Origin: Azospirillum sp. TSH100
Lineage (GTDB): Bacteria; Pseudomonadota; Alphaproteobacteria; Azospirillales; Azospirillaceae
Assembly (NCBI RefSeq): GCF_004923295.1
Contig: NZ_CP039637.1
Location: 496,001-560,000 of the forward strand
Direction: 5' to 3'
DNA: 64,000 bases
Shown here: in pieces, positions 1 through 64,000 of the stretch
How positions within the stretch are numbered: the first letter of the stretch is position 1
Layout of the letters: every line of letters starts with the position of its first letter
Translations under genes and position numbers: made by a program
Notes under the pieces: generated by a model
The model's input: only the letters and a program-made list of their open reading frames with translations
Told to the model about the DNA's origin: nothing
Databases searched by the model: none

Positions 1-345
1 ATGATGCTGGTGACCGACGCCATGCCGCCGACTGGCACCGACGCCGACAGCTTCCAGTTGAACGGCCGGACGATCTACCGGCGCGATGGCCGTCTGGTGC
101 TGGCCGACGGGACGCTGGCGGGGGCAGATCTGGATATGGCGATGGCGGTGCGCAATGCGGGGACGCTGATCGGCCTGCCGCTGGAGGAGTCGCTGCGGAT
201 GGCGTCGCTCTATCCGGCAGAGTTCCTGGGGATGCAGAGCGAGCGCGGGCGGATCGCGCCGGGCTGGCGGGCGGATCTGGTGCTGCTCCGGACGGATCTG
301 ACGGTGCGCGGGACTTGGGTGGAAGGGGAGTGGCGGGCCGCCTGA
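1..345 (+). CDS. nagA: N-acetylglucosamine-6-phosphate deacetylase, C-terminal part
   Basis: The last 114 residues of NagA, which removes acetate from GlcNAc-6-phosphate in the cytosol to give glucosamine-6-phosphate. The visible part holds the metal-dependent amidohydrolase signature LVTDAM with the following G..D segment, the LADGTLAG motif that is almost invariant in NagA, and the closing A-P-G-W-x-A-D-L-V strand found at amidohydrolase C-termini. The gene starts before the window, so the first ATG is internal. Its neighbours (GntR/UTRA regulator, murQ-like and nagE genes) fit an amino-sugar locus. Family assignment is secure; the missing N-terminus cannot be checked. Confidence 0.9.
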   Translation: MMLVTDAMPPTGTDADSFQLNGRTIYRRDGRLVLADGTLAGADLDMAMAVRNAGTLIGLPLEESLRMASLYPAEFLGMQSERGRIAPGWRADLVLLRTDLTVRGTWVEGEWRAA

Positions 346-356
346 AGCTTGCGATG

Positions 357-403
357 CCTGCCACATGACCTCTCCCGTTGAACAGAGGAGGTCAGGTGGC
401 AGG
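357..403. terminator. Hairpin between convergent nagA and HAD genes
   Basis: A 16-bp stem (left arm 357-372, right arm 388-403) with one mismatch and a 15-nt loop lies between the stop codons of two convergent genes. There is no T-run, so intrinsic termination is inferred from position and stem length only; it may instead protect 3' ends. Confidence 0.5.
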
Positions 404-418
404 TTAACCCGGCAAGTG

Positions 419-1087
419 TCACCCACCCACCGCCACGATCTCCAACCCATCCTCATCCACCCGCACCCGCAGCGCCGTCAGGTCCGGCAGGCACAGATTG
501 CCGTCCAGTTCATGGGCCGGCAGCGTCGTGGTCAGTCCGATCACCCAGGCGCCGGCCGCGTTTCCCGCCTGCAACCCTGCCGGAGCGTCCTCGAACACCA
601 CGGTTTCGCGCGGATCGAAGCCCAGCTTCCCGGCGGCGGTGCGGTAGCCTTCGGGGTGGGGCTTGCCATGGGTGACCATATCGGCGCCGATCAGCAGGTC
701 GGGCAGCGGCAGGCCGGCCTGGGCGATGCGCTTCCTCGCCATGTCCCGCGGGGCGGAGGTCACCACCGCCCAGCGGTGGCGCGGCAGCGACTGCAGAAGC
801 TCCAGCGCGCCGGGAACCGCGCGCACGCCTTCGGTGTCGTTGGTGTAGCACTCCTCCACCAGGCGCACCTCCTCGTCGATGTCGGCGCCGGCGGGGGCGA
901 AGCGGCGGACGGTTTCGATGCTGCGGACGCCATGGCAGACGGCCAGGATGGCGTCGGGATCAAGATCGTGGCGGGCGGCCCAGCTGCGCCAGGAACGCTC
1001 CACCGGACCCTTGGTGTCGATCAGGGTGCCGTCCATGTCGAACAGGATGGCGCTGACACGGAAGGGGGTATCAAGGGCAGGCTTCAT
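419..1087 (-). CDS. HAD-superfamily sugar phosphatase (YfbT/HxpA-like)
   Basis: A 222-residue haloacid dehalogenase-type hydrolase. Motif I is FDMDGTLID at residues 16-24 (nucleophile and acid Asp), motif II is the VVTSA segment near 112, motif III the Lys of GKPHPEGY, and motif IV VVFEDAPAG. The cap inserted after motif I and the DAPAG ending resemble beta-phosphoglucomutase-like sugar phosphatases such as E. coli YfbT. It probably removes phosphate from a hexose phosphate and so may relieve sugar-phosphate stress in the adjoining amino-sugar pathway; the substrate is inference. It is transcribed leftward behind the GntR gene with a 50-bp gap, so the two may be co-transcribed. Confidence 0.75.
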   Translation of the reverse strand: MKPALDTPFRVSAILFDMDGTLIDTKGPVERSWRSWAARHDLDPDAILAVCHGVRSIETVRRFAPAGADIDEEVRLVEECYTNDTEGVRAVPGALELLQSLPRHRWAVVTSAPRDMARKRIAQAGLPLPDLLIGADMVTHGKPHPEGYRTAAGKLGFDPRETVVFEDAPAGLQAGNAAGAWVIGLTTTLPAHELDGNLCLPDLTALRVRVDEDGLEIVAVGG

Positions 1088-1137
1088 CGCTCGCTCTCGT
1101 TGGGATCGTCTGTATGGGAAGGAATGGTCCGCATGGA

Positions 1138-1896
1138 TCAGACCAGCGACAGCTCCACGACGAAGTCATAGGCGTCGCCGCGGTAGTGGGAACGGACGAA
1201 CTCCAGCGGGGTTCCGTTCTCCAGAAAGGTGCGGCGCTCAATGTAGAGGGCGGGGGCGCCGTCGGGAACCCCCAGAAGCGCTGCCTGATCCGTCGGCAGG
1301 CGAATGGCAGACAAGCGTTGCAGCGCACGGAAGGGCGGATGGCCGCGCCCGCGCAGGGTCTCGTACAGGGAGCCCTGGACCAGATCGGGGTCGGGCAGGA
1401 AACTCGTCGGCAGCGTGCTGAGTTCGATGGCGAGCGGCGTGCCGTCGGCCAGCCGCAGCCGGTGCAGCCGCACCACCTCCGCACCCGGTCGCAGGCCCAG
1501 TGCCATCGCCTCCTCCGGTGTCGCGGTGGCGACGGAGCGGCTGAGCCAGCGCGACTCCGGCTTCAGGCCGCGGCCGCCGATGTCCTCGGTGAAGCTGGTC
1601 AGGGCGGACAGCCGCTGTTCCACATGGGGGCTGTGGTTGATGAAGGTCCCGGCGCCCTGGCGTTGGTGCAGCAGCCCCTCCGCGATCAGTTCGCGCAGCG
1701 CCTTGCGCACGGTGACGCGGGAAACGCCGAAGGTCTCCGCCAGTTCGCGCTCGCCGGGAAGGGCGTCCTGGTCGGTCAGCCGGCCTTCGACGATCAGCGA
1801 CCGGAGATGCCGCGCCAGCTGCAGATACAGCGGCAGGGGCAGGGCGTCCGACAGGGCGGTCGGGTCGAACGGGGCCGCGGCGGCGGCAGTGGACAT
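1138..1896 (-). CDS. GntR/HutC-family repressor with UTRA domain (NagR/NagQ-like)
   Basis: A 252-residue regulator: winged helix-turn-helix at residues 20-85 (LPGERELAETFGVSRVTVRKAL is the recognition region, longest run split by the SR helix) followed by a UTRA effector domain that in this family binds phosphorylated sugars. The frame is open 29 codons further upstream, but the ATG at 1896 gives the usual short arm before the HTH and is preferred. Placed between nagA and murQ/nagE, it most likely represses the amino-sugar genes and responds to GlcN-6-P or GlcNAc-6-P; that effector is inferred from HutC-subfamily relatives. Half-site-like TGGTATT/AATACCA sequences flank its promoter. Confidence 0.8.
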   Translation of the reverse strand: MSTAAAAAPFDPTALSDALPLPLYLQLARHLRSLIVEGRLTDQDALPGERELAETFGVSRVTVRKALRELIAEGLLHQRQGAGTFINHSPHVEQRLSALTSFTEDIGGRGLKPESRWLSRSVATATPEEAMALGLRPGAEVVRLHRLRLADGTPLAIELSTLPTSFLPDPDLVQGSLYETLRGRGHPPFRALQRLSAIRLPTDQAALLGVPDGAPALYIERRTFLENGTPLEFVRSHYRGDAYDFVVELSLV

Positions 1897-1929
1897 CGGC
1901 AACCACTCCAGTGCTCCGGGACCGGCATG

Positions 1930-2059
1930 ATACCACTGAAAGTCCTCTGGGCAACAGCCGCCGGACGGCATGTGTCGGAACACGCACGACTGTGACCGTT
2001 TTCAGATTGCGGAATGTCCGGATTTTGGTATTCTGCGCATACAGTCCAATCTAATACCA
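1930..2059. promoter_or_regulatory. Divergent promoter region with candidate NagR-type half-sites
   Basis: Between the GntR start (1896) and murQ start (2118) there is ATACCACT at 1930-1937 and an inverted pair TGGTATT (2026-2032) / AATACCA (2053-2059). HutC-type regulators bind TGGT..ACCA dyads, so these are plausible operators. A 10-bp direct repeat ACCACCAACC lies at 2056-2065 and 2070-2079. The spacing of the inverted pair is unusually wide (20 nt), so the claim is tentative. Confidence 0.35.
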
Positions 2060-2117
2060 CCAACCAGACACCACCAACCTCCGGGCCAGATGCCGGAGCG
2101 ACAGCGGAGCCGGAACG

Positions 2118-3026
2118 ATGGCGGGCGGCACGGAAGATGCGGCGAACCGGTACAGCCGGCTGGACGTGTGGCCGGCCGCCGAACTGATGACGGCGCTGTG
2201 GGAGGGGCAGACGCGCGCGCTCGCCGCCTGCATCCCCGCTTTGCCGCCGGTCGCCGCCGCGGTAGAGGCCGCTGCGGAGCGTCTGGCCGGCGGGCACGGG
2301 CGGCTGGTCTATGCTGGCGCGGGGTCGTCGGCGATGGTGGCGGCACTCGACGGGCTCGATCTGGGGCCGACCTTCGATTGGCCGGCGGAGCGGCTGGTGC
2401 TGCTGATCGCCGGCGGGCTTGATCTGTCGCGCGGGCTGGCCGGGGCGGCGGAGGATGACGAGGGGGCGGGCCGCGCCGATGCTGCGCGGGCGGCGGTTTC
2501 CGCCGCCGACGTGGTGGTCGGGCTGTCGGCCAGCGGCGCCAGCGCCTACACCGTCGGCGTCCTGCGCGCCGCGCGGGAGGCGGGGGCGCTGACCATGGGC
2601 ATCGCCAGCAGTGCTGGTTCGCCGCTGCTCGATGCGGTGGAGCATCCGGTGCTGACCGCGACGGGGGCGGAGGTGATCGCCGGCTCCACCCGGCTCGGCG
2701 CCGGCACCGCGCAGAAGGTGGTGCTGAACCTGTTTTCGACCGGCGTCATGACGGCGCTCGGCAATGTCTACGACAACCTGATGATCAATGTCCGGCCGGA
2801 GAACGCCAAGCTCCGCCGCCGCTGCACAGCCATGGTCACGCGCATCGCGCATGTGGACGAGGATGTTGCCGGTGCGGCGCTGGAGCGGCATGGCGACGTG
2901 CGCCGCGCCGTTCTGGGGCTGGCCGGGCTGGAAAGTCCGGAGATTGACAGGCTGCTGGCCGAGACCGGCGGCAATCTGCGCAAGGCGATGGAGCGGGCAA
3001 AATCCGTCGCCGCGAAAGAGACCTGA
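2118..3026 (+). CDS. murQ: MurQ-like N-acetylmuramic acid 6-phosphate etherase (SIS domain), active-site variant
   Basis: A 302-residue SIS-fold protein. The segment GSTRLGAGTAQKVVLNL near residues 195-211 and the following VYDNLMINV match MurQ, which cleaves the lactyl ether of MurNAc-6-P to give GlcNAc-6-P and D-lactate during cell-wall recycling. The second catalytic acid (Glu114 of E. coli) is present as Glu112 in AAEDD. The first (Glu83, in the ASECPPT motif) is replaced by Asp81 (GLDLGPT), and the sugar-phosphate loop GAGTSGR reads GAGSSAM. The protein may therefore be slow, altered in substrate, or a sensor-like SIS protein. It directly precedes nagE, and the product would feed NagA. 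Confidence 0.72.
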   Translation: MAGGTEDAANRYSRLDVWPAAELMTALWEGQTRALAACIPALPPVAAAVEAAAERLAGGHGRLVYAGAGSSAMVAALDGLDLGPTFDWPAERLVLLIAGGLDLSRGLAGAAEDDEGAGRADAARAAVSAADVVVGLSASGASAYTVGVLRAAREAGALTMGIASSAGSPLLDAVEHPVLTATGAEVIAGSTRLGAGTAQKVVLNLFSTGVMTALGNVYDNLMINVRPENAKLRRRCTAMVTRIAHVDEDVAGAALERHGDVRRAVLGLAGLESPEIDRLLAETGGNLRKAMERAKSVAAKET

Positions 3027-3141
3027 GGGAAAAGCGAAGCAGGGGCGGCGGTGCTCAGGGAGGCGCCAACCGCCCGATCATCATCCATCCTGTCGGCCCG
3101 GTCCGCTGAAGCCGGAGCCGGTCACACTGGGAGACGTCCGA

Positions 3142-4605
3142 ATGTCTGCTGATCGTTTGTCGGGCGACCGTTTTTCGGGCGTCCAGAGGCTTGGGCGGGC
3201 GCTGATGCTGCCGATTGCCGTGCTGCCCATCGCCGGGCTGCTGCTGCGCATCGGCCAGCCCGACCTGCTGAACATCGCCTTCATCGCCGCGGCGGGTGAC
3301 GCCGTCTTCTCCAACCTGGGTGTCCTGTTCGCCGTCGGCATCGCCATCGGCTTCGCACGGGAGAATCACGGAGCGGCCGGTCTGGCCGGTGCGGTGGGCT
3401 ATTTCGTGGCGGTGAAGGGCGCCGTGGTGCTGAGCGGCGTCGCGCCGGAGCTGGTGGCGAAGATGTCCAGCCGCATCAGCATCCCGGTCGGCATCCTGAT
3501 CGGCATCATCGCCGGTCAGCTCTACAACAAGTACAAGGACATCAAGCTGCCGGACTATCTCGCCTTCTTCGGCGGGCGGCGCTTCGTGCCCATCGTCACC
3601 GGTCTGGCGGCGCTCGGCATCGCGCTGATCTTTGGCTATGGCTGGCCCATCGTCGATTCCGGCCTGACCGCGCTGACCACCGGCGTGCTGGGGCTGGGCA
3701 AGGTCGGCCTGTTCCTCTACGGCGTGCTGAACCGCATCCTGATCATCACCGGCCTGCACCACATCATCAACAACATCGCCTGGTTCCTTCTGGGCGACTA
3801 TCAGGGCGTCACCGGCGACCTGAACCGCTTCTTCAAGGGCGATCCGACGGCCGGCGCCTTCATGGCCGGTTTCTTCCCGGTGATGATGTTCGGCCTGCCC
3901 GCCGCCTGTCTCGCCATGTACCACACCGCCAAGCCGGAAAACCGTGCGGCGGTCGGCGGCGTGCTCCTGTCGATGGCGCTGACCGCCTTCCTGACCGGCG
4001 TGACCGAGCCGGTGGAATTCGCCTTCATGTTCCTGGCCCCGGCGCTGTTCGCCGTCCATGCCGTGCTGACCGGCCTGTCGATGGTGCTGATGGACGTGTT
4101 GAACGTGAAGCTGGGCTTCGGCTTCTCGGCCGGCCTGTTCGACTATGTGCTGAATTACGGCAAGGCGACCAACCCGATCCTGCTGCTGCCGGTTGGTGCC
4201 GCCTATTTCGCCATCTATTACGGGCTGTTCCGTTTTGTCATCCAGCGCTTCGACCTGAAGACGCTGGGCCGTGACGATGTCGCCATTCCCGCTGGTCAGG
4301 CGCCGGCTGCCGCCGGTGTCCGGACCAACGCCGGCATCGCGCCGGTCAGTGACCGGGCCGGCGCCTATGTCGCCGCCCTGGGAGGGGCCGGCAACCTGCG
4401 TTCGGTGGAGGCCTGCACCACGCGCCTGCGCCTGAGCGTCGCCGATGCCGGCCGCGTGAACGAGGTGGAGCTGAAGCGGATCGGCGCCCGCGGCGTGGTG
4501 AAGCCGTCGGCCAACTCGGTCCAGGTGATCGTCGGCCCGATTGCCGACCAGCTGGCCGGCGAGATCCAGGACTCGCTGAACGCGTCGGCAGGCTTGCGGG
4601 TCTGA
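3142..4605 (+). CDS. nagE: PTS N-acetylglucosamine transporter, EIICB (NagE-type)
   Basis: A 487-residue inner-membrane permease with about ten hydrophobic segments (EIIC, residues 15-375) and a C-terminal EIIB domain (about 405-480). EIIB carries the phosphorylated cysteine at 425 in EACTTRLRL; EIIC shows the GLHHIINN substrate-site region (His206/207) and the TGVTEPVEF motif. It imports and phosphorylates GlcNAc (or a close amino sugar). There is no EIIA domain, so EIIA/Hpr must be encoded elsewhere, perhaps upstream with nagA. The start at 3142 is set by GGGAGA seven bases upstream; the frame is open further up but over the end of murQ. Followed by a strong terminator. Confidence 0.9.
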   Translation: MSADRLSGDRFSGVQRLGRALMLPIAVLPIAGLLLRIGQPDLLNIAFIAAAGDAVFSNLGVLFAVGIAIGFARENHGAAGLAGAVGYFVAVKGAVVLSGVAPELVAKMSSRISIPVGILIGIIAGQLYNKYKDIKLPDYLAFFGGRRFVPIVTGLAALGIALIFGYGWPIVDSGLTALTTGVLGLGKVGLFLYGVLNRILIITGLHHIINNIAWFLLGDYQGVTGDLNRFFKGDPTAGAFMAGFFPVMMFGLPAACLAMYHTAKPENRAAVGGVLLSMALTAFLTGVTEPVEFAFMFLAPALFAVHAVLTGLSMVLMDVLNVKLGFGFSAGLFDYVLNYGKATNPILLLPVGAAYFAIYYGLFRFVIQRFDLKTLGRDDVAIPAGQAPAAAGVRTNAGIAPVSDRAGAYVAALGGAGNLRSVEACTTRLRLSVADAGRVNEVELKRIGARGVVKPSANSVQVIVGPIADQLAGEIQDSLNASAGLRV

Positions 4606-4630
4606 TCCAAGGCACGTTGTTTTTCAAAGG

Positions 4631-4663
4631 AAAGCCCCGGTCCTCTGATGAGGCCGGGGCTTT
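4631..4663. terminator. Bidirectional rho-independent terminator
   Basis: A 10-bp perfect stem AAAGCCCCGG (4631-4640) / CCGGGGCTTT (4654-4663) continued inward by CCTC/GAGG around a TGAT loop, with A-rich and T-rich flanks. It serves nagE on the right strand and the convergent chemoreceptor gene on the other. Confidence 0.9.
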
Positions 4664-4689
4664 TCCCTGCCTTGCTCAAAGACTGGGCG

Positions 4690-6699
4690 TTACCCCTGCC
4701 GGACGCTGGTCAGGAAGCGCGCGACCTCGGTGCGCAGCGTATCGGCCTGCGTGGACAGCTGGCGGACGGTGTTCAGCACGTCGCCGGCGACGGCGCGGCT
4801 CTGGCCTGCGGCGCTGCTGACGCCGCCGATGCTGCCGGCGACCTCCTGCGTGCCCTGGGCGGCCTGTTGGACGTTCCGGCTGATCTCGCGGGTGGCGCTG
4901 CCCTGCTCCTCGACGGTGGCGGCGATCGAGGTCGCGGCCTCGTCGATCACCGCGATGATGCGGCTGATCTGCTGGATTTCCTGCACCGCCTCGCCGGTCG
5001 CCGCCTGGATGGCCGCCACCTGTCCGCTGATGTCCTCCGTCGCCTTGGCGGTCTGGGTGGCGAGCGCCTTAACCTCCTGCGCCACGACGGCGAAGCCCTT
5101 GCCGGCCTCGCCGGCGCGGGCGGCCTCGATCGTGGCGTTGAGCGCCAGCAGGTTGGTCTGGCTGGCGATGGAGTTGATCAGCTCCACCACCGCACCGATC
5201 CGCTCGACAGCCGCCGCCAGCCCCTCGACCTTGCCATTGGCGCGGCCCGCGACGGTCACCGCTTCGGTCGCGATGTGCGAGGATTCGGTGACGCGACGGC
5301 TGATCTCGTCGATCGAGCTGGACAGTTCCTCGGTCGCGGCGGCGACCGTCTGCACGTTGGCGGAGGTCTGTTCCGTCGCCTGGGCGACATCGGCGGCCAA
5401 CTGGCCGGTGCGGTCGGCGACATTGGTCATTTCCTGGGCACGGTGCTGCAAGGCCTCCGTTTCCGTCGCGACGGAGTGGATGACGCCACCGACCGCCCTT
5501 TCGAAGCTGGCAGCCAGACGCAGCATCGCCTCGCGCTTTTCCGCCTCCGCCCGCTCCTTCAGTGCCTGTTGTTCGGCGGCAAGGCGGGCGTTCTCCGCCA
5601 TATTGTCCTTGAACACCAGCAGGGCGTCGGCCATCGCGCCGATTTCGTCGCGGCGATTGCGCGCCGGAACCTCGGTGGCGAGGTCGCCGTCAGCCAGCCG
5701 CCGCATCGCCCCGGTCATGTCGGTGATCGGACGCGAGACCATCCGGTAGATCAGCAGTCCGAGCAGAACCACCAGAACGACGACCGTGCCGACGACCGAC
5801 AGCGCCAGGGTGCGGCGGAAATCATGCAGTGGCGCCAGCACCTTGTCGCGGTCGACCGTGATGCCGACATACCAGCGGGCCGAGGTCAGGCCGCCGATCG
5901 GATAGAAGCTTACCAGCGGACCCGATCCATCGGCCGCCGTCGCCTTGCGGTCGAGCTGTCCAGGGTCGAGGCCCTCCAATTTCTTCAGCACCTTGGCGGA
6001 GTCCGGGTGGGCCAGCACGGTGCCGTCGGCATCCATCAGGAAGGCATAGCCTTCGCCGGCCAGTGCCAGCCCGCCAAGGAAGTCGTTGACACGCGACAGG
6101 TCCAGGTCGGCGCCGGCGACGCCGTCCAACCCATCCGTACCAGTCACCGGCCGGGCGATGGTGATGGTCAGCCGCCCGGTGGAGGCGCTGAGGTAGGGCT
6201 TGGTCAGCACCGTCCGCTTTTCGGCCGCGGCGCTCTCGTACCAGCCACGTTTGCGCGGATCGTAACCGTCCGGCATCCTGGTGGATGGTTCACGGAAGAA
6301 CACGCCGTCGCGCCGGCCGAAATAGACGGGGGAGAAAACGTCCGTCAGCGCCTTGGCCCGCAGGTAGCGCTCCACACCCGCATCGGCGCCGCCCGTCCCG
6401 CTGCCGACCGCTCCACTGCCGACCGCTCCACTGCCGCTGGTCTGGATGGCTTCGCCCAGCGTATCCAGCAGTTTCTGCCGGCCGTCGAGCCATGTGGCGA
6501 TGTTCACGGCGGCGGATTGTCCCGCCGACCGCATCTGGCTTTCGACGCCCTCAAGCAGCGTCCGTTCGGCGATGGACGCGCTGAACAGGGCGATCGCACC
6601 GGTGCCGCCCACCATCAGAAGCGATGCGGCGACCAGTATCTTGTAAACGAATTTCGTTCTTTTCCGGACGTTGCCGGACTGTCCAGTTGCCACGGACAT
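4690..6699 (-). CDS. Methyl-accepting chemotaxis protein with dCACHE sensor
   Basis: A 669-residue transducer. A membrane segment near residues 20-40 is followed by a large periplasmic region of about 270 residues of dCACHE type (the D-G-D-N-like [12 protein letters not shown] and WYVGITVD strands), a second membrane segment ([19 protein letters not shown]), HAMP, and a cytoplasmic signalling domain with the conserved hairpin tip [20 protein letters not shown]. It would sense a small ligand and signal to CheA. The ATG at 6699 is chosen over an in-frame one 51 codons upstream because the latter adds a basic, low-complexity tail before the membrane segment. A Gly/Ser-rich insert ([13 protein letters not shown]) in the sensor comes from a 15-bp tandem duplication. 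Confidence 0.9.
6406..6435 (-). repeat. Perfect 15-bp tandem duplication inside the chemoreceptor gene
   Basis: Two exact copies of GACCGCTCCACTGCC (6406-6420, 6421-6435), in frame, adding one extra GAVGS unit to a flexible loop of the periplasmic sensor. Such repeats can expand or contract by slippage without a frameshift. Confidence 0.9.
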
Positions 6700-6885
6700 A
6701 CCCCCTGCGTGCCGCCGGTTTGCCGGTCGGCCCCCTCTCGTCCTGCTACGGCCCGGCCCGGCGCCGGTCCTTTGCCGGGAGGATTCTGGCGTGGGCCTGG
6801 TTAAATTTGAGTCTAGCCGGCTGGGGGGACGGACCGGACGGCGGAATGACATAGGACTTTGGTCGAAAGGGCGCCGGCAGGTTTG

Positions 6886-7632
6886 TCAGGCCGGTTCCGG
6901 TTCGTTGGCGAAGATCGCCTTCAGGTCGATCCGGGTGTCGGTCTTCGCCTCAAGGTCAAGCTGGCGTTCGACCTCGTCGAGATGCTCGATCATCAGGGCG
7001 GTCGCCTCGCCGGGGCGGTTGCCGATCAGGGCGGCGATCAGGCGGCGGTGATCGTCGGCGGAGCAGGTGTGCGAGGACCGCCGTTCAAATGCGGCGATGG
7101 CGAGGCTGGAGCGGTCGATCAGGTCGGCCAGGATGCCGGCCAGCGTCGCGTTGCCGGCGAACTCGGCCAGTAGAAGGTGGAACTGGCCGGACAGCCGGAT
7201 CATCGCCTTGCGGTCGGCGGCGCGTTCGGCCGCATCCTCCAGCGCGCCATGGTCGCGCAACTTCTCCAGCATGTCGTCGGGCAGGGGGCGCGGCAGCCGT
7301 TCCAGCCGGTCCATGATCGCCCGTTCGATCACCCGCCGCGCCTCGAACACCTCGCGTGCCTCCTTCGGCGTCGGTTTGGCGACGAAGGCACCGCGATTGG
7401 GGATCAGCGTCACCACCCGCCGCTGCGCCAGCAGAAGCAGCACCTTGCGCACCCGTTCCCGGCTGACACCGAAGGCCTCCGCCAGGCTTTCCTCGGTCAG
7501 CTTGGTGCCGGGCGGCAGACGGCGGTCGGCGATCGCCTCCCCGATGCTGCGGACGATGCGTGCTTCGGCGCTGCTGCGGGAACCGGCACGGGGAAGAGGC
7601 GTGCGGCGGGCTGGCTTGGTGGCGGCGGTCAT
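6886..7632 (-). CDS. GntR-family regulator, FadR/FCD subfamily
   Basis: A 248-residue regulator with an N-terminal winged helix (residues 25-90, motif LTEESLAEAFGVSRERVRKVL) and an all-helical FCD ligand domain (about 95-235) that contains the metal/ligand histidines expected of the subfamily (FHLLLAEFAGN and the late HRRLIAAL). FCD proteins sense small carboxylates or amino-acid-like ligands. It is divergent from the ABC transporter operon; the palindrome TTGTGCACAA occurs 46 bp ahead of its own start and again just before the transporter's ribosome site, which makes it the likely repressor of both. Ligand unknown. Confidence 0.85.
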   Translation of the reverse strand: MTAATKPARRTPLPRAGSRSSAEARIVRSIGEAIADRRLPPGTKLTEESLAEAFGVSRERVRKVLLLLAQRRVVTLIPNRGAFVAKPTPKEAREVFEARRVIERAIMDRLERLPRPLPDDMLEKLRDHGALEDAAERAADRKAMIRLSGQFHLLLAEFAGNATLAGILADLIDRSSLAIAAFERRSSHTCSADDHRRLIAALIGNRPGEATALMIEHLDEVERQLDLEAKTDTRIDLKAIFANEPEPA

Positions 7633-7677
7633 GGCTGATGGATTGCTTTTGTGGCTGTATGGAAACCGTACCGCGAA

Positions 7678-7687
7678 TTGTGCACAA
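7678..7687. promoter_or_regulatory. Candidate GntR operator 1 (TTGTGCACAA)
   Basis: A perfect 10-bp palindrome 46 bp upstream of the GntR gene. The identical sequence recurs at 7897-7906, and a degenerate copy (TTGCTGCACAA) lies at 7778-7788. Repetition on both sides of a divergent promoter region is typical of an autoregulated repressor. Confidence 0.6.
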
Positions 7688-7848
7688 AGTGGGCCAGCGG
7701 CGAAACCGCAATCGGTGAAGCGGGATGGCCGGAAGCGCGGCGAAGAATTCTGCCTAAAACAGCGTCACTGGGGTGACTTGCTGCACAAATGCCGTTCTTT
7801 TATGCAGAAGAACCCCGAAAAGCCGGTTGATTTCTGCCATTCAGCGGC

Positions 7849-7864
7849 TGGCACGCGGAATGCA
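7849..7864 (+). promoter_or_regulatory. Candidate sigma54 (-24/-12) promoter of the ABC transporter operon
   Basis: TGGCACGCGGAATGCA matches TGGCACG-N4-TTGCA at all positions except one T in the -12 box, with exact GG-N10-GC spacing. Transcription would begin near 7875, about 48 bases before the first gene, so the GntR palindrome at 7896-7907 would lie just downstream of the start point. A perfect inverted repeat GTCAC/GTGAC at 7764-7777 is at a distance suited to an activator site; the activator is unknown (NtrC would be one possibility). Confidence 0.5.
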
Positions 7865-7895
7865 GAAGGCGAACCGGTCACAAACGACCGCACAG

Positions 7896-7907
7896 ATTGT
7901 GCACAAT
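7896..7907. promoter_or_regulatory. Candidate GntR operator 2 (ATTGTGCACAAT)
   Basis: A perfect 12-bp palindrome that ends three bases before the ribosome-binding site TGGAGG (7910-7915) of the first transporter gene. Its core is identical to the site upstream of the GntR gene. Confidence 0.6.
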
Positions 7908-7922
7908 TCTGGAGGCCATCCG

Positions 7923-8927
7923 ATGACAGCAGGTTCGACGGTCGAGCTGGTGAAGCTGCGCAAGGCCTATGGCGGGACCGTGGCGGTGGATGGCATCGAC
8001 CTGCGGATCGCGGCAGGGTCCTATTGCTGCCTGCTGGGGCCGAGCGGCTGTGGCAAGACCTCCACCCTGCGGATGATCGCCGGACACGAGGACATCACCG
8101 ACGGCGACCTGCTGATCGGCGATGCGGTGGTGAACGACGATCCGCCGGCCAAGCGCGGCACGGCGATGATGTTCCAGAGCTACGCCCTGTTCCCCCACCT
8201 GGACTGCACCGACAATGTCGCCTTCAGCCTGAAGATGAAGGGGGTGGCGAAGGAGGAGCGGCGGCGCAGGGCGGCGGAGATGCTGGACCTCGTCGACATG
8301 GGCAAATATGCCGGGCGCCTGCCGTCGCAGCTGTCGGGCGGTCAGCAGCAGCGCGTGGCGCTGGCCCGGGCGCTGATCACCCGGCCGGGCGTGCTGCTGC
8401 TGGACGAGCCGCTGTCGGCGCTCGACCCCTTCCTGCGCGTGCGCATGCGGGAGGAGCTGAAGCGGCTGCACCGTGACATCGGCATCACCTTCATCCATGT
8501 CACCCACAGCCAGACCGAGGCTATGGCGCTGGCCGACCTTGCCGTGGTGATGAACCAGGGTCGGATCGAGCAGGCCGGGCCGCCGCGCGAGCTGTTCAAC
8601 CAGCCGCGCACCGCCTTCGTCGCCCGCTTCATCGGCGGCCACAACGTCATCGAAGGCGGTGTGGTCGGCGATGCCGGCCGCTGTGCCGTGCGCGCCGACC
8701 GCATCCAGCTGGGCGGCGCCGACCTGCCGACCGAAATCCAGGTGGAGGGTACGGTGCGGTCGCTGGAGTATCACGGCGCCTCCGTCCATCTCAGCCTCGA
8801 CGTTGCCGGTGCCGACGAGTTCGCCGTCGTGCTGGACGAGGCCCGCTATTTCGACGCGCCGGTCGGCGTGGGCGACCGTGTCCACGCCGGTTGGAGCCGC
8901 CGCGACGTCCACCCGCTGGTGGCGTGA
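7923..8927 (+). CDS. ABC transporter ATP-binding protein (PotA-type)
   Basis: A 334-residue ATPase. Walker A GPSGCGKTS (about residues 40-48), Q-loop MMFQSYALFPH, signature LSGGQQQRVALARAL, Walker B LLLDEPLSALD, H-loop THSQTEAM, then a TOBE domain in the last 90 residues. It belongs to the spermidine/putrescine-iron-sulfate (CUT/POPT) branch and energises import with the two permeases downstream. The start is the ATG preceded by TGGAGG; the frame is open 50 codons further up but that stretch overlaps the promoter and operator. First gene of a five-gene rightward operon (ATPase, binding protein, permease, permease, racemase). Confidence 0.92.
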   Translation: MTAGSTVELVKLRKAYGGTVAVDGIDLRIAAGSYCCLLGPSGCGKTSTLRMIAGHEDITDGDLLIGDAVVNDDPPAKRGTAMMFQSYALFPHLDCTDNVAFSLKMKGVAKEERRRRAAEMLDLVDMGKYAGRLPSQLSGGQQQRVALARALITRPGVLLLDEPLSALDPFLRVRMREELKRLHRDIGITFIHVTHSQTEAMALADLAVVMNQGRIEQAGPPRELFNQPRTAFVARFIGGHNVIEGGVVGDAGRCAVRADRIQLGGADLPTEIQVEGTVRSLEYHGASVHLSLDVAGADEFAVVLDEARYFDAPVGVGDRVHAGWSRRDVHPLVA

Positions 8928-9000
8928 TCCTTTTCAAAAAGCCGCTCAAACAAGAACGCACATCCAAAAACAACACGACGAACAGACTGGAGGCTCAGCG

Positions 9001-10314
9001 ATGACCGACACCCGTACTCCTTCCAAGTCCGCAATGCCGTCGACCGGCGTCAGCCGCCGCACTCTGCTGAAGGGCACCGCCGCCGTGGCGGGTGCCGCCG
9101 TCGGTTCGGGCGCCATCACCGGCTTCCCGACCATCTGGGCGCAGAACATCAAGAACGTCACCCTGCGCCAGTTCGGCACCGGCGTGTCGAACCTGAACGC
9201 CGTCGCCGACAAGGTAAAGGAGGATCTGGGCTTCACCCTGCAGATGACGGCGCTGGATTCCGACGCGGTGACCCAGCGCGCGGTGACGCAGCCGAAGTCC
9301 TACGACATTGCCGACATCGAATACTGGATCTGCAAGAAGGTCTTCCCGGCCGGCGTGATGCAGCCGATGGACGTGAAGAAGATCAAGAATTTCGACAAGA
9401 TCGTTCCGATCTTCATCACCGGCAAGATGACGCCGGGCAGCGCCATCGCCCAGGGCACCGCGCCGCACACCGTCGGTTTCGTCGAGGGCAAGGACAGCAC
9501 CAAGTTCGCCAAGTCGGCGACCCAGTGGATGACGCTGATCCCGACCATCTACAACGCCGACACGCTGGGCATCCGCCCCGATCTGGTCGGCCGGCCGATC
9601 AGCAGCTGGAAGGACCTGCTCGACCCCGCCTTCAAGGGCAAGGCGTCGCTGCTGAACATCCCGTCCATCGGCATCATGGACGCCGCCATGGTCTGCGAGG
9701 CGATGGGCGAGATCAAGTATGGCGACAAGGGCAACATGACCAAGGAGGAGATCGACAAGACCCTCAAGATCATGACCGACGCCAAGAAGGCCGGCCAGTT
9801 CCGCGCCTTCTGGAAGACCTTCGACGAGAGCGTCAACCTGATGTCGTCGGGCGAGGTCATCATCCAGTCGATGTGGTCGCCGGCCGTCGCCGCCGTGCGC
9901 GCCAAGGGCATCCAGTGCGTCTACCAGCCGCTGAAGGAGGGCTATCGCGCCTGGGGCGGCGGTCTCGGCATCGCCAAGCATTTGAGCGGGCTGGAGCTGG
10001 AAGCGGCCTATGAATACATCAACTGGTATCTGTCGGGCTGGGTCGGCGCCTATCTGAACCGCCAGGGCTATTACTCGGCCGTGCTCGACACCGCCAAGCA
10101 GCACATGTCGCCGGAGGAATGGGCCTTCTGGATGGAAGGCCAGCCGGCCAAGGCCGACATCCTCAGCCCCGAAGGCAAGGTGATGGAGAAGGCCGGCGCC
10201 GTGCGCGACGGCGGCTCGTTCCAGGACCGTATGGGCCGCGTCGCCTGCTGGAACGCGGTGATGGACGAGGACCGCTACATGGTCCGCAAGTGGAACGAGT
10301 TCATCGCTGCGTAA
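9001..10314 (+). CDS. ABC transporter substrate-binding protein, Tat-exported (PotD-like)
   Basis: A 437-residue periplasmic binding protein. The N-terminus has a twin-arginine signal (SRRTLLKG at about residues 18-25) followed by an Ala/Gly-rich hydrophobic stretch and a probable cleavage after WAQ near 45. The rest has the look of extracellular solute-binding family 1/8 (the YNADTLGIRPDLVGRPISSW and LLDPAFKGKASL segments are typical). The partners are spermidine-type, but family members bind many amines and organic acids. Presence of a hydantoin/Asp-Glu racemase in the same operon hints at a cyclic ureide or amino-acid derivative; this is inference. Confidence 0.88.
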   Translation: MTDTRTPSKSAMPSTGVSRRTLLKGTAAVAGAAVGSGAITGFPTIWAQNIKNVTLRQFGTGVSNLNAVADKVKEDLGFTLQMTALDSDAVTQRAVTQPKSYDIADIEYWICKKVFPAGVMQPMDVKKIKNFDKIVPIFITGKMTPGSAIAQGTAPHTVGFVEGKDSTKFAKSATQWMTLIPTIYNADTLGIRPDLVGRPISSWKDLLDPAFKGKASLLNIPSIGIMDAAMVCEAMGEIKYGDKGNMTKEEIDKTLKIMTDAKKAGQFRAFWKTFDESVNLMSSGEVIIQSMWSPAVAAVRAKGIQCVYQPLKEGYRAWGGGLGIAKHLSGLELEAAYEYINWYLSGWVGAYLNRQGYYSAVLDTAKQHMSPEEWAFWMEGQPAKADILSPEGKVMEKAGAVRDGGSFQDRMGRVACWNAVMDEDRYMVRKWNEFIAA

Positions 10315-10344
10315 CAGTTACAGTCCTCTTCGGGCCGACAGGAG

Positions 10345-10460
10345 TCCCCTCTCCCCCTTGGGGAGAGGGTTAGGGTGAGGGGGTCGCGCGTCGGCCCCTC
10401 ACGAGAATCCAAGCCATGCATCCCCCTCACCCCGGCCCTCTCCCCGGGGGAAGAGGGGGA
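10345..10460. repeat. REP/BIME-like palindromic element inside the transporter operon
   Basis: Stem CCCTCTCCCC (10347-10356) / GGGGAGAGGG (10360-10369) is followed by a longer arm (10360-10383) that can instead pair with 10422-10445, giving two mutually exclusive hairpins. The sequence type (CCCTCTCCCC...GGGTGAGGGGG) is a common interspersed extragenic palindrome in proteobacteria. It sits between the binding-protein and permease genes, where such hairpins commonly stabilise the binding-protein mRNA and lower permease expression. Confidence 0.75.
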
Positions 10461-10498
10461 TGAGCGCCGACGCAACCTCCAGCGCAGGACACCCGCCC

Positions 10499-11416
10499 AT
10501 GACCCTGACCGCCGAAACGCCCCGACCGTCCGTCACGGCCGCCGCCGGCAGGGCGCGGCGTCCCCGCCTGTTGCCGCGCGTCGCCCCATACCTCCAGGCG
10601 GCACCACTGACCGTCACGCTGCTGCTGTTCCTGCTGGTGCCGATCCTGACCATCGTCGCGGTCAGTTTCTGGGATTACGACAGCGTGCGCATCTACCCCG
10701 ACTTCGTGCTGACCAACTACACCGAGCTGCTGGCCTCGCCGGTCACCTGGAAGACCTATCTGAACACGCTGAAATACGCCGCACTCACCTGGGCGATCAC
10801 GCTCGGGATCGGCTTCACGGTCGCCTATTTTCTGGCCTTCCATGTGCGGTCGACCACCTGGCAGATGGTGCTGTTCCTGGTCTGCACCATCCCGTTCTGG
10901 ACCTCCAACATCATCCGCATGATCTCGTGGATCCCGTTCCTGGGGCGCAACGGGCTGCTGAATTCCGGCCTGATCTCCGCCGGGATCATCGACCAGCCGC
11001 TGGAGTTCCTGCTGTTCTCCGACTTCTCGGTGGTGCTGGCCTTCGTCCACCTCTATGCGCTGTTCATGGTGGTGCCGATCTTCAATTCGATGATGCGCAT
11101 CGACCGCGCCCTGATCGAGGCGGCACGCGACGGCGGCGCCAATGCGGCGCAGACGCTGTGGAACGTCATCCTGCCGCTGACCAAGCCGGGCATCGCCATC
11201 GGCTCCATCTTCGTCGTCACGCTGGTGATGGGCGACTTCATCACCGTGCGGCTGATGAGCGGCGGGCAGAGCGCCTCCATCGGGCTGATGATCGCCAACG
11301 AGATCTCGCTGCTGCAATACCCGGCCGCCGCCGCCAATGCGGTGGTTCTTCTGGCTGTCGTCCTGATCATGGTGGTGGCGATGCTGCGCATCGTCGACAT
11401 CCGGAAGGAGCTGTGA
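10499..11416 (+). CDS. ABC transporter permease 1 (PotB-type)
   Basis: A 305-residue inner-membrane protein with six predicted membrane helices. The conserved cytoplasmic EAA loop reads EAARDGGANAAQTLWNVILPLTKPGI near residues 200-225 (shown here only as its key residues E-A-A-x3-G-x9-P). It pairs with the next permease to form the channel. Two starts are possible: 10499 with AGGA nine bases upstream, or 10460, whose ribosome site lies in the REP-like element; the first is preferred because the second adds 13 residues without homology-like character. Confidence 0.9.
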   Translation: MTLTAETPRPSVTAAAGRARRPRLLPRVAPYLQAAPLTVTLLLFLLVPILTIVAVSFWDYDSVRIYPDFVLTNYTELLASPVTWKTYLNTLKYAALTWAITLGIGFTVAYFLAFHVRSTTWQMVLFLVCTIPFWTSNIIRMISWIPFLGRNGLLNSGLISAGIIDQPLEFLLFSDFSVVLAFVHLYALFMVVPIFNSMMRIDRALIEAARDGGANAAQTLWNVILPLTKPGIAIGSIFVVTLVMGDFITVRLMSGGQSASIGLMIANEISLLQYPAAAANAVVLLAVVLIMVVAMLRIVDIRKEL

Positions 11417-11419
11417 GTG

Positions 11420-12247
11420 ATGAATTCGTCACGCCGGGGCCTGTCCTTCTATCTGCTGGGCGCCTTCTTCGCGCTGTTCGTGCTGTTCCTCTACGGCCCG
11501 ACCGCCACCATCCTGATCCTGTCCTTCCAGGGTCCGGAGGGCGGGCTGACCTTCCCGATGAGCGGCGTCTCGCTGCACTGGTTCCGCAACCTGTTCGAGC
11601 AGCAGGCGGTCGGTGATTTCGGCGGCTCCTTCCGCCGCTCGATCGCGCTGGGGCTGATGGTGATGGTGCTGACCGTGCTGTTTTCGGTCCTGGCCGGCTT
11701 CGCCTTCCGCCGCCGCTTTCGCGGCAGCGGGGCGCTGTTCTACCTCGCCGTCGCCAGCCTGATCGTGCCGTCGATCCTGGTCAGCCTCGGCATCGGCCTG
11801 TTCTTCAACATCCTGGGGCTGGAGCCGTCCTGGTACAGCTCGGCGCTGGGCGCGCATCTGACCTGGACGCTGCCCTTCGGTCTGCTGATCGTCTTCGCCA
11901 TCTTCAACCGCTTCAACCCGGCCTATGAGGAGGCGGCGCGCGACCTGGGTGCCACGCCGTGGCAGACGGTGCGCCATGTGGTGCTGCCGATCCTGCTGCC
12001 CAGCCTGATCGGCGTCGGGCTGTTCGGCTTCACCCTGTCCTATGACGAGTTCGCCCGCACGCTGATGACCGCCGGCAGCTTCAACACGCTGCCGCTGGAG
12101 ATCTACGGCATGACCACCAACGTCACCACGCCGGTGCTCTATGCGCTGGGATCGCTGACGACGGTCTTCTCCTTCACCGTGATCGGCCTGTTCTTCCTGG
12201 GCCTGATCCTGCTGCGCCGCCACCGCCTGCGGCGAACCGGCGCCTGA
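11420..12247 (+). CDS. ABC transporter permease 2 (PotC-type)
   Basis: A 275-residue membrane protein with six helices and an EAA loop (EEAARDLGATPWQTV, about residues 172-186). AAGGAG at 11405-11410 lies nine bases before the ATG at 11420; an in-frame GTG directly before it is less likely. Spacing to the first permease is three bases, so translation is probably coupled. It completes the ABC importer encoded here. Confidence 0.92.
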   Translation: MNSSRRGLSFYLLGAFFALFVLFLYGPTATILILSFQGPEGGLTFPMSGVSLHWFRNLFEQQAVGDFGGSFRRSIALGLMVMVLTVLFSVLAGFAFRRRFRGSGALFYLAVASLIVPSILVSLGIGLFFNILGLEPSWYSSALGAHLTWTLPFGLLIVFAIFNRFNPAYEEAARDLGATPWQTVRHVVLPILLPSLIGVGLFGFTLSYDEFARTLMTAGSFNTLPLEIYGMTTNVTTPVLYALGSLTTVFSFTVIGLFFLGLILLRRHRLRRTGA

Positions 12248-12260
12248 GGACATTCAAGAC

Positions 12261-12965
12261 ATGCGCATTCTGGTCGTCAACCCGAACAGCACCGCCTCGA
12301 TGACGGCGCGGATCGGCTCCGCCGCCCGTGCCGTCGCGGCTCCCGGCACCGAGATCGTCGCCACCAACCCGCCGACCGGCCCCGCCAGCATCGAGGGCTA
12401 TTACGACGAAGCGCTGGCCGTTCCGGGCATGCTGGCAGTGATCGACCAGCATCAGCGCGAGAGCGTCATCGCCGGCACGGTGATCGCCTGCTTCGACGAT
12501 GTCGGGCTCGACGCGGCGCGCAGCCTCGCCACCGCGCCGGTGGTCGGCATCTGCGAGGCGGCGATGCAGACCGCCGGGTTTCTGGGCGGCCGGTTCAGCG
12601 TGGTGACGACTCTGGCCCGCTCCATCCCCGCGCTGGAACGGCTGGCCCAGCGCTACGGCATGGCCGGGCGCTGCACCATCCGGGCGGCCGGAGTGCCTGT
12701 GCTGGCGCTGGAAGACCCGGCATCGGGGGCGGTCGACCGGGTGCGGGCGGAGATCCGCCGGGCGGTGGAACAGGATGGGGCGGAAACCATCGTGCTGGGC
12801 TGCGCCGGCATGGCCGATCTCGCCCGGTCCTTGAGCGATGAGATGGGCCTGCCCGTGGTGGACGGCGTCACCGCCGCCGTGAAGCTGGTGGAGGGGTTGG
12901 CCGCCCTTGGGCTGCGGACCAGCAAGGTCGGCGGCTATGCGCCGCCGCTGCCCAAGGCGCGCTGA
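12261..12965 (+). CDS. Hydantoin/aspartate-glutamate racemase family protein
   Basis: A 234-residue PLP-independent racemase. It opens with ILVVNPNST, the hallmark of hydantoin racemases, and has the two catalytic cysteines in VIACFDDVG (about residue 76) and VLGCAGMADL (about 181). The enzyme family interconverts D- and L-5-substituted hydantoins or related amino-acid derivatives by two-base catalysis. Last gene of the ABC transporter operon (14-bp gap), so its substrate is probably what the transporter brings in. No hydantoinase or carbamoylase is visible next to it, but an amidase lies 1.9 kb away. Confidence 0.85.
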   Translation: MRILVVNPNSTASMTARIGSAARAVAAPGTEIVATNPPTGPASIEGYYDEALAVPGMLAVIDQHQRESVIAGTVIACFDDVGLDAARSLATAPVVGICEAAMQTAGFLGGRFSVVTTLARSIPALERLAQRYGMAGRCTIRAAGVPVLALEDPASGAVDRVRAEIRRAVEQDGAETIVLGCAGMADLARSLSDEMGLPVVDGVTAAVKLVEGLAALGLRTSKVGGYAPPLPKAR

Positions 12966-12978
12966 CCCCTCCGCCCTT

Positions 12979-14523
12979 TTACAGCCTTTGCGGGTCCGGG
13001 AACTCCGGCGTCGCCAATCCCGAAAGTCCGGTTTGGACGGAGATTGCTCCGCCCGCCGATCCACCCAAGATCCGGCGTGCCGCGTCGGCGCATTGGCTGC
13101 GCAGCTCCGGTACCGCGGTCATTTCCCAGAAGGGGGCCTTGGCGACCGGGCCGAAGGCGAGCAGGCGCGGGGACGGGGTGCCGTCGGCGGCGATCACCGC
13201 TCCGCCTTCCGTCACGTCCAGTCCGAGCCGCAACTCGTCCGGCCGGGCGAGGCCGCGGTCGAGCAGCGAGCGCACCAGCGGGTGGCGTATGCGGGTGTAG
13301 TCGCAGTTGGTGCCGGTGGCGTTGATCAGCGCGCCGGCCGTCAGCACCCGGTCCGCTCCGCCGCCGCGTTCGGTGACAGTCAGCTCCAGCCCACCGACGG
13401 TGAGGCCCGCGTCCTTCAGGCGGCCGGGCAGGATGCTCAGTTGCCCGCTGGCGCGCACGGCGGCGATGCGGTCGGCGACCTGCGGCGCCATGCGGTGGCG
13501 ATGCACCTCCCAGAAGGGGCGGGCGTGGCGCAGGAAGCGGCGGCGCTCCTCCATCGGCAGATGCGCCCAGATGCGGTGGTGGTGCGGCCGCAGCGCGTCG
13601 AAGGCCGACCGCCAGTCATAGCCGGCCGCCGCCGCCCGCCGGGCATCGGCCTTCAGGGCGATCAGCACGTCCAGCACCGTGCTGGGCAGCACGTCCGGAT
13701 GCAGGAACGAGGTGTAGGGCCGCGTCTCCTCATGGCGCAGCGGCAGCAGGCCGCGGCGCGACACCGCGGTGATCGGCCCGCGATGGCCCTGGTCGAGCAG
13801 CGAGAGGACCGTGTCCACCATGGTCAGGCCGGTGCCGAGGATGGCGACGGCGGCATCGCGGTCGATCCCGCCGATGGCTGCGGCATCCCAGGGGTCGCCG
13901 ATGAAGCGGTCCGACGCGAAGGCCTCGTCCGCCGTGGGGGAGGCCAGACAGGGCGGGGAGGGCGGGAAATTGCCGATGCAGAGGGCGGCGGTGTCGGCGC
14001 TGACCACCCGGCCGTCGCCAAGCCGCACATGCACCGCCGGCCGGCTGCCCGACGGGGCTTCGGTGCGGACATCCACCGCCTCGCCGCGGATCACGTTCAG
14101 CCGGGCATGGGCGGGGGCTTCCGCCTGCGCCTCCGCCAGGACGTCCTGGATATAGGCGCCGTACAGCGCGCGGGATGCGAAGGCATGGCCGCTCGGCGGC
14201 ATCGGCTGTTCCGGCGTCGGCCCCTCCGCCCGGCTCCACAGCCAACGCAGGAAATGGCGCGGGTCGTCGGGATAGGCGCTCATGTTGTAGGCGCGGACGT
14301 TCAGCACATGCGCGCCGTTGGGGGTGGAATAGGCGACGCCGGTGCCCGGCCGGTGCCCGTATTCGATCAGATGGACCACCAGCGGCGCCTGGGCACCGCG
14401 CAGCAGATGGGCGGCCAGCAGGCTGCCGGTGAAGCCGGCGCCGACGATGGCGATCTGGCGGGGCTGGGTGAAGGCTTCGGGCGGGGTGGCGCCAGGGGGA
14501 TGGAAGTGAGGCGTTGCAGGCAT
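12979..14523 (-). CDS. FAD/NAD(P)-binding protein (COG4529, YdhS-like)
   Basis: A 514-residue flavoprotein. An N-terminal Rossmann motif AIVGAGFTGSLLAAHLL (about residues 25-41) binds FAD; a second dinucleotide motif ILGTGLTMVDTVLSLL near 230 marks the NAD(P) site. The family is a relative of flavin monooxygenases of uncharacterised reaction. The gene converges with the racemase (13-bp gap) and is divergent from the amidase, so it may belong to the same catabolic locus. Product name is certain only at family level. Confidence 0.8.
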   Translation of the reverse strand: MPATPHFHPPGATPPEAFTQPRQIAIVGAGFTGSLLAAHLLRGAQAPLVVHLIEYGHRPGTGVAYSTPNGAHVLNVRAYNMSAYPDDPRHFLRWLWSRAEGPTPEQPMPPSGHAFASRALYGAYIQDVLAEAQAEAPAHARLNVIRGEAVDVRTEAPSGSRPAVHVRLGDGRVVSADTAALCIGNFPPSPPCLASPTADEAFASDRFIGDPWDAAAIGGIDRDAAVAILGTGLTMVDTVLSLLDQGHRGPITAVSRRGLLPLRHEETRPYTSFLHPDVLPSTVLDVLIALKADARRAAAAGYDWRSAFDALRPHHHRIWAHLPMEERRRFLRHARPFWEVHRHRMAPQVADRIAAVRASGQLSILPGRLKDAGLTVGGLELTVTERGGGADRVLTAGALINATGTNCDYTRIRHPLVRSLLDRGLARPDELRLGLDVTEGGAVIAADGTPSPRLLAFGPVAKAPFWEMTAVPELRSQCADAARRILGGSAGGAISVQTGLSGLATPEFPDPQRL

Positions 14524-14850
14524 CGAAGTCCGTCCTTCCGTGAGTCATTCCGGAAAAGGTCGGCCGTTGGCGTCTGTTCCCCTAACCCCTCCGGCGATGG
14601 CAGAGGGCGGGTAATCGCGTCGGCCGTGTGTCTGCTCGGTCCGCTTCGTTCTGCCCTGAATATCACAGCGTACAGGACGCGCGCCATCGGCCGAAGGGCA
14701 AACACTATTCCAAAAGTAGGGATTTGCCGATTTTTTACGCAATCCGGATCGCATCATCGCTGTCGCCAAGCCGGCGCCGATGTGGCACATGCGGTTGTGC
14801 GCCATTGCTGAAGCGCGCCGCCGCATGACCGATCAGGAGCCCGCCTCGCC
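14524..14850. other. Divergent intergenic region, flavoprotein/amidase
   Basis: 327 bases with no convincing gene. The stretch 14695-14760 is clearly richer in A/T than its surroundings and probably holds promoter elements for one or both divergent genes. I see no strong operator palindrome or terminator. Confidence 0.5.
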
Positions 14851-16173
14851 ATGTCCAAGCCGACCATGCCGCCCGTCTCCCACGCTTCCGCTTCTGACCG
14901 GCTGGAGGCGGCGCTTTCCCGGATCGCCGATCCGGCGCGGCAAGGCACTCTCGTCTTCACGGATGTCTATGCGGAGGAGGCTCGCGCCGCTGCCCTCGCC
15001 AGCGACCGTCGCGCGGCGGCCGGCCGGACGCTGGGGCCGCTCGACGGGCGGGTCGTCTCGGTCAAGGGGCTGTTCGACGTCGCGGGCGAAACCACCGCGG
15101 CCGGTTCCGCCATCCTGCGCAGGCGGCCGGCCGCGACCCGCGACGCCCGTGCGGTGGCGCGGCTGCGCGCCGCGGGGGCGGTGATCGTCGGCCGGACCCA
15201 CATGACGGAATTCGCCTTTTCCGCCGTCGGAATCAATCCCCATTCCGGCAATCCCGGAAATCCGCATGACCGCTCGCGGGTGCCGGGCGGATCCTCTTCC
15301 GGGGCGGTGATTTCGGTGGTCGATGGCATGGCGGAGATCGCGCTGGGCAGCGACACCGGCGGGTCGTTGCGCATCCCGGCGGCGCTGTCCGGTGCCGTGG
15401 GCTTCAAGCCGTCCGCCGGGCGGTTCCCGGCTGAGGGTGCCTTCCCGCTGTCGCCGACACTCGACGTGATCGGGCCGATTGCCGCCAGCGTCGCCGATGC
15501 GGCACTGCTGGACAGCGTTCTTTCCGACGAAGACCCGGCGCCGCTGGCCCCGCTGCCGCTTGCCGGGCAGTCCTTCCTCGTGCCGCGCGGGCGGCTGTTC
15601 GACGGGGTGGAACCGGTGGTCGCCATGGCCTTCGAGGCGGCGCTGGAGCGGCTGCGCGCGGCCGGGGCGCACATCGTCGACGGCTCCATCGAGACGGAAC
15701 TGGACGCGCAGGCGGAACTGGACCGGATCGGCGTCTTCACCGCCATCGAACTGGCGGCCACCCTGGCCGATCTCGGCGTTACGGCGCTGGACGGCATCGA
15801 CCCGAAGACCCGCGCGCGGATCGAGGCCGGCGGCAAGGCGCCCGCTGCCGACTATGTCCGCATGCAGCGCCGCCGGGCTGATCTGATCCGGCTGATGGAC
15901 GAGCGGCTGACCCGCCATCCGGTCCTGCTGCTGCCGACCGTGCCGATGACGGCACCCGCCATCGCCGATGTGTTGGACGACGCCACCTTCCACCGCGTCA
16001 ATCTGGCCCTGCTGCGCAATACCCGCGTCGCCAACCTGTTCGACCTGCCGGCCATTTCCCTGCCGGTTCCCACCGATGGGCTGCCGGTCGGCCTGATGGC
16101 GATGGGGCGGCGCGGCAGCGACCGCAGCCTGTTCGGCATCGCCGCCGGGCTGGAGGCGGCACTGCGGGGATGA
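14851..16173 (+). CDS. Amidase signature-family hydrolase
   Basis: A 440-residue amidase. The Ser-cisSer-Lys triad is visible: Lys in VSVKGLFDV (about residue 72), the GGSSSG loop (about 148-153) and the nucleophile in GSDTGGSLRI (about 172). The fold hydrolyses C-N bonds of carboxamides, carbamates or allophanate-like compounds. It is preceded by AGGAG at a somewhat long spacing. Its neighbour racemase and transporter suggest a role in using an imported amide or ureide; substrate unknown. It converges with dctD (34-bp gap, no terminator seen). Confidence 0.85.
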   Translation: MSKPTMPPVSHASASDRLEAALSRIADPARQGTLVFTDVYAEEARAAALASDRRAAAGRTLGPLDGRVVSVKGLFDVAGETTAAGSAILRRRPAATRDARAVARLRAAGAVIVGRTHMTEFAFSAVGINPHSGNPGNPHDRSRVPGGSSSGAVISVVDGMAEIALGSDTGGSLRIPAALSGAVGFKPSAGRFPAEGAFPLSPTLDVIGPIAASVADAALLDSVLSDEDPAPLAPLPLAGQSFLVPRGRLFDGVEPVVAMAFEAALERLRAAGAHIVDGSIETELDAQAELDRIGVFTAIELAATLADLGVTALDGIDPKTRARIEAGGKAPAADYVRMQRRRADLIRLMDERLTRHPVLLLPTVPMTAPAIADVLDDATFHRVNLALLRNTRVANLFDLPAISLPVPTDGLPVGLMAMGRRGSDRSLFGIAAGLEAALRG

Positions 16174-16207
16174 ACTCTGAAACAAGGGCGGGAGTGGAGG
16201 GCTGGCC

Positions 16208-17563
16208 TCACGACAGCCCATACTTCCTGATCTTGTCGTGCAGCGTGGTCTTGGCCACCTGCAACTCCTCCGCGGCGCGGGCGAGGCTGTGGCCGGTGCG
16301 GCGCAGGGTGTCGGCGATGAGCGCGCGTTCGAAGGCTTCCACCGCCTCGGCCAGCGGGCGGGCGGGCGTGGGGTGGGCAGTGGCGAAGGGGGGGAAGCCC
16401 TGTTCGATTCCGAGAACGCAGCGGTCCGCGACATTGTGCAGCTCGCGCACGTTGCCGGGCCAATCGTAGGCCATCAGGCGGCGCATGCGTTCGGCATCCG
16501 GTGGCGGGAGCGGGCGGCCATGGCGGGCGGCGGCCTGGAGGATGAACTGCTCGAACAGCAGCGGGATGTCCTCGCGCCGGTCGCGCAGGGGCGGAAGCGG
16601 CAGATTGGCGACATTCAGGCGGTAATAGAGGTCGGCGCGGAACTGCCCGCGGTCGGCCAGCTCGCGCAGATCAACCTTGGTCGCGGCGATCACCCGGCAA
16701 TTGACGGGGATCGGTGTGTTGGAGCCCAGCCGTTCCAGCGTGCGCTCCTGAAGCACGCGCAGGAACTTGATCTGCACCGGCATCGGCATGCTCTCGATCT
16801 CGTCGAGGAACAGGGTGCCGCCGTTGGCGTGCTCCACCTTGCCGATGCGGCGCTTGCCGGCCCCGGTGAAGGAACCGGCCTCATGGCCGAAGATTTCGCT
16901 GTCGATCAGGCTTTCCGGCAGACCGCCGCAGTTGATGGCGACGAAATTGCCGTCGCGGCGCGGGCTGGCCTCGTGCAGGCAGCGGGCTGCGAGTTCCTTG
17001 CCGGAGCCGGTCTCGCCATGGATCAGCACGTCGGCGGCCGACGTGGCAAGCTCGCCGATCAGCCGGCGCACCCGTGCCATCTGCGGTGATCCGCCGACCA
17101 GCCTTGCCTCGATGCTGTCGCGGTTCTGCAAACGGGCGCGCAGGTCGCGCACCTCCAGAGTCAGGCGGCGCTTCTCCAGGGCGCGGCGCACCACCTCGAC
17201 CAGATAGTCGGGGGAGAAGGGCTTCTCGATGAAGTCGTGGGCGCCCAGCTTCATCGCCTGCACCGCCATCGCCACGTCGCCATGGCCGGTCATCAGCACC
17301 ACCGGCAGATCCGGGTCAGCGGCCAGCAGCTCTGCCAGCAGAGCCATTCCATCCATGCCCGGCAGGCGGATGTCGGTGACAACCACGCCCGGAAAACCCT
17401 CCACCACCAGCCGGCGGGCCTTCTCCGCGCTGTCCACCGCCTCGGTCGGGATGTCCTCCAGTTCCAGCGCCTGCTGGCAGCCGAGGCTGACGTTCGGGTC
17501 GTCCTCGACGATAAGGACCTTCAGGGGCAGGGCCTTCAGGGTGGGGGCGGCAGAGTCGGACAT
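16208..17563 (-). CDS. dctD: C4-dicarboxylate response regulator DctD (sigma54 activator)
   Basis: A 451-residue NtrC-class activator: receiver domain (residues 15-130, phosphorylated Asp64 in VVTDIRLPG), AAA+ domain (about 150-385; Walker A GETGSGKE, Walker B GTLFLDEIE), and a C-terminal Fis-type HTH (about 410-450, AAEELQVAKTTLHDKI). The sigma54-contact loop reads GSFTGA where nearly all activators have GAFTGA. The start codon lies inside the end of dctB (28-bp overlap) with GGAGA upstream, so translation is coupled. Its likely target is the sigma54 promoter ahead of aspA-dctA in the same cluster. Confidence 0.88.
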   Translation of the reverse strand: MSDSAAPTLKALPLKVLIVEDDPNVSLGCQQALELEDIPTEAVDSAEKARRLVVEGFPGVVVTDIRLPGMDGMALLAELLAADPDLPVVLMTGHGDVAMAVQAMKLGAHDFIEKPFSPDYLVEVVRRALEKRRLTLEVRDLRARLQNRDSIEARLVGGSPQMARVRRLIGELATSAADVLIHGETGSGKELAARCLHEASPRRDGNFVAINCGGLPESLIDSEIFGHEAGSFTGAGKRRIGKVEHANGGTLFLDEIESMPMPVQIKFLRVLQERTLERLGSNTPIPVNCRVIAATKVDLRELADRGQFRADLYYRLNVANLPLPPLRDRREDIPLLFEQFILQAAARHGRPLPPPDAERMRRLMAYDWPGNVRELHNVADRCVLGIEQGFPPFATAHPTPARPLAEAVEAFERALIADTLRRTGHSLARAAEELQVAKTTLHDKIRKYGLS

Positions 17564-19410
17564 GGGAAATCTCCGGCCTGGACGGCGGTCGGGTCGGTGG
17601 GCAGGGTGGCGGCGGGCAGGTCGATGGTGAAGACCGCTCCGCCATCCGGACCATTCGCCCCGGTCAGGGCGCCGCCGAAGTCACGCACGATCCCGGCCGA
17701 GATGGCAAGCCCCAAGCCGAGCCCGCCGCCGCCTTCCTTGGCGCCGTCCTTCGCTGCCTCCTTGGTGGTGAAGAAGGGCTCGAACAGGCGGGGCAGCACC
17801 TCGGCGGGCAGACCGGGGCCGTTGTCGGCCACCCGGATCAGGACCCGGCCATCCGCCGTCCGTGCCGTCAGCGTCAGCCTGCCGCCCGTCTGACCGACCA
17901 GCGCGTCCAGTCCGTTGGCGACCAGATTGACCAGCACCTGCTCCAGCCGGTTGGGATCGCAGAGTGCGGCGACCTCCTCCGCCACATCGACCTGAACGGC
18001 GACGCCGGACCGACGCAGACGCTGGTCGAGCAGGAACAGCGCATTGTCGATCGGCCGGCGCACCGCCACCGGGCGGAGGGCGCCGGAGGATTTGCGGGCG
18101 AAGGATTTCAGCTGGCTGGTCAGCGCGCCCATGCTGTCCACCAGATGGGCGATGCGCTCCAGATTGCCCTGTGCGGCGTCAAGGTTGCCGCGCTGGAGGA
18201 ACTTGACCGTATTGCCCGACAGGGTGCGGAGTGCCGCCAGCGGCTGGTTCAGCTCATGCGCCAGTCCGGCGGACAGCTGGCCGATCACCGCCAGTTTGCC
18301 GGCATGGACCAGCTCGTCCTGGGCGGCGCGCAGGTTGCGGGTGCGCTCCTCCACCTTGCGCTCAAGGTCAAACAGGTGGCGGCGGCGCTGCATCCACATC
18401 AGCAGCAGGATGCCGAGGAAGGCGCTGCCGACCGCGGCCAGGGCGGCCTGGGCCCAGGCCATGCCGGTCACCTGATCGACCGGCGACAGCACGGTCATCG
18501 TCCAGCCGGTGCCGTGCAGCGGCGCGGTCTGGGCCAGGAAGCCGCCGGACACCGGGAAGACCGTCTCCTCCAGCTGTCCCTCGGCCGGGCGGGAGAGGCG
18601 CACCAGCTCGGCATCGGCGGCGATCCGGTCCTGCGGCATCAGGCCGAGCGGCGCCAATGTGCGGGCGTTGTATTGCAGGGTCTGGTCGAAATGGCGCCGC
18701 GTCGGCTCGTCCATCGGCCGCAGGGTGGTGAATTTCCAGGATGGGACCGAGGCCAGGATCACCACGCCGTTCTCGTCGGCGACCAGGACCGGCGCCTCGA
18801 CCGTCGACCAGGACTGTTCCAGCTGCTCCAGGCTGACCTTCACCACGGCGACGCCGACGATGGCGCCATCCTCCGTCAGGGGCGAGGACAGGTAATAGCC
18901 GGCCTCTCCCCGCGTGGTGCCGACGCCGAAGAATCGGCCCTGGCGGCCGGCGGCGGCCTCGACGAAATAGGGGCGGTAGGACAGGTCCTCGCCGATGAAG
19001 CTGTCGGTGCGGTTCCAGTTGCTGGTGGCCAGCACCCGGCCCCGGCGGTCCATCACATAGATCGACAGGGTGCCGGCCCGCTCGTTCAGCCGTTCCAGAT
19101 AGCGGTTCAGCCCCCAGGCCAGCGGCGCCCGCCCGGTAACAAGGTCGAGGACATCGCGCTCCAGCCCCAGCGTGGCCGGGAAATAGGCGTATTTGTCGAT
19201 CTCGCGTTCCAGGCTCTCGGCATAGAGGTCGAGCCGGTGGCGTCCGGTCTCCCGGAGGGCGGAGAGTCCCATCCCTTCGCTGACGCGGAAGCCGACAATC
19301 CCGGCAAGCATGGCCAGACCGGCGAGCGCCGGCAGGAGAAGGCCGATGGTGCGGAGGCGTCTTGCTGCGGGCATGAAAAAGGCGGGCAGGGAAAGGGACC
19401 GCCGCATCAT
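17536..19410 (-). CDS. dctB: C4-dicarboxylate sensor histidine kinase DctB
   Basis: A 624-residue membrane kinase. Membrane segments near residues 20-42 and about 305-325 enclose a double-PAS (dCACHE) periplasmic sensor, as in DctB of rhizobia, which binds C4-dicarboxylates. After a coiled-coil linker come HisKA with the phospho-His in SAGLAHELNQPLAAL and a HATPase domain (N box NLVANGLDAL, G boxes DNGPGLP and GGGLGLGLAI). It partners DctD encoded just downstream. It starts 64 bp after dctA on the same strand, so the sensor pair may be expressed with the transporter, giving positive feedback. Confidence 0.88.
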   Translation of the reverse strand: MMRRSLSLPAFFMPAARRLRTIGLLLPALAGLAMLAGIVGFRVSEGMGLSALRETGRHRLDLYAESLEREIDKYAYFPATLGLERDVLDLVTGRAPLAWGLNRYLERLNERAGTLSIYVMDRRGRVLATSNWNRTDSFIGEDLSYRPYFVEAAAGRQGRFFGVGTTRGEAGYYLSSPLTEDGAIVGVAVVKVSLEQLEQSWSTVEAPVLVADENGVVILASVPSWKFTTLRPMDEPTRRHFDQTLQYNARTLAPLGLMPQDRIAADAELVRLSRPAEGQLEETVFPVSGGFLAQTAPLHGTGWTMTVLSPVDQVTGMAWAQAALAAVGSAFLGILLLMWMQRRRHLFDLERKVEERTRNLRAAQDELVHAGKLAVIGQLSAGLAHELNQPLAALRTLSGNTVKFLQRGNLDAAQGNLERIAHLVDSMGALTSQLKSFARKSSGALRPVAVRRPIDNALFLLDQRLRRSGVAVQVDVAEEVAALCDPNRLEQVLVNLVANGLDALVGQTGGRLTLTARTADGRVLIRVADNGPGLPAEVLPRLFEPFFTTKEAAKDGAKEGGGGLGLGLAISAGIVRDFGGALTGANGPDGGAVFTIDLPAATLPTDPTAVQAGDFPCPTLPPPP

Positions 19411-19473
19411 AGCAGAAGCCCCCGTCCCATGGCCCGCCCGTCTTCCAGGCTGCTTTTTCAGAGCACCCGTCCG

Positions 19474-20751
19474 TTACTCGGCCGCCGCCGGGGAGGGGAT
19501 GGCGGCGCCGGCCTCCTCCTCGTCCTCTTGCCCGCCGATGGCGTTCTCCCACTTGGCGACCACCGTGGTGGCGATGCCGTTGCCCAGCACGTTGGTGGCG
19601 GTGCGGCCCATGTCGAGGAAATGGTCGATGCCCATGATCAGCAGCACACCGGCCTCCGGCAGATGGAACATCGGCAGCACCGCGGCCACCACCACCAGCG
19701 AGGAGCGCGGCACGCCGGCGATGCCCTTGCTCGACACCATCAGCACCAGCAGCATGACGATCTGCTGTTCCAGCGACAGCGGGATGCCATAGGCCTGGGC
19801 GATGAACAGCGACGCGAAGGCCGTGTAGATCATCGAGCCGTCGAGGTTGAACGAGTAGCCGAGCGGCAGCACGAAGCCGATCACCCGCTCGCGCACGCCG
19901 AGCGTCTTCAGCTCCTCCATCACCCGCGGATAGGCCGATTCGCTGGACGCGGTGGAGAAGCCCAGCAGCATCGGCTGGCGCATCGCCTTGACCACGCGGA
20001 ACACGTCGCCCTTCAGCACGACGAAGCCGGCGAAGACCAGCACCGCCCACAGCACCGCGAGCGCCACGTAGAAGCTGCCCATGAACTTGCCGTAGACCAG
20101 CAGCACGCCAAGCCCCTGGATGGTCACCACGTTGGCGACGGCGGCGAAGACGCCGATGGGGGCGAAGCGCATCACATAGTCGGTGACCTTCAGCATCACC
20201 GGCACGACCTCTTCGATCGAGCGGGCGAGCAGGCCGGCCTTGGTGTCGCGCAGCTGGCCGATGGCGAGGCCGACGAAGACCGAGAAGATCAGGATCTGCA
20301 GGATCTCGTTGTTCGCCATCGCCTCGAAGAAGTTGCGCGGGAAGACGTGGGTGAGGAAATCCTTCAGGTTCAGGGCGGAAGTCTTCAGCCCGGCGCTGGC
20401 CGCCACGTCGGGCAGCGGCACGCCGACATTGGCGCCCGGATGCAGCAGGTTGGCGAAGATCAGCCCGATGAACAGCGACGCGAAGGACGCCATCAGGAAC
20501 CAGCCGACCGCCTTGCTGCCGATGCGGCCGACGGTGCGGGCGTCGCCCATGCCGGCCATGCCGGCGACCAGGGTGGCGAAGATCAGGGGCGCGATGATCA
20601 TCTTGATCAGGCGCAGGAAGATGTCCGTCACCATCGCGAAATAGCCCGCGATCTCCTTGGCGGTGGCCGCGTCGAACAGGCTGTTGCAGACATAGCCGGT
20701 GACAATGCCCAGCAGCATGGCGACGATGATCAGCGTCGTCTGTTTGTTCAT
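19474..20751 (-). CDS. dctA: Dicarboxylate/amino acid:cation symporter DctA
   Basis: A 425-residue DAACS-family transporter. Characteristic blocks are present: the serine-rich hairpin (TASSESAYP, near residue 270), NLDGSMIYTAFASLF (about 302), SKGIAGVPRSSLVV (about 345) and the DHFLDMGRTATNVLGN helix with the cation/substrate Asp and Arg (about 375-390). It takes up succinate, fumarate, malate and often aspartate with sodium or protons. It follows aspA by 102 bp, without a visible promoter of its own, so the pair likely forms an operon for aspartate and C4-acid use. Confidence 0.92.
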   Translation of the reverse strand: MNKQTTLIIVAMLLGIVTGYVCNSLFDAATAKEIAGYFAMVTDIFLRLIKMIIAPLIFATLVAGMAGMGDARTVGRIGSKAVGWFLMASFASLFIGLIFANLLHPGANVGVPLPDVAASAGLKTSALNLKDFLTHVFPRNFFEAMANNEILQILIFSVFVGLAIGQLRDTKAGLLARSIEEVVPVMLKVTDYVMRFAPIGVFAAVANVVTIQGLGVLLVYGKFMGSFYVALAVLWAVLVFAGFVVLKGDVFRVVKAMRQPMLLGFSTASSESAYPRVMEELKTLGVRERVIGFVLPLGYSFNLDGSMIYTAFASLFIAQAYGIPLSLEQQIVMLLVLMVSSKGIAGVPRSSLVVVAAVLPMFHLPEAGVLLIMGIDHFLDMGRTATNVLGNGIATTVVAKWENAIGGQEDEEEAGAAIPSPAAAE

Positions 20752-20853
20752 GGTCCTGTTACCTCACCTTGTCCCGCCCGCCTTTGCGCGCCGGCCGGGT
20801 TGCGGTCGATGGGAGCCGGCCCCGAACGGGTCGGAGCCGGGTGGCGGAGCGGA

Positions 20854-22269
<1,416 letters not shown>

Positions 22270-22328
22270 CGGACGTTTCGCTCCCTTGGTTGAAACCGCC
22301 CCGTCTTCGCGGGGCGCAACCTTTAAAA

Positions 22329-22344
22329 AGCAACCGCCATGCCA
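22329..22344 (-). promoter_or_regulatory. Sigma54 (-24/-12) promoter of aspA-dctA
   Basis: Read on the minus strand, TGGCATGGCGGTTGCT matches TGGCACG-N4-TTGCW with one mismatch and exact spacing. The start point would be near 22318, giving a leader of about 49 bases before aspA. Almost identical to the promoter of the mim operon (47173-47188). Confidence 0.75.
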
Positions 22345-22418
22345 GCGCACGCGGGCAGGGCGTCGCAGCCTAAGCTCTTGATCTTCCTGTGTCTGATTGT
22401 TGGCGAGAACCGCGGACG

Positions 22419-22464
22419 TTCGGATTTCCGAATGCGCCCCTTCCCGGGCGTTCGGAAATCCGAA
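22419..22464. promoter_or_regulatory. Paired palindromes at enhancer distance (candidate DctD sites)
   Basis: TTCGGATTTCCGAA (22419-22432) and TTCGGAAATCCGAA (22451-22464) are perfect 14-bp palindromes whose centres are 32 bp (three helical turns) apart, about 108 and 140 bp upstream of the predicted start of aspA transcription. That is the usual place of upstream activating sequences for NtrC-class proteins; DctD is the obvious candidate. A near copy lies at 37187. Confidence 0.6.
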
Positions 22465-22488
22465 CGGGACGCGGGACTTTCCCACGGG

Positions 22489-23190
22489 TTATTCGCCGAG
22501 GCGGCCGCTCCAGTCCTCCACCCTGCCGCTCTCCACCCGACGCCGGGCCAGCGTGCGCCAGCCGGTGGCGAGCGGTTCCAGTGCGGCGATGCCTGCCAGG
22601 GTCGGGAGGTCGCCGGTGTCGTGGTAGAAGGCGCGCAGGATGCGGGCGAGCGGCCAGTCGGGCCGCGGGCGGTCGATCAGGGCGATCCCGTCGCCGGCGG
22701 CGGCGGTGCCCGGTTCCAGCACGCGATAATACCAGCCGGTCCGGCCGGTGGACTGAACCCGCCGCGCCATATCGGCCACGCCGAAGCGGTGGTTCAGCTT
22801 CCAGCAGGGCTGGCGCCCTTGGCTGACCTGCACCGTCGCCGTGCCGAGGTGGAAGACGTCGCCGACACAGACCGTTTCCTCCGTCAGGCCGAGGGTTGAG
22901 ATGTTCTCGCCGAAGGCGCCGACGCTGTCCAGCAACGGTGCCGGGGCGGGCAGGTCGCCACGCCAGGCCGCATAATGGTCGAAGGGGTAATGGTGGATCG
23001 CCTTGTCCAGCCCGCCATGGTTGCGGCGGTCGGCCTGTTCGTCGCCCTCCAGCCCGCTCGGACCGATGGCGACAGCGTTGTCGACCGGACGCTTGCCAAT
23101 GGCGCTGAGCGTGTCCGGGCGGCCGAACGGGACCGCCTTGCCGGTCAGGATCGCGTTCAGCGCGATGGGCGGCGGCGTGGGGTTTGACAT
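22489..23190 (-). CDS. MOSC domain protein (YiiM-like)
   Basis: A 233-residue protein with a MOSC domain (about residues 20-165): the GDEQADRRNHGGLDKAIHHYP region and the cysteine in VSQGRQPCWKLNHR, which in this family handles sulfur or reduces N-hydroxylated bases with a molybdenum cofactor partner, followed by a short C-terminal domain like that of YiiM. YiiM detoxifies 6-N-hydroxylaminopurine. The start is fixed by AAGGAGA seven bases before the ATG; the frame is open 20 codons more. Stands alone; leftward behind it lies the aspA promoter. Confidence 0.8.
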   Translation of the reverse strand: MSNPTPPPIALNAILTGKAVPFGRPDTLSAIGKRPVDNAVAIGPSGLEGDEQADRRNHGGLDKAIHHYPFDHYAAWRGDLPAPAPLLDSVGAFGENISTLGLTEETVCVGDVFHLGTATVQVSQGRQPCWKLNHRFGVADMARRVQSTGRTGWYYRVLEPGTAAAGDGIALIDRPRPDWPLARILRAFYHDTGDLPTLAGIAALEPLATGWRTLARRRVESGRVEDWSGRLGE

Positions 23191-23771
23191 TGGCCAGTCT
23201 CCTTTTTTCCGGTTCTTATTTTTGTGGCTGCCGCCTTGCCGGGACGGCAAACCGCGCTAACTCAGGTATCGCTTCACAGCCGGGAACCGCCAAGGTGCCG
23301 CCGCGGCAGGTCAGCAATGCAGGCCGTGCCATCGCTTTTCATCTTGCGAATTCAGTCAGCCGCGAAGAGGGATTCTTGCAATATGCAAGAGCCGGTGAGC
23401 CAAAACGAAAATAAATATCGAGACGAAATTAATTTTTTAAATATATTAGAGACTAAAGCGCTATAATAAATTGGTCGTTACCGGGCCGATTTGGTTAATG
23501 AGCGCGCAGTGCATTTCAATTATGCAGATGCGCTGTTCAGTATTTCCATAAGGATGACGGATCCGTCTGCATGCCCATGGATAGGGTATGACCAGCTGCC
23601 ACCCGTCGATCTCTTGCCAGGAATTTCTCTCAAATACAGCAGAGTTGATTCAGTCCCTGTGCCGTCACCGGCGCAATTGCAACCTCTTGGGCAATCGCGT
23701 TTAGATGTTCCTGTGGCACAGTTGGTGCAGACCCCTCCATCCGTTGGTCGCATGGGCAGATGGAGGACGAT
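23191..23771. other. Long intergenic region with an AT-rich block
   Basis: 581 bases. From about 23390 to 23480 base composition falls far below the surrounding GC level, with runs such as AATTAATTTTTTAAATATATT. This suits an IHF-type bend or an UP region upstream of the sigma54-like promoter at 23714. A 127-codon frame from 23491 shows no protein-like features. No terminator or RNA gene was recognised. Confidence 0.5.
23714..23729 (+). promoter_or_regulatory. Candidate sigma54 promoter of the second chemoreceptor
   Basis: TGGCACAGTTGGTGCA has a perfect -24 TGGCAC and a -12 TGCA at exact GG-N10-GC spacing. The start point would lie near 23741, about 30 bases before the ATG, leaving room only for the ribosome site. 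Confidence 0.6.
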
Positions 23772-25814
23772 ATGGCCGGGTCCACAGGTGAAGCGTCTAC
23801 GGGTGGAATATTCGCGAACATCGGAATTGGGCAGAAGATTGCCATCGGCTTCGGCGCGGTTCTGCTGGTCATGATGGGACTTGCCAGTCGCAGCTATCTG
23901 TCCTTCAGCAATGTCGATGATCAGTTTGAGACTTATCAACACGGCGTTGCGGTGATGGATGTCGCCTCCGACATCGAGATGGAGGTGCTGACCATGCGCG
24001 GCGCCGTCCGCGAGTTTGCGCTGAGCGGCAGTGCCGACCGGGAAAAGATCGCCCGCGAGGCGATCGAAAAGCTGCGCGGCAGCTTCGAAACGGCCTACCG
24101 GCTGGCCCGCGATCCCGAACTGAAATCCGGGCTCGCCCGCGCCAAGGACCAGCTGGGCATCTATGTCGACGGCTTTCAGCGTGTCGCGCCGATGCAGCAT
24201 GAACTGATGGGGCTGGTGGCGGATATCCTGGATCCGTTGGGTCTGAGCGCCCGTGTCGAACTGGACAAAATCCGCGGCGAGGCAGCGGCGGCGGGCGACA
24301 ACGCGACGGTCGCCCATGCCTGGGAGAGCATGGAATTCCTGATGATGGCGCGGCTGGCCACCAACAAGATGCTCGCCCGCCACGACGACGAGTCCGCTGG
24401 AAAGGCGGAGGAGGCGTTCAGCACGCTCGATCAGCTTCTCCAGCGACTGGCGACCTCCGCCGCCGGCCGGCCCTATGCCGAAAAGGTCCGGAGCCTTCAG
24501 GGCACGGTGACGCGCTACCGCACCGGCTTCGCGCGGACGAAGGAACTCAGCCACGCCGTCACCGGGCTGATCAACGGCGAGATGACGCAGGCCGGCACCG
24601 CCGTCACCGAAGAAGCCAAGACGATCAGCCACAGCGCCCTGGCGGATGCGGATCGGATCCGCCGGTCGACCCTGGCCGACATCTCCAGCACGGAAGATCT
24701 GATCCTGCTGCTGTCGGTCGGCGGGCTCCTGGCCGGCCTGGTCTGCGCCATCCTGATCAGCCGCGCCATCACCCGGCCGGTGACCGCCATGACCGGCACC
24801 ATGGGGGAACTCGCCGCCGGCAGGCTGGACATCGCCATCCCCGGTGCCGGACAGAAGGACGAGATCGGCGCCATGGCCGCCGCGGTGACGGTCTTCAAGG
24901 AAAACGCGCTCACCGCCCGGCGGCTGGAAGCCGAACAGCGGGCCGAGCAGCAGCGCAAGGAGGCCCGGTCGGCGACGGTCGACCGGCTGGTCGTCGAGTT
25001 CGAGGATGCCGTCACCGAAATCCTGCGCACGGTGTCCTCGGCCTCCACCGAACTTGACAGCACCGCGCACCTGATGAACGCCACGGCCGAACAGACCAGC
25101 CGCCAGTCGACCGCGTCGGCCGGCGCGGCTGAGCAGACCTCTGCCAATGTGCAGACGGTCGCCACGGCGGCCGAGGAAATGGTGGCGTCGCTGCGGGAGA
25201 TCGCGCGGCAGGTCACCCGCTCGTCCGCCATCGCCAACGAGGCGGTCACCCAGGCCGAGCATACAGACGCCACGGTTCAGGGGCTGGCCCTGACCGCCAG
25301 GAAGATCAGCGACGTGGTCGCCCTGATCTCGACCATCGCCGGGCAGACCAACCTGCTGGCCTTGAACGCCACCATCGAGGCCGCCCGTGCCGGCGAGCAT
25401 GGCAAGGGCTTCGCCGTCGTCGCCTCGGAGGTGAAGAGCCTGGCGGAACAGACCGCCCGGGCCACCGACGAGATCACCGAGCAGATCGCGGCGATCCAGT
25501 CCGCCACCGGCGGTGTGGTCGAGGCGATCCGCGTGAATTCCGGCATGATCCGCCAGATGAACGAGATCACCGCGGCCATCGCCTCGGCGGTGGAGGAGCA
25601 GAATGCCGCGACCGGCGAAATCACGCGCAGCGTGACCGAAGCGGCGACTGGCACGCAGGAGGTCGCCCGCAACATCCAGCAGGTGATGGAAGCGACTGGG
25701 CATACCGGCGCCGCAGCCGCCCAGGTTCTGAGCGCCGCGAGCGAACTGTCGCACCAGTCTGAAACGCTGCGGACGAATCTCGAGAGCTTCCTGACCAACA
25801 TCCGGGCGGCATGA
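23772..25814 (+). CDS. Methyl-accepting chemotaxis protein with helical sensor
   Basis: A 680-residue transducer. First membrane helix near residues 25-47, then a long mostly helical periplasmic domain (HBM/four-helix type, about 50-310), second membrane helix ([20 protein letters not shown]), HAMP ([14 protein letters not shown] onward), and the signalling domain with tip [25 protein letters not shown] at 23763-23767 five bases ahead of the ATG at 23772 sets the start; an ATG at 23760 is less likely. Helical-bundle sensors of this kind often detect carboxylic acids, which would suit the dct genes nearby, but the ligand is unknown. Confidence 0.92.
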
Positions 25815-25841
25815 TCGGGCGCCTTGCCGGGCGGGCGGTTG

Positions 25842-25873
25842 TCCGGAGGCTGCCGGGTGGCGCAGTCTCCGGA
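25842..25873. terminator. Hairpin between convergent chemoreceptor and GNAT genes
   Basis: Stem TCCGGAG (25842-25848) / CTCCGGA (25867-25873) extended inward by CTGC/GCAG. It lies between two convergent stop codons; no T-run follows, so termination is inferred from position. Confidence 0.5.
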
Positions 25874-25878
25874 TGCCG

Positions 25879-26358
25879 CTAGCCCAGCTTGTGGACGAAG
25901 TGGTGGCAGCCGATCTGGTAGCGCTTTCCCATATAGACGCGATGGGCGCTGCTGCGCTCCGGACCGACGCCGGAATCGAGGTGCAGCGCCTTGCACTCCA
26001 GCCTTTCGGCCTCGGCCTTTGCCCAGTCCAGGATGACGGAGGCATAGCCACGGCCGCGATAGTCCGGCAGCGTCGCCATGTCGACGATGTAGAAGGACTT
26101 TCCCAGCCACAGCGAATATTGCAGGCGGAAGCCCAGGACACAGGCCGCCGGCCCGCCCGGCTCGGGCAAGATGCCGGCAAGGCGGTAGCCGTTCGGTCGC
26201 AGCACCGTGTCGATGATTCGCGTCATTTCCCCGGCATCGTACTTCGGCCAAAGCACCTGCAGAGCCGGTACGGCCAACTCTGTGTTCCCTTCGGAAATTT
26301 CGATAATGTCCGGCTGCACGCTTTTTCCTTCCGGTCCCGGCTTCTCCATATTTTCCAT
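25879..26358 (-). CDS. GNAT-family N-acetyltransferase
   Basis: A 159-residue acetyltransferase. The acetyl-CoA binding motif is seen in VDMATLPDYRGRGYASVILDWA (key residues R/Q-x-x-G-x-A as RGRGYA, about 98-104), and the C-terminal HRVYMGKRYQI strand is typical of GNAT proteins whose substrate is a small amine. It is convergent with the chemoreceptor gene and follows the quinone reductase gene by 81 bp on the same strand. Substrate not predictable. Confidence 0.8.
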   Translation of the reverse strand: MENMEKPGPEGKSVQPDIIEISEGNTELAVPALQVLWPKYDAGEMTRIIDTVLRPNGYRLAGILPEPGGPAACVLGFRLQYSLWLGKSFYIVDMATLPDYRGRGYASVILDWAKAEAERLECKALHLDSGVGPERSSAHRVYMGKRYQIGCHHFVHKLG

Positions 26359-26439
26359 GATACCAAAAGGCGCAATGACCGTGTTGCAGTGGCCGCGTCC
26401 GATCGCCGCCGGTCTGCAATGCGGGGTGGAAGCGTCCGT

Positions 26440-27459
26440 TCAGCCGACGGCGGTGAGAACGATCTTGCCCTGAAGATGGCCCGTGGCGGCGCGCTCGTGC
26501 GCCTGCCGGGCATCGGCGAGCGGGAAGATGCTGTCGATGGCGACGTGGATGGAGCCGTCATCCAGGAGGCCTGCGATTTCCGTCAGCTGTGTACCATTGG
26601 AGCGGACCTGCGTCGCCGAAATCGTGACGCCGCGGTCTTCCGCCTCTGCGGCAGCGTCGAGGCCGAGCGGGAAAATGGGGAACAGGGCGCCGCCGCGCTT
26701 CAACGTCGCCAGGAAGCGGGCGGAGGACGGACCGCCAACCGCATCGACGACGAGATCGACCCCGCGCACGACATCTTCGGCTTTGGTCCTGGTGTAATCG
26801 ATGACCTCGTCCGCGCCGAAGCCGCGCAGAAGCGCCTCGTGCCGGCCGGATGCCACGGCGATGACGCGCGCCCCCCGCCATTTCGCAAGTTGCAGGGCGA
26901 GATGTCCGACCCCGCCGGCGGCGCCATTGACCAGCACCGTCTTACCGTCGAGCGGCACCGGCTGGTGCTGGTGCGGCTGAAGCGGGTTCGGCTCGTCATG
27001 GCCGAGATCGATCAGGAACTGCCAGGCGGTCAGCAGCGACATCGGGGCCGCGGCGGCATGCACATGGTCGATCCCGGCCGGCTTGCGCCCGACTTCCATC
27101 GCCGGTGCGGTGACATACTGCGCATAGGCGCGGCTGTCGCCTGCGAGGCCGGCGGGAAAGCGGATCATCGCATAGACCTCGTCGCCGGCCGCGAAGGTCC
27201 GCACATCGTCGGCGACGGTCTCGACCACGCCGGACACGTCGGTTCCGACGATCACGGGGAAGGAGACCTGCGGCTGCCATTCGGGTGGAAGCATGCGGTA
27301 ACCGTCGCGCAGGTACCAGTCGGGAGGATTGACGCCGACTGCATGGACGCGGATCAGAACCTCCCCCGGCTTCGGTTCGGGCTTGGGCGCATCTTCGTAA
27401 ACCAGAACCTCCGGGCCGCCGAAGGCATGCAACCGGACCGCTTTCATCGTCTTGCTCAT
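26440..27459 (-). CDS. Zinc-independent MDR oxidoreductase (NADPH:quinone reductase-like)
   Basis: A 339-residue medium-chain dehydrogenase/reductase. The N-terminal GroES-like domain begins MKAVRLHAFGGPEVLVYED; the Rossmann motif is NGAAGGVGHLALQLAKW (about residues 158-174). The cysteine and histidine ligands of zinc alcohol dehydrogenases are absent, so it is of quinone-reductase type and would reduce quinones or enones with NADPH. GGAGA precedes two adjacent ATGs (27462, 27459). Divergent from a LysR gene, the usual arrangement for induction by an electrophile. Confidence 0.85.
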   Translation of the reverse strand: MSKTMKAVRLHAFGGPEVLVYEDAPKPEPKPGEVLIRVHAVGVNPPDWYLRDGYRMLPPEWQPQVSFPVIVGTDVSGVVETVADDVRTFAAGDEVYAMIRFPAGLAGDSRAYAQYVTAPAMEVGRKPAGIDHVHAAAAPMSLLTAWQFLIDLGHDEPNPLQPHQHQPVPLDGKTVLVNGAAGGVGHLALQLAKWRGARVIAVASGRHEALLRGFGADEVIDYTRTKAEDVVRGVDLVVDAVGGPSSARFLATLKRGGALFPIFPLGLDAAAEAEDRGVTISATQVRSNGTQLTEIAGLLDDGSIHVAIDSIFPLADARQAHERAATGHLQGKIVLTAVG

Positions 27460-27551
27460 CATGGTCTCCGTCGAGGGGCGTTGGGATTGGATGAGCATAT
27501 GACGGGCGGTTCCATGTTGATAATCGGCCTCGATATCACTTTACTGATGTC

Positions 27552-28478
27552 ATGAAGGAACAAATTGCCCTGGAACGGCTGACCGGACTGCTCGCCTTCG
27601 CGCGGGCCGGATCGCTCGGCAGCTTCACCGCCGCGGCCCATTCGCTGTCGATTTCGCCCTCGGCCGTCAGCAGGAGCGTGCAGCGGCTGGAGCAGCGGCT
27701 GGGGGTGTCGCTGTTCACCCGCACGACGCGCTCGCTGACGCTGACGGCGGAGGGGCGTGAGTTGCATGAGCGCGCGCTGAGGCTGCTGCGCGATGCCGAG
27801 GAGATCGAGCAGGCGGCGATGGCGGCCCGCTCGGAGCCGTCCGGCACGCTGCGTGTCGCGGCATCGCTGCCGATCGGCGTCCATGTCATCGCCCCGGCAT
27901 TGCCGGCATTCCGGCGGCTCCATCCCAAGGTGACGGTCGACCTTCGCCTGAGCGATCGGATGGTCGACCTGATAGAGGAGGGGATCGACGTCGCGGTGCG
28001 GATCGGCGAGCTTGCCGATTCAAGGCTGCTGTCGCGCCGGCTGGCGCCGCATCGGTTCTGCTGCTTCGCGGCACCAGCCTATCTGGCGGCGCGCGGGACG
28101 CCAGCCCACCCGAACGACTTGGACGGGCACGACACCGTCAGCCTGCGCTATCAAAGCACGGGGCAGACGTTGCGCTGGCCGTTCCGGATCGGCGAGCGGC
28201 TGGTGGAGGTCGTGCCGCCTTCCGGCATCGTCGTCGACGTCAGCGACGCGCTGGTGGCGGCACTGGCGGCCGGCGGCGGCATCGGCATCGCCGCCACCTT
28301 CATCACCGCCCCCCTCGTGGCGCGCGGCGAGCTGGTTCCGGTGCTGTCCGACTTCGCCGTTGAGCGGCACAACATCACGGCGCTCTGGCCGGAAAGCCGC
28401 CGCACCAACCCGGCGGTGCGCGCCTTCCTGACCCTGTTGCAGGAGGTGTTTCGGGAGCGGATGGCGGCGACCGGGTGA
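27552..28478 (+). CDS. LysR-family transcriptional regulator
   Basis: A 308-residue regulator with the N-terminal winged helix (residues 5-65; [27 protein letters not shown]) and a two-lobe effector domain (about 95-300). It is divergent from the quinone reductase gene (92-bp gap), which it most likely controls together with its own expression. The gap contains the dyad TCA-N6-TGA near 27537, compatible with a LysR site but short. Effector unknown. Confidence 0.9.
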
Positions 28479-28519
28479 CACGGCAGGGCGAGCCCGGCAG
28501 GATGACCCTAGCCCCCACT

Positions 28520-29890
28520 TCACTCCAGCGGCTTCAGTTCGCCCAGCAGGGTGGGCAGCAGTTCGGCGACGGTCGGGTGGATGTGGACGGCGCGTTGCAG
28601 GGCGGGGTAGGGCGCCTTGGCGTACATCATGTCGAGCACGCCGTGGATCGCCTCGTCACCGCCGGGGCCGAGGATGGCGGCTCCCAGGATCTCCCGGCTG
28701 TCGGCATCGACGACGATCCGCATGAAGCCCTGCGCCTCCCCCTTTTCCACCGCACGGCCGACACGGGTCATCGGGCGCTGGCCGACCAGCGCCCGCCGGC
28801 CGGAGCGGCGGATGGCATCGTCGGTCATGCCGACGCGCGCCAGCGGCGGATCGGTGTAGAGCGCATAGGCCTGGATACGGTCATCGACGCTGCGCGGATC
28901 GCCGTCCAGCAGGTTGGCGGCGACGATCTCGAAATCATTGTAGGCGGTGTGGGTGAAGGCACCGCGCCCGTTGCAATCGCCCATCGCCCAGATGCCCGGC
29001 ACATTGGTGCGCAGCGTGTCGTCCACCGTGATGAAGCCGCGGGAATCCGTCACCACGCCGGCGCGGTCGAGGCTGAGGTCGTCGGTGTTCGGCGTACGGC
29101 CGACCGCCAGCAGCACGTGGCTTCCCACCACCGATGGGCTGCCGGACTCGCAATTCACCCCGACCTCGATGCCGTCGGCATGCGGAGCGAAGCGGATGCA
29201 GTCGGCCGACAGGCGGACGGTCACCCCCTCCTCCACCAGCAACTCCCGGATCGCGTCGGACACCTCGGGGTCCTCGCGGCCGATCAGCCGCTTTCCCTTT
29301 TCCACCACCGTCACCTCGGCACCGAAGCGGCGGTACATCTGGGCGAATTCCAGCCCGATATAGCTGCCGCCGACCACCACCAGATGCCGCGGCACATGGT
29401 CGAGGTCGAGGATGGTGCCGCTGGTCAGGACATCGACGTCGCGCACCCCGGGCATGTCCGGAACCGTGGCGCGGGCGCCGACATTGAGGAAGATGCGCTC
29501 TGCCGTCAGGAGCTCGTCGCCGATGCGCACGCTGGTGGGCGATTCGAAGCGGGCATGGCCCTGCAACACCCGGCAGTTGGGCATGCCGCGCAGCCAGCGT
29601 TCGACATTCTGGCGCGAGCGGCCGGACACGGCGTCCTTTCGTGCCTTGACCCGGGCCATGTCGATGCGCACTGGCCCGTCCAGCATGATGCCATATTCGG
29701 TGGCGCGCCGCGCCATCCGGGCGACACGGGCGCTGGCGATCAACGTCTTGGTCGGGGTGCAGCCGGTATTGACGCAGGTGCCGCCGAACAGCTTGCGCTC
29801 CACAACCGCCACGCTCATTCCGGCGGCTGTGAGGCGCTCTGCGAGCGGCGGCCCGGCCTGGCCGGCTCCGATGATGATGGCGTCGACCAT
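28520..29890 (-). CDS. Pyridine nucleotide-disulfide oxidoreductase (mercuric reductase/LPD-like)
   Basis: A 456-residue flavoprotein. FAD motif IIIGAGQAGPPLAERL (residues 5-20), redox-active disulfide GGTCVNTGC (about 36-44), NAD(P) motif VVVGGSYIGLEFAQMY (about 168), second FAD motif GIWAMGDCNG (about 297), and the dimerisation domain ending with HIHPTVAELLPTLL whose His-Pro supplies the base. It is close to soluble mercuric-reductase-like proteins lacking the HMA domain and the C-terminal vicinal cysteines, so mercury reduction is unlikely. It probably reduces a thiol, quinone or metal compound. Convergent with the LysR gene. Confidence 0.85.
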   Translation of the reverse strand: MVDAIIIGAGQAGPPLAERLTAAGMSVAVVERKLFGGTCVNTGCTPTKTLIASARVARMARRATEYGIMLDGPVRIDMARVKARKDAVSGRSRQNVERWLRGMPNCRVLQGHARFESPTSVRIGDELLTAERIFLNVGARATVPDMPGVRDVDVLTSGTILDLDHVPRHLVVVGGSYIGLEFAQMYRRFGAEVTVVEKGKRLIGREDPEVSDAIRELLVEEGVTVRLSADCIRFAPHADGIEVGVNCESGSPSVVGSHVLLAVGRTPNTDDLSLDRAGVVTDSRGFITVDDTLRTNVPGIWAMGDCNGRGAFTHTAYNDFEIVAANLLDGDPRSVDDRIQAYALYTDPPLARVGMTDDAIRRSGRRALVGQRPMTRVGRAVEKGEAQGFMRIVVDADSREILGAAILGPGGDEAIHGVLDMMYAKAPYPALQRAVHIHPTVAELLPTLLGELKPLE

Positions 29891-30151
29891 GGCGGGCTCC
29901 TGCAGCCGAAAGGGTTCGTCAGGGGAATGCGCAGGCGGGAATGGTAGCGCCGCCGCCGGGCATCCTCCAAGCGAACCAAGGTATGACTGGCGTCGGCCTG
30001 TCCGGATCGTTCAAACCATCGTCAGATCCTTGCAACAGCCGTAGGGCGTCCGCAGTCAGTCTGCCTCAACCGGAACCAGAGCCGGCCCGTACCGGAACCG
30101 GCAGGGCACGGCGCGGGATGGGGTGGATCGCAGGGGGGCGGACGGCCGGTC

Positions 30152-30298
30152 GAGCGCCGTTTTGGCCTGCTGTCGCTCGCCTGCGCGGTGTTCGTCGTCG
30201 ACACCTTCACCGACATCGAAAGCGCCATTGCCGTTCTCTATGTCCTGGTCCTCCTGCTGGCTGCCACCGCGCTGTCGCGGCGGGGTAACTTCGTAGAG
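30152..30298 (+). pseudogene. Relic of a sensor histidine kinase N-terminus
   Basis: An open stretch in one frame reads like the first membrane region of a PAS-type histidine kinase: RRFGLLSLACAVFVVDT, then TDIESAIAVLYVLVLLL and AATALSRRG. After the RRG, homology-like sequence stops and no kinase follows in any frame. There is no good start codon or ribosome site ahead of it. I read it as the remnant of a kinase gene truncated when this region was rearranged. The call rests on recognising the segment, not on an alignment. Confidence 0.5.
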
Positions 30299-30358
30299 CG
30301 GCAGCAATCAGCCTTTCAAACGGTTATGTATAGGACAGGACCGAATGGGAGACGAGGC

Positions 30359-30412
30359 ATGACGGTCGCATCCGACGCAGGAGTTGTCCGGATCGGAATG
30401 GAGGCGCCATGA
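30359..30412 (+). CDS. Possible 17-residue leader peptide before the hybrid kinase
   Basis: A small frame MTVASDAGVVRIGMEAP with GGGAGA six bases before its ATG. Its TGA overlaps the ATG of the hybrid kinase (ATGA), so it would couple translation of the kinase to its own. Too short to judge by composition; real translation is uncertain. Confidence 0.3.
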   Translation: MTVASDAGVVRIGMEAP

Positions 30413-33033
30413 GCTTCCTGATCCGCCTGCTGCTGTTCGTCTTGCTGGCTCTGCTGCCGGTCTGTGCGCTGGAGGTCTGGAACCAGATCGATCTGCGCCG
30501 CGAGCGATCGGAGGAAATCCACGACCATGCGCGGCAACTGCTCAGCCTGCTGGGCGGCGAGCAGCAGCGGCTGGTCGAAGGCGTACGCCAGATGCTGGAA
30601 CTGCTGTCGGAAACGACCTCGGCACAGACCCTGGACGCGACGGGATGTCAGGCGCTGCTGACGCGCACCGCCGCGCGGATCCCTGAATATCTGACCGTCA
30701 ACCTCACAGGGGCGGACGGGATCATTCTTTGCTCAACCAATCCGGGCCTGCGCGGTCGGACCATCGCCGATCGGATGCATGTGCGCGCCGCCCTGGAAAG
30801 CGGTGGCTTCACCGTCGGTGAATTCATCCGGCAGCGGCACGATGGCAAACCGGCAATGCCGTTCGGCCTGCCGATCCGGCGTAATAACGCCGATGGCCGG
30901 ACGATCGGCGTGGTCACGGCGCTGATCGATCTCGGTTGGCTCGAACGCTACCTGTCGGAACATCCGCTGCCCGACAACGCCGCGCTGATGGTCGCCGACG
31001 GCAATGGTGTCGTGCTGGCCCATGCGCCCGCAATGCCGGGGGCGGTCGGCATGCCTCTGCCGCCCCGCTTCCGCCCTCTGCTCGACGCCGATTCGGTGGG
31101 CACGGCCCAATTGATGGGGATCGACGGGGTGGAGCGGGTGTTTGCCTATGTTCCTCTGTCGGCCGGGGTCCGGCACATCTTCGTGGCCATCGGCATCGAC
31201 CATGACGCGGCGATGAGCGGCATCGACGACGCGTTGGAGCGGTCGCTGGTGTGGATCGCCGCCACGCTGCTGCTCGGCCTGCTGGCGGCGTTCCTGATTG
31301 CCAGGCGGCACCTCTATCAGCCGGTCGCCGCCCTGATCGCGGCGACGGAGCGTTGGCGGGCCGGCGACCATTCCGTCCGTGTCGGCGCGGTGGACGGTCC
31401 GGAGATGAGCCGTCTCGGGTTGGCGTTCGACGCGCTGGTCGCCGATCTCGACCGGCAGATGCAGGCCAATGACGAGGCATCCGCCGCCTTCCGGGCCAGC
31501 GAGGAACGGACGCGTGCGCTGGTGGAGAACGCCCCTCACATGATGTGGGTGAACCGGCCCGACGGCACGTTGGAGTATGTCAATGCCGCCTTCCGCGCCT
31601 ATACCGGCCGCATGACGACCGAGGCCAACCGGATGGACGATCTGCATCCGGAGGATGTCGAGCGAATTCAGGCGGTCCGGCGGTCGGCGATTCCCTCCGG
31701 CCTGCCGCACACGTATGAACTGCGCCTGCGCCGTGCCGACGGCGCCTACCGATGGCATCTCAGCCGTACTCATCCGATCCACCAGGGCGGCCGTATCATC
31801 GCGTGGTTCGGCGGCGCCGTAGACATCCACGACATTCACCGCGCCCGCGACGCGGCGGAGGAGGCCGGCCGGTCAAAGAGCCGCTTTCTGGCCGCCGCCA
31901 GCCACGATCTGCGTCAGCCGATGCAGTCGATCCTGCTGTTCGCCGAGGTGCTGCGCCCGCATCTGAGCGAGGGGCCCGGTCTGGACGCGCTCGGCCGGCT
32001 CCAGCATGGGCTTGAAATCCTCAAAGGGCTGCTGGACGGCCTGCTCGACATCTCCCGCCTCGACGCCGGCATCGTTGCGCCGCAGCTGGAGGAGTTCCAC
32101 ACCTCCGACCTGTTGAGAAATCTGAATGACGCTTACGCCCCGCTGGCTCATGAAAAGGGCCTGGGATGGCGGGTGATGCCCTGTCACACCGTGATCCGCA
32201 GCGACCGGGTGCTGCTCGGCCGCATGCTGCGCAATCTGGTCGAGAACGCCATCCGCTACACCGACCAGGGCGAGGTATCGGTCGAGTGCCGCGTCGAGGC
32301 CGATCATCTGGTGATCGGGGTGCACGATACCGGATGCGGCATCCCGACCGACCAGATCGACCGGGTGTTCGAGGAGCTTTATCAGGTCGACAATCCCGAG
32401 CGTGACCGCAACCAGGGGCTTGGTCTTGGGCTGGCGATCGTCCGCCGTCTGTCCGACCTGCTGGACCATCCCGTCACGGTCCGCTCGCAACCCGGCGAGG
32501 GCTCGCTGTTCAGCATCGCGGTGCCGTTGGCGGAACAGGGCTTCGCCCAGGCGTCACAAGCGGGGGAAACGGCGCCCGCCGACATGGCACCGGCAGCGCC
32601 CGAGCGGGAGGAGCGGGAAGAACGGCGGCTGGCGGTGGTGGTGGACGACGACCCCATCGTGCTGGCGGGAATGGAGAGTCTGCTGCGCGCCTGGAGGTTC
32701 GACGTGATCGCCGCCGAGTCCGCCGATCTTGCGATCGAGGAACTGGAAGGGGATGGACGGCGACCGGACATCCTCGTCGTCGACTACCGCTTGCGGGACA
32801 AGCGCATCGGCACGGAGGCGATCCTCCGCATCCGGGCGATGCATGGCATGGAGATTCCCGGCCTGATCGTCACCGGGGAGATCGGCACGGAGCCGCAGAA
32901 CGATGCCCTCACCCATGGCTTCGACCTGCTGCACAAGCCGGTCACCCCCCGCAACCTGGCTGCCGCGCTCAGCCGTCACCTGGCGGCGGCGGACGGGGAC
33001 GCACGCTTCCCGGCCGCCAATGCGGCTTTGTGA
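30409..33033 (+). CDS. Hybrid sensor histidine kinase (dCACHE-HAMP-PAS-HisKA-HATPase-REC)
   Basis: An 874-residue membrane kinase. Helix 1 at residues 3-22, a dCACHE periplasmic sensor (about 30-275), helix 2 (about 282-302), HAMP, a PAS domain (about 370-480, WVNRPDGTLEYVNAAF), HisKA with His499 in AASHDLRQP, HATPase (NLVENAIRY, DTGCGIP, GLGLGLAI), and a C-terminal receiver with Asp792 in LVVDYRL. The unusual DLRQPMQSI H-box is typical of hybrid kinases whose receiver regulates phosphate flow to a separate regulator. GGAGG sits four bases before the ATG. It leads a co-directional trio with a KaiC-like ATPase and a second hybrid kinase. Confidence 0.9.
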   Translation: MSFLIRLLLFVLLALLPVCALEVWNQIDLRRERSEEIHDHARQLLSLLGGEQQRLVEGVRQMLELLSETTSAQTLDATGCQALLTRTAARIPEYLTVNLTGADGIILCSTNPGLRGRTIADRMHVRAALESGGFTVGEFIRQRHDGKPAMPFGLPIRRNNADGRTIGVVTALIDLGWLERYLSEHPLPDNAALMVADGNGVVLAHAPAMPGAVGMPLPPRFRPLLDADSVGTAQLMGIDGVERVFAYVPLSAGVRHIFVAIGIDHDAAMSGIDDALERSLVWIAATLLLGLLAAFLIARRHLYQPVAALIAATERWRAGDHSVRVGAVDGPEMSRLGLAFDALVADLDRQMQANDEASAAFRASEERTRALVENAPHMMWVNRPDGTLEYVNAAFRAYTGRMTTEANRMDDLHPEDVERIQAVRRSAIPSGLPHTYELRLRRADGAYRWHLSRTHPIHQGGRIIAWFGGAVDIHDIHRARDAAEEAGRSKSRFLAAASHDLRQPMQSILLFAEVLRPHLSEGPGLDALGRLQHGLEILKGLLDGLLDISRLDAGIVAPQLEEFHTSDLLRNLNDAYAPLAHEKGLGWRVMPCHTVIRSDRVLLGRMLRNLVENAIRYTDQGEVSVECRVEADHLVIGVHDTGCGIPTDQIDRVFEELYQVDNPERDRNQGLGLGLAIVRRLSDLLDHPVTVRSQPGEGSLFSIAVPLAEQGFAQASQAGETAPADMAPAAPEREEREERRLAVVVDDDPIVLAGMESLLRAWRFDVIAAESADLAIEELEGDGRRPDILVVDYRLRDKRIGTEAILRIRAMHGMEIPGLIVTGEIGTEPQNDALTHGFDLLHKPVTPRNLAAALSRHLAAADGDARFPAANAAL

Positions 33034-33125
33034 TCCGCGGCATTTTTCAGGCCGCCGCCTCGCTCCGACGGAACATTTTTGTTGTGCCGTGTTTGTCTGG
33101 GGAGATGGAACCCAAGGAGCCGTTG

Positions 33126-34619
33126 GTGCCCAAGCCGATCCCGATCGAGAAAGTGCAGACCGGAATTCCCGAATTCGATCTGATTTTGCGCGGCGGGTTG
33201 CCGCGAGGACGAATACATCTTCTGGAGGGCGCACCCGGCACGGGCAAGACGACCATTGCCTTGCAGCTTCTGATCCAGGCGCGCAGCGACGGCAGGAAAG
33301 GGCTGTACATCACCCTGTCGGAAAACGCGGCGGAGCTGGAGACGACCGCCGCCAGCCACGGCTGGTCGCTTGACGGCTTTCCGGTGTTCGACATCGTGCC
33401 CATCGAAGCGCAGCTGGATCGCCAGCAGAGCGTGCTCTACCCGTCCGAGGTCGAGCTTGGCGAGACCATTCGTCTGATCATCGACCGCATCGAGCGGGAA
33501 AATCCGGAAATTCTCGTGATCGACACGGTGTCGGAACTGCGGCTGCTCGCCCAGGACCAGCTCAGCTACCGCCGGCAGATCCTGGCCCTGAAGCAGTTCC
33601 TCCAGGGCCGCCGCTGCACCACTCTGATCCTCGATGACCTGACCCATCAGGACGGCACGACCGATCTGCACAGTCTGGCGCACAGCGTGATCGTGCTGGA
33701 ACAGATCGAACGCACCTATGGCGCGGCGCGGCGGCGGCTGCGCATCGCCAAGATGCGGGGGGCGGATTACCAGAGCGGCTGGCATGATTTCGCCATCACC
33801 AGATCCAATGTCCTGGTCTTCCCCAGCCTGATCGCCGAGGAGCACAGGAGCGACTTCGAGCCGGCCACCATGGAAAGCGGCCTGCCAGCCCTGGACGAGC
33901 TGATGGGCGGTGGCCTGACGCACGGCACCACCACGATGCTGGTGGGGCCGTCGGGCGTCGGCAAATCGTCGATCGCGCTGCAATATGTCACCGCGGCATT
34001 CAAGCGCGGCGAGCACGCCGCCTACTTCTCCTTCGACGAGAATTTCAAGACTCTGGAGTTGCGCAGCATTGCGCTCGGCATCGACATCAAGGATGCGGTC
34101 GAGCAGAACCGGGTCGGCTGGCAGCGCGCCAACCCGTCCCGCCTGTCGCCCGGGCAATTCGTCTGGCAGGTCCGCCGCGAGGTCGAGGACCGCGGCGCCC
34201 GCATCGTCGTGATCGACAGCCTGAACTCCTATCTCAGCACCATGCCGGAGGAGAAGGCGCTGACGCTCCAGATGCACGAGCTGCTGACCTATCTGAACAA
34301 CAAGGGCGTGGTGACCATCCTGGTCCTGGCCCAGCAGGGAATCATCGGCGACGTGCAGAATCCGGTGGATCTGTCCTTCATGAGCGACACGGTGGTCCTG
34401 CTGCGCTTCTTCGAGGCCGGGGGCGAAGTGCGCAAGGCGATCTCCGTGGTCAAGAAGCGCACCGGCATCCACGAACTGTCGATCCGCGAGTTCCGCCTGT
34501 TCCCGGACGGAATGCAGGTGGGGCCGCGCCTGATGGACTTCCGCGGCGTGCTGACGGGGGTGCCGGACTATCGGGGCCCGGCGGAACCGCTGCTCAATGG
34601 TCGGGGCGAAGCCGGGTGA
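33126..34619 (+). CDS. KaiC-like double RecA-type ATPase
   Basis: A 497-residue protein of two tandem KaiC domains. P-loops are GAPGTGKTT (residues 35-43) and GPSGVGKSS (274-282); Walker B strands are ILVIDTVSEL and IVVIDSLNSYL. The GTG at 33126 is chosen because AAGGAG lies six bases upstream; a GTG at 33030 overlapping the kinase stop and an ATG at 33105 are weaker. At the place of the KaiC phosphosites (Ser431, Thr432) the sequence reads LSFMSD, keeping a Ser but with Phe for Thr. No kaiA or kaiB is adjacent, so this is not a classical clock; it is better seen as a signalling ATPase linked to the flanking kinases. Confidence 0.88.
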   Translation: MPKPIPIEKVQTGIPEFDLILRGGLPRGRIHLLEGAPGTGKTTIALQLLIQARSDGRKGLYITLSENAAELETTAASHGWSLDGFPVFDIVPIEAQLDRQQSVLYPSEVELGETIRLIIDRIERENPEILVIDTVSELRLLAQDQLSYRRQILALKQFLQGRRCTTLILDDLTHQDGTTDLHSLAHSVIVLEQIERTYGAARRRLRIAKMRGADYQSGWHDFAITRSNVLVFPSLIAEEHRSDFEPATMESGLPALDELMGGGLTHGTTTMLVGPSGVGKSSIALQYVTAAFKRGEHAAYFSFDENFKTLELRSIALGIDIKDAVEQNRVGWQRANPSRLSPGQFVWQVRREVEDRGARIVVIDSLNSYLSTMPEEKALTLQMHELLTYLNNKGVVTILVLAQQGIIGDVQNPVDLSFMSDTVVLLRFFEAGGEVRKAISVVKKRTGIHELSIREFRLFPDGMQVGPRLMDFRGVLTGVPDYRGPAEPLLNGRGEAG

Positions 34620-34622
34620 GCG

Positions 34623-36272
34623 ATGCCGATGCGCGGGTCCATCCTTGTTCTGGCGCCCGAGGGCCGGGATGCCGAGGTGATCGGTTCGGTGCTGGCCGAG
34701 ATCGGTCTGGCGGCGCGGCCCTGCGCCGATCTGCCGGAGCTTTGCCGCGGCCTTGGCGACGGGACCACGGCGCTGGTGCTTTCCGAAGGGGCGCTGACCG
34801 ACATCGGGCCGCTGGGCGCATGGCTGGAGGCGCAGCCGCGCTGGTCCGACCTGCCCATCGTGATCCTGACCGCGCGGCGCAGCCGTCAGGCCGGGCGGGG
34901 CCGGCAGGCCTTCTTCCAGTCGCTCGGCAACGTCACGCTGCTGGACCGTCCGCTGCATCGCGAGGCATTGCAGAGTGCGGCGCAGGCCGCCTTGCGCAGC
35001 AGGGAGCGCCAGTACCGTACCCGCAGCCACTTGGAGGAGATCACCCAGGCCACCAGCCGGCTGGAGGAACGGGTGGCGGAGCGGACGCGGGACTTGCAGG
35101 CCGAGATGGCCGATCGACGGCGGGCGGAGGACCAGCTGCATCAGGCGCAGAAGATGGAGGCGCTGGGGCAGCTGACCGGCGGTGTGGCGCATGACTTCAA
35201 CAACCTGCTCCAGGGCATCGTCAGCTGCCTTGCCGTGCTGGCCCCCACGGTTCCCGACGGCATCCCGCGCGAGCTGTTCGAGGCGGCCAACCGCTCGATC
35301 GAGCGCGGTTCTCGGCTGACCCAGTCGCTGCTGTCCTTCGCCCGTCGCCAGACGCTGATGCCCGAGCCCACCGATTTGGGAGAGCTGCTGACCGGCATGA
35401 GTTCCCTTCTGGAACGCTCCCTGGGCGGCCAGATCAGCGTCATGATCGAGGTGCCGCCTGGACTTCCGGCGGCGCTGATCGACCGGGCGCAGCTTGAATC
35501 CGCCATCCTGAACCTTGCCATCAATGCCCGCGACGCCATGCCGGCCGGTGGGCGGCTGTCCCTGACGGCCTTTGTCGCCGAGATTGCTGGTGGAGACGCG
35601 GGCAGGCCGCCGGACGGGTTGGCGGAGTTGCAGCCGGGGACCTATGTGGCGGTCCGGGTGGCGGACACCGGCACCGGCATCGATCCGTCGGTGCTGCCGC
35701 ATGTCTTCGAGCCCTTCTTCACCACCAAGCCGCTCGACAAGGGATCGGGACTTGGGCTGTCGATGGTCCAGGGCATGGCGACCCAGTCCGGCGGCGGTGT
35801 CCGCATCGACAGCACCCCCGGTGGCGGAACGGTCATAACCCTCTATCTGCCCAGCGTCGCGGCCGTGGCCGGCCGGCCGGAGCTGACGGTCACCGTGGTC
35901 GAACACGGTCATGGCCGAACCATCCTGCTGGTGGAGGACGACGCCATCGTGCGGATGGGGACGATGGCGCTGCTGGAAAGCCTGGGTCACCGGATCATCG
36001 AGGCGGAGAGCGGCGAGAGCGCCCTGGCCCTGCTGCGCGACGGCGCGGAGGTGGACGCCCTGGTCACGGACTTCGCCATGCCCGGCATGAACGGGGCCGA
36101 GGTGGTGCGCAATGTCCGGCAGCTGCGTCCGGGGATGCCGGCGCTGATCGTCACCGGCTATGCCGACACGCCGGATTTGGGGGAGGCCGTGCGCCTGCTG
36201 CGCAAGCCCTTCTCGCCGCACCAGATCGCCGACCAACTGGCGGCCATGCTCCCGGCCGAGGAACCAGGGTGA
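34623..36272 (+). CDS. Soluble hybrid histidine kinase (REC-like, HisKA, HATPase, REC)
   Basis: A 549-residue cytoplasmic protein. Residues 5-110 look like a degenerate receiver (ILVLAPEGRDAEVI start; no clear phosphoacceptor Asp cluster). A coiled coil (about 125-180) leads to HisKA with His190 in GGVAHDFNNLL, HATPase (NLAINARDAM, DTGTGID, GSGLGLSMVQG), and a true receiver with Asp483 in ALVTDFAMPG. It starts four bases after the KaiC-like stop. Kinases with this N-terminus often follow kaiC-like genes, so the ATPase may act on or read this kinase. Output unknown. Confidence 0.88.
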   Translation: MPMRGSILVLAPEGRDAEVIGSVLAEIGLAARPCADLPELCRGLGDGTTALVLSEGALTDIGPLGAWLEAQPRWSDLPIVILTARRSRQAGRGRQAFFQSLGNVTLLDRPLHREALQSAAQAALRSRERQYRTRSHLEEITQATSRLEERVAERTRDLQAEMADRRRAEDQLHQAQKMEALGQLTGGVAHDFNNLLQGIVSCLAVLAPTVPDGIPRELFEAANRSIERGSRLTQSLLSFARRQTLMPEPTDLGELLTGMSSLLERSLGGQISVMIEVPPGLPAALIDRAQLESAILNLAINARDAMPAGGRLSLTAFVAEIAGGDAGRPPDGLAELQPGTYVAVRVADTGTGIDPSVLPHVFEPFFTTKPLDKGSGLGLSMVQGMATQSGGGVRIDSTPGGGTVITLYLPSVAAVAGRPELTVTVVEHGHGRTILLVEDDAIVRMGTMALLESLGHRIIEAESGESALALLRDGAEVDALVTDFAMPGMNGAEVVRNVRQLRPGMPALIVTGYADTPDLGEAVRLLRKPFSPHQIADQLAAMLPAEEPG

Positions 36273-36276
36273 CGGC

Positions 36277-37185
36277 TTATCGGGCGACGGCTCTGGTCCT
36301 GATGAAATCCAGGAAGGCCCGCAAGGGGGCCGGCACCAGACGCCGTCCCGGATAATAGAGGAATGGCCCGGAAAAGGACGGCCACCAGGATTCGAGCACG
36401 GGTTCCAGCGTACCGCTGTCCAGATGCGGGCGCAGCCATTGCTCGAACAGGTAAACGACACCGACGCCGCCGATGGCGGCATCGATGGCGAGCTCCATGA
36501 TTCCACCCGGCCCAACCACCAGCGGCCCGGTAGGGTCGAGCTTGATCAACTCCCCATCGCGCTCGAATTCCCACAGCGGCATGGCGCCGCTGGCGAAGCG
36601 GCCGCGCATGCAGGCGTGGGTCATCAGGTCGCGCGGATGGCCCGGCCGTCCGTGTGCGTCGAGATAGGAGGGTGAGGCTGCAGCCGCGAAGCGCTGGCGG
36701 CGGGGACCGATGGGAACCGCGATCATGTCCTGCTCCAGCCGCTCGTCATAACGGATGCCGGCATCGCATCCGGCGGCCAGGACATCGACGAAGCTGTCCT
36801 CGCCCATCACCTCCACCCGGATCTCGGGATAGGCGGCATGGAAGGACGGCAGGATCGACGGCAGCACCAACCGCGCCACGCTGACCGGGACATTGAGGCG
36901 AAGGGTGCCCGCCACCTGGTCGCGGTAGCCGTTCACCACGTCGAGAGCGGCATCCACCTCGCGCAGGGCGGGCTCCAGCCGGGCCAGCAGGCGTTCGCCC
37001 GCCTCCGTCGGCACCACGCTGCGGGTGGTCCGGTTGAACAGCCGGACGCCGAACTGCGCCTCCAGCCGTCGCACCGCTTCGCTGAGAGAGGAGGCGCTGA
37101 CATTGCCTCCCTTCGCCGCCTCGCGAAAACCGCGGGCGCGGGCCACCGCGACGAAGGCGTTCAGGTCTCCCAGGTCATGCTGCAT
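36277..37185 (-). CDS. LysR-family transcriptional regulator
   Basis: A 302-residue regulator: winged helix at residues 5-65 (FREAAKGGNVSASSLSEAVRRLEAQFG) and effector domain (about 90-295). It is divergent from an aldo/keto reductase gene and probably controls it. Directly upstream of its ATG lies a sequence nearly identical to the palindrome ahead of aspA, in the place where autorepression would be expected. Its stop is four bases from that of the hybrid kinase (convergent). Confidence 0.9.
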   Translation of the reverse strand: MQHDLGDLNAFVAVARARGFREAAKGGNVSASSLSEAVRRLEAQFGVRLFNRTTRSVVPTEAGERLLARLEPALREVDAALDVVNGYRDQVAGTLRLNVPVSVARLVLPSILPSFHAAYPEIRVEVMGEDSFVDVLAAGCDAGIRYDERLEQDMIAVPIGPRRQRFAAAASPSYLDAHGRPGHPRDLMTHACMRGRFASGAMPLWEFERDGELIKLDPTGPLVVGPGGIMELAIDAAIGGVGVVYLFEQWLRPHLDSGTLEPVLESWWPSFSGPFLYYPGRRLVPAPLRAFLDFIRTRAVAR

Positions 37186-37186
37186 T

Positions 37187-37207
37187 GTTCGGAAATCCGC
37201 ACGGGCC
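37187..37207. promoter_or_regulatory. Near copy of the aspA upstream palindrome
   Basis: Begins GTTCGGAAATCCG, and 19 of 21 bases match 22450-22470. It touches the LysR start codon and lies 71-91 bp before the aldo/keto reductase. The right half of the palindrome is broken by one base. Which protein binds is not known: the LysR protein itself or the regulator of aspA. Confidence 0.4.
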
Positions 37208-37277
37208 GTTCTGATTGTGCAGACTAATCGATCGGCTGGATGGTGCCTAGATTGGCGACACCATCACGGAGGTCATC

Positions 37278-38153
37278 ATGCCCGACATCGATAATTCCGG
37301 CAGCTTCACCTTTGGCGGCAAGGTCGTCCGCCGGCTCGGCTATGGCGCCATGCAGCTTGCCGGCCCCGGCGTCTTCGGTCCGCCGAAGGACCGCGACGCC
37401 GCGATCGCCGTTCTGCGCCATGCCGTCGAGGCTGGCGTGAACCACATCGACACCAGCGACTTCTATGGCCCGCATGTCACCAACCAGCTGATCCGCGAGG
37501 CGCTGGCGCCCTATCCGGACGATCTGCTGATCGTGACCAAGGTCGGCGGACGGCGCGGTGCGGACGCGTCCTGGCTCCCGGCGGCGTCTCCCGAGGAGCT
37601 GCGGCAGGCGGTGCATGACAATCTGCGCAATCTCGGCCTCGACGTGCTCGACGTCGTCAATATGCGGCTGTGGGGCGATCATGGCCATGCCCCGGCGGAA
37701 GGCCCGGTCGAACGGGAACTGAGCGTGCTTGCCGAGCTTCAGCAGCAGGGGCTGATCCGTCACATCGGGCTCAGCAACGCCACGGCGCGGCAGGTGGAGG
37801 AGGGGCGGCGCCTCTGCGACATCGTCTGCGTGCAGAACCATTATAATCTGGTGCATCGGGCCGACGATGCGGTGATCGACGATCTCGCCGCACAGGGGAT
37901 CGCCTATGTGCCCTTCTTCCCGCTCGGTGGTTTCTCGCCGATCCAGTCCGGTCTGCTGTCCGATGTCGCCCGGCGGCTCGGGGCGACGCCGATGCAGGTG
38001 GCGCTCGCCTGGCTGCTGAAGCGGTCACCCAACATCCTGCTGATCCCGGGGACATCCTCGGTCAAGCATCTGCGGGAAAATCTGGCGGCGGCGGATGTGG
38101 TCCTGCCCGCCGATGCCCTCGCCTCGCTGGACGGCCTGGGCAAGGCGGCATGA
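37278..38153 (+). CDS. Aldo/keto reductase
   Basis: A 291-residue (beta/alpha)8 NADPH-dependent reductase. Catalytic tetrad elements: Asp in GVNHIDTSDFYG (Asp and Tyr, about residues 56-62), Lys in LLIVTKVGG, and the motif IRHIGLSNATARQVEE; the C-terminal LLIPGTSSVKHLREN binds the NADP phosphate. It would reduce aldehydes or ketones. Divergent from the LysR gene above, a common pairing in carbonyl-stress response. Confidence 0.9.
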   Translation: MPDIDNSGSFTFGGKVVRRLGYGAMQLAGPGVFGPPKDRDAAIAVLRHAVEAGVNHIDTSDFYGPHVTNQLIREALAPYPDDLLIVTKVGGRRGADASWLPAASPEELRQAVHDNLRNLGLDVLDVVNMRLWGDHGHAPAEGPVERELSVLAELQQQGLIRHIGLSNATARQVEEGRRLCDIVCVQNHYNLVHRADDAVIDDLAAQGIAYVPFFPLGGFSPIQSGLLSDVARRLGATPMQVALAWLLKRSPNILLIPGTSSVKHLRENLAAADVVLPADALASLDGLGKAA

Positions 38154-38162
38154 TGGTCGGTG

Positions 38163-38192
38163 GGCAAGGAGAGCGTGCGCGCTCCCCTTGCC
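38163..38192. terminator. Hairpin between convergent aldo/keto reductase and fsr genes
   Basis: Arms 38163-38175 and 38180-38192 pair over 13 bp with one mismatch and a TGCG loop. Position between two stop codons suggests a bidirectional terminator; no clear T-run. Confidence 0.55.
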
Positions 38193-38202
38193 TCGACGTG
38201 TG

Positions 38203-39399
38203 TTACCGGCGCTCCACATTCGGCAGGAAGATGGTCAACAGCCCGAGCAGCGGCAGGAAGGAGCAGGCGCTATAGACGAAGCCGATGCCGCGCCAGTCCG
38301 CCACGACACCCAGACCCGCCGCACCGATGCCGGCCACGCCGAAGGCCAGCCCGAAGAACAGGCCCGACACCATGCCGACCCGGCCGGGAAGCAGTTCCTG
38401 CGCATAGACCACGATGGCGGGGAAGGCCGATGCCAGCGCCAGCCCGATCACGGCGCTGAGAACCACCGTCGCCGTCAGGCCGACATAGGGCAGGGCCAGC
38501 GTGAAGGGCAGGATGCCGAGGATCGAGACCCAGATCACCGTTTTGCGGCCGATGCGGTCGCCCACCGGGCCGCCGATCACCGTCCCGGCGGCGACCGCCG
38601 CCAAGAAGACGAACAGGCAGAGCTGGGCATCGCCGGTAGACAACCCGAAGCGGTCGATCAGATAGAAGATGTAGTAGCTGGTGATGCTGGCCAGATAGAC
38701 GTATTTGGACACGATCAGCGCGATCAGGATGGCGACGGCCCGGCCGACCTGCCGGCTGGACAGGTGGGCGTGCTGCGTCGCCGCCCGGCCGCTGGTCTTG
38801 CGGGGCTTGGCATTCCGGCGCTGCCAGCTTCCCAGCCGCACCATCACCACCATGCCGGTCAACGCGGCGAACCCGAACCAGCTGAGGCTGCCCTGGCCGT
38901 GGGGCAGGATGATGAAGGCGGCCAGCAGGGGGCCGAGTGCGGAGCCGAGATTGCCGCCGACCTGGAACAACGACTGGGCCAGCCCGTGGGCGCCGCCCGA
39001 AGCCTGCCGGGCGATGCGCGACGCTTCCGGATGGAAGACGGACGACCCGAAGCCCAGCAGCATCCCGCCGGCCAGCAGCGCCGGAAAACCGGGCGCCCAG
39101 GCCAGGGTGAGCAGCCCGAGCAGGGTGGAGCCCATGCCGAAGACCAGCGAATAGGGCATCGGCTTGCGGTCGGTGAACAGCCCGACCAGCGGTTGGAGAA
39201 GCGATGCCGTCAGCTGATAGACGAAGGTCAGCAGGCCGAGCTGGGCGAAGCTGAGGCCGAACTCGTCCTTCAGGATCGGATAGACCGCCGGCAGCAGCGA
39301 CTGGATCATGTCGTTGAGCAGGTGGCAGGCGCTGATCGCGGCCAGGATGGAAAAGGCCGTCGAACCGGCATTGGACCGGCTCAGGGTGGTGTCGGTCAC
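38203..39399 (-). CDS. fsr: MFS efflux transporter, fosmidomycin-resistance (Fsr) type
   Basis: A 398-residue, twelve-helix major facilitator. Fsr hallmarks are clear: ISACHLLNDMIQSLLPAVYP in helix 1, SFAQLGLLTFVYQ with TASLLQPLVG, GFGSSVFHPEASRIARQASGG, and AQSLFQVGGNLGSALGP. Fsr exports fosmidomycin and related compounds by proton antiport; natural substrates are not known. A GTG at 39399 with AGAGGG upstream is preferred over a GTG 13 codons earlier. Divergent from an AraC gene that likely controls it. Confidence 0.88.
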   Translation of the reverse strand: MTDTTLSRSNAGSTAFSILAAISACHLLNDMIQSLLPAVYPILKDEFGLSFAQLGLLTFVYQLTASLLQPLVGLFTDRKPMPYSLVFGMGSTLLGLLTLAWAPGFPALLAGGMLLGFGSSVFHPEASRIARQASGGAHGLAQSLFQVGGNLGSALGPLLAAFIILPHGQGSLSWFGFAALTGMVVMVRLGSWQRRNAKPRKTSGRAATQHAHLSSRQVGRAVAILIALIVSKYVYLASITSYYIFYLIDRFGLSTGDAQLCLFVFLAAVAAGTVIGGPVGDRIGRKTVIWVSILGILPFTLALPYVGLTATVVLSAVIGLALASAFPAIVVYAQELLPGRVGMVSGLFFGLAFGVAGIGAAGLGVVADWRGIGFVYSACSFLPLLGLLTIFLPNVERR

Positions 39400-39432
39400 G
39401 GGGGTATGCCCTCTTCTCTCCGCCTCGGGCGT

Positions 39433-39499
39433 CCGCACCGTTGATCGGCGGTGCGGTTAGCCCGGCTTTGTTGCGTTGATTGCACCGTAAGCCTACGGT
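39433..39499. promoter_or_regulatory. Two inverted repeats in the fsr/AraC divergent region
   Basis: CCGCACCG (39433-39440) / CGGTGCGG (39449-39456) and ACCGTA (39484-39489) / TACGGT (39494-39499) are perfect dyads, 47 bp apart centre to centre, both containing ACCG/CGGT. They are candidate AraC binding sites. Confidence 0.4.
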
Positions 39500-39552
39500 C
39501 GGCAGAGAAGGCCCGCCACCGCGGTCAGGCCAGTTTTCTACGAGTTTGGGCC

Positions 39553-40329
39553 ATGGTCAGGAATGTTCGGGTCGACGAGATCGATGAAGTCCAGCGGCCG
39601 TTGCTCGCCACCACCCATGACTATCCGGACGGCGGCACTCTGCCGCTCCACCGGCACCGGCGCGGGCAGCTGATTTCCGGCATCACCGGGGTGCTGATCA
39701 TGTCGACGCCGCAGGGCCGTTGGGTGGTGCCGCCCGATTTCGGCCTGTGGATCCCGCCCGGCATCCTGCACGAGGTCCGCATGATCGGGGCGGTGACCAC
39801 CCACAGCCTGTTTCTGGACCCGGACCTGACCGAAGGCATGCCTGACCGCTGTCAGGTCGTCGGGCTGTCGCCCTTCATCCGAAGCCTGATCGCCCGCGCC
39901 GTCGATGTCCCGGCCGACTATGACCCGGACAGCCATGAGGGGGCGGTGATGGCGCTGATCCGCTACGAGATGCTGCATCTGCCGGCCCAACCCCTGACCG
40001 TGCCGTTTCCGACGAACCAAGCGCTGGCCGGGCGCTGCCGACGCTTCCTTCAGAAGCCGGCGGTGCACGAGACGATCGAGCAGTGGTGCGACGAACTGGG
40101 CGTCAGCCGGCGCGCCTTCACCCGGCTGTTCCGCCGGGAAACCGGGCTGAGTTTCCTGGAATGGCGTCAGCAGGCCTGCCTGGCCGCCGCCCTGCCGCGG
40201 CTGGTGGCGGGGGAAGCCGTCACCGCAGTCGCTCTCGACCTCGGCTATGACAACCCCGCCGCCTTCACCGCGATGTTCAAGCGGGTGCTGGGCTCCTCGC
40301 CGCGCGCCTATCTGAAGGGGGCGGACTGA
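39553..40329 (+). CDS. AraC-family transcriptional regulator
   Basis: A 258-residue regulator: N-terminal cupin-like domain (residues 20-140, with PLHRHRRGQLI and IPPGILHEVRM forming the barrel) and C-terminal double HTH (about 165-255; ELGVSRRAFTRLFRRETGLS and ALDLGYDNPAAFTAMFKRVLGSSP). The ATG at 39553 is preferred to a start 34 codons upstream that would add Cys-rich, non-homologous residues. It probably activates the divergent fsr gene. Confidence 0.88.
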   Translation: MVRNVRVDEIDEVQRPLLATTHDYPDGGTLPLHRHRRGQLISGITGVLIMSTPQGRWVVPPDFGLWIPPGILHEVRMIGAVTTHSLFLDPDLTEGMPDRCQVVGLSPFIRSLIARAVDVPADYDPDSHEGAVMALIRYEMLHLPAQPLTVPFPTNQALAGRCRRFLQKPAVHETIEQWCDELGVSRRAFTRLFRRETGLSFLEWRQQACLAAALPRLVAGEAVTAVALDLGYDNPAAFTAMFKRVLGSSPRAYLKGAD

Positions 40330-40338
40330 CCTTTCCTG

Positions 40339-41226
40339 TCAGGCATGGCGCATCGCCTCAAGATCGGCGATGAGGCCGGGGCCCTGCGGGTGCCAGCCGA
40401 GTTTCGCTCGCGTGAGAGCGCTGGACGCCGCCAGATCGATGCCGGCGAACATCGCCATCCAGCCGAAATGCTCGACCGCCTGTGCCTGCGGGACGGAGAC
40501 CGCCGGGATTTTCAGACCGCGCGCCAGTGTTTCCACGATCTCGCGGGTCTCGACCCCTTCCTCGCCGACCGCATGGTAACGGGCGCCGGGCTCCGCTTTC
40601 TCGATCGCCAGACGATAGAGACGGGCGACATCACTCAAATGACCGGCGGACCAGCGGTTGCGTCCCTCCCCGATGTAGGCGGCGACGCCCTTTTCACGGA
40701 AGATGCCGATCAGCGGGGTGATCAGCCCCTGCTTTTCCGTATCGTGCACCTGCGGCAGCCGCATCACCCCGACATTGACGCCGGCATCCAGCAGCTCGTT
40801 GCCGGCCCGCTCCGACGCGATGCGCGGATTGGGATGGGCGTCGTCGAAAACGTCCTCGCGGGCCAACCGGCCGTGGCCGGCTCCGCCGATCCCGACACCC
40901 GAGGTGATCAGCAGCGGGCGGTCGGAGCCCTTCAGCACCGCGCCCAGCGCGCCGATCACCCGGCGGTCCTTGTCGCAATTCTCGGCGAAGCGCGAGAAAT
41001 CATGGTCGAAGGCGGTGTGGATCACCGCATCGGCCTTTTCGGCGCCACCCTGGATGCTTGCCGGATCCTCCAGCGTGCCGTGGTGCGGCTCGGCCCCGGC
41101 AGCTTCCAGCGCGCGGGCGCCTTCGGCGGACCGGATCATGCCGACCACCTGATGGCCGGCTTGCAGAAGGTCTGACAGCACGGCGCGGCCGATGAAACCG
41201 GTGGCGCCGGTGAGGAAAATACGCAT
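40339..41226 (-). CDS. Extended short-chain dehydrogenase / NAD-dependent epimerase-like
   Basis: A 295-residue atypical SDR. The Rossmann motif is FLTGATGFIGRAVLSDLL (residues 4-21). The usual Tyr-x3-Lys is not evident (the segment SERAGNELL occupies its place), so it is of the atypical NmrA/epimerase-like type. It is divergent from an XRE regulator (103-bp gap) that probably controls it; such XRE/SDR pairs are common. Substrate unknown. Confidence 0.85.
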   Translation of the reverse strand: MRIFLTGATGFIGRAVLSDLLQAGHQVVGMIRSAEGARALEAAGAEPHHGTLEDPASIQGGAEKADAVIHTAFDHDFSRFAENCDKDRRVIGALGAVLKGSDRPLLITSGVGIGGAGHGRLAREDVFDDAHPNPRIASERAGNELLDAGVNVGVMRLPQVHDTEKQGLITPLIGIFREKGVAAYIGEGRNRWSAGHLSDVARLYRLAIEKAEPGARYHAVGEEGVETREIVETLARGLKIPAVSVPQAQAVEHFGWMAMFAGIDLAASSALTRAKLGWHPQGPGLIADLEAMRHA

Positions 41227-41288
41227 GGGAAAATCACCTTTCCAATTGCATAGCCCCCACTCTGCGGTACCGTGATATCCTGTTAAAG

Positions 41289-41314
41289 TAGTGGCGTTTT
41301 CCTAGTATAGTGGC
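41289..41314. repeat. Direct repeat TAGTGGC in the SDR/XRE divergent promoter
   Basis: Two copies of TAGTGGC (41289-41295 and 41308-41314), 19 bp apart, lie just before the XRE start, in an AT-richer stretch. They could be operator half-sites for the XRE protein. Confidence 0.35.
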
Positions 41315-41329
41315 TACCAGGATCCATCC

Positions 41330-42205
41330 ATGCAGCCCGACACCAAGCAGGCCAACACTCTGGCCGCCTTCCTGCGCGACCGCCGGACGCGGCTCGATCC
41401 GGCGGCCTTCGGTTTCACCGGCCGGCGGCGTACGCCGGGACTGCGGCGGGAGGAGGTGGCGCAGCGCGCCAACATCAGCCCGACCTGGTACACGTGGCTT
41501 GAACAGGGGCGGGGCGGGGCGCCGTCGGCCGATGTACTGGACCGGATCGCCGGCGGCCTGATGCTGACCGATCTGGAGCGGGAGCATCTGTTCATCCTGG
41601 CGCTGGGCCGACCGCCGGAGATGCGCTACCGGCCGGTGCAGGGCGTCAGCCCGCGACTGCAACGCCTGCTGGAGTCCTTCGATGCCTGCCCGGCCTTCAT
41701 CAAGACGGCGACCTGGGACGTGCTGGCCTGGAACCGGGCCGCCGCGGTGGTGCTGACCGATTACGCCACGCTTCCCCCCGACCAGCGCAACATCCTGCGT
41801 CTGGTGTTCGGCAACCCGGCGATCCGCGCCAAGCAGAGGGATTGGGAAGGCATGGCGCGGCATCTGGTCGGCGCCTTCCGCGTCGATGCCGCACGGGCCG
41901 GGGCGGTGAAGGAGATCGCCGATCTCGTCGAGGAGTTGTGCCGGACGAGCGCCGACTTCGCCCGGTTCTGGAACGAGAACGACGTCTATGCGCCGAGCGA
42001 GGGGGTGAAGCAGCTCCAGCACCCCGAACTCGGCGCCGTCGAGATGGAGTATTCCGCCTTCGCCGTCGATGGCCGTCCGGACCTGGGGCTGCTGGTTTAC
42101 AACCCGCTGGACGACCGGATCAAGGACCGCATCCGGGCCATGGTCGCGCAGAGAGACCCGGCGGGACCAGGCGCGGATGCGCCGTCTCAGCGTCCTGCCG
42201 CCTGA
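41330..42205 (+). CDS. XRE-family regulator with MmyB-like ligand domain
   Basis: A 291-residue regulator. HTH_XRE at about residues 10-75 (REEVAQRANISPTWYTWLEQGRGG is the recognition segment), followed by the MmyB-like domain (about 100-270) with the DVLAWNRAAAVVL and EYSAFAVDGRPDLGLLVYNP blocks. MmyB-type domains bind fatty-acid-like ligands. Likely represses the divergent SDR gene. Its 3' end overlaps the convergent PAS gene by 19 bp. Confidence 0.88.
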   Translation: MQPDTKQANTLAAFLRDRRTRLDPAAFGFTGRRRTPGLRREEVAQRANISPTWYTWLEQGRGGAPSADVLDRIAGGLMLTDLEREHLFILALGRPPEMRYRPVQGVSPRLQRLLESFDACPAFIKTATWDVLAWNRAAAVVLTDYATLPPDQRNILRLVFGNPAIRAKQRDWEGMARHLVGAFRVDAARAGAVKEIADLVEELCRTSADFARFWNENDVYAPSEGVKQLQHPELGAVEMEYSAFAVDGRPDLGLLVYNPLDDRIKDRIRAMVAQRDPAGPGADAPSQRPAA

Positions 42206-42612
42206 CGGCGCAGGGTCTTCAACTCCTCGAAGCGGGCGGAGACGTCGCGCATGACGGCGGCCATTCCCAGCATGGCGCCGTCGGCGTCCTTCAGCGGCAC
42301 GATGGTGAACTCCACTGAGATGCGGCTGCCATCCTTGCGCGTCGCCGGCACCGACAGCAGGTCGCCGCTGCCATAACGGCTGACCCCCGATTTCATCACT
42401 TCGTCATAGCCCTCCCAATGGCGCTGGCGCTGCCGCTCGGGGATGATGATGTCCAGCGATTGGCCGATCGCCTCATCGGCGGTGAAGCCGAACACCCGCT
42501 CGGCGCCCGCGTTCCAGAAGCGGATGACGCCTTCCCGGTCGGAATAGGCGATGGCCTCGGCCGGGCTGTTCAAAAGCGCCAGCCCCAGCTGCCGCAACTC
42601 TTCCTCGTTCAT
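42187..42612 (-). CDS. Single-domain PAS protein
   Basis: A 141-residue protein made of one PAS fold (about residues 12-128; AIAYSDREGVIRFWNAGAERVFG, then RKDGSRISVEFTIVPL). It has no output domain. AGGGAGA five bases before the ATG sets the start. Stand-alone PAS proteins can bind heme or flavin or pass signals to partner kinases. Whether it is co-transcribed with the reductase gene upstream (34-bp gap) is likely but unproven. Confidence 0.85.
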   Translation of the reverse strand: MNEEELRQLGLALLNSPAEAIAYSDREGVIRFWNAGAERVFGFTADEAIGQSLDIIIPERQRQRHWEGYDEVMKSGVSRYGSGDLLSVPATRKDGSRISVEFTIVPLKDADGAMLGMAAVMRDVSARFEELKTLRRQAAGR

Positions 42613-42646
42613 CAGAATCTCCCTGTGATCGGTTCTTGGCGATGCG

Positions 42647-43642
42647 TCAAATGTCCAACACCAATCTTGCGCTTCGGGCACGCGAGACGCACAGCATCAT
42701 CGTCTTGCCGGCGGCGCGCTCGGCGTCTGACAGGACGCTGTCGCGGTGGTCGGGCTCGCCCTCCAGCACCGTCGTCTCGCAGGTGCCGCAGATGCCCTGC
42801 TCGCAGGAGGAATCGGCCTCGACGCCCGCAGCATGGAGCGAGTCCAGAATGCCAGTCCCCGCCGGCACCGTGACGGTCACGCCGGACCGGGCGCAGACCA
42901 CCTCGAAGCTTTCGTCCGGCACAACCTGACGGGCCGGCTCGACACGCGGCGTGAACCACTCGAAACGGACATCCTGAGCCGGCTGGGCGGCAGCCGCGAC
43001 CGCCTCCATCAGCCGCTGTGGGCCACAGCAATAGATCGGGATATTGGTGGGCGTGGACGCCAGCAGCGCCTCCACCGCCAGCCGGTCGCCTTCGTCGGCG
43101 GCATGCAGTTCGACCCGACCATGGGGCAGGGCGCGGAGATCGTCGAGAAAGGGCGCCGCCGATGCGCTGCGCACGCAGTAATGCAGGACCCAGTCCGCCC
43201 CGCGTTCCGCCGCCTTGCGGATCATCGGCAACAGCGGGGTGATGCCGATGCCGCCGGCGATGAACAGATAACGCGGCGCGTCGTCGAAACGGAAATTGTT
43301 GCGGGGAGCGGAGATGGCGAGGTCGGTGCCCGGTTCCAGCTCCCCGTGGATGAAGCCCGATCCCCGGCCGCCCGGCACGTTCAGCACGGCGATGCGGTAG
43401 GCATGGCGGTCCGCCGGGTCGCCGCACAGCGAATAGGACCGCACCGCGCCGTCCGGCAGATGCAGGTCGATGTGGGCGCCCGGCTCGGCTGGCGGCAACA
43501 GTCGTTCGTCGGGATCGCGCAGTTCGACCAGCCGGACTTGCGGCGTGATCGGCTCCAGACGGTGCACGCGCAGCGTCCATGGCGTCTTCGGCGAATGTCC
43601 GGGCGGCGAATGTCCGGGCGTTCCCGGCTGAATACTGCTCAT
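42647..43642 (-). CDS. Phthalate dioxygenase reductase-family ferredoxin reductase (VanB-like)
   Basis: A 331-residue electron-transfer protein: FMN-binding domain (RSYSLCGDP, about residue 67), NAD domain (YLFIAGGIGITPLLPMI, about 127-143; CCGPQRLM near 210), and a C-terminal plant-type [2Fe-2S] domain with cysteines in CEQGICGTC and a last Cys near 317. It passes electrons from NADH to a Rieske oxygenase, which is not in this window. An N-terminal PGHSPPGHSP repeat stems from a 15-bp duplication. The ATG at 43642 is chosen by domain start. Confidence 0.88.
   Translation of the reverse strand: MSSIQPGTPGHSPPGHSPKTPWTLRVHRLEPITPQVRLVELRDPDERLLPPAEPGAHIDLHLPDGAVRSYSLCGDPADRHAYRIAVLNVPGGRGSGFIHGELEPGTDLAISAPRNNFRFDDAPRYLFIAGGIGITPLLPMIRKAAERGADWVLHYCVRSASAAPFLDDLRALPHGRVELHAADEGDRLAVEALLASTPTNIPIYCCGPQRLMEAVAAAAQPAQDVRFEWFTPRVEPARQVVPDESFEVVCARSGVTVTVPAGTGILDSLHAAGVEADSSCEQGICGTCETTVLEGEPDHRDSVLSDAERAAGKTMMLCVSRARSARLVLDI
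43590..43619 (-). repeat. Perfect 15-bp tandem duplication at the start of the reductase gene
   Basis: GGCGAATGTCCGGGC occurs at 43590-43604 and again at 43605-43619, in frame, giving a repeated PGHSP in the N-terminal tail before the FMN domain. Confidence 0.9.
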
Positions 43643-43772
43643 CGGTCTGCCTGCAAGGTTTGTCGGCGGAGTATGGTATGCCAGATCCAATGCGGGCAGC
43701 GTAAAACCTCAAGTTAACTTCAGGTCAAGCGGAAATATCGGCGCCAACCCGGAGCCGTCCCGAGCGGCCGCA

Positions 43773-43822
43773 CAAGAACCGCCCATCCCCGGCGCCTTCA
43801 CGCCGGGGATGGGCGGTTCTTG
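43773..43822. terminator. 22-bp perfect hairpin downstream of the GMC gene
   Basis: Arms 43773-43794 and 43801-43822 are exact complements around a CCTTCA loop, nine bases after the GMC stop codon. No T-run follows on the leftward strand, but the stem is exceptionally long and probably ends or protects the operon transcript. Confidence 0.7.
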
Positions 43823-43830
43823 CGGACCTG

Positions 43831-45402
43831 TCAGATTTCGCGCTTGGACATCTGGTCGGCGATATGGTCGGCCTGCCGGATCGCCAGCGCGACGATGGTC
43901 AGGGTCGGGTTTTCCGACGCTCCGCTGGTGAACTGGCTGCCGTCCGACACGAACAGGTTCTTCACGTCATGCGCCTGCCCCCATTTGTTGACGACGCCGT
44001 CGCGGGCGTTGGCGCTCATCCGGTTGGTGCCGAGATTGTGGGTGGAGGGGTAGGGCGGGGTGTGGATGGTCCTGACCGCTCCCACCGCGTCATAGACCGC
44101 CGAGCCGCGGCCATAGGCATGGGTGCGCATGGCGATGTCGTTGGGATGGTCATCGAAATTGACGTTGGGGATCGGCAGGCCGAACTTGTCCTTCTCCGTC
44201 GCGTGCAGGGTGACGCGGTTGGTCTCGCGCGGCATGTCCTCCCCCACCAGCCACATGCCGGCGATATGGTCGTAGGCGTCCAGCGCCGAGCTGAAGTCGC
44301 GGCCCCAGGCTCCCGGATCGAGGAAGGCCGCCATGAAGGGCACGCCGAGCGACAGCGTTTCCATCTCGTAGCCGCCGACGAAGCCGCGCCGCGGGTCGAA
44401 GCGGGATTCGTCGCGGATGATGCCGGCCATGGTGGTGCCGCGATACATGTGCACCGGCCGGTCGAACAGACCATAGACCGAGCCGGTCATGTGCCGCATG
44501 TAGTTGCGCCCGACCTGACCCGACGAGTTCGCCAGCCCGTCCGGGAACATCGTCGATGCCGAGTTCAGCAGCAGGCGCGGGCTTTCGATCGAGTTGCCGG
44601 CGACCGCGACGATGCGGGCCTTCTGCCGGTGCATGGCGCCGGTGCTGTCGGCATAGAGCACGCCGTTGACCCTGCCCTTCGCGTCATGCTCGATCTTCAG
44701 CACCTGGGCGTTCGGCCGGACCTCCAGGTTGCCGGTGGCCTCGCCCTTGGGGATTTCGGTGTAGAGCGTCGACCATTTCGCCCCCGACTTGCAGCCCTGG
44801 AAACAGAAACCGATCTGCTGGCAGGAACCGCGGCCGTCGCGCGGCTTGCTGTTGATCGACATGTTGCCGGTGTGGAACTCGTTGTAGCCCAGCTTCTTGG
44901 CGCCGGCCGCCAGAACCTTGTAATTGTTGTTGCCGGGCAGGCGCGGGATGCCGTTGGTGCCGGTCGTCCCCATTTTGAACTCGGCCTTGTCGTAATAGGG
45001 CTCCATCTCCGCCAGCGTCACCGGCCAGTCGAGCAGGTTGGCGCCTTCCACCGCGCCATAGGTCGTGCGCGCCTTGAACTCGTGTTCCTGGAAGCGCAGC
45101 GAGGCGCCGGCCCAATGGACGGTGGAGCCGCCGACAGCCTTGACGATCCAGGCCGGCAGGTTGGGGAAGTCCTTCGCCACCCGCCAGCTGCCGGACGTCG
45201 TGCGCTTGTCCAGCCAGGAGATCTGGGAAAAGCTCTTCCACTCGTCGTTCACGAAATCCTGGATTTCGTGGCGCCCGCCGGCCTCCAGGCAGACGACCTT
45301 GATGCCCTTCTGGGCCAGTTCGTTCGCCAGGGTGCCGCCGCCGGCCCCCGATCCGATCACCACCACGACGCTGTCGTCATCCATCGCGAATTTCGCAACC
45401 AT
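43831..45402 (-). CDS. GMC-family FAD dehydrogenase, large subunit
   Basis: A 523-residue flavoprotein. The FAD motif VVIGSGAGGGTLANELAQ lies at residues 12-30; the C-terminal half carries the GMC signature with HNLGTNRM and the active-site-proximal FVSDGSQFTSGASENPTLTI. A CQQIGFCFQGCK segment resembles the cysteine cluster of multi-subunit GMC dehydrogenases (gluconate 2-dehydrogenase, FAD-glucose dehydrogenase). It lacks its own signal and is likely carried out by the Tat-exported subunit encoded just upstream. It would oxidise an alcohol group and pass electrons to the cytochrome c of the same operon. GGAGGA precedes the ATG. Confidence 0.88.
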   Translation of the reverse strand: MVAKFAMDDDSVVVVIGSGAGGGTLANELAQKGIKVVCLEAGGRHEIQDFVNDEWKSFSQISWLDKRTTSGSWRVAKDFPNLPAWIVKAVGGSTVHWAGASLRFQEHEFKARTTYGAVEGANLLDWPVTLAEMEPYYDKAEFKMGTTGTNGIPRLPGNNNYKVLAAGAKKLGYNEFHTGNMSINSKPRDGRGSCQQIGFCFQGCKSGAKWSTLYTEIPKGEATGNLEVRPNAQVLKIEHDAKGRVNGVLYADSTGAMHRQKARIVAVAGNSIESPRLLLNSASTMFPDGLANSSGQVGRNYMRHMTGSVYGLFDRPVHMYRGTTMAGIIRDESRFDPRRGFVGGYEMETLSLGVPFMAAFLDPGAWGRDFSSALDAYDHIAGMWLVGEDMPRETNRVTLHATEKDKFGLPIPNVNFDDHPNDIAMRTHAYGRGSAVYDAVGAVRTIHTPPYPSTHNLGTNRMSANARDGVVNKWGQAHDVKNLFVSDGSQFTSGASENPTLTIVALAIRQADHIADQMSKREI

Positions 45403-45456
45403 GTCTCGGTCCTCCCCATTTTTTCGGGCGTTCAGTGCGGCAGACGGGTGGCGCCG

Positions 45457-46011
45457 TCAGGCGTCCTTGATCCAGTCCAGATCGTCGAAGCCGCGATGGA
45501 TGTAGCCGCCATATTCGGCTGACGCCCCTTCGTAGCCGAGCTTCGCCCACACCTCCGGCTGGTTGTAGAGGGCGACCACCATGTCGCCGCGGACCTTGCG
45601 GAAGAAGGGCGTGGTCTCGATGGATTTCAGCACGGCGACACGGTCCGCCTCGGCCTTGATGGCGGCGTAGGGTGCGTTGCGCAGCTTGCGCGCGGCGGTG
45701 TCGAGGGCCACCGCCCCCTCGTTCAGCTGGCCTGCCAGGGTGGCGTCCTTCGCCGCCGCCTGATCCATCGAGGCCAACGCCGTCTCGTAATAGGCATCGC
45801 CCAGCCGGTCGTGCGGATAGAGGTCGCGTACCATCACCAGCAGGGTCTTGGCAGCATCGGGCTTGATGGCGGTCAACCCCTCGGCCCAGGCCGGGGTCGC
45901 GCCAATCGTCACCATACCGCCGGAAACCGCACCGGCCGCCGCCACTGACGCGGCGGACGTCTTCAGAAAGTTCCGCCTGTTGAGCCGTGTCCGTTTGTCG
46001 AGAACGCGCAT
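45457..46011 (-). CDS. Tat-exported small subunit of GMC dehydrogenase (gluconate 2-dehydrogenase subunit 3 type)
   Basis: A 184-residue protein with a twin-arginine signal (NRRNFLKTSAA, residues 11-21) and a hydrophobic stretch to a likely cleavage after AWA near 43. The mature part is helical and has the family's RDLYPHDRLGDAYYE region. In characterised enzymes this subunit assembles with the GMC flavoprotein and takes it across the membrane in folded form. AAGGAGA precedes the ATG. It lies 54 bp ahead of the GMC gene and 62 bp behind gloA in the same leftward operon. Confidence 0.85.
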   Translation of the reverse strand: MRVLDKRTRLNRRNFLKTSAASVAAAGAVSGGMVTIGATPAWAEGLTAIKPDAAKTLLVMVRDLYPHDRLGDAYYETALASMDQAAAKDATLAGQLNEGAVALDTAARKLRNAPYAAIKAEADRVAVLKSIETTPFFRKVRGDMVVALYNQPEVWAKLGYEGASAEYGGYIHRGFDDLDWIKDA

Positions 46012-46073
46012 GATCGACGTCTCCTTCCCATGAGTTGGTTGTTGTTGGGTTCGGTTGTTGTTGATGTCCGGCG

Positions 46074-46469
46074 TCAGCGGTAGCGGCCGTGGCGTTGCAG
46101 GACCTCGGTCTTGTAGCCGTCCGGATCGGTGACGAAGAAGAAGCGGGCCAGCAGGGTGCCGCCGGGGGCGAACTCCTTCACCGGGGTCACCGGGAGGCCC
46201 AGGGCCGACATCCGGGCGTGCTCGCCGTCCAGATCGTCCACCGCCACCGCCATGTGGCCGTAGCCGTCGCCGTGGGTGTAGGGCGCGGTCCGGTCGTGGT
46301 TGACGGTCAGCTCCAACTCCATGTCGTTCTCGGCGTTGCGCAGGTAGATCAGCGTGAAGCCGTCGAAGCCCAGCCGCTCGGCCGGTTCCAGCCCGAAGGC
46401 CCCGGCGTAGAAGTCCAGCGACCGCTGTTCGTCGAGGACGCGCACCATCATGTGGATGATCTTTGCCAT
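46074..46469 (-). CDS. gloA: Glyoxalase I (lactoylglutathione lyase), VOC fold
   Basis: A 131-residue VOC protein that aligns well with E. coli GloA: it opens IIHMMVRVLDEQRSLDFY, and all four metal ligands are present as His6, Glu53, His72 (GYGHMAVAV) and Glu122 (DPDGYKTEV), against His5, Glu56, His74 and Glu122 in E. coli. The enzyme turns the methylglyoxal-glutathione hemithioacetal into S-lactoylglutathione. Its place in an operon divergent from an acetone/propane-type monooxygenase suggests that methylglyoxal arises in the pathway. Start fixed by AGGAGG upstream. Confidence 0.88.
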   Translation of the reverse strand: MAKIIHMMVRVLDEQRSLDFYAGAFGLEPAERLGFDGFTLIYLRNAENDMELELTVNHDRTAPYTHGDGYGHMAVAVDDLDGEHARMSALGLPVTPVKEFAPGGTLLARFFFVTDPDGYKTEVLQRHGRYR

Positions 46470-46501
46470 GATGCCTCCTGCGATGTCGGTGAGGGCCGGC
46501 G

Positions 46502-46906
46502 TTACCGTTTGGCGCTGGTTTCCAGGAACTGGACGATGCTCTTGCGGATGGCGCCGTCGTCCTGGTGGTAGTTCATGTAGCTGCCGGGAACGAACTGGTT
46601 GGAGTTGGTCAGCCAGTTCTCCAGATGGCCGGCGTCCCAGGCGAAGCCGGCACCGCGCAGCGCATCGGAATAGTCGAAGCCGTTGACGCTGCCGGCCTTG
46701 CGGCCGATGACGCCGTAGAGCGGCGGCCCGGCGCGCGGCCCGTCGTCCTTCTTCACCGAATGGCAGGTTCCACATTGCTGGCGGAACAGCGTCTCGCCAT
46801 CCGCGGCCGCCGATTTCCGCATGAAGGGCGAAAAAGGAATGGACAGAAGGAGCAGCAACATCACCCAGCGGTGCGGCGACATCCTCGCGTGCATCGCATG
46901 CCTCAT
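46502..46906 (-). CDS. Periplasmic class I cytochrome c
   Basis: A 134-residue protein: basic start, hydrophobic signal (WVMLLLLLSIPFSPF, residues 14-28), heme-binding CGTCH at 45-49, and the axial Met in GSYMNYH at 111, with the AGPPLYGVIGRKAGS segment of cytochrome c550/c2 proteins. It is probably the electron acceptor of the GMC dehydrogenase encoded in the same operon. An ATG eight codons later is an alternative start. It is the first gene behind the minus-strand sigma54 promoter (about 60-base leader). Confidence 0.88.
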   Translation of the reverse strand: MRHAMHARMSPHRWVMLLLLLSIPFSPFMRKSAAADGETLFRQQCGTCHSVKKDDGPRAGPPLYGVIGRKAGSVNGFDYSDALRGAGFAWDAGHLENWLTNSNQFVPGSYMNYHQDDGAIRKSIVQFLETSAKR

Positions 46907-46980
46907 CGTTTGAAGATCCTCTCGAAAGCGTGGGCGCCGGTACATCGGACCGGCCGGTGCGGCGCCGTCGACCGGGATGG

Positions 46981-46996
46981 AGCAAGGGGCGTGCCA
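46981..46996 (-). promoter_or_regulatory. Sigma54 promoter of the cytochrome c-gloA-GMC operon
   Basis: On the minus strand TGGCACGCCCCTTGCT is a full match to TGGCACG-N4-TTGCW with exact spacing. The start point is expected near 46969. The shared upstream palindromes at 47070-47119 lie about 109 and 142 bp upstream of it. Confidence 0.85.
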
Positions 46997-47069
46997 CGCT
47001 GTGCAAAGCCGCGCCGGATAAGGGGAAAGGCGGGTTTTGTGCGGTGTCGTGGGAAGGCGCTGTTCCAAC

Positions 47070-47119
47070 TGTTTCATTTTGGGACACTGCGGCGCGACAG
47101 ATCGTCCCATTATGAGACG
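47070..47119. promoter_or_regulatory. Paired enhancer-type palindromes between divergent sigma54 promoters
   Basis: TGTTTCATTTTGGGACA (47070-47086) and CGTCCCATTATGAGACG (47103-47119) are imperfect 17-bp dyads sharing GTYYCA-N3-TGRRAC; their centres are 33 bp apart, three helical turns. They lie about 89-122 bp upstream of the mimA start point and 109-142 bp upstream of the divergent one. The AcoR-like activator encoded at 53784 is the natural candidate to bind them. Confidence 0.7.
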
Positions 47120-47172
47120 GTATGTTATACGGATCTTCTTTGAAATCATCAAACCGGCGGGCTCCGGCGTTC

Positions 47173-47188
47173 TGGCATGCCGGTTGCT
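47173..47188 (+). promoter_or_regulatory. Sigma54 promoter of the mim operon
   Basis: TGGCATGCCGGTTGCT matches TGGCACG-N4-TTGCW with one mismatch and exact spacing. Transcription would begin near 47200, leaving a leader of about 190 bases before mimA, in which I see no recognised structure. Confidence 0.8.
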
Positions 47189-47392
47189 TTATGGGATGGG
47201 CGTTGCAGCCGCCCCCGGTTTGGCGGTCGCAAACGGCCTGAAGCCGCAGATCTTTATCGCCGCGCCGTTGCGCCGGTGCTGGTCTGGCCGATCCCGCCCA
47301 CAAAACTGCCGATGTCCCGTCATCCGGCATATGCGGCCGACGCGATCCTTCAGGTCTGGATCACCATCATCAAAATCATGGGGAGAGACGAC

Positions 47393-49057
47393 ATGCCGGA
47401 TGGATTGACGCTGAACAAGATCACCAGCCAGAAGGGCATCGGCATCGGCGAGGCGGCCCGCCGCGTCGCCGATCTCGGCTGGACGCCGTCCTACGTCAAG
47501 GAGGCGATGGCTTTCCCGACCGACTACAAGATCTCCAAGGCGCCGCGCGACCCGATGAAACAGGTCCTGCGCTCCTACTTCCCGATGCAGGAGGAGAAGG
47601 ACAACCGCGTCTATGGCGCGCTGGACGCGGCCCTGCGCGGCGACATGTTCCGCAATGTCGAGCCGCGCTGGATCGAATGGATGAAGCTGTTCCTGGCGAT
47701 CATCCCGTTCCCCGAGATCTCGGCGGCGCGGTCGATGGCGACGCTGGGCCAGCTGGCGCCGGGCGACGACCTGCGCACCGGCTTCACCATGCAGATGATC
47801 GACGAGTTCCGGCACTCGACGATCCAGATGAACCTGAAGAAATGGTACATGGAGAACTACATCGACCCGGCTGGCTTCGACATCACCGAGAAGGCGTTCG
47901 GCAAATGCTACGCCACCACCATCGGCCGGCAGTTCGGTGAAGCCTTCCTGACCGGCGACGCCATCACCGCGTCGAACATCTATCTGCAGGTCGTGGCCGA
48001 GACCGCCTTCACCAACACCCTGTTCGTCGCCATGCCGTCGGAGGCGGCGCGCAATGGCGACTATGCCCTGCCCACTGTCTTCCTGTCGGTGCAGAGCGAC
48101 GAATCCCGCCACATCGGCAATGGCCATTCCATGCTGATGTCGGTGCTGAAGGAGCCGGACAACCATCTGCTGCTGGAACGCGACATCCGCTATTCCTTCT
48201 GGCAGAACCACATGATCGTCGACGCCGCCATCGGCACGATCATCGAATACGGCACCAAGCACCGCGACAAGAACAAGGAATCCTACGCCGAGCTGTGGCA
48301 CCGCTGGATCTTCGAGGACTATTACCGCACCTACCTGCTGCCGCTGGAGAAGTACGGCATCAAGATCCACCATGACGACGTCCACGAAGCCTTCGACAGC
48401 ATCGTCAAGAAGAACTACGTCCACAAGATCGCCCAGTTCTTTTCCGCCGGCTGGTGGGCCAATTTCTGGCGCATCGAGGCGATGACCGAACGCGATTTCG
48501 AATGGTTCGAGAGCAAGTATCCGGGCTGGTACGACGAGTTCGGTGTCTGGTGGGAGAATTACGCCAAGCTCAGCAAGCCGGGCAGCGTGCCGATCACCTT
48601 CGCAGACACCGGCTACGTCTATCCGCACCGCTGCTGGTCGAGCCTGGTGCCCTGCGTCATCCGCGAGGATTTCACGATCGACGAGGTGGATGGCGAGCTG
48701 TTCACCTACGCCTCCGAGGTCGACCGCTGGACCCACAAGGAGGCGTTCGCCGCCGAATATCAGGGGCGTCCGACCCCGGCGATGGGCCGCTTCTCCGGTC
48801 GGCGCCAGTGGGAGGAGGTCTATGACGGCTGGGATCTCGCCGACGCCATCCAGGACATGGGCTTCGTCCGCCCCGACGGGAAGACGCTGATCGCCCAGCC
48901 GCATCTGTCCTTCGAGGAGAAGGACATGTGGACTCTCGACCATGTACGCGGCCACACCATCCGCAGCCCGCTGCTGGCGCTGCGCGAAATGACGCCGCAA
49001 CAGCGTCAGGCGCATGTCGAAGAGTACCGCAAGGGCTTCAAGATCCGCCGGGTCTGA
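47393..49057 (+). CDS. mimA: Soluble di-iron monooxygenase hydroxylase alpha subunit (MimA/PrmA-type)
   Basis: A 554-residue hydroxylase subunit closely resembling mycobacterial MimA of the propane/acetone/phenol monooxygenase. All six di-iron ligands are visible: Glu108 (PFPEISAAR), Glu138 and His141 (MIDEFRHSTIQ), Glu203 (VVAETAFTN), Glu237 and His240 (QSDESRHIGNG). The dinuclear centre inserts oxygen into small alkanes, acetone or phenol. GGGAGA six bases before the ATG sets the start; the open frame continues 72 codons upstream across the promoter and is not coding. First gene of mimABCD plus a chaperonin gene; the N-terminal sequence also has the RSYFPMQEEKDNRVYG block typical of the group. 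Confidence 0.95.
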   Translation: MPDGLTLNKITSQKGIGIGEAARRVADLGWTPSYVKEAMAFPTDYKISKAPRDPMKQVLRSYFPMQEEKDNRVYGALDAALRGDMFRNVEPRWIEWMKLFLAIIPFPEISAARSMATLGQLAPGDDLRTGFTMQMIDEFRHSTIQMNLKKWYMENYIDPAGFDITEKAFGKCYATTIGRQFGEAFLTGDAITASNIYLQVVAETAFTNTLFVAMPSEAARNGDYALPTVFLSVQSDESRHIGNGHSMLMSVLKEPDNHLLLERDIRYSFWQNHMIVDAAIGTIIEYGTKHRDKNKESYAELWHRWIFEDYYRTYLLPLEKYGIKIHHDDVHEAFDSIVKKNYVHKIAQFFSAGWWANFWRIEAMTERDFEWFESKYPGWYDEFGVWWENYAKLSKPGSVPITFADTGYVYPHRCWSSLVPCVIREDFTIDEVDGELFTYASEVDRWTHKEAFAAEYQGRPTPAMGRFSGRRQWEEVYDGWDLADAIQDMGFVRPDGKTLIAQPHLSFEEKDMWTLDHVRGHTIRSPLLALREMTPQQRQAHVEEYRKGFKIRRV

Positions 49058-49081
49058 GTCCCCGACCCTCTATCTGGGCCG

Positions 49082-49105
49082 CCCCCTTTCCTGCTGGAGA
49101 GGGGG
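49082..49105 (+). other. Hairpin between mimA and mimB
   Basis: CCCCCTTTCC (49082-49091) and GGAGAGGGGG (49096-49105) form a 10-bp stem (one G-U pair) with a TGCT loop in the 90-bp gap. It could protect the mimA message or reduce read-through to the reductase gene, which is needed in lower amount. Confidence 0.5.
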
Positions 49106-49147
49106 AACGGGCCCCCCTGCGGACATCACCGCGGAGATCGACAGACC

Positions 49148-50206
49148 ATGACCGCACAAGCGCTACAGAACAGTCCGGCCATCCACACGGTGCGGCTTGA
49201 GCCGGTCGGCATCGAAATGGAGGTCGCGGAAGGGGAAACCATCCTCGACGCGGCCTTCCGTCAGGGCGTCTCGCTGATGCATGGCTGCAAGGAGGGGCAA
49301 TGCTCCGCCTGCAAATGCCTGCTGATCGACGGCGACGTGGAGATGCTGAAATACTCCACCTTCGCGCTCTCCGATCCGGAGCGCGACAGCAACCACATCC
49401 TTCTGTGCCGCTCGCTGGCCTACAGCGACGTGGCGGTGGAACTGCTGAATTACGACGAGGATCTGCTGTCCCGCTCCATTCCGGTGAAGGACTTCACCGC
49501 GCGGCTGGCGGCGGTGCAGCCGCTGACCCACGACATCGTCGCCATCGCGCTGGACCTCGACCAGCCGATGAAGTTCTGGGCCGGGCAATATGTCGACATC
49601 ACGTTGCCCGGCATCGGCCTGACCCGCTCCTTCTCGATGGGCAACCCGCCGGCGGACGGCAACCGGCTTGAGTTCATCATCAAGAAATACCCGGACGGCG
49701 CCTTCTCGCGCCAATTGGACGGCGGCCTCTCGGTCGGCGACCGGGTGAACGTGCGCGGTCCCTACGGTACCTGTTTCCGCCGCGAGGGGCGGGAGGGGCC
49801 GATGATCCTGGTCGGCGGCGGGTCGGGCATGGCGCCGCTGCTGTCTATCTTGCGCGATCAGGCCGCCAGCGGCGAGACGCGGCCGGTGCGCTTCTTCTAC
49901 GGTGCCCGCAGCCGCCGCGACCTGTTCCACCTCGATCAGTTCGAGGAGTTCGCACGCAGCCTGCCGGACTTCGCCTTCATTCCCGCCCTGTCGCATGCCG
50001 AGGAGGGCGACGGCTGGACCGGCGAGACCGGCTTCATCCACGAGGTGTTGCGCCGGCACCTCTCCGACATGGATGAGGTGGAGGAGGCCGATGTCTTTTC
50101 CTGCGGGCCGCCGCCGATGATCGACGCGGTGCTGCCTGTCCTGCAGATGGCCGGCATCGAGTCCGCGCGCGTCTATTTCGACAAATTCACCCCTGCGACC
50201 CGCTGA
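49148..50206 (+). CDS. mimB: Monooxygenase NADH reductase (MimB)
   Basis: A 352-residue reductase. An N-terminal plant-type [2Fe-2S] domain has cysteines at 47, 52, 55 and 87 (GCKEGQCSACKC and LLCRS). Then an FAD domain (LTRSFSMGNPP, near residue 160) and an NAD domain (ILVGGGSGMAPLLSIL near 220; SCGPPPMIDAVLP near the end). It transfers electrons from NADH to the di-iron centre of MimA. Gene order matches mycobacterial mimABCD. No unusual feature. Confidence 0.92.
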   Translation: MTAQALQNSPAIHTVRLEPVGIEMEVAEGETILDAAFRQGVSLMHGCKEGQCSACKCLLIDGDVEMLKYSTFALSDPERDSNHILLCRSLAYSDVAVELLNYDEDLLSRSIPVKDFTARLAAVQPLTHDIVAIALDLDQPMKFWAGQYVDITLPGIGLTRSFSMGNPPADGNRLEFIIKKYPDGAFSRQLDGGLSVGDRVNVRGPYGTCFRREGREGPMILVGGGSGMAPLLSILRDQAASGETRPVRFFYGARSRRDLFHLDQFEEFARSLPDFAFIPALSHAEEGDGWTGETGFIHEVLRRHLSDMDEVEEADVFSCGPPPMIDAVLPVLQMAGIESARVYFDKFTPATR

Positions 50207-50251
50207 GGCGGGTCGCTGAGGTGGGCTTATGCAAACACGGGAGGAACGACG

Positions 50252-51373
50252 ATGACCATGCAGGAAGCCACATCCGCAGCCGCCGGGGCCAAGGTCTTTC
50301 CGGGCTCCGACAGCCGCCGTTACAATTACTTCGAGCCGAAGGGCCGCAAGGCCACCCACTACGAGGACGTGACGGTCGACGTCCAGCCCGATCCGGAGCG
50401 CTATCTTCTCCAGAACTGGATCATCTCCTTCGGTGATGGCACGCCCACATATTCCAAGGACTGGACCGCGCTGAAATGCACGGACTGGCACGGCTTCCGC
50501 GCCCCCGACCAGGAATGGGAACGCACCCATTATCAGCGCCAGTCCACCATCGTCGGCATGATCCAGAATGTGGTGGAGAACGCGCGCCGCGCCGGGGCTC
50601 CCCAGCGCTTCGACAAGGCCTGGGTCGCCGTGCTCCAGAACCATGTCGGCGCCTTCAAGCATGCCGAATATGGCCTGGGCACCGCGCTGATGCGGGCGCA
50701 GCGCTATGGCTATACCCAGATGGTCAACAACGCCATCCTGACCAACGCCTCGTACAAGCTGCGCTTCGCCCAGGATCTGACGCTCTATCTGGCCGAGGTC
50801 GGCAGCGACATCGGCGGCTTCGACCTGGATGCCGGCAAGGCGCACTGGATGGACGACCCGATCTGGCAGCCCTGCCGCGAGGCGGTGGAGCATATCCGTG
50901 CCGCCACCGACTTCCTGGAGCAGTATTTCGCCGTCAACCTCGTCTTCGAGCCGTTGGTCGGCGAGTTGTTCCGCAGCGGCTTCGTCATGCAGGTGGCGGC
51001 TGCCCAGAACGATTTCTCCACTCCGTCCGTGATCTCGGCGGCCGAGGCCGATTATGAGCGGAACCTCGCCAACGCGGTGGAGCTTTTCGCCCTGCTGCTG
51101 CGCGACCCGGCGCATGGGCAGGACAACCGGACCATGCTGCAAAGCTGGTTCACCCACCATGGCGGGCTGGCGGTTAAGGCGGCCTTGCAGTTGCAGCCGC
51201 TGTGGTCGCTCCCGCGTGTCAAGGCGGCGGGCTTCGCGGATGCCTTCGAGCGGGCTCGCGGCCGCGTCGCCGCCATCGGGCGCGAGATCGGCATCGACGC
51301 CGACCTGCCGGCCCTGCCGCCGGTGGAGGTTGGGCAGCCGGCTCCTGCGGTCACCGACGCCGCGGCCGAGTGA
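50252..51373 (+). CDS. mimC: Monooxygenase hydroxylase beta subunit (MimC)
   Basis: A 373-residue protein of the ferritin-like beta-subunit family of soluble di-iron monooxygenases. It has the GRKATHYEDVTVDVQPDP opening, the NHVGAFKHAEYGLG and AEVGSDIGGFDLDAGKA helices of the family but lacks the metal-binding E-x-x-H pairs, as expected for the structural subunit. It forms the (alpha-beta)2 core with MimA. Preceded by GGAGG; 45 bp after mimB. Confidence 0.92.
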   Translation: MTMQEATSAAAGAKVFPGSDSRRYNYFEPKGRKATHYEDVTVDVQPDPERYLLQNWIISFGDGTPTYSKDWTALKCTDWHGFRAPDQEWERTHYQRQSTIVGMIQNVVENARRAGAPQRFDKAWVAVLQNHVGAFKHAEYGLGTALMRAQRYGYTQMVNNAILTNASYKLRFAQDLTLYLAEVGSDIGGFDLDAGKAHWMDDPIWQPCREAVEHIRAATDFLEQYFAVNLVFEPLVGELFRSGFVMQVAAAQNDFSTPSVISAAEADYERNLANAVELFALLLRDPAHGQDNRTMLQSWFTHHGGLAVKAALQLQPLWSLPRVKAAGFADAFERARGRVAAIGREIGIDADLPALPPVEVGQPAPAVTDAAAE

Positions 51374-51409
51374 TCCTTCCCGCATCTCCGCCACAAGAGG
51401 ACGAAAACC

Positions 51410-51766
51410 ATGAGCGTCACCACCGTGCAGCAGCTTTTCAAGCCGCTGAGGGACATCACGCAGGAAGCCACCATCTCGCACCAGTGCGGCGTGACGATGA
51501 ACGACAGCGTCGAGGCGCGCTGCATCGCCGAAGTGATGGAGAGCAAGCCCGGCATCACCGTGACCTATCTGCCGGCAATGATCCGCATCGACGGCGAGGG
51601 CAGGATCGAGTTCAGGATGAGCGAGATCGGCGAGGCGCTGGGTCGCGAGATGACCCCGCACATCTTCGAGATCTCCACCTCCACCCACTATGGCCGCATG
51701 GTCATGATCGATGAGGACACGGTCGTCCTCTTCGGCAACATGGACGATGCGCTGGCCTACGAGTGA
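51410..51766 (+). CDS. mimD: Monooxygenase coupling/effector protein (MimD)
   Basis: A 118-residue MmoB/DmpM-family effector. The family's VTMNDSVEARCIAEVMESKPGITVTYLPAMIRIDGEG region is present (key block EARCIAEVM at about residues 37-45). It binds the hydroxylase without cofactor and tunes oxygen activation. It follows mimC by 36 bp, closing the core monooxygenase set. Confidence 0.92.
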   Translation: MSVTTVQQLFKPLRDITQEATISHQCGVTMNDSVEARCIAEVMESKPGITVTYLPAMIRIDGEGRIEFRMSEIGEALGREMTPHIFEISTSTHYGRMVMIDEDTVVLFGNMDDALAYE

Positions 51767-51775
51767 CCTTGCGCC

Positions 51776-51845
51776 AATGATCTCGGGCAAATGATCTCGG
51801 GAAGGCGGGGTTCGTAACAGGTCCAGCGGGCTCCGCCTCTTTTTC
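51776..51845 (+). terminator. Direct repeat and possible attenuator between mimD and the chaperonin gene
   Basis: AATGATCTCGGG occurs twice (51776-51787, 51790-51801), followed by AGGCGG (51803-51808) that can pair with CCGCCT (51833-51838) ahead of CTCTTTTT. The stem is short and the loop long, so it is at best a partial terminator that would lower chaperonin expression relative to the structural genes. Confidence 0.4.
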
Positions 51846-51881
51846 AAATCCGCAAAATCAAGAATGGGAGGGACAGACGCC

Positions 51882-53519
51882 ATGCCGAAGATGATGCTGC
51901 ACCGTGCCGAGGCGCGGGCCGCGCTTGCCCGTGGGGTGGGCAAGCTGGCGCTGGCGGTGCGTGGCACGCTGGGGCCTAAGGGGACCAACGCGATCATCGA
52001 CCGTCCCATCGGCACGCCGATGATCTCCCGCGACGGCGTCAGCATCGCCGCCGAAATCGAATTGCCCTGCCGTTTCGAGAATATGGGCGCCCAGGTGGTG
52101 CGCGAGGTCTCGAAACAGACCAACGACGTGGCTGGCGACGGCACCACCACCGCCACCGTGCTGGCCGACGCGCTGATCCAGGACGGCGTCGCCGTGCTGG
52201 CGGACGGGCATGGCTCGGTCGAACTCGTCGAGGGGATGGAGCGGGCCTGCGGCTTCGTCGTCGATCAGCTTCGCCATATGGCCCGTCCGCTGGATGGCCA
52301 TCCCCGGCTGGAGCAGGTGGCGACCGTCGCAGCGACCGATCCGGTGCTCGGCCGGCTGGTGGCGGATGCCCTGCGCCGGGTCGGGATGGAAGGGGTGATC
52401 GACATCGAATACGGCCAGCCGGGCGCGCCGACGGCGCTGCATGTGCTGGAGGGCATGGTGCTGGACCGCGGCTTCCTGTCCCACCACATGGCGACCGAGC
52501 CGACCGGCCAGACCGCGGTGCTGGAGTGGCCCCGCATCCTGATGACCGATCATAAAATCACCGATCCGGAACCGGTCCTGCGCCTGATCGGGCGGATTGA
52601 CGACGAGCGCCCGCTGCTGGTCATCGCCGACAGCGTTGCGCCGGAGGTCGTGGCGGCACTGATGGCCTTGCGCCGCGACGGGCGCGCCACGGTGGTGGCG
52701 ATCAATCCCCCGGAATTCGGCCACTGGCGTCAGGCGACGATGGAGGACATCGCGATCCTGACCGGCGGGCGCGTGATTGCACGCGATCTGGGCGGTCGCC
52801 TCGATAGTGTGACGGCTGCGGATCTGGGGGGCGCCGGCCGCATCGAGGTGTCCGCCGGCCGCACCACAATCCTGCGCGGCCATGGCGATCCTGATGCGCT
52901 CGCTGCCCGCCGCGCCCTGGTGCAGCGCCAGTGGGAGGAGGCGCCCCCCAACATCGAGCGGGACAAGCTGTCCCAGCGGCTGGCGAAGCTGACGCACGGC
53001 ACCGCCCTGATCGAGGTCGGCGGCGCCACGCCGGTGGAACAGAAACGCACCGCCCAGCTTCTGGAGGATTCGCTGGCCGCCGCCCGTGCCGCGCTGGCCG
53101 ACGGGGTGGTTCCCGGCGGCGGCACCGCGCTGGCCCGCATCGCCCCGCTGCTCGACCGGCTGGCCGCAGATGTGGGGGAGGGCGAGAAGGCCGGGGTAAG
53201 GCTGGTGCAGCGGGCAATGCTCCAGCCCCTGGTCTGCATCGCCGAGAATGGCGGGCTGGACGGGGCCGGTGTCGCCGCCCGGATCACCGAACTTCCCGAC
53301 GGATCCGGCTTCGATGCCCGCACCGGCCGGTTCGGCGATCTGTTCGCCGCGGGGATCATCGATCCGGTCAAGGTCACCACGCTGGCATTGCTGAACGCGG
53401 TGTCGGTCGCCAAGCTGGTGCTGACCACCCATACCCTGATCGCCGACATCCCCGACGATGTCGATCCCACCGCCGGCCCGGCCCGCGGCGGTGGAATGGA
53501 GCGCTATGGGCGGACCTGA
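51882..53519 (+). CDS. GroEL-like chaperonin dedicated to the monooxygenase (MimG-type)
   Basis: A 545-residue group I chaperonin of unusual sequence. ATPase residues are kept: GPKGTNAIIDRP with the equatorial loop, the catalytic Asp of GDGTTTATVL, and the later Asp before AALADGVVPGGGTAL. The apical domain diverges from housekeeping GroEL, and the tail is a short GGGMERYGRT. There is no groES beside it. In mycobacteria a GroEL-like protein from the mim locus is required for soluble MimA; this is the likely role here. The ATG at 51882 with GGGAGG upstream is preferred to one at 51864 that overlaps that ribosome site. Confidence 0.9.
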   Translation: MPKMMLHRAEARAALARGVGKLALAVRGTLGPKGTNAIIDRPIGTPMISRDGVSIAAEIELPCRFENMGAQVVREVSKQTNDVAGDGTTTATVLADALIQDGVAVLADGHGSVELVEGMERACGFVVDQLRHMARPLDGHPRLEQVATVAATDPVLGRLVADALRRVGMEGVIDIEYGQPGAPTALHVLEGMVLDRGFLSHHMATEPTGQTAVLEWPRILMTDHKITDPEPVLRLIGRIDDERPLLVIADSVAPEVVAALMALRRDGRATVVAINPPEFGHWRQATMEDIAILTGGRVIARDLGGRLDSVTAADLGGAGRIEVSAGRTTILRGHGDPDALAARRALVQRQWEEAPPNIERDKLSQRLAKLTHGTALIEVGGATPVEQKRTAQLLEDSLAAARAALADGVVPGGGTALARIAPLLDRLAADVGEGEKAGVRLVQRAMLQPLVCIAENGGLDGAGVAARITELPDGSGFDARTGRFGDLFAAGIIDPVKVTTLALLNAVSVAKLVLTTHTLIADIPDDVDPTAGPARGGGMERYGRT

Positions 53520-53783
53520 TCCCGCCCGGCCGCAAAACCTCACCTCCACCTTCGGGGAGAAAGGCAGGAAAAAAGCCATAGAGTAATCCGCTACTACCGC
53601 TCCCGCCTCGGTTCGGCTTATGTGTACTATACAAACAATCATTGGCGCGGAGGAATGCCGGGCGAATCTCCGCATCCCTGTCCAGACTGACTCTGGTCCT
53701 GAAGGGCTTTGACCAAAACACAATCGGTGCTGGGAACAGCATCAAAGACACCGGGCAAAAACGCCGGGAAGTAGGGAGGGAGC

Positions 53784-55889
53784 ATGTTGTCCAACGAACG
53801 GGCTGGCATCGGCCGTCTGGCCGTTGCACCGTCCGCACCGGCGTTCCACGCGCTGGTGGATGGTGAAACGGCCACGATGAAAGCGTGGGAGGATTTCGTT
53901 TCCGGCTCGCGGCGGGACAATCTGCCGGTCCGCGACGTCGTCATCCGATCCTGGGCGCGATGTCAGAGCTTTCTGGTCGACGCGCGGGCGGACGCCGCCC
54001 CGGTGGTCGGCGGCGACCACATCGAAGCCCTGCGCCGCGACAACCGCGACCTGCTTCAGGCGGCGGCCTCGACCCTGGCGGAGGCGGCGGACCTGCTGGC
54101 CGGAACGCGGACGGTCATGCTCATCACCGATGCCAACGGCATAGTGCTGGAAGCCGCCGGCGACCGCGCCACGCTGAACGCGGCACGCGACATCAGTCTG
54201 GCCTGCGGCGGCCAGTGGGGCGAAAGCTGTGCCGGGACCAACGGCATCGGCACGGCGCTCGCCTCAAAGCAGCCGGTGCTGGTCCAGGCGGCGGAGCATT
54301 ACTGTGCCGGTATCAAGGGGTGGAGCTGCGCCGGGGCGCCGATCCACGACCCGGTCGACGGATCGGTCGTCGGTCTGCTCGACATCTCCGGCCTGAAGCA
54401 GAGCTTCAGCGGACAGGCGCTGGCCCTGGCCGTGGTCGCCGCCCGGCAGGTCGAATGGAATCTCGCCCGCCAGACGGAGGCCGAACATGTGCGGCTTCTG
54501 GAGGCCTGTCTGGAGGACAGCCAGAGATATGCCGGCGAGGGGCTGATAGCCCTCGATGCCCGAGGGCGTCTTCTCTATGCGAGCCGCAAGGCGGCGCATC
54601 TGCTGAAGGCCACCCTGGGATCCGACCTGCCGCAGTTGAGCCGTGGGACGAGGCTGCCTATTCCGGGAATGGGGGGGGATGCCGGGGGCAGGGCGGAGGG
54701 CCGACTGCCGGTTCCGGCCGACTGGGTCCGGCCGCTGATGCTGGATGGAGAACGTCGGGGGACACTGCTGGTCATTCCCACCGCCGCATCGGCCCGCCCA
54801 TCGGCCGGGCGCCGTGCCGTGCCGGACGAATCCGATCACAGCCGCTGCCGCTTCGCCGACATCGTGGGGGACAGCGACAGCCTGCGCGCCGTGATCGGAC
54901 AGGGGGAACGTCTGGCGCCGCTGCCGGTGCCCATCCTGATCGAGGGGGAGACCGGGGTCGGCAAGGAACTGTTCGCGCGTGCCGTCCATGGTCACGGCGC
55001 GGCGGCCGGCGGTCCCTTCGTGCCGTTCAATTGCGGGGCCGTCTCGCGCGAGATGCTGGGCAGCGAGCTGTTCGGCTATGTGCGTGGCGCCTTCACCGGC
55101 GCGGCGGCGGAGGGGCGGATCGGCCGATTCGAGCTGGCGGACGGCGGCACGCTGTGTCTGGACGAGATCGGCGAATTGCCGCTCGACCTCCAACCCTATC
55201 TGCTGCGGGTGCTGGAGGAGGGCGTGCTGTACCGCATCGGCGACAATGTCCCGCGCCGGGTGTCGGTGCGGCTGCTCGCCATGACCAACCGGAATTTGCG
55301 CCAGGAGGTCGCCGCCGGCCGCTTCCGCCGCGACCTCTATCACCGCCTCGCCGTTACGGCGCTGCGGGTGCCGCCCTTGCGGGAACGGCATGGTGATGTT
55401 CCGCGCCTGATCTCCCATTTCAACGGCCTGCTGTCTGAGCGGCATGGCCGGGCGCCCGTCCGCTTCACCGCGGAGGCGCTGGAACTGCTGCAACGTTATG
55501 GCTGGCCGGGCAATGTCCGGGAACTGCGCAATGCGGTCGAGCGCGCGGTCCTGCTGTCCACCAGCGGGCTTGTCGGTATCGACGACCTGCCGGACGAGGT
55601 GCGCGACGCCTGCGGCTGCGTGGGGGCGGAGGTGGGAACAGGGGTGAGTGCAGAGGGCTGGCCGCTGCTGGCATCGCCGCCCCTGCCCGTCATGTCGCTG
55701 ACGGTTACCGAACAGCGCGCCATCGAGGACGTGATCGCGGCGACCGGCGGGAACCTGTCGGATGCGGCGGCGGCCCTGGGCATTTCGCGCAGCACGCTGT
55801 ACCGCAAGATGAGCCAGCATGGCATCGAGCGCACGACAGCCAGACGCATGGCCACCAAGAGCATGGCGGCCAGAAGCACGGCGGCCTGA
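53784..55889 (+). CDS. AcoR/MimR-like sigma54-dependent activator
   Basis: A 701-residue regulator: N-terminal GAF-type sensor (about residues 85-230, [14 protein letters not shown] and [22 protein letters not shown] are typical of AcoR), AAA+ domain (about 355-590; [14 protein letters not shown] in full, [13 protein letters not shown]), and a C-terminal Fis-type HTH (about 650-685, [16 protein letters not shown]). AcoR-type proteins sense small oxygenated molecules such as acetoin, or phenol/acetone in mim systems. It probably activates both divergent sigma54 promoters near 47 kb. GGGAGG precedes the ATG. Confidence 0.9.
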
Positions 55890-55931
55890 AAGCCGGATCA
55901 GGGGAAAAAGGGACCAGGGAAAGGGTGGCGC

Positions 55932-56312
55932 ATGTGCCAGATTTTCGTCAACACCGATCCGATCCTGTATGAGGCGCGGTCACGCTCGGTGCGCATCCAC
56001 GGCATGGTCACCAGCATCCGTCTTGAGAACCTGTTCTGGAACGTCCTCGCCGACATCGCCGCGGATCAGGGGACCACGACGAACCGCCTGATCCTGTCAC
56101 TGTACGACGAGGTGATGGAGGCGCATGGGGCGGTTCAGAACCTCGCATCCTTCCTGCGCGTGAGTTGTGTCCGCTATCTGTCGATGAAGCCGCATAAGTC
56201 GCTGCCAGCGAAGGTAGCCGAAACCCCGGACGGTTCCGAGCCATCCTTGATCGGTGACAGCACATCCGTCGTTTCACTCTGGCGGGATGGCCGTCAATCC
56301 GACAGGCCATGA
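55932..56312 (+). CDS. Ribbon-helix-helix domain protein (RHH_4 type)
   Basis: A 126-residue protein with a central RHH_4 domain (about residues 17-85; RSVRIHGMVTSIRLENLFW and the FLRVSCVRYL helix), of a kind widespread in Rhodospirillales and other Alphaproteobacteria. It probably binds DNA as a dimer, but no target is known. The C-terminal 40 residues look disordered. It follows the AcoR-like gene by 42 bp and may be co-transcribed. Confidence 0.75.
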   Translation: MCQIFVNTDPILYEARSRSVRIHGMVTSIRLENLFWNVLADIAADQGTTTNRLILSLYDEVMEAHGAVQNLASFLRVSCVRYLSMKPHKSLPAKVAETPDGSEPSLIGDSTSVVSLWRDGRQSDRP

Positions 56313-56335
56313 AGCCATGGCGTTGCCCTAGGATT

Positions 56336-56371
56336 CCTGACCGGCCGTGGCGGCATCCCCGGTCGGTCAGG
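56336..56371. terminator. Hairpin between convergent RHH and agmatinase-family genes
   Basis: Arms 56336-56347 and 56360-56371 pair over 12 bp (one G-U) with a 12-nt loop between the two stop codons. No T-run. Confidence 0.55.
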
Positions 56372-56385
56372 GGTCTCGGCAATGA

Positions 56386-57444
56386 TCAGCGCGCCTGCCG
56401 ACGGTTCCGCAGGGCGCGGGTGGCGAGGCACAGCTCCTCGAACAGGATCTGCGCGCCGACCTGGGCGGTGTTGCTGGTCGGGTCATATTGCGGCGCCACC
56501 TCCACCACGTCGGCACCGACGACATCCAGCCCGTCCAGACCGCGCAGGATCGCCAGAGCCTCGCGCGAGGTCAGGCCACCCACCTCCGGCGTGCCGGTGC
56601 CGGGCGCATAGACCGGATCGAGGCAATCGACGTCGAAGGAGACATAGACCGGGCCGTCGCCGACCACCTCGCGGGCTTTCGCGATGACCGCCTTGACGCC
56701 CATCTCCTCGACATCCTCGGCGTGTAGCACGGTCATGCCGGACTCGTAGGAGAATTCCCAGAAGAACTCGGCGCTGCCGCGGATGCCGATCTGGATGGTG
56801 CGGTCCGGATCCAGCACGCCGTCGAGCACCGCCGTGCGGAACGGACCGCTGTGGTGGAAGCGGGCGCCGTCGCCGACCCCGCTGGTGTCGCAATGGGCGT
56901 CGAAATGCACCAGGCCGACCGGCCGGTCGCGGCCCAGGCTCTTCAGGATCGAGCCGGTGATCGAATGGTCGCCGCCGACCGACAGCGGGACGACGCCGGC
57001 ATCGGCCAGCCGGGCATAGAAGGCCTGGATGTCGAGATGGCAGCTGTCGTGGCTGAGATAGTTGCCGAAGGGGACGTCGCCGATGTCGGCGATCTCCACC
57101 AGGGTGGACGGCGCCAGCTTCAGCACATGGTCGTAGGGACCGATGCGGTCGGTGTTGCGCAGCGCCCGCGGTCCGAAGCGGGAGCCGGCCCGGTTGGTCA
57201 CACCAAGGTCGAGCGGCACCCCGACCAGGGCGATGTCCAGCCCGCCGAAGTCCGGCAGCGCCGCCAGATCGGTGCGCAGCGGCGCATCCAGCAGGGTTCC
57301 GGCATCGCAATAGGGCTGGCGCGGCGCCTCGGCCCCGCGGAAAACCGCTTCGGCCACCTGCCGGAACTGCGGATCGAAGAAATCGGCCGGCGAGGCGGTG
57401 CCGTAGCGTTCGCGCAGGCGCGCCAGTTTCACAGTGTCAACCAT
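56386..57444 (-). CDS. Agmatinase/guanidinobutyrase-family ureohydrolase
   Basis: A 352-residue enzyme of the arginase fold with both manganese-binding motifs: VGGDHSI (about residue 155), HFDAHCD (about 180) and SFDVDCLDP (about 268-276). It hydrolyses a guanidino group to urea and an amine. Agmatinase (giving putrescine) and 4-guanidinobutyrase (giving GABA) cannot be told apart by eye; HCDT in place of the usual HTDT of SpeB points slightly away from E. coli agmatinase. It follows the amine oxidase gene by 23 bp in a leftward operon with TetR. Confidence 0.88.
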   Translation of the reverse strand: MVDTVKLARLRERYGTASPADFFDPQFRQVAEAVFRGAEAPRQPYCDAGTLLDAPLRTDLAALPDFGGLDIALVGVPLDLGVTNRAGSRFGPRALRNTDRIGPYDHVLKLAPSTLVEIADIGDVPFGNYLSHDSCHLDIQAFYARLADAGVVPLSVGGDHSITGSILKSLGRDRPVGLVHFDAHCDTSGVGDGARFHHSGPFRTAVLDGVLDPDRTIQIGIRGSAEFFWEFSYESGMTVLHAEDVEEMGVKAVIAKAREVVGDGPVYVSFDVDCLDPVYAPGTGTPEVGGLTSREALAILRGLDGLDVVGADVVEVAPQYDPTSNTAQVGAQILFEELCLATRALRNRRQAR

Positions 57445-57467
57445 GTCGCAAACTCCCTTCCTTGCCG

Positions 57468-58859
57468 TCAGGCTGTCGCCAGCGCGGTCACGATCTCGCC
57501 GGCGACGCGCTCGCCGGATCGGATGGCGCCGTCCATATAGCCCTGCCAGCGGGCGGCGGTTTCGGTGCCGGCCCAGTGGATGAGGCCGCAGGGAGCGGTC
57601 AGCGCCGGGCCGAGACGGGTCCAGACGCCGGGAACCATGAAGCCGGCATAGCCGCCGCGCGAATATTCCTCCTCCAGCCAGGACTGCTCGATGAATTCGC
57701 GAACCTCAAGCGCGCGCGGGCCGAACAGCCGCGCCAGGGCGTCGAGCACGGCGGTCCGCCGCTCCCCGGTGCTGCGGCCGGTCCACTCCTTGGCGTCGTC
57801 GCCCTCGATGAAGCAGACCAGGACGCCCGGCAGGCCGGATGGCGGCGAGTTGTCGTAGGTCAGGCTGATCGGGCCATCCTGGTTGACCGCCATGCCCGAC
57901 AGCCCGTCCTCGCGCCAGAAGGGCGTGTCGTAGAAGCACTGGATCTTGATGCAGGCGCCCATCGGCATGCGCTGGGTCAGGTGGTCGCGCTGGCCGGGCA
58001 GGGCGGGGCTGTAGCGCAGGCGGCCGGCCAGCGCCGGGGGAAGGGTGACGATCACCCGGTCGGCGCGCAGGCTGCCGCCGGCATGCTCTATGGTGACGCC
58101 GCTGCCGTCCTGGGTGATGGCGGTGACCGGACAGTTGAAGCGGATGTCGTCGCGCAGGCTGTCGGCCAGCCGTTCGGCCAGTTGCTGGGCACCCTTGGTG
58201 AAGCGCCGCTCCTGCGCGCCGCCGGACATGCTGATCAGGCTGGCCAGCCCACCGCCGGCCTTGATGTAGACCATCACATGCAGCATCGACAGCTCGCGGG
58301 CATCGGCGGCCAGCACCGAATTGGCCAGGAAGCACATCCAGAAGGCGGCCTCCGGCGTGTTGGCGGTGCGGACGATCCACTGCTCGAAGGTGATGCTGTC
58401 CAGTTCGCCGGCATTGGGCGTCTCCCACGGGCGCTCGGCATCAGCGGTCGCCGCCAGCGCATCGAGCGCGCCGAAGATTGCCTCGGTATCCGCGAGGCCG
58501 GCCGGCTCGTGCGGAGGCAGCAGGCCGGCGAAGCGCATCAGCTTGCCGTCATAAAGGCAGAGATTCTCGCCCGCCTCGTAGGAGGGAAAGGTTTCGACCC
58601 CCAGTTCCTCGGCCAGCGCGATGACGCGATCCTGGCCCGGACCGATCCACTGGCCGCCGACATCCACCGGCGTGCCGTCCGTCGCCAACTTGGTGTTGAT
58701 GCGTCCGCCGACCCGGTCGCGGGCTTCCAGGACGGTGACGCGGTGGCCGGCGGCCTTCAGGGCGCGGGCGGCGGTCAGTCCGGCGAAGCCGGCACCGATG
58801 ACGGCGACATGACCAATGGATGCTTGACGGGATGCGGTGTGGATCGGGGAGTTGCCCAT
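57468..58859 (-). CDS. Flavin-containing amine oxidase
   Basis: A 463-residue oxidase of the MAO/putrescine-oxidase family. FAD motif VAVIGAGFAGLTAARALKA (about residues 18-36) with the RVGGRI segment after it, and the C-terminal IHWAGTETAARWQGYMDGAI. The cysteine that holds FAD covalently in human MAO is absent (SRGGYAG instead), as in bacterial putrescine oxidase, so the cofactor is probably non-covalent. It would convert a primary amine to aldehyde, ammonia and hydrogen peroxide. With the ureohydrolase and the aldehyde dehydrogenase it suggests agmatine or putrescine breakdown. Confidence 0.87.
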   Translation of the reverse strand: MGNSPIHTASRQASIGHVAVIGAGFAGLTAARALKAAGHRVTVLEARDRVGGRINTKLATDGTPVDVGGQWIGPGQDRVIALAEELGVETFPSYEAGENLCLYDGKLMRFAGLLPPHEPAGLADTEAIFGALDALAATADAERPWETPNAGELDSITFEQWIVRTANTPEAAFWMCFLANSVLAADARELSMLHVMVYIKAGGGLASLISMSGGAQERRFTKGAQQLAERLADSLRDDIRFNCPVTAITQDGSGVTIEHAGGSLRADRVIVTLPPALAGRLRYSPALPGQRDHLTQRMPMGACIKIQCFYDTPFWREDGLSGMAVNQDGPISLTYDNSPPSGLPGVLVCFIEGDDAKEWTGRSTGERRTAVLDALARLFGPRALEVREFIEQSWLEEEYSRGGYAGFMVPGVWTRLGPALTAPCGLIHWAGTETAARWQGYMDGAIRSGERVAGEIVTALATA

Positions 58860-58886
58860 GGTGTCTCCGAAGGATTCGCGGGTTTG

Positions 58887-59480
58887 TCAGAGATACATGC
58901 GTTGGGCCGCGACGATCAGATTCTGGATTTGCTGTCTGGCCCGCGGCGTGTTGGCGGTGGCGAGCCACTGGAGGACGGTGCCGACGAAACCGGTGAAGAT
59001 GAAATTCGCCAGGGCGTCGAGGTCGATGTCCAGTGAGCCGGTGGTGATCTCGGTGGAGGAGGCGAGCGCGTCCCGGTACAGCAGCAGAAGCTCCTCGTAC
59101 TTCTTCTTCCCCATCCATTCCGACCCGGCGGTCGTCAGGGCGTAGAGCGTCAGGTCGTAGAGCGTCAGCTGTTCTTCCGGTGCGCGCTGAACCTCGCCCC
59201 AGATGAAGGTCAGCAGATGGTCGATCCGGTCCCGCAGAGGTTCCGGCCTGGAAAAAGCCATGTCCAGATCCTGCCGGTAGCGCGCGGTCAGATGGCCGAG
59301 CACGCTGAGCAGGATCGTTTCCTTGCTTTCGAACTGGTAATGCAGGGTCGCGAGATTGATTCCCGCTTCCGCCGCGATCTTGCGCGTGGTGGCGCCATGC
59401 ACACCCTCCTTGGCGATGACGGCGATCGCCGCCTGCAGGATGGTTTCGCGCTTGGCCTCACTCTTCGCTCTCCGTAACAC
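58887..59480 (-). CDS. TetR-family repressor
   Basis: A 197-residue regulator with an N-terminal HTH (residues 10-55; ATTRKIAAEAGINLATLHYQF) and a helical ligand domain. It is the first of a leftward trio (TetR, amine oxidase, ureohydrolase) with 27-bp spacing. The 14-bp sequence AGGTCAAATGACTA lies 95 bp before its start and a related perfect dyad lies in the amidase/MFS gap, so it likely controls the whole cluster and responds to an amine or its oxidation product. Confidence 0.87.
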   Translation of the reverse strand: MLRRAKSEAKRETILQAAIAVIAKEGVHGATTRKIAAEAGINLATLHYQFESKETILLSVLGHLTARYRQDLDMAFSRPEPLRDRIDHLLTFIWGEVQRAPEEQLTLYDLTLYALTTAGSEWMGKKKYEELLLLYRDALASSTEITTGSLDIDLDALANFIFTGFVGTVLQWLATANTPRARQQIQNLIVAAQRMYL

Positions 59481-59574
59481 CTTCGGTTTCCTCCTTGGTC
59501 GACGCGGGCTGCGCGCGGGAAACGCGCGCAGGACCGGGCATTCCGGCGCGGTCGGCCGGCAGGGAACCGAAACT

Positions 59575-59588
59575 AGGTCAAATGACTA
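59575..59588. promoter_or_regulatory. Candidate TetR operator upstream of tetR
   Basis: AGGTCAAATGACTA matches TGGTCAAACGACCA at 61209 in 11 of 14 positions with the same GGTC-AAAY-GAC core. It lies between the amidase stop and the TetR start. Confidence 0.5.
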
Positions 59589-59602
59589 GTTCGTGCCAGG
59601 AT

Positions 59603-61042
59603 TTATCGGGGGGCGCTTCGCCCCTTCGGGTCGATCGGCAGGATCGGACCGATGCGTCTGCCAAGCACTTCGGCCGCGGTCAGGCAAAGCCCGTCGCGGA
59701 ACCGGGCGCCCACCAGCTGGATGCCGACCGGCAGCGGCGCGCGCACCACCGGGACCGAGATCGCCGGCACGCCGAGGAAGGCGGTGACGCAGCAGGGGCT
59801 GTGCGCCCGCAGGATCTCCAGCGCCTCGCCCTCGCCGACGGTGTCGTGGCCGACCGGGAAGGGCATGGCCCAGGCCGTCGGCAGCAGCAGCAGCGGATAC
59901 CGCTCGAAGAACAGCTGCCAGGCCCGCTGGTGGGTGGCGCGGGCGGTGAAGCCGGCCAGCATCTCCTCGGCCGACAGGCGTGGCGACAGGGTGGCGGTCA
60001 GCGCCTGCGACCGGCGCAGCGGCTCGTCGGCGAGCGCCATCGCCTGCTGCATCGCCGGGCCCTGCATCTCGGTGCCCAGCATCGCCATCCACAATTGGGC
60101 GATCTCGGCGAAGCCGGGCGGTGCAGCCTCCTCCACGGCATAGCCGGAGTCGCTCAACCAGTCGCCGGCCAGCCGCAGCGCGTCGCCCACGGCGGGGTCG
60201 ATGGCATAGTCCGGCGCCCCGGTGAACAGGGCGACGCGGACCTTGGCATCGTCGCCCTCCATCGCCAGCGGCGCCGGCACCCACAGCGGATCGCGAGGGT
60301 CGCGCACCGCCATCGTCTCCAACCCCAGGCGGATGTCGCGCACCGAGCGGGCCAGAACGCCCTGGGAGGAGCCGATCTGGAGGCAGAGCGAGCGCTCGCC
60401 CTTGCCGGTCGGGTTGAAGGCGGGAACCCGGCCGGTGGTCGGGCGCATACCGTAGATGCCGCAGGCGCTGGCGGGCAGCCGGGCCGAGCCGGCCAGATCA
60501 TTGCCATGGGCCAGCGGACCGATGCCGGTGGCGACCGCTGCGGCGGCCCCGCCGCTGGAGCCGCCGACATTGCGGGCGGGATCCCAGGGGTTGAGGGTCA
60601 GGCCATGCGGCTCGTTGTCGGTGAACCAGCGCACGGAAAAGGGCGGCGCGTTGGTCCGGCCGATGAAGACGGCGCCGGCCTTGCGCCAGTTGGCGACCGG
60701 CGGGCTGTCGGTCTCGGCGATCAGGTCAGTGAAGGCCGACACGCCGTTGGTGGTTGCGACGCCGGCCTGATCGACATTGATCTTGGTGGTGACCGGCACG
60801 CCGTGCAGCGGGGCGAGCGCCTCGCCGGTCTCCGCCAGCCGGTCGGCCCGTTCGGCCTCTGCCAGCGCGCCGGCGCTGAGATCGCCCACCATGGCGTTGA
60901 TCGCCGGATTTATGGCGTCCAGCCGCTCCAGACAGCTCCGCGTGGCGTCGAGCGCCGACAGCTCCCGCCGGGCGATCCGAGCGGCGAGGTCCGTGGCGTC
61001 CATCTGCCAGGGAGCCGGCGGTCCAGTCCTCTCGTCAGTCAT
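59603..61042 (-). CDS. Amidase signature-family hydrolase
   Basis: A 479-residue amidase with the Ser-Ser-Lys triad: Lys in VTTKINVDQ (about residue 84), the NVGGSSGGAAAA loop (about 158-169) and the nucleophile in GNDLAGSARL (about 184; usually GSDTGGS, here with Ala for the first Gly). It hydrolyses an amide to acid and ammonia. In the context of a flavin amine oxidase and a guanidino hydrolase it could act on 4-guanidinobutyramide or a similar amide; that is inference. Divergent from the MFS gene. Confidence 0.85.
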   Translation of the reverse strand: MTDERTGPPAPWQMDATDLAARIARRELSALDATRSCLERLDAINPAINAMVGDLSAGALAEAERADRLAETGEALAPLHGVPVTTKINVDQAGVATTNGVSAFTDLIAETDSPPVANWRKAGAVFIGRTNAPPFSVRWFTDNEPHGLTLNPWDPARNVGGSSGGAAAAVATGIGPLAHGNDLAGSARLPASACGIYGMRPTTGRVPAFNPTGKGERSLCLQIGSSQGVLARSVRDIRLGLETMAVRDPRDPLWVPAPLAMEGDDAKVRVALFTGAPDYAIDPAVGDALRLAGDWLSDSGYAVEEAAPPGFAEIAQLWMAMLGTEMQGPAMQQAMALADEPLRRSQALTATLSPRLSAEEMLAGFTARATHQRAWQLFFERYPLLLLPTAWAMPFPVGHDTVGEGEALEILRAHSPCCVTAFLGVPAISVPVVRAPLPVGIQLVGARFRDGLCLTAAEVLGRRIGPILPIDPKGRSAPR

Positions 61043-61194
61043 GTTCGTGAATCCCTTGTCGATCCGCCCGTTTGCCGGGCCGCCTGCCTGTCAGATCCCC
61101 GGAACCGCCGGGGGATGCGCGTCCAGCTCGAAGACCGGGAGGCGCCATTTTTTGTTCATGTTTCGCTTGACACCGATAGCACCCCCTCTGCATG

Positions 61195-61222
61195 TTGGTC
61201 AAACGATTTGGTCAAACGACCA
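61195..61222. promoter_or_regulatory. Candidate TetR operators between amidase and MFS genes
   Basis: TTGGTCAAACGA occurs twice 13 bp apart (61195-61206, 61208-61219), and the second copy is part of the perfect dyad TGGTCAAACGACCA (61209-61222). The same core lies upstream of tetR. Confidence 0.6.
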
Positions 61223-61727
61223 GATTTTTACGGAGGCCAGGCTTCGACGGCTCTCCGGCCTTCTTTGCGAACGACAAAAAGGGAGCGGTCGCGCCGCTTC
61301 CCATCCGGGTCTATCCTGTCCTCAAGGGGCAGGGAGTCCCCGTCCCCGGCAACGATCCGGCGGACGAACCGCGACCAAGGACATTCCGGCCCGTCCGCAA
61401 TCCAAAGCGGCCGCGGCGACAGCGAATGCCACTGAACAGGCAGCCAAACAGGCAGCTTCTGGGAGACACATCATGAGGTCTTCGACCCGTCCGTCCTTCG
61501 CGGCCGCTTCCCCTCTCCCGATTGCGCGGAAACTCCGGGCCGGACCGGCATGCGGCCTTCCCGGACTGCGTTTTGGCGATCCGCCGACGGCGCGATCCAT
61601 CGCGGCCCCATGGCCGCCGGACCGCTCTCATCGGCGTCTTTCCCGCCGCCTCGCAGCATCCGGGCCGACCGGCTGTGGCCGGAGTCCCGGTGCTCCCCGA
61701 CTCCCCCATCGAGAGAGTGCCGCCCCC
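61223..61727. other. Region upstream of the MFS gene
   Basis: 505 bases. From 61473 an 85-codon stretch continues in frame into the MFS gene, with GGGAGA six bases before its ATG, but the predicted peptide is Arg/Pro/Ala-rich and unlike a transporter N-terminus. It may be a leader or simply non-coding. Nothing else was recognised. Confidence 0.4.
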
Positions 61728-62924
61728 ATGTCCAACTCGCCCAATTCAATCAACGCCGAAGCTCCGCAGGACAGCGCCCTGTCGACCGCCGCGATCACGC
61801 TGTTCGGCATCGTCGGCCCCTACAGCTTCCTGGTCTCGCCGGTGGTCACCGGCCAGATGGCCGGCCAGCTCGACTGGTCGGCGGGAACCATCGGCCTGAT
61901 CATGGGATGCGAACTGGCCGGCGCTTCGCTGGTCTCCTTCCCGGCCATGCGCTTGCTGCGGGTTCTGTCTCCGCGCACCGTCGCCCTGCTGGCGACCGTC
62001 CTCTTCATCCTCGCCAACGTCGCCTCGTCCCTGGTCACGTCGGTGGAGCTGTTCCTGCCGGCGCGCATCGTCGCCGGTGCCGCGGGCGGCGTTCTGTCGG
62101 TGGTGGCGCTGGTATCGGCAGGGCGGTCGGCCAATCCGCCAAAGGCTTTCGCCTATTGGAGCGGCGGCCAGACCGTGGCGGCGGCGGTCGGCCTGCTCTA
62201 TCTGCCCGACCTGTTCGTCCACACCGGCATCGGCGGCATTTACGGCTGCCTCGCGGCGGCGGCGGCGCTGTCGCTGGCGGTCATCGCCGGCTTCGGCAAC
62301 GGCCTGCTGCAGTCCCTGAGCGGCGGCGGCGAGCGGCACAATCTGAAGGCGGCGCGTTGGGTGCTGGTGGCGATCTTCGGCTTCTATGTCGCGGTCGGCG
62401 GCGCCTGGGCCTTCGTCGGCATTCCGGGGGCGGAGCTGGGCTTCACCGACGCCGGCATCGGCATCCTGTCGTCGCTGGCGATGACCGCCGGCATCCTCGG
62501 TTCGGTCTTCGCCTCCCATGTCGGCGGCAAGGCCCATCACAACCGCTTCGTCATCGCCAGCTACCTGCTGCTGGTGCTGTGTCTGGGGGTGATCGAGTTC
62601 GTCGCCGACCATATGGTCTTCGCTGCCGTGATCGTCCTGCTGCAGGTGCTGTGGTCCTTCCTGCTGCCGCTGCTGCTGGCCTCGCTCGCCGACAGCGACG
62701 ATGATGGCAACATGGTGATCCTGTCGAATATGATCATCGGCGGCGGTGCTGCGCTCGGCCCGATGCTGGCCGGCTACACCATCGACTTCCTCGGCGGCTA
62801 TGGGGCCGTCGCCACCGAGGGCGGCATCATCCTGTTGCTGTCCGCCGCCGCCTTCGCCCGCTCCCAGGCGCTGGCGAAAGGCGCTGCGATCCAGGCCCCC
62901 TCCAGTTCCCTTTCTCATGGATGA
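61728..62924 (+). CDS. Major facilitator superfamily transporter
   Basis: A 398-residue protein with about twelve hydrophobic segments. It begins with a polar tail and then ITLFGIVGPYSFLVSPVV; a later GGGAALGPMLAGYTIDFLGG fits the seventh to eleventh helix repeat of MFS proteins. No substrate family was recognised. Its stop overlaps the aldehyde dehydrogenase start (ATGA at 62921), so the two are coupled and the transporter probably brings in the substrate of the amine pathway. Start at 61728 chosen by membrane topology; an upstream in-frame ATG at 61473 cannot be excluded. Confidence 0.82.
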   Translation: MSNSPNSINAEAPQDSALSTAAITLFGIVGPYSFLVSPVVTGQMAGQLDWSAGTIGLIMGCELAGASLVSFPAMRLLRVLSPRTVALLATVLFILANVASSLVTSVELFLPARIVAGAAGGVLSVVALVSAGRSANPPKAFAYWSGGQTVAAAVGLLYLPDLFVHTGIGGIYGCLAAAAALSLAVIAGFGNGLLQSLSGGGERHNLKAARWVLVAIFGFYVAVGGAWAFVGIPGAELGFTDAGIGILSSLAMTAGILGSVFASHVGGKAHHNRFVIASYLLLVLCLGVIEFVADHMVFAAVIVLLQVLWSFLLPLLLASLADSDDDGNMVILSNMIIGGGAALGPMLAGYTIDFLGGYGAVATEGGIILLLSAAAFARSQALAKGAAIQAPSSSLSHG

Positions 62925-64000
62925 CGATCATGGTTGATACCACCCGGTTCTACATCGACGGACAATGGGTACAGCCGCAGGGCTCCCGTCTGATCGATGT
63001 GATCAATCCGGCGACGGAGGAAGCGGTCGCCCAGGTGGCGCTCGGCACCTCGGCCGATGTCGATCTCGCGGTCGCCGCGGCTCGGAAGGCTTTCGACAGC
63101 TTCTCCCGCACCACGCTGGCCGAGCGCATCGACCTGCTGTCCGCCATCCTCGCCGCCTACCGGCGCCGCATCGAGGAATTCGGCGACGCAGTCCGGCAGG
63201 AGATGGGAGCGCCCCAGGGTTTCGCCTGCCAGGCGCAGGCCGGCATCGGCGCCGCCCATCTGGCCCAGACCATCGAGACCGCCCGCAGCTTCCCCTTCGA
63301 GGAGGATCGCGGTTTCCAGCGGATCCTGCGCGAGCCGGTCGGCGTCGTCGGCCTGATCACCCCGTGGAACTGGCCGCTCAACCAGATCACTTGCAAGGTG
63401 GGGCCGGCTATCGCCGCCGGCTGCACCATGGTGCTGAAGCCCAGCGAACTGGCGCCCCTCAGCGCAGCCCTGTTCGCCGAAGTGGTCCACGAGGCCGGCG
63501 TGCCGGCCGGCGTGTTCAATCTGGTCCATGGCGATGGCCCGGAGGTCGGGCAGGCGATCTCCGCCCATCCCGGCATCGACATGGTGTCCTTCACCGGTTC
63601 GACGCGGGCCGGTATCGCGGTGGCGAAGATGGCGGCCGACACCGTGAAACGCGTTACCCAGGAGCTGGGCGGCAAGTCGCCCAACATCATCCTGGCCGAT
63701 GCCGATCTGGCCAAGGCGGTGACCCGGGGTGTCGAACGCTGCTTCGGCAACAGCGGCCAGTCCTGCAATGCGCCGACCCGCATGCTGGTGCCGGAAGCGC
63801 TCTATGAACAGGTCGCCGAGCTGGCGAAGCAGGCGGCGGCGAAGGCGGTGGTCGGCGACCCGCTCAACCCGGCGACCACCCACGGCCCGGTGTCGAACGG
63901 TAATCAGTTCCGCAAGATCCAGAGCCTGATCGAAGCCGGCATCGCCGAGGGGGCCGAACTGCTGGCCGGCGGCCCCGGCCGGCCGGAGGGTCTGGAGCGC
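62921..64000 (+). CDS. Aldehyde dehydrogenase (N-terminal part, runs off the window)
   Basis: The first 360 residues of an NAD(P)-dependent aldehyde dehydrogenase. Visible motifs: TPWNWPLNQ (about residue 150), KPSELAPLSA, SFTGSTRAG (about 226), the general-base Glu in QELGGKSPN (about 250) and the catalytic Cys in GNSGQSCNAP (about 284). It probably oxidises the aldehyde made by the amine oxidase (for example 4-aminobutanal or 4-guanidinobutanal). ATG at 62921 overlaps the transporter stop; an in-frame ATG three codons later is equally possible. The stop codon lies beyond the window. Confidence 0.93.
   Translation, partial: MTIMVDTTRFYIDGQWVQPQGSRLIDVINPATEEAVAQVALGTSADVDLAVAAARKAFDSFSRTTLAERIDLLSAILAAYRRRIEEFGDAVRQEMGAPQGFACQAQAGIGAAHLAQTIETARSFPFEEDRGFQRILREPVGVVGLITPWNWPLNQITCKVGPAIAAGCTMVLKPSELAPLSAALFAEVVHEAGVPAGVFNLVHGDGPEVGQAISAHPGIDMVSFTGSTRAGIAVAKMAADTVKRVTQELGGKSPNIILADADLAKAVTRGVERCFGNSGQSCNAPTRMLVPEALYEQVAELAKQAAAKAVVGDPLNPATTHGPVSNGNQFRKIQSLIEAGIAEGAELLAGGPGRPEGLER

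Follow-up and report, generated by a model that had tools for sequence, protein, structure and literature searches.

The window (the whole stretch of 64,000 nucleotides that was analyzed) covers positions 496001 to 560000 of contig C4 of G000, a 7.17-Mb genome of the genus Azospirillum whose nearest named relatives are Azospirillum lipoferum, Azospirillum oryzae, and Azospirillum melinis. Within it, two groups of genes diverge. Those on the plus strand encode a soluble di-iron monooxygenase, a chaperonin, and a putative activator, and those on the minus strand encode a cytochrome c, a glyoxalase, and a dehydrogenase, as follows.

43831-45402, minus strand: GMC-family flavin dehydrogenase, probable acetol dehydrogenase (PF00732/PF05199)
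45457-46011, minus strand: Tat-exported small subunit of the GMC dehydrogenase (TAT signal; always beside the GMC gene)
46074-46457, minus strand: glyoxalase I-like protein (PF00903; GloA-like, 116 bits)
46502-46906, minus strand: secreted cytochrome c, first gene of the divergent operon (PF00034; place conserved in Azospirillum)
47393-49057, plus strand: large hydroxylase subunit of a soluble di-iron monooxygenase, Mim/Prm-like (mimA; PF02332)
49148-50206, plus strand: reductase (mimB-like; from the open reading frame and the conserved neighborhood)
50252-51373, plus strand: small hydroxylase subunit (mimC-like; PF02332)
51410-51766, plus strand: coupling protein (mimD-like; PF02406)
51864-53519, plus strand: GroEL-like chaperonin of the cluster (PF00118)
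53784-55889, plus strand: AcoR-like sigma54 activator with GAF, AAA+ (with GAFTGA), and Fis-type helix-turn-helix (HTH) domains (domain matches; predicted to bind the dyads described below)

The plus-strand genes have the ABCD order followed by a GroEL-like gene that marks the Mim/Prm type, and the large subunit had 509 relatives. The coupling protein scored 111 bits against the NCBIfam MimD model, below its 150-bit equivalog cut-off, and the enzyme is therefore called Mim/Prm-like only. It may be a candidate oxidizer of propane, acetone, or phenol. A ferredoxin reductase gene at 42647-43690 was considered as a member of the minus-strand operon and dropped, being seen in only 2 of the 10 Azospirillum loci first compared. 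A search of virus-derived contigs gave only two partial matches.

Divergent sigma54 elements flank a pair of dyads

A sequence-only reading of this DNA had proposed that the two operons are transcribed from divergent sigma54 promoters sharing one pair of enhancer palindromes. We examined the region between the operons with the strict pattern TGGCAYGN4TTGCW and with the dyad pattern GTYYCA-N3-TGRRAC. The elements found there were as follows.

46981-46996, minus strand: sigma54 -24/-12 element TGGCACGCCCCTTGCT of the cytochrome c/glyoxalase/GMC operon (perfect consensus; kept at 17/17 Azospirillum-genus loci)
47061-47067, plus strand: TGTTCCA, a possible further half-site roughly one turn upstream of dyad 1 (largely conserved among the aligned loci)
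47070-47086, no strand: dyad 1, TGTTTCATTTTGGGACA (exact pattern match at 47071-47085)
47093-47099, minus strand: possible extra half-site CGCGACA, between the dyads and one turn from dyad 2 (mostly conserved)
47103-47119, no strand: dyad 2, CGTCCCATTATGAGACG (exact pattern match at 47104-47118)
47173-47188, plus strand: sigma54 -24/-12 element TGGCATGCCGGTTGCT of the monooxygenase operon (perfect consensus; kept at 17/17 Azospirillum-genus loci)

Both sigma54 elements matched the strict pattern in full, with the exact -24/-12 spacing, as had been read. The window held 3 strict matches, compared with 0.03 expected from shuffles. Pattern searches of the whole genome gave 12, compared with 4 for a reversed-pattern control. 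The genome has one rpoN gene (PF04552 match, 234 bits). With start points set 12 bp downstream of the GC, transcription is predicted to begin at about 47199 on the plus strand and about 46970 on the minus strand. The predicted leaders would be about 194 nt for the monooxygenase gene (start at 47393) and about 64 nt for the cytochrome c gene (start at 46906). The long predicted monooxygenase mRNA leader (47199-47392) is partly conserved in the genus. The third strict element of the window lies at 22329-22344 on the minus strand, with no dyad of the mim-region kind nearby; the same window also holds a sigma54 activator gene at about 16601-17101 (minus strand).

The dyads had been described as two 17-bp dyads of the form GTYYCA-N3-TGRRAC. 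The pattern is exact at both, but they are imperfect palindromes, and the length of 17 bp includes one flanking base on each side. Their centers, 47078 and 47111, are 33 bp apart as claimed. The center of dyad 1 is 82 bp from the T of the minus -24 element and 95 bp from that of the plus element; for dyad 2, the corresponding distances are 115 and 62 bp. Measured from the predicted starts, the centers lie at -88/-121 (plus) and -108/-141 (minus), in agreement with the 89 to 142 bp given earlier. These two dyads are the only matches to the pattern in the window, where 0.04 would be expected. Elsewhere in the genome, the dyad occurs at one place only, where a gene for an S24/LexA-like repressor begins on a different contig. 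Upstream of the 10 other strict sigma54 sites of the genome, no comparable dyad was found; the best score was 17.6, compared with 21.6 and 22.5 on the same scale for the dyads between the divergent promoters. The two extra half-sites (47061-47067 and 47093-47099) possibly have a function as well. Together with both dyads, they make six half-sites in roughly 10-bp steps. A search of open papers for a MimR binding site yielded nothing usable.

The arrangement is conserved in Azospirillum

The monooxygenase is present in 17 of the 45 genomes of the genus. Fourteen of these loci were found through DNA similarity, and those of G023, G043, and G044 were located through the gene. Searching related genomes for the same dyad pair between the same genes had been suggested as a check. 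When we did so, both sigma54 elements with the palindromes between them were kept at all 17 loci. Both dyads scored at 16 of them; in G021, the second dyad was under the cut-off. In an alignment of 15 of the 17 loci, the promoter elements carried 1.71 and 1.65 bits of information per position, dyads 1 and 2 carried 1.69 and 1.48, and the gaps flanking dyads and promoters carried 0.83 to 0.89. The promoters and the palindromes are thus the best-conserved blocks of the region between the leaders of both genes.

Two loci carry insertions that separate the minus promoter from the dyads, and both count against a shared enhancer. The insertion in G013 is 199 bp long, and that in G033 is about 1.5 kb long and contains a transposase gene. 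In the G033 cluster (L117, G033:C7:499500-507500), a second, IS66-like transposase interrupts the monooxygenase gene, and the cluster is decaying. Use of the G033 insertion as a natural test of long-range activation was discarded because the monooxygenase gene is also interrupted.

Dyad spacings shift by about one helical turn at both promoters

The plus-strand sigma54 element of the monooxygenase is also present in many alpha- and betaproteobacteria. Upstream of it lies a dyad pair resembling TGTCSCA-N3-TGSGACA, with the centers mostly 30 to 34 bp apart. The comparison indicates that this pair is a general feature of the Mim/Prm-like monooxygenase promoter. Its commonest position in these two classes is near -83/-116, counted from the base at which the -24 element begins. 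Relative to the monooxygenase promoter, the Azospirillum dyads lie at -62/-95; relative to the divergent one, they lie at -82/-115 in most genomes. It is therefore the divergent promoter that has the usual dyad geometry.

The spacings of the proximal dyad were 50, 62, 72, and 83 bp at the plus promoter and 60, 72, 82, and 281 bp at the minus promoter, so that they shift by about one helical turn at both. All share one phase of a 10.5-bp period (R of 0.92), with a probability of about 1e-4 for eight independent classes, a figure to be taken as indicative only, since the classes came from clear pairs and from related lineages. Without such selection, a scan of 45 nonredundant sigma54-dyad promoters gave 11 bp as the strongest period (R of 0.67), and the two dyads of a pair were about 33 or 43 bp apart.

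The cytochrome c/glyoxalase/small-subunit/GMC set accompanies the monooxygenase in several layouts. Its genes diverge from the monooxygenase in Azospirillum and at three sphingomonad-type loci. In Methylocella they follow it on the same strand, in Beijerinckia they precede it, and in Azoarcus they come after the activator gene. The separate glyoxalase-GMC unit of Azoarcus is preceded by a sigma54 element of its own, whose dyads lie at -105/-148. A sigma54-dyad promoter was also sought for the separate unit of Skermanella, where no sigma54 site was found, and for the downstream unit of Methylocella, which had no such promoter of its own; sigma54 co-control is therefore not universal. At the three sphingomonad-type loci, which have a divergent sigma54 pair, a search for a clear dyad pair gave weak half-sites only. 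Since Skermanella, Methylocella, and the sphingomonad-type loci do not fit, sharing of the enhancer is well supported for Azospirillum only.

The activator HTH changes together with the dyad motif

The gene at 53784 had been named as the likely source of the activator. Its product combines GAF, AAA+, and HTH domains with a GAFTGA motif, in the manner of a sigma54 activator, and relatives of it are encoded in most of the clusters, across genera. The HTH and the dyad motif change together: the 53784-type HTH goes with TGTCSCA-type dyads, and an HTH with GVSRNTIYRA goes with TGTTCCG-N3-CGGAACA at another promoter. A sigma54 element plus a dyad was found at the monooxygenase at 43 of the 44 loci holding the 53784-type HTH and at 4 of the 13 where only the GVSRNTIYRA type was seen, counts that are bounded by the locus ends and uncorrected for kinship. 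The Bradyrhizobium clusters encode the different activator (GVSRNTIYRA) and have the TGTTCCG-N3-CGGAACA dyad before a neighboring alcohol dehydrogenase gene; no sigma54 site was found at their monooxygenase. The center of this dyad is 96 bp upstream of the -24 element, at about 6.0 kb on the plus strand, in L073, L077, L079, L083, L084, and L088 to L090. The domains and the covariation of the recognition helix with the motif point to the 53784 product as the probable activator.

The minus-strand operon looks like an acetol pathway

The GMC protein of the window is 74% identical to that of Methylocella silvestris TVC, which is encoded 10.4 kb downstream of the monooxygenase on the same contig. 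In strain BL2 of this species, Msil_1651-1648 encode the propane monooxygenase. Growth on acetone and on 2-propanol there requires the GMC gene Msil_1641, and a mutant lacking this gene accumulates acetol, which supports acetol oxidation by Msil_1641 (PMC7364539). The TVC gene and Msil_1641 are, from their position, most likely the same gene. The Msil_1651-1648 to Msil_1641 region has the same gene set as the Azospirillum locus, but its GMC unit is downstream on the same strand and not divergent. The window protein shares with Msil_1641 the GMC fold and the place in a monooxygenase cluster, and it is probably an acetol dehydrogenase as well. This sharpens the earlier idea of the substrate, as the minus-strand operon looks like an acetol dehydrogenase plus a glyoxalase. 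The two units would then carry out the conversion of acetone to acetol and that of acetol through methylglyoxal to lactoylglutathione. Reactive methylglyoxal would be expected downstream of the monooxygenase, which may be why the acetol and glyoxalase genes travel with it.

DISCUSSION

The comparative evidence supports each step of the sequence-only reading, without proving it. We consider it likely that one AcoR-type activator, acting on the dyads, serves both sigma54 promoters and thereby couples the two halves of an acetone-to-acetol pathway. The phase of the spacings, the association of motif and HTH, and the Azoarcus dyads agree with a single activator for both promoters. From the elements, their conservation and spacing, and the gene content, we infer the following course of binding, sigma54-dependent transcription, and enzyme action. 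The AcoR-like product of 53784-55889 would bind 47060-47119 as its upstream activating region. On sensing an inducer, which is probably acetone, 2-propanol, or a similar compound, this activator would oligomerize on the dyad pair. Short DNA loops would bring it to RNA polymerase-sigma54 at both promoters; as the dyads are three turns apart and in constant phase to both promoters, bound dimers would meet either polymerase from one and the same side of the helix. ATP hydrolysis would open the plus promoter, for the monooxygenase-groEL operon, and the minus promoter, for the cytochrome c-glyoxalase-GMC operon. The likely purpose would be to hydroxylate acetone to acetol, oxidize acetol to methylglyoxal, and detoxify methylglyoxal jointly. 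More tentatively, the region might be a two-sided enhancer under selection as such, in which insertions and deletions of whole turns keep the phase and one oligomer serves two polymerases, together or in turn, fixing the ratio of the acetone and acetol halves of the pathway.

The dyads could instead serve the monooxygenase promoter only, with the minus promoter using another activator or other sites and lying merely back to back with it. The pair does occur with the monooxygenase promoter in genomes that lack a divergent glyoxalase-GMC unit, and the Skermanella unit without a sigma54 site and the sphingomonad-type divergent sites without clear dyads point in the same direction. In Azospirillum, however, the minus promoter is conserved as strongly as the plus promoter and is the one with the usual geometry. 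It holds the helical phase in four spacing classes, no other conserved block was found near it, and a glyoxalase-GMC unit elsewhere, that of Azoarcus, has dyads of its own. We therefore regard this arrangement as unlikely. The identity of the activator could also differ: the genome has 21 strong matches to sigma54-activator domains, so that 20 besides the 53784 product count against it, and one of them, a full-length AcoR homologue on contig C1, is 38% identical and aligns over residues 50 to 682. That such a protein binds the dyads in its place seems very unlikely, since it is relatives of the 53784 product that sit in the cluster across genera and whose recognition helix changes with the motif.

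Repressors often bind palindromes between divergent promoters, and the dyads might be operators that keep the two promoters repressed. Sigma54 promoters require an activator, though, and the dyads lie 62 to 115 bp upstream of both -24 elements without overlapping them, which makes this highly improbable. The decay of the G033 cluster would suit the notion that the sites are chance matches or remnants, but the motif frequencies and the conservation in 17 genomes refute it statistically and leave it a negligible chance.

The arrangement had been called an economical two-way design. That is a fair description, but precedents exist: in other bacteria, single activators are already known to control divergent sigma54 promoters. 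FhlA is a GAF-AAA-HTH activator, as the 53784 product is. According to a passage of PMC3844500 that cites Lutz et al. 1990, it controls the divergent hyc and hyp sigma54 promoters, so that hycA/hypA of Escherichia coli and Salmonella resembles the Azospirillum region in this respect. The differences are that hycA/hypA serves formate hydrogenlyase genes and has another enhancer sequence, and that the Azospirillum activator gene is about 6.5 kb away, after groEL. The divergent sigma54 promoters of zraP/zraSR are under ZraR (PMC4987338), a response regulator whose gene belongs to one of these operons, and serve zinc and envelope stress, not catabolism. The actinobacterial mim/prm clusters of Rhodococcus and Mycobacterium share with Azospirillum the ABCD order, the GroEL gene, and a Fis-family, AcoR-like regulator, but their authors proposed -35/-10 promoters and described no divergent GMC-glyoxalase operon (PMC4428276). 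In Thauera butanivorans, the sigma54 activator BmoR controls the short-chain alkane monooxygenase PBMO through an upstream inverted repeat; unlike in Azospirillum, a single promoter is described, with 193 bp between the upstream site and the -24/-12 boxes (PMC8899819), and the enzyme belongs to another monooxygenase group than the Mim/Prm-like one. In the literature searched, we found no description of the Azospirillum divergent region.

For proteobacterial Mim/Prm-like clusters, a compact and testable regulatory rule emerges, with TGTCSCA-N3-TGSGACA as the dyad consensus, together with the probable activator and the geometry. If the enhancer is shared, the 17 natural variants, with minus spacings of 60, 72, 82, and 281 bp, would form a test series for sharing and competition and are convenient for studying how one bacterial enhancer serves two promoters. 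The activator-promoter pair could also be a candidate biosensor for acetone or propane. At the Burkholderiaceae loci L038 to L057, the monooxygenase is preceded by an alcohol dehydrogenase gene with a sigma54 promoter of its own, mostly at about 3.6 kb on the plus strand. This promoter has two dyads of the mim-region kind 43 bp (four turns) apart, which suggests that the regulon is wider.
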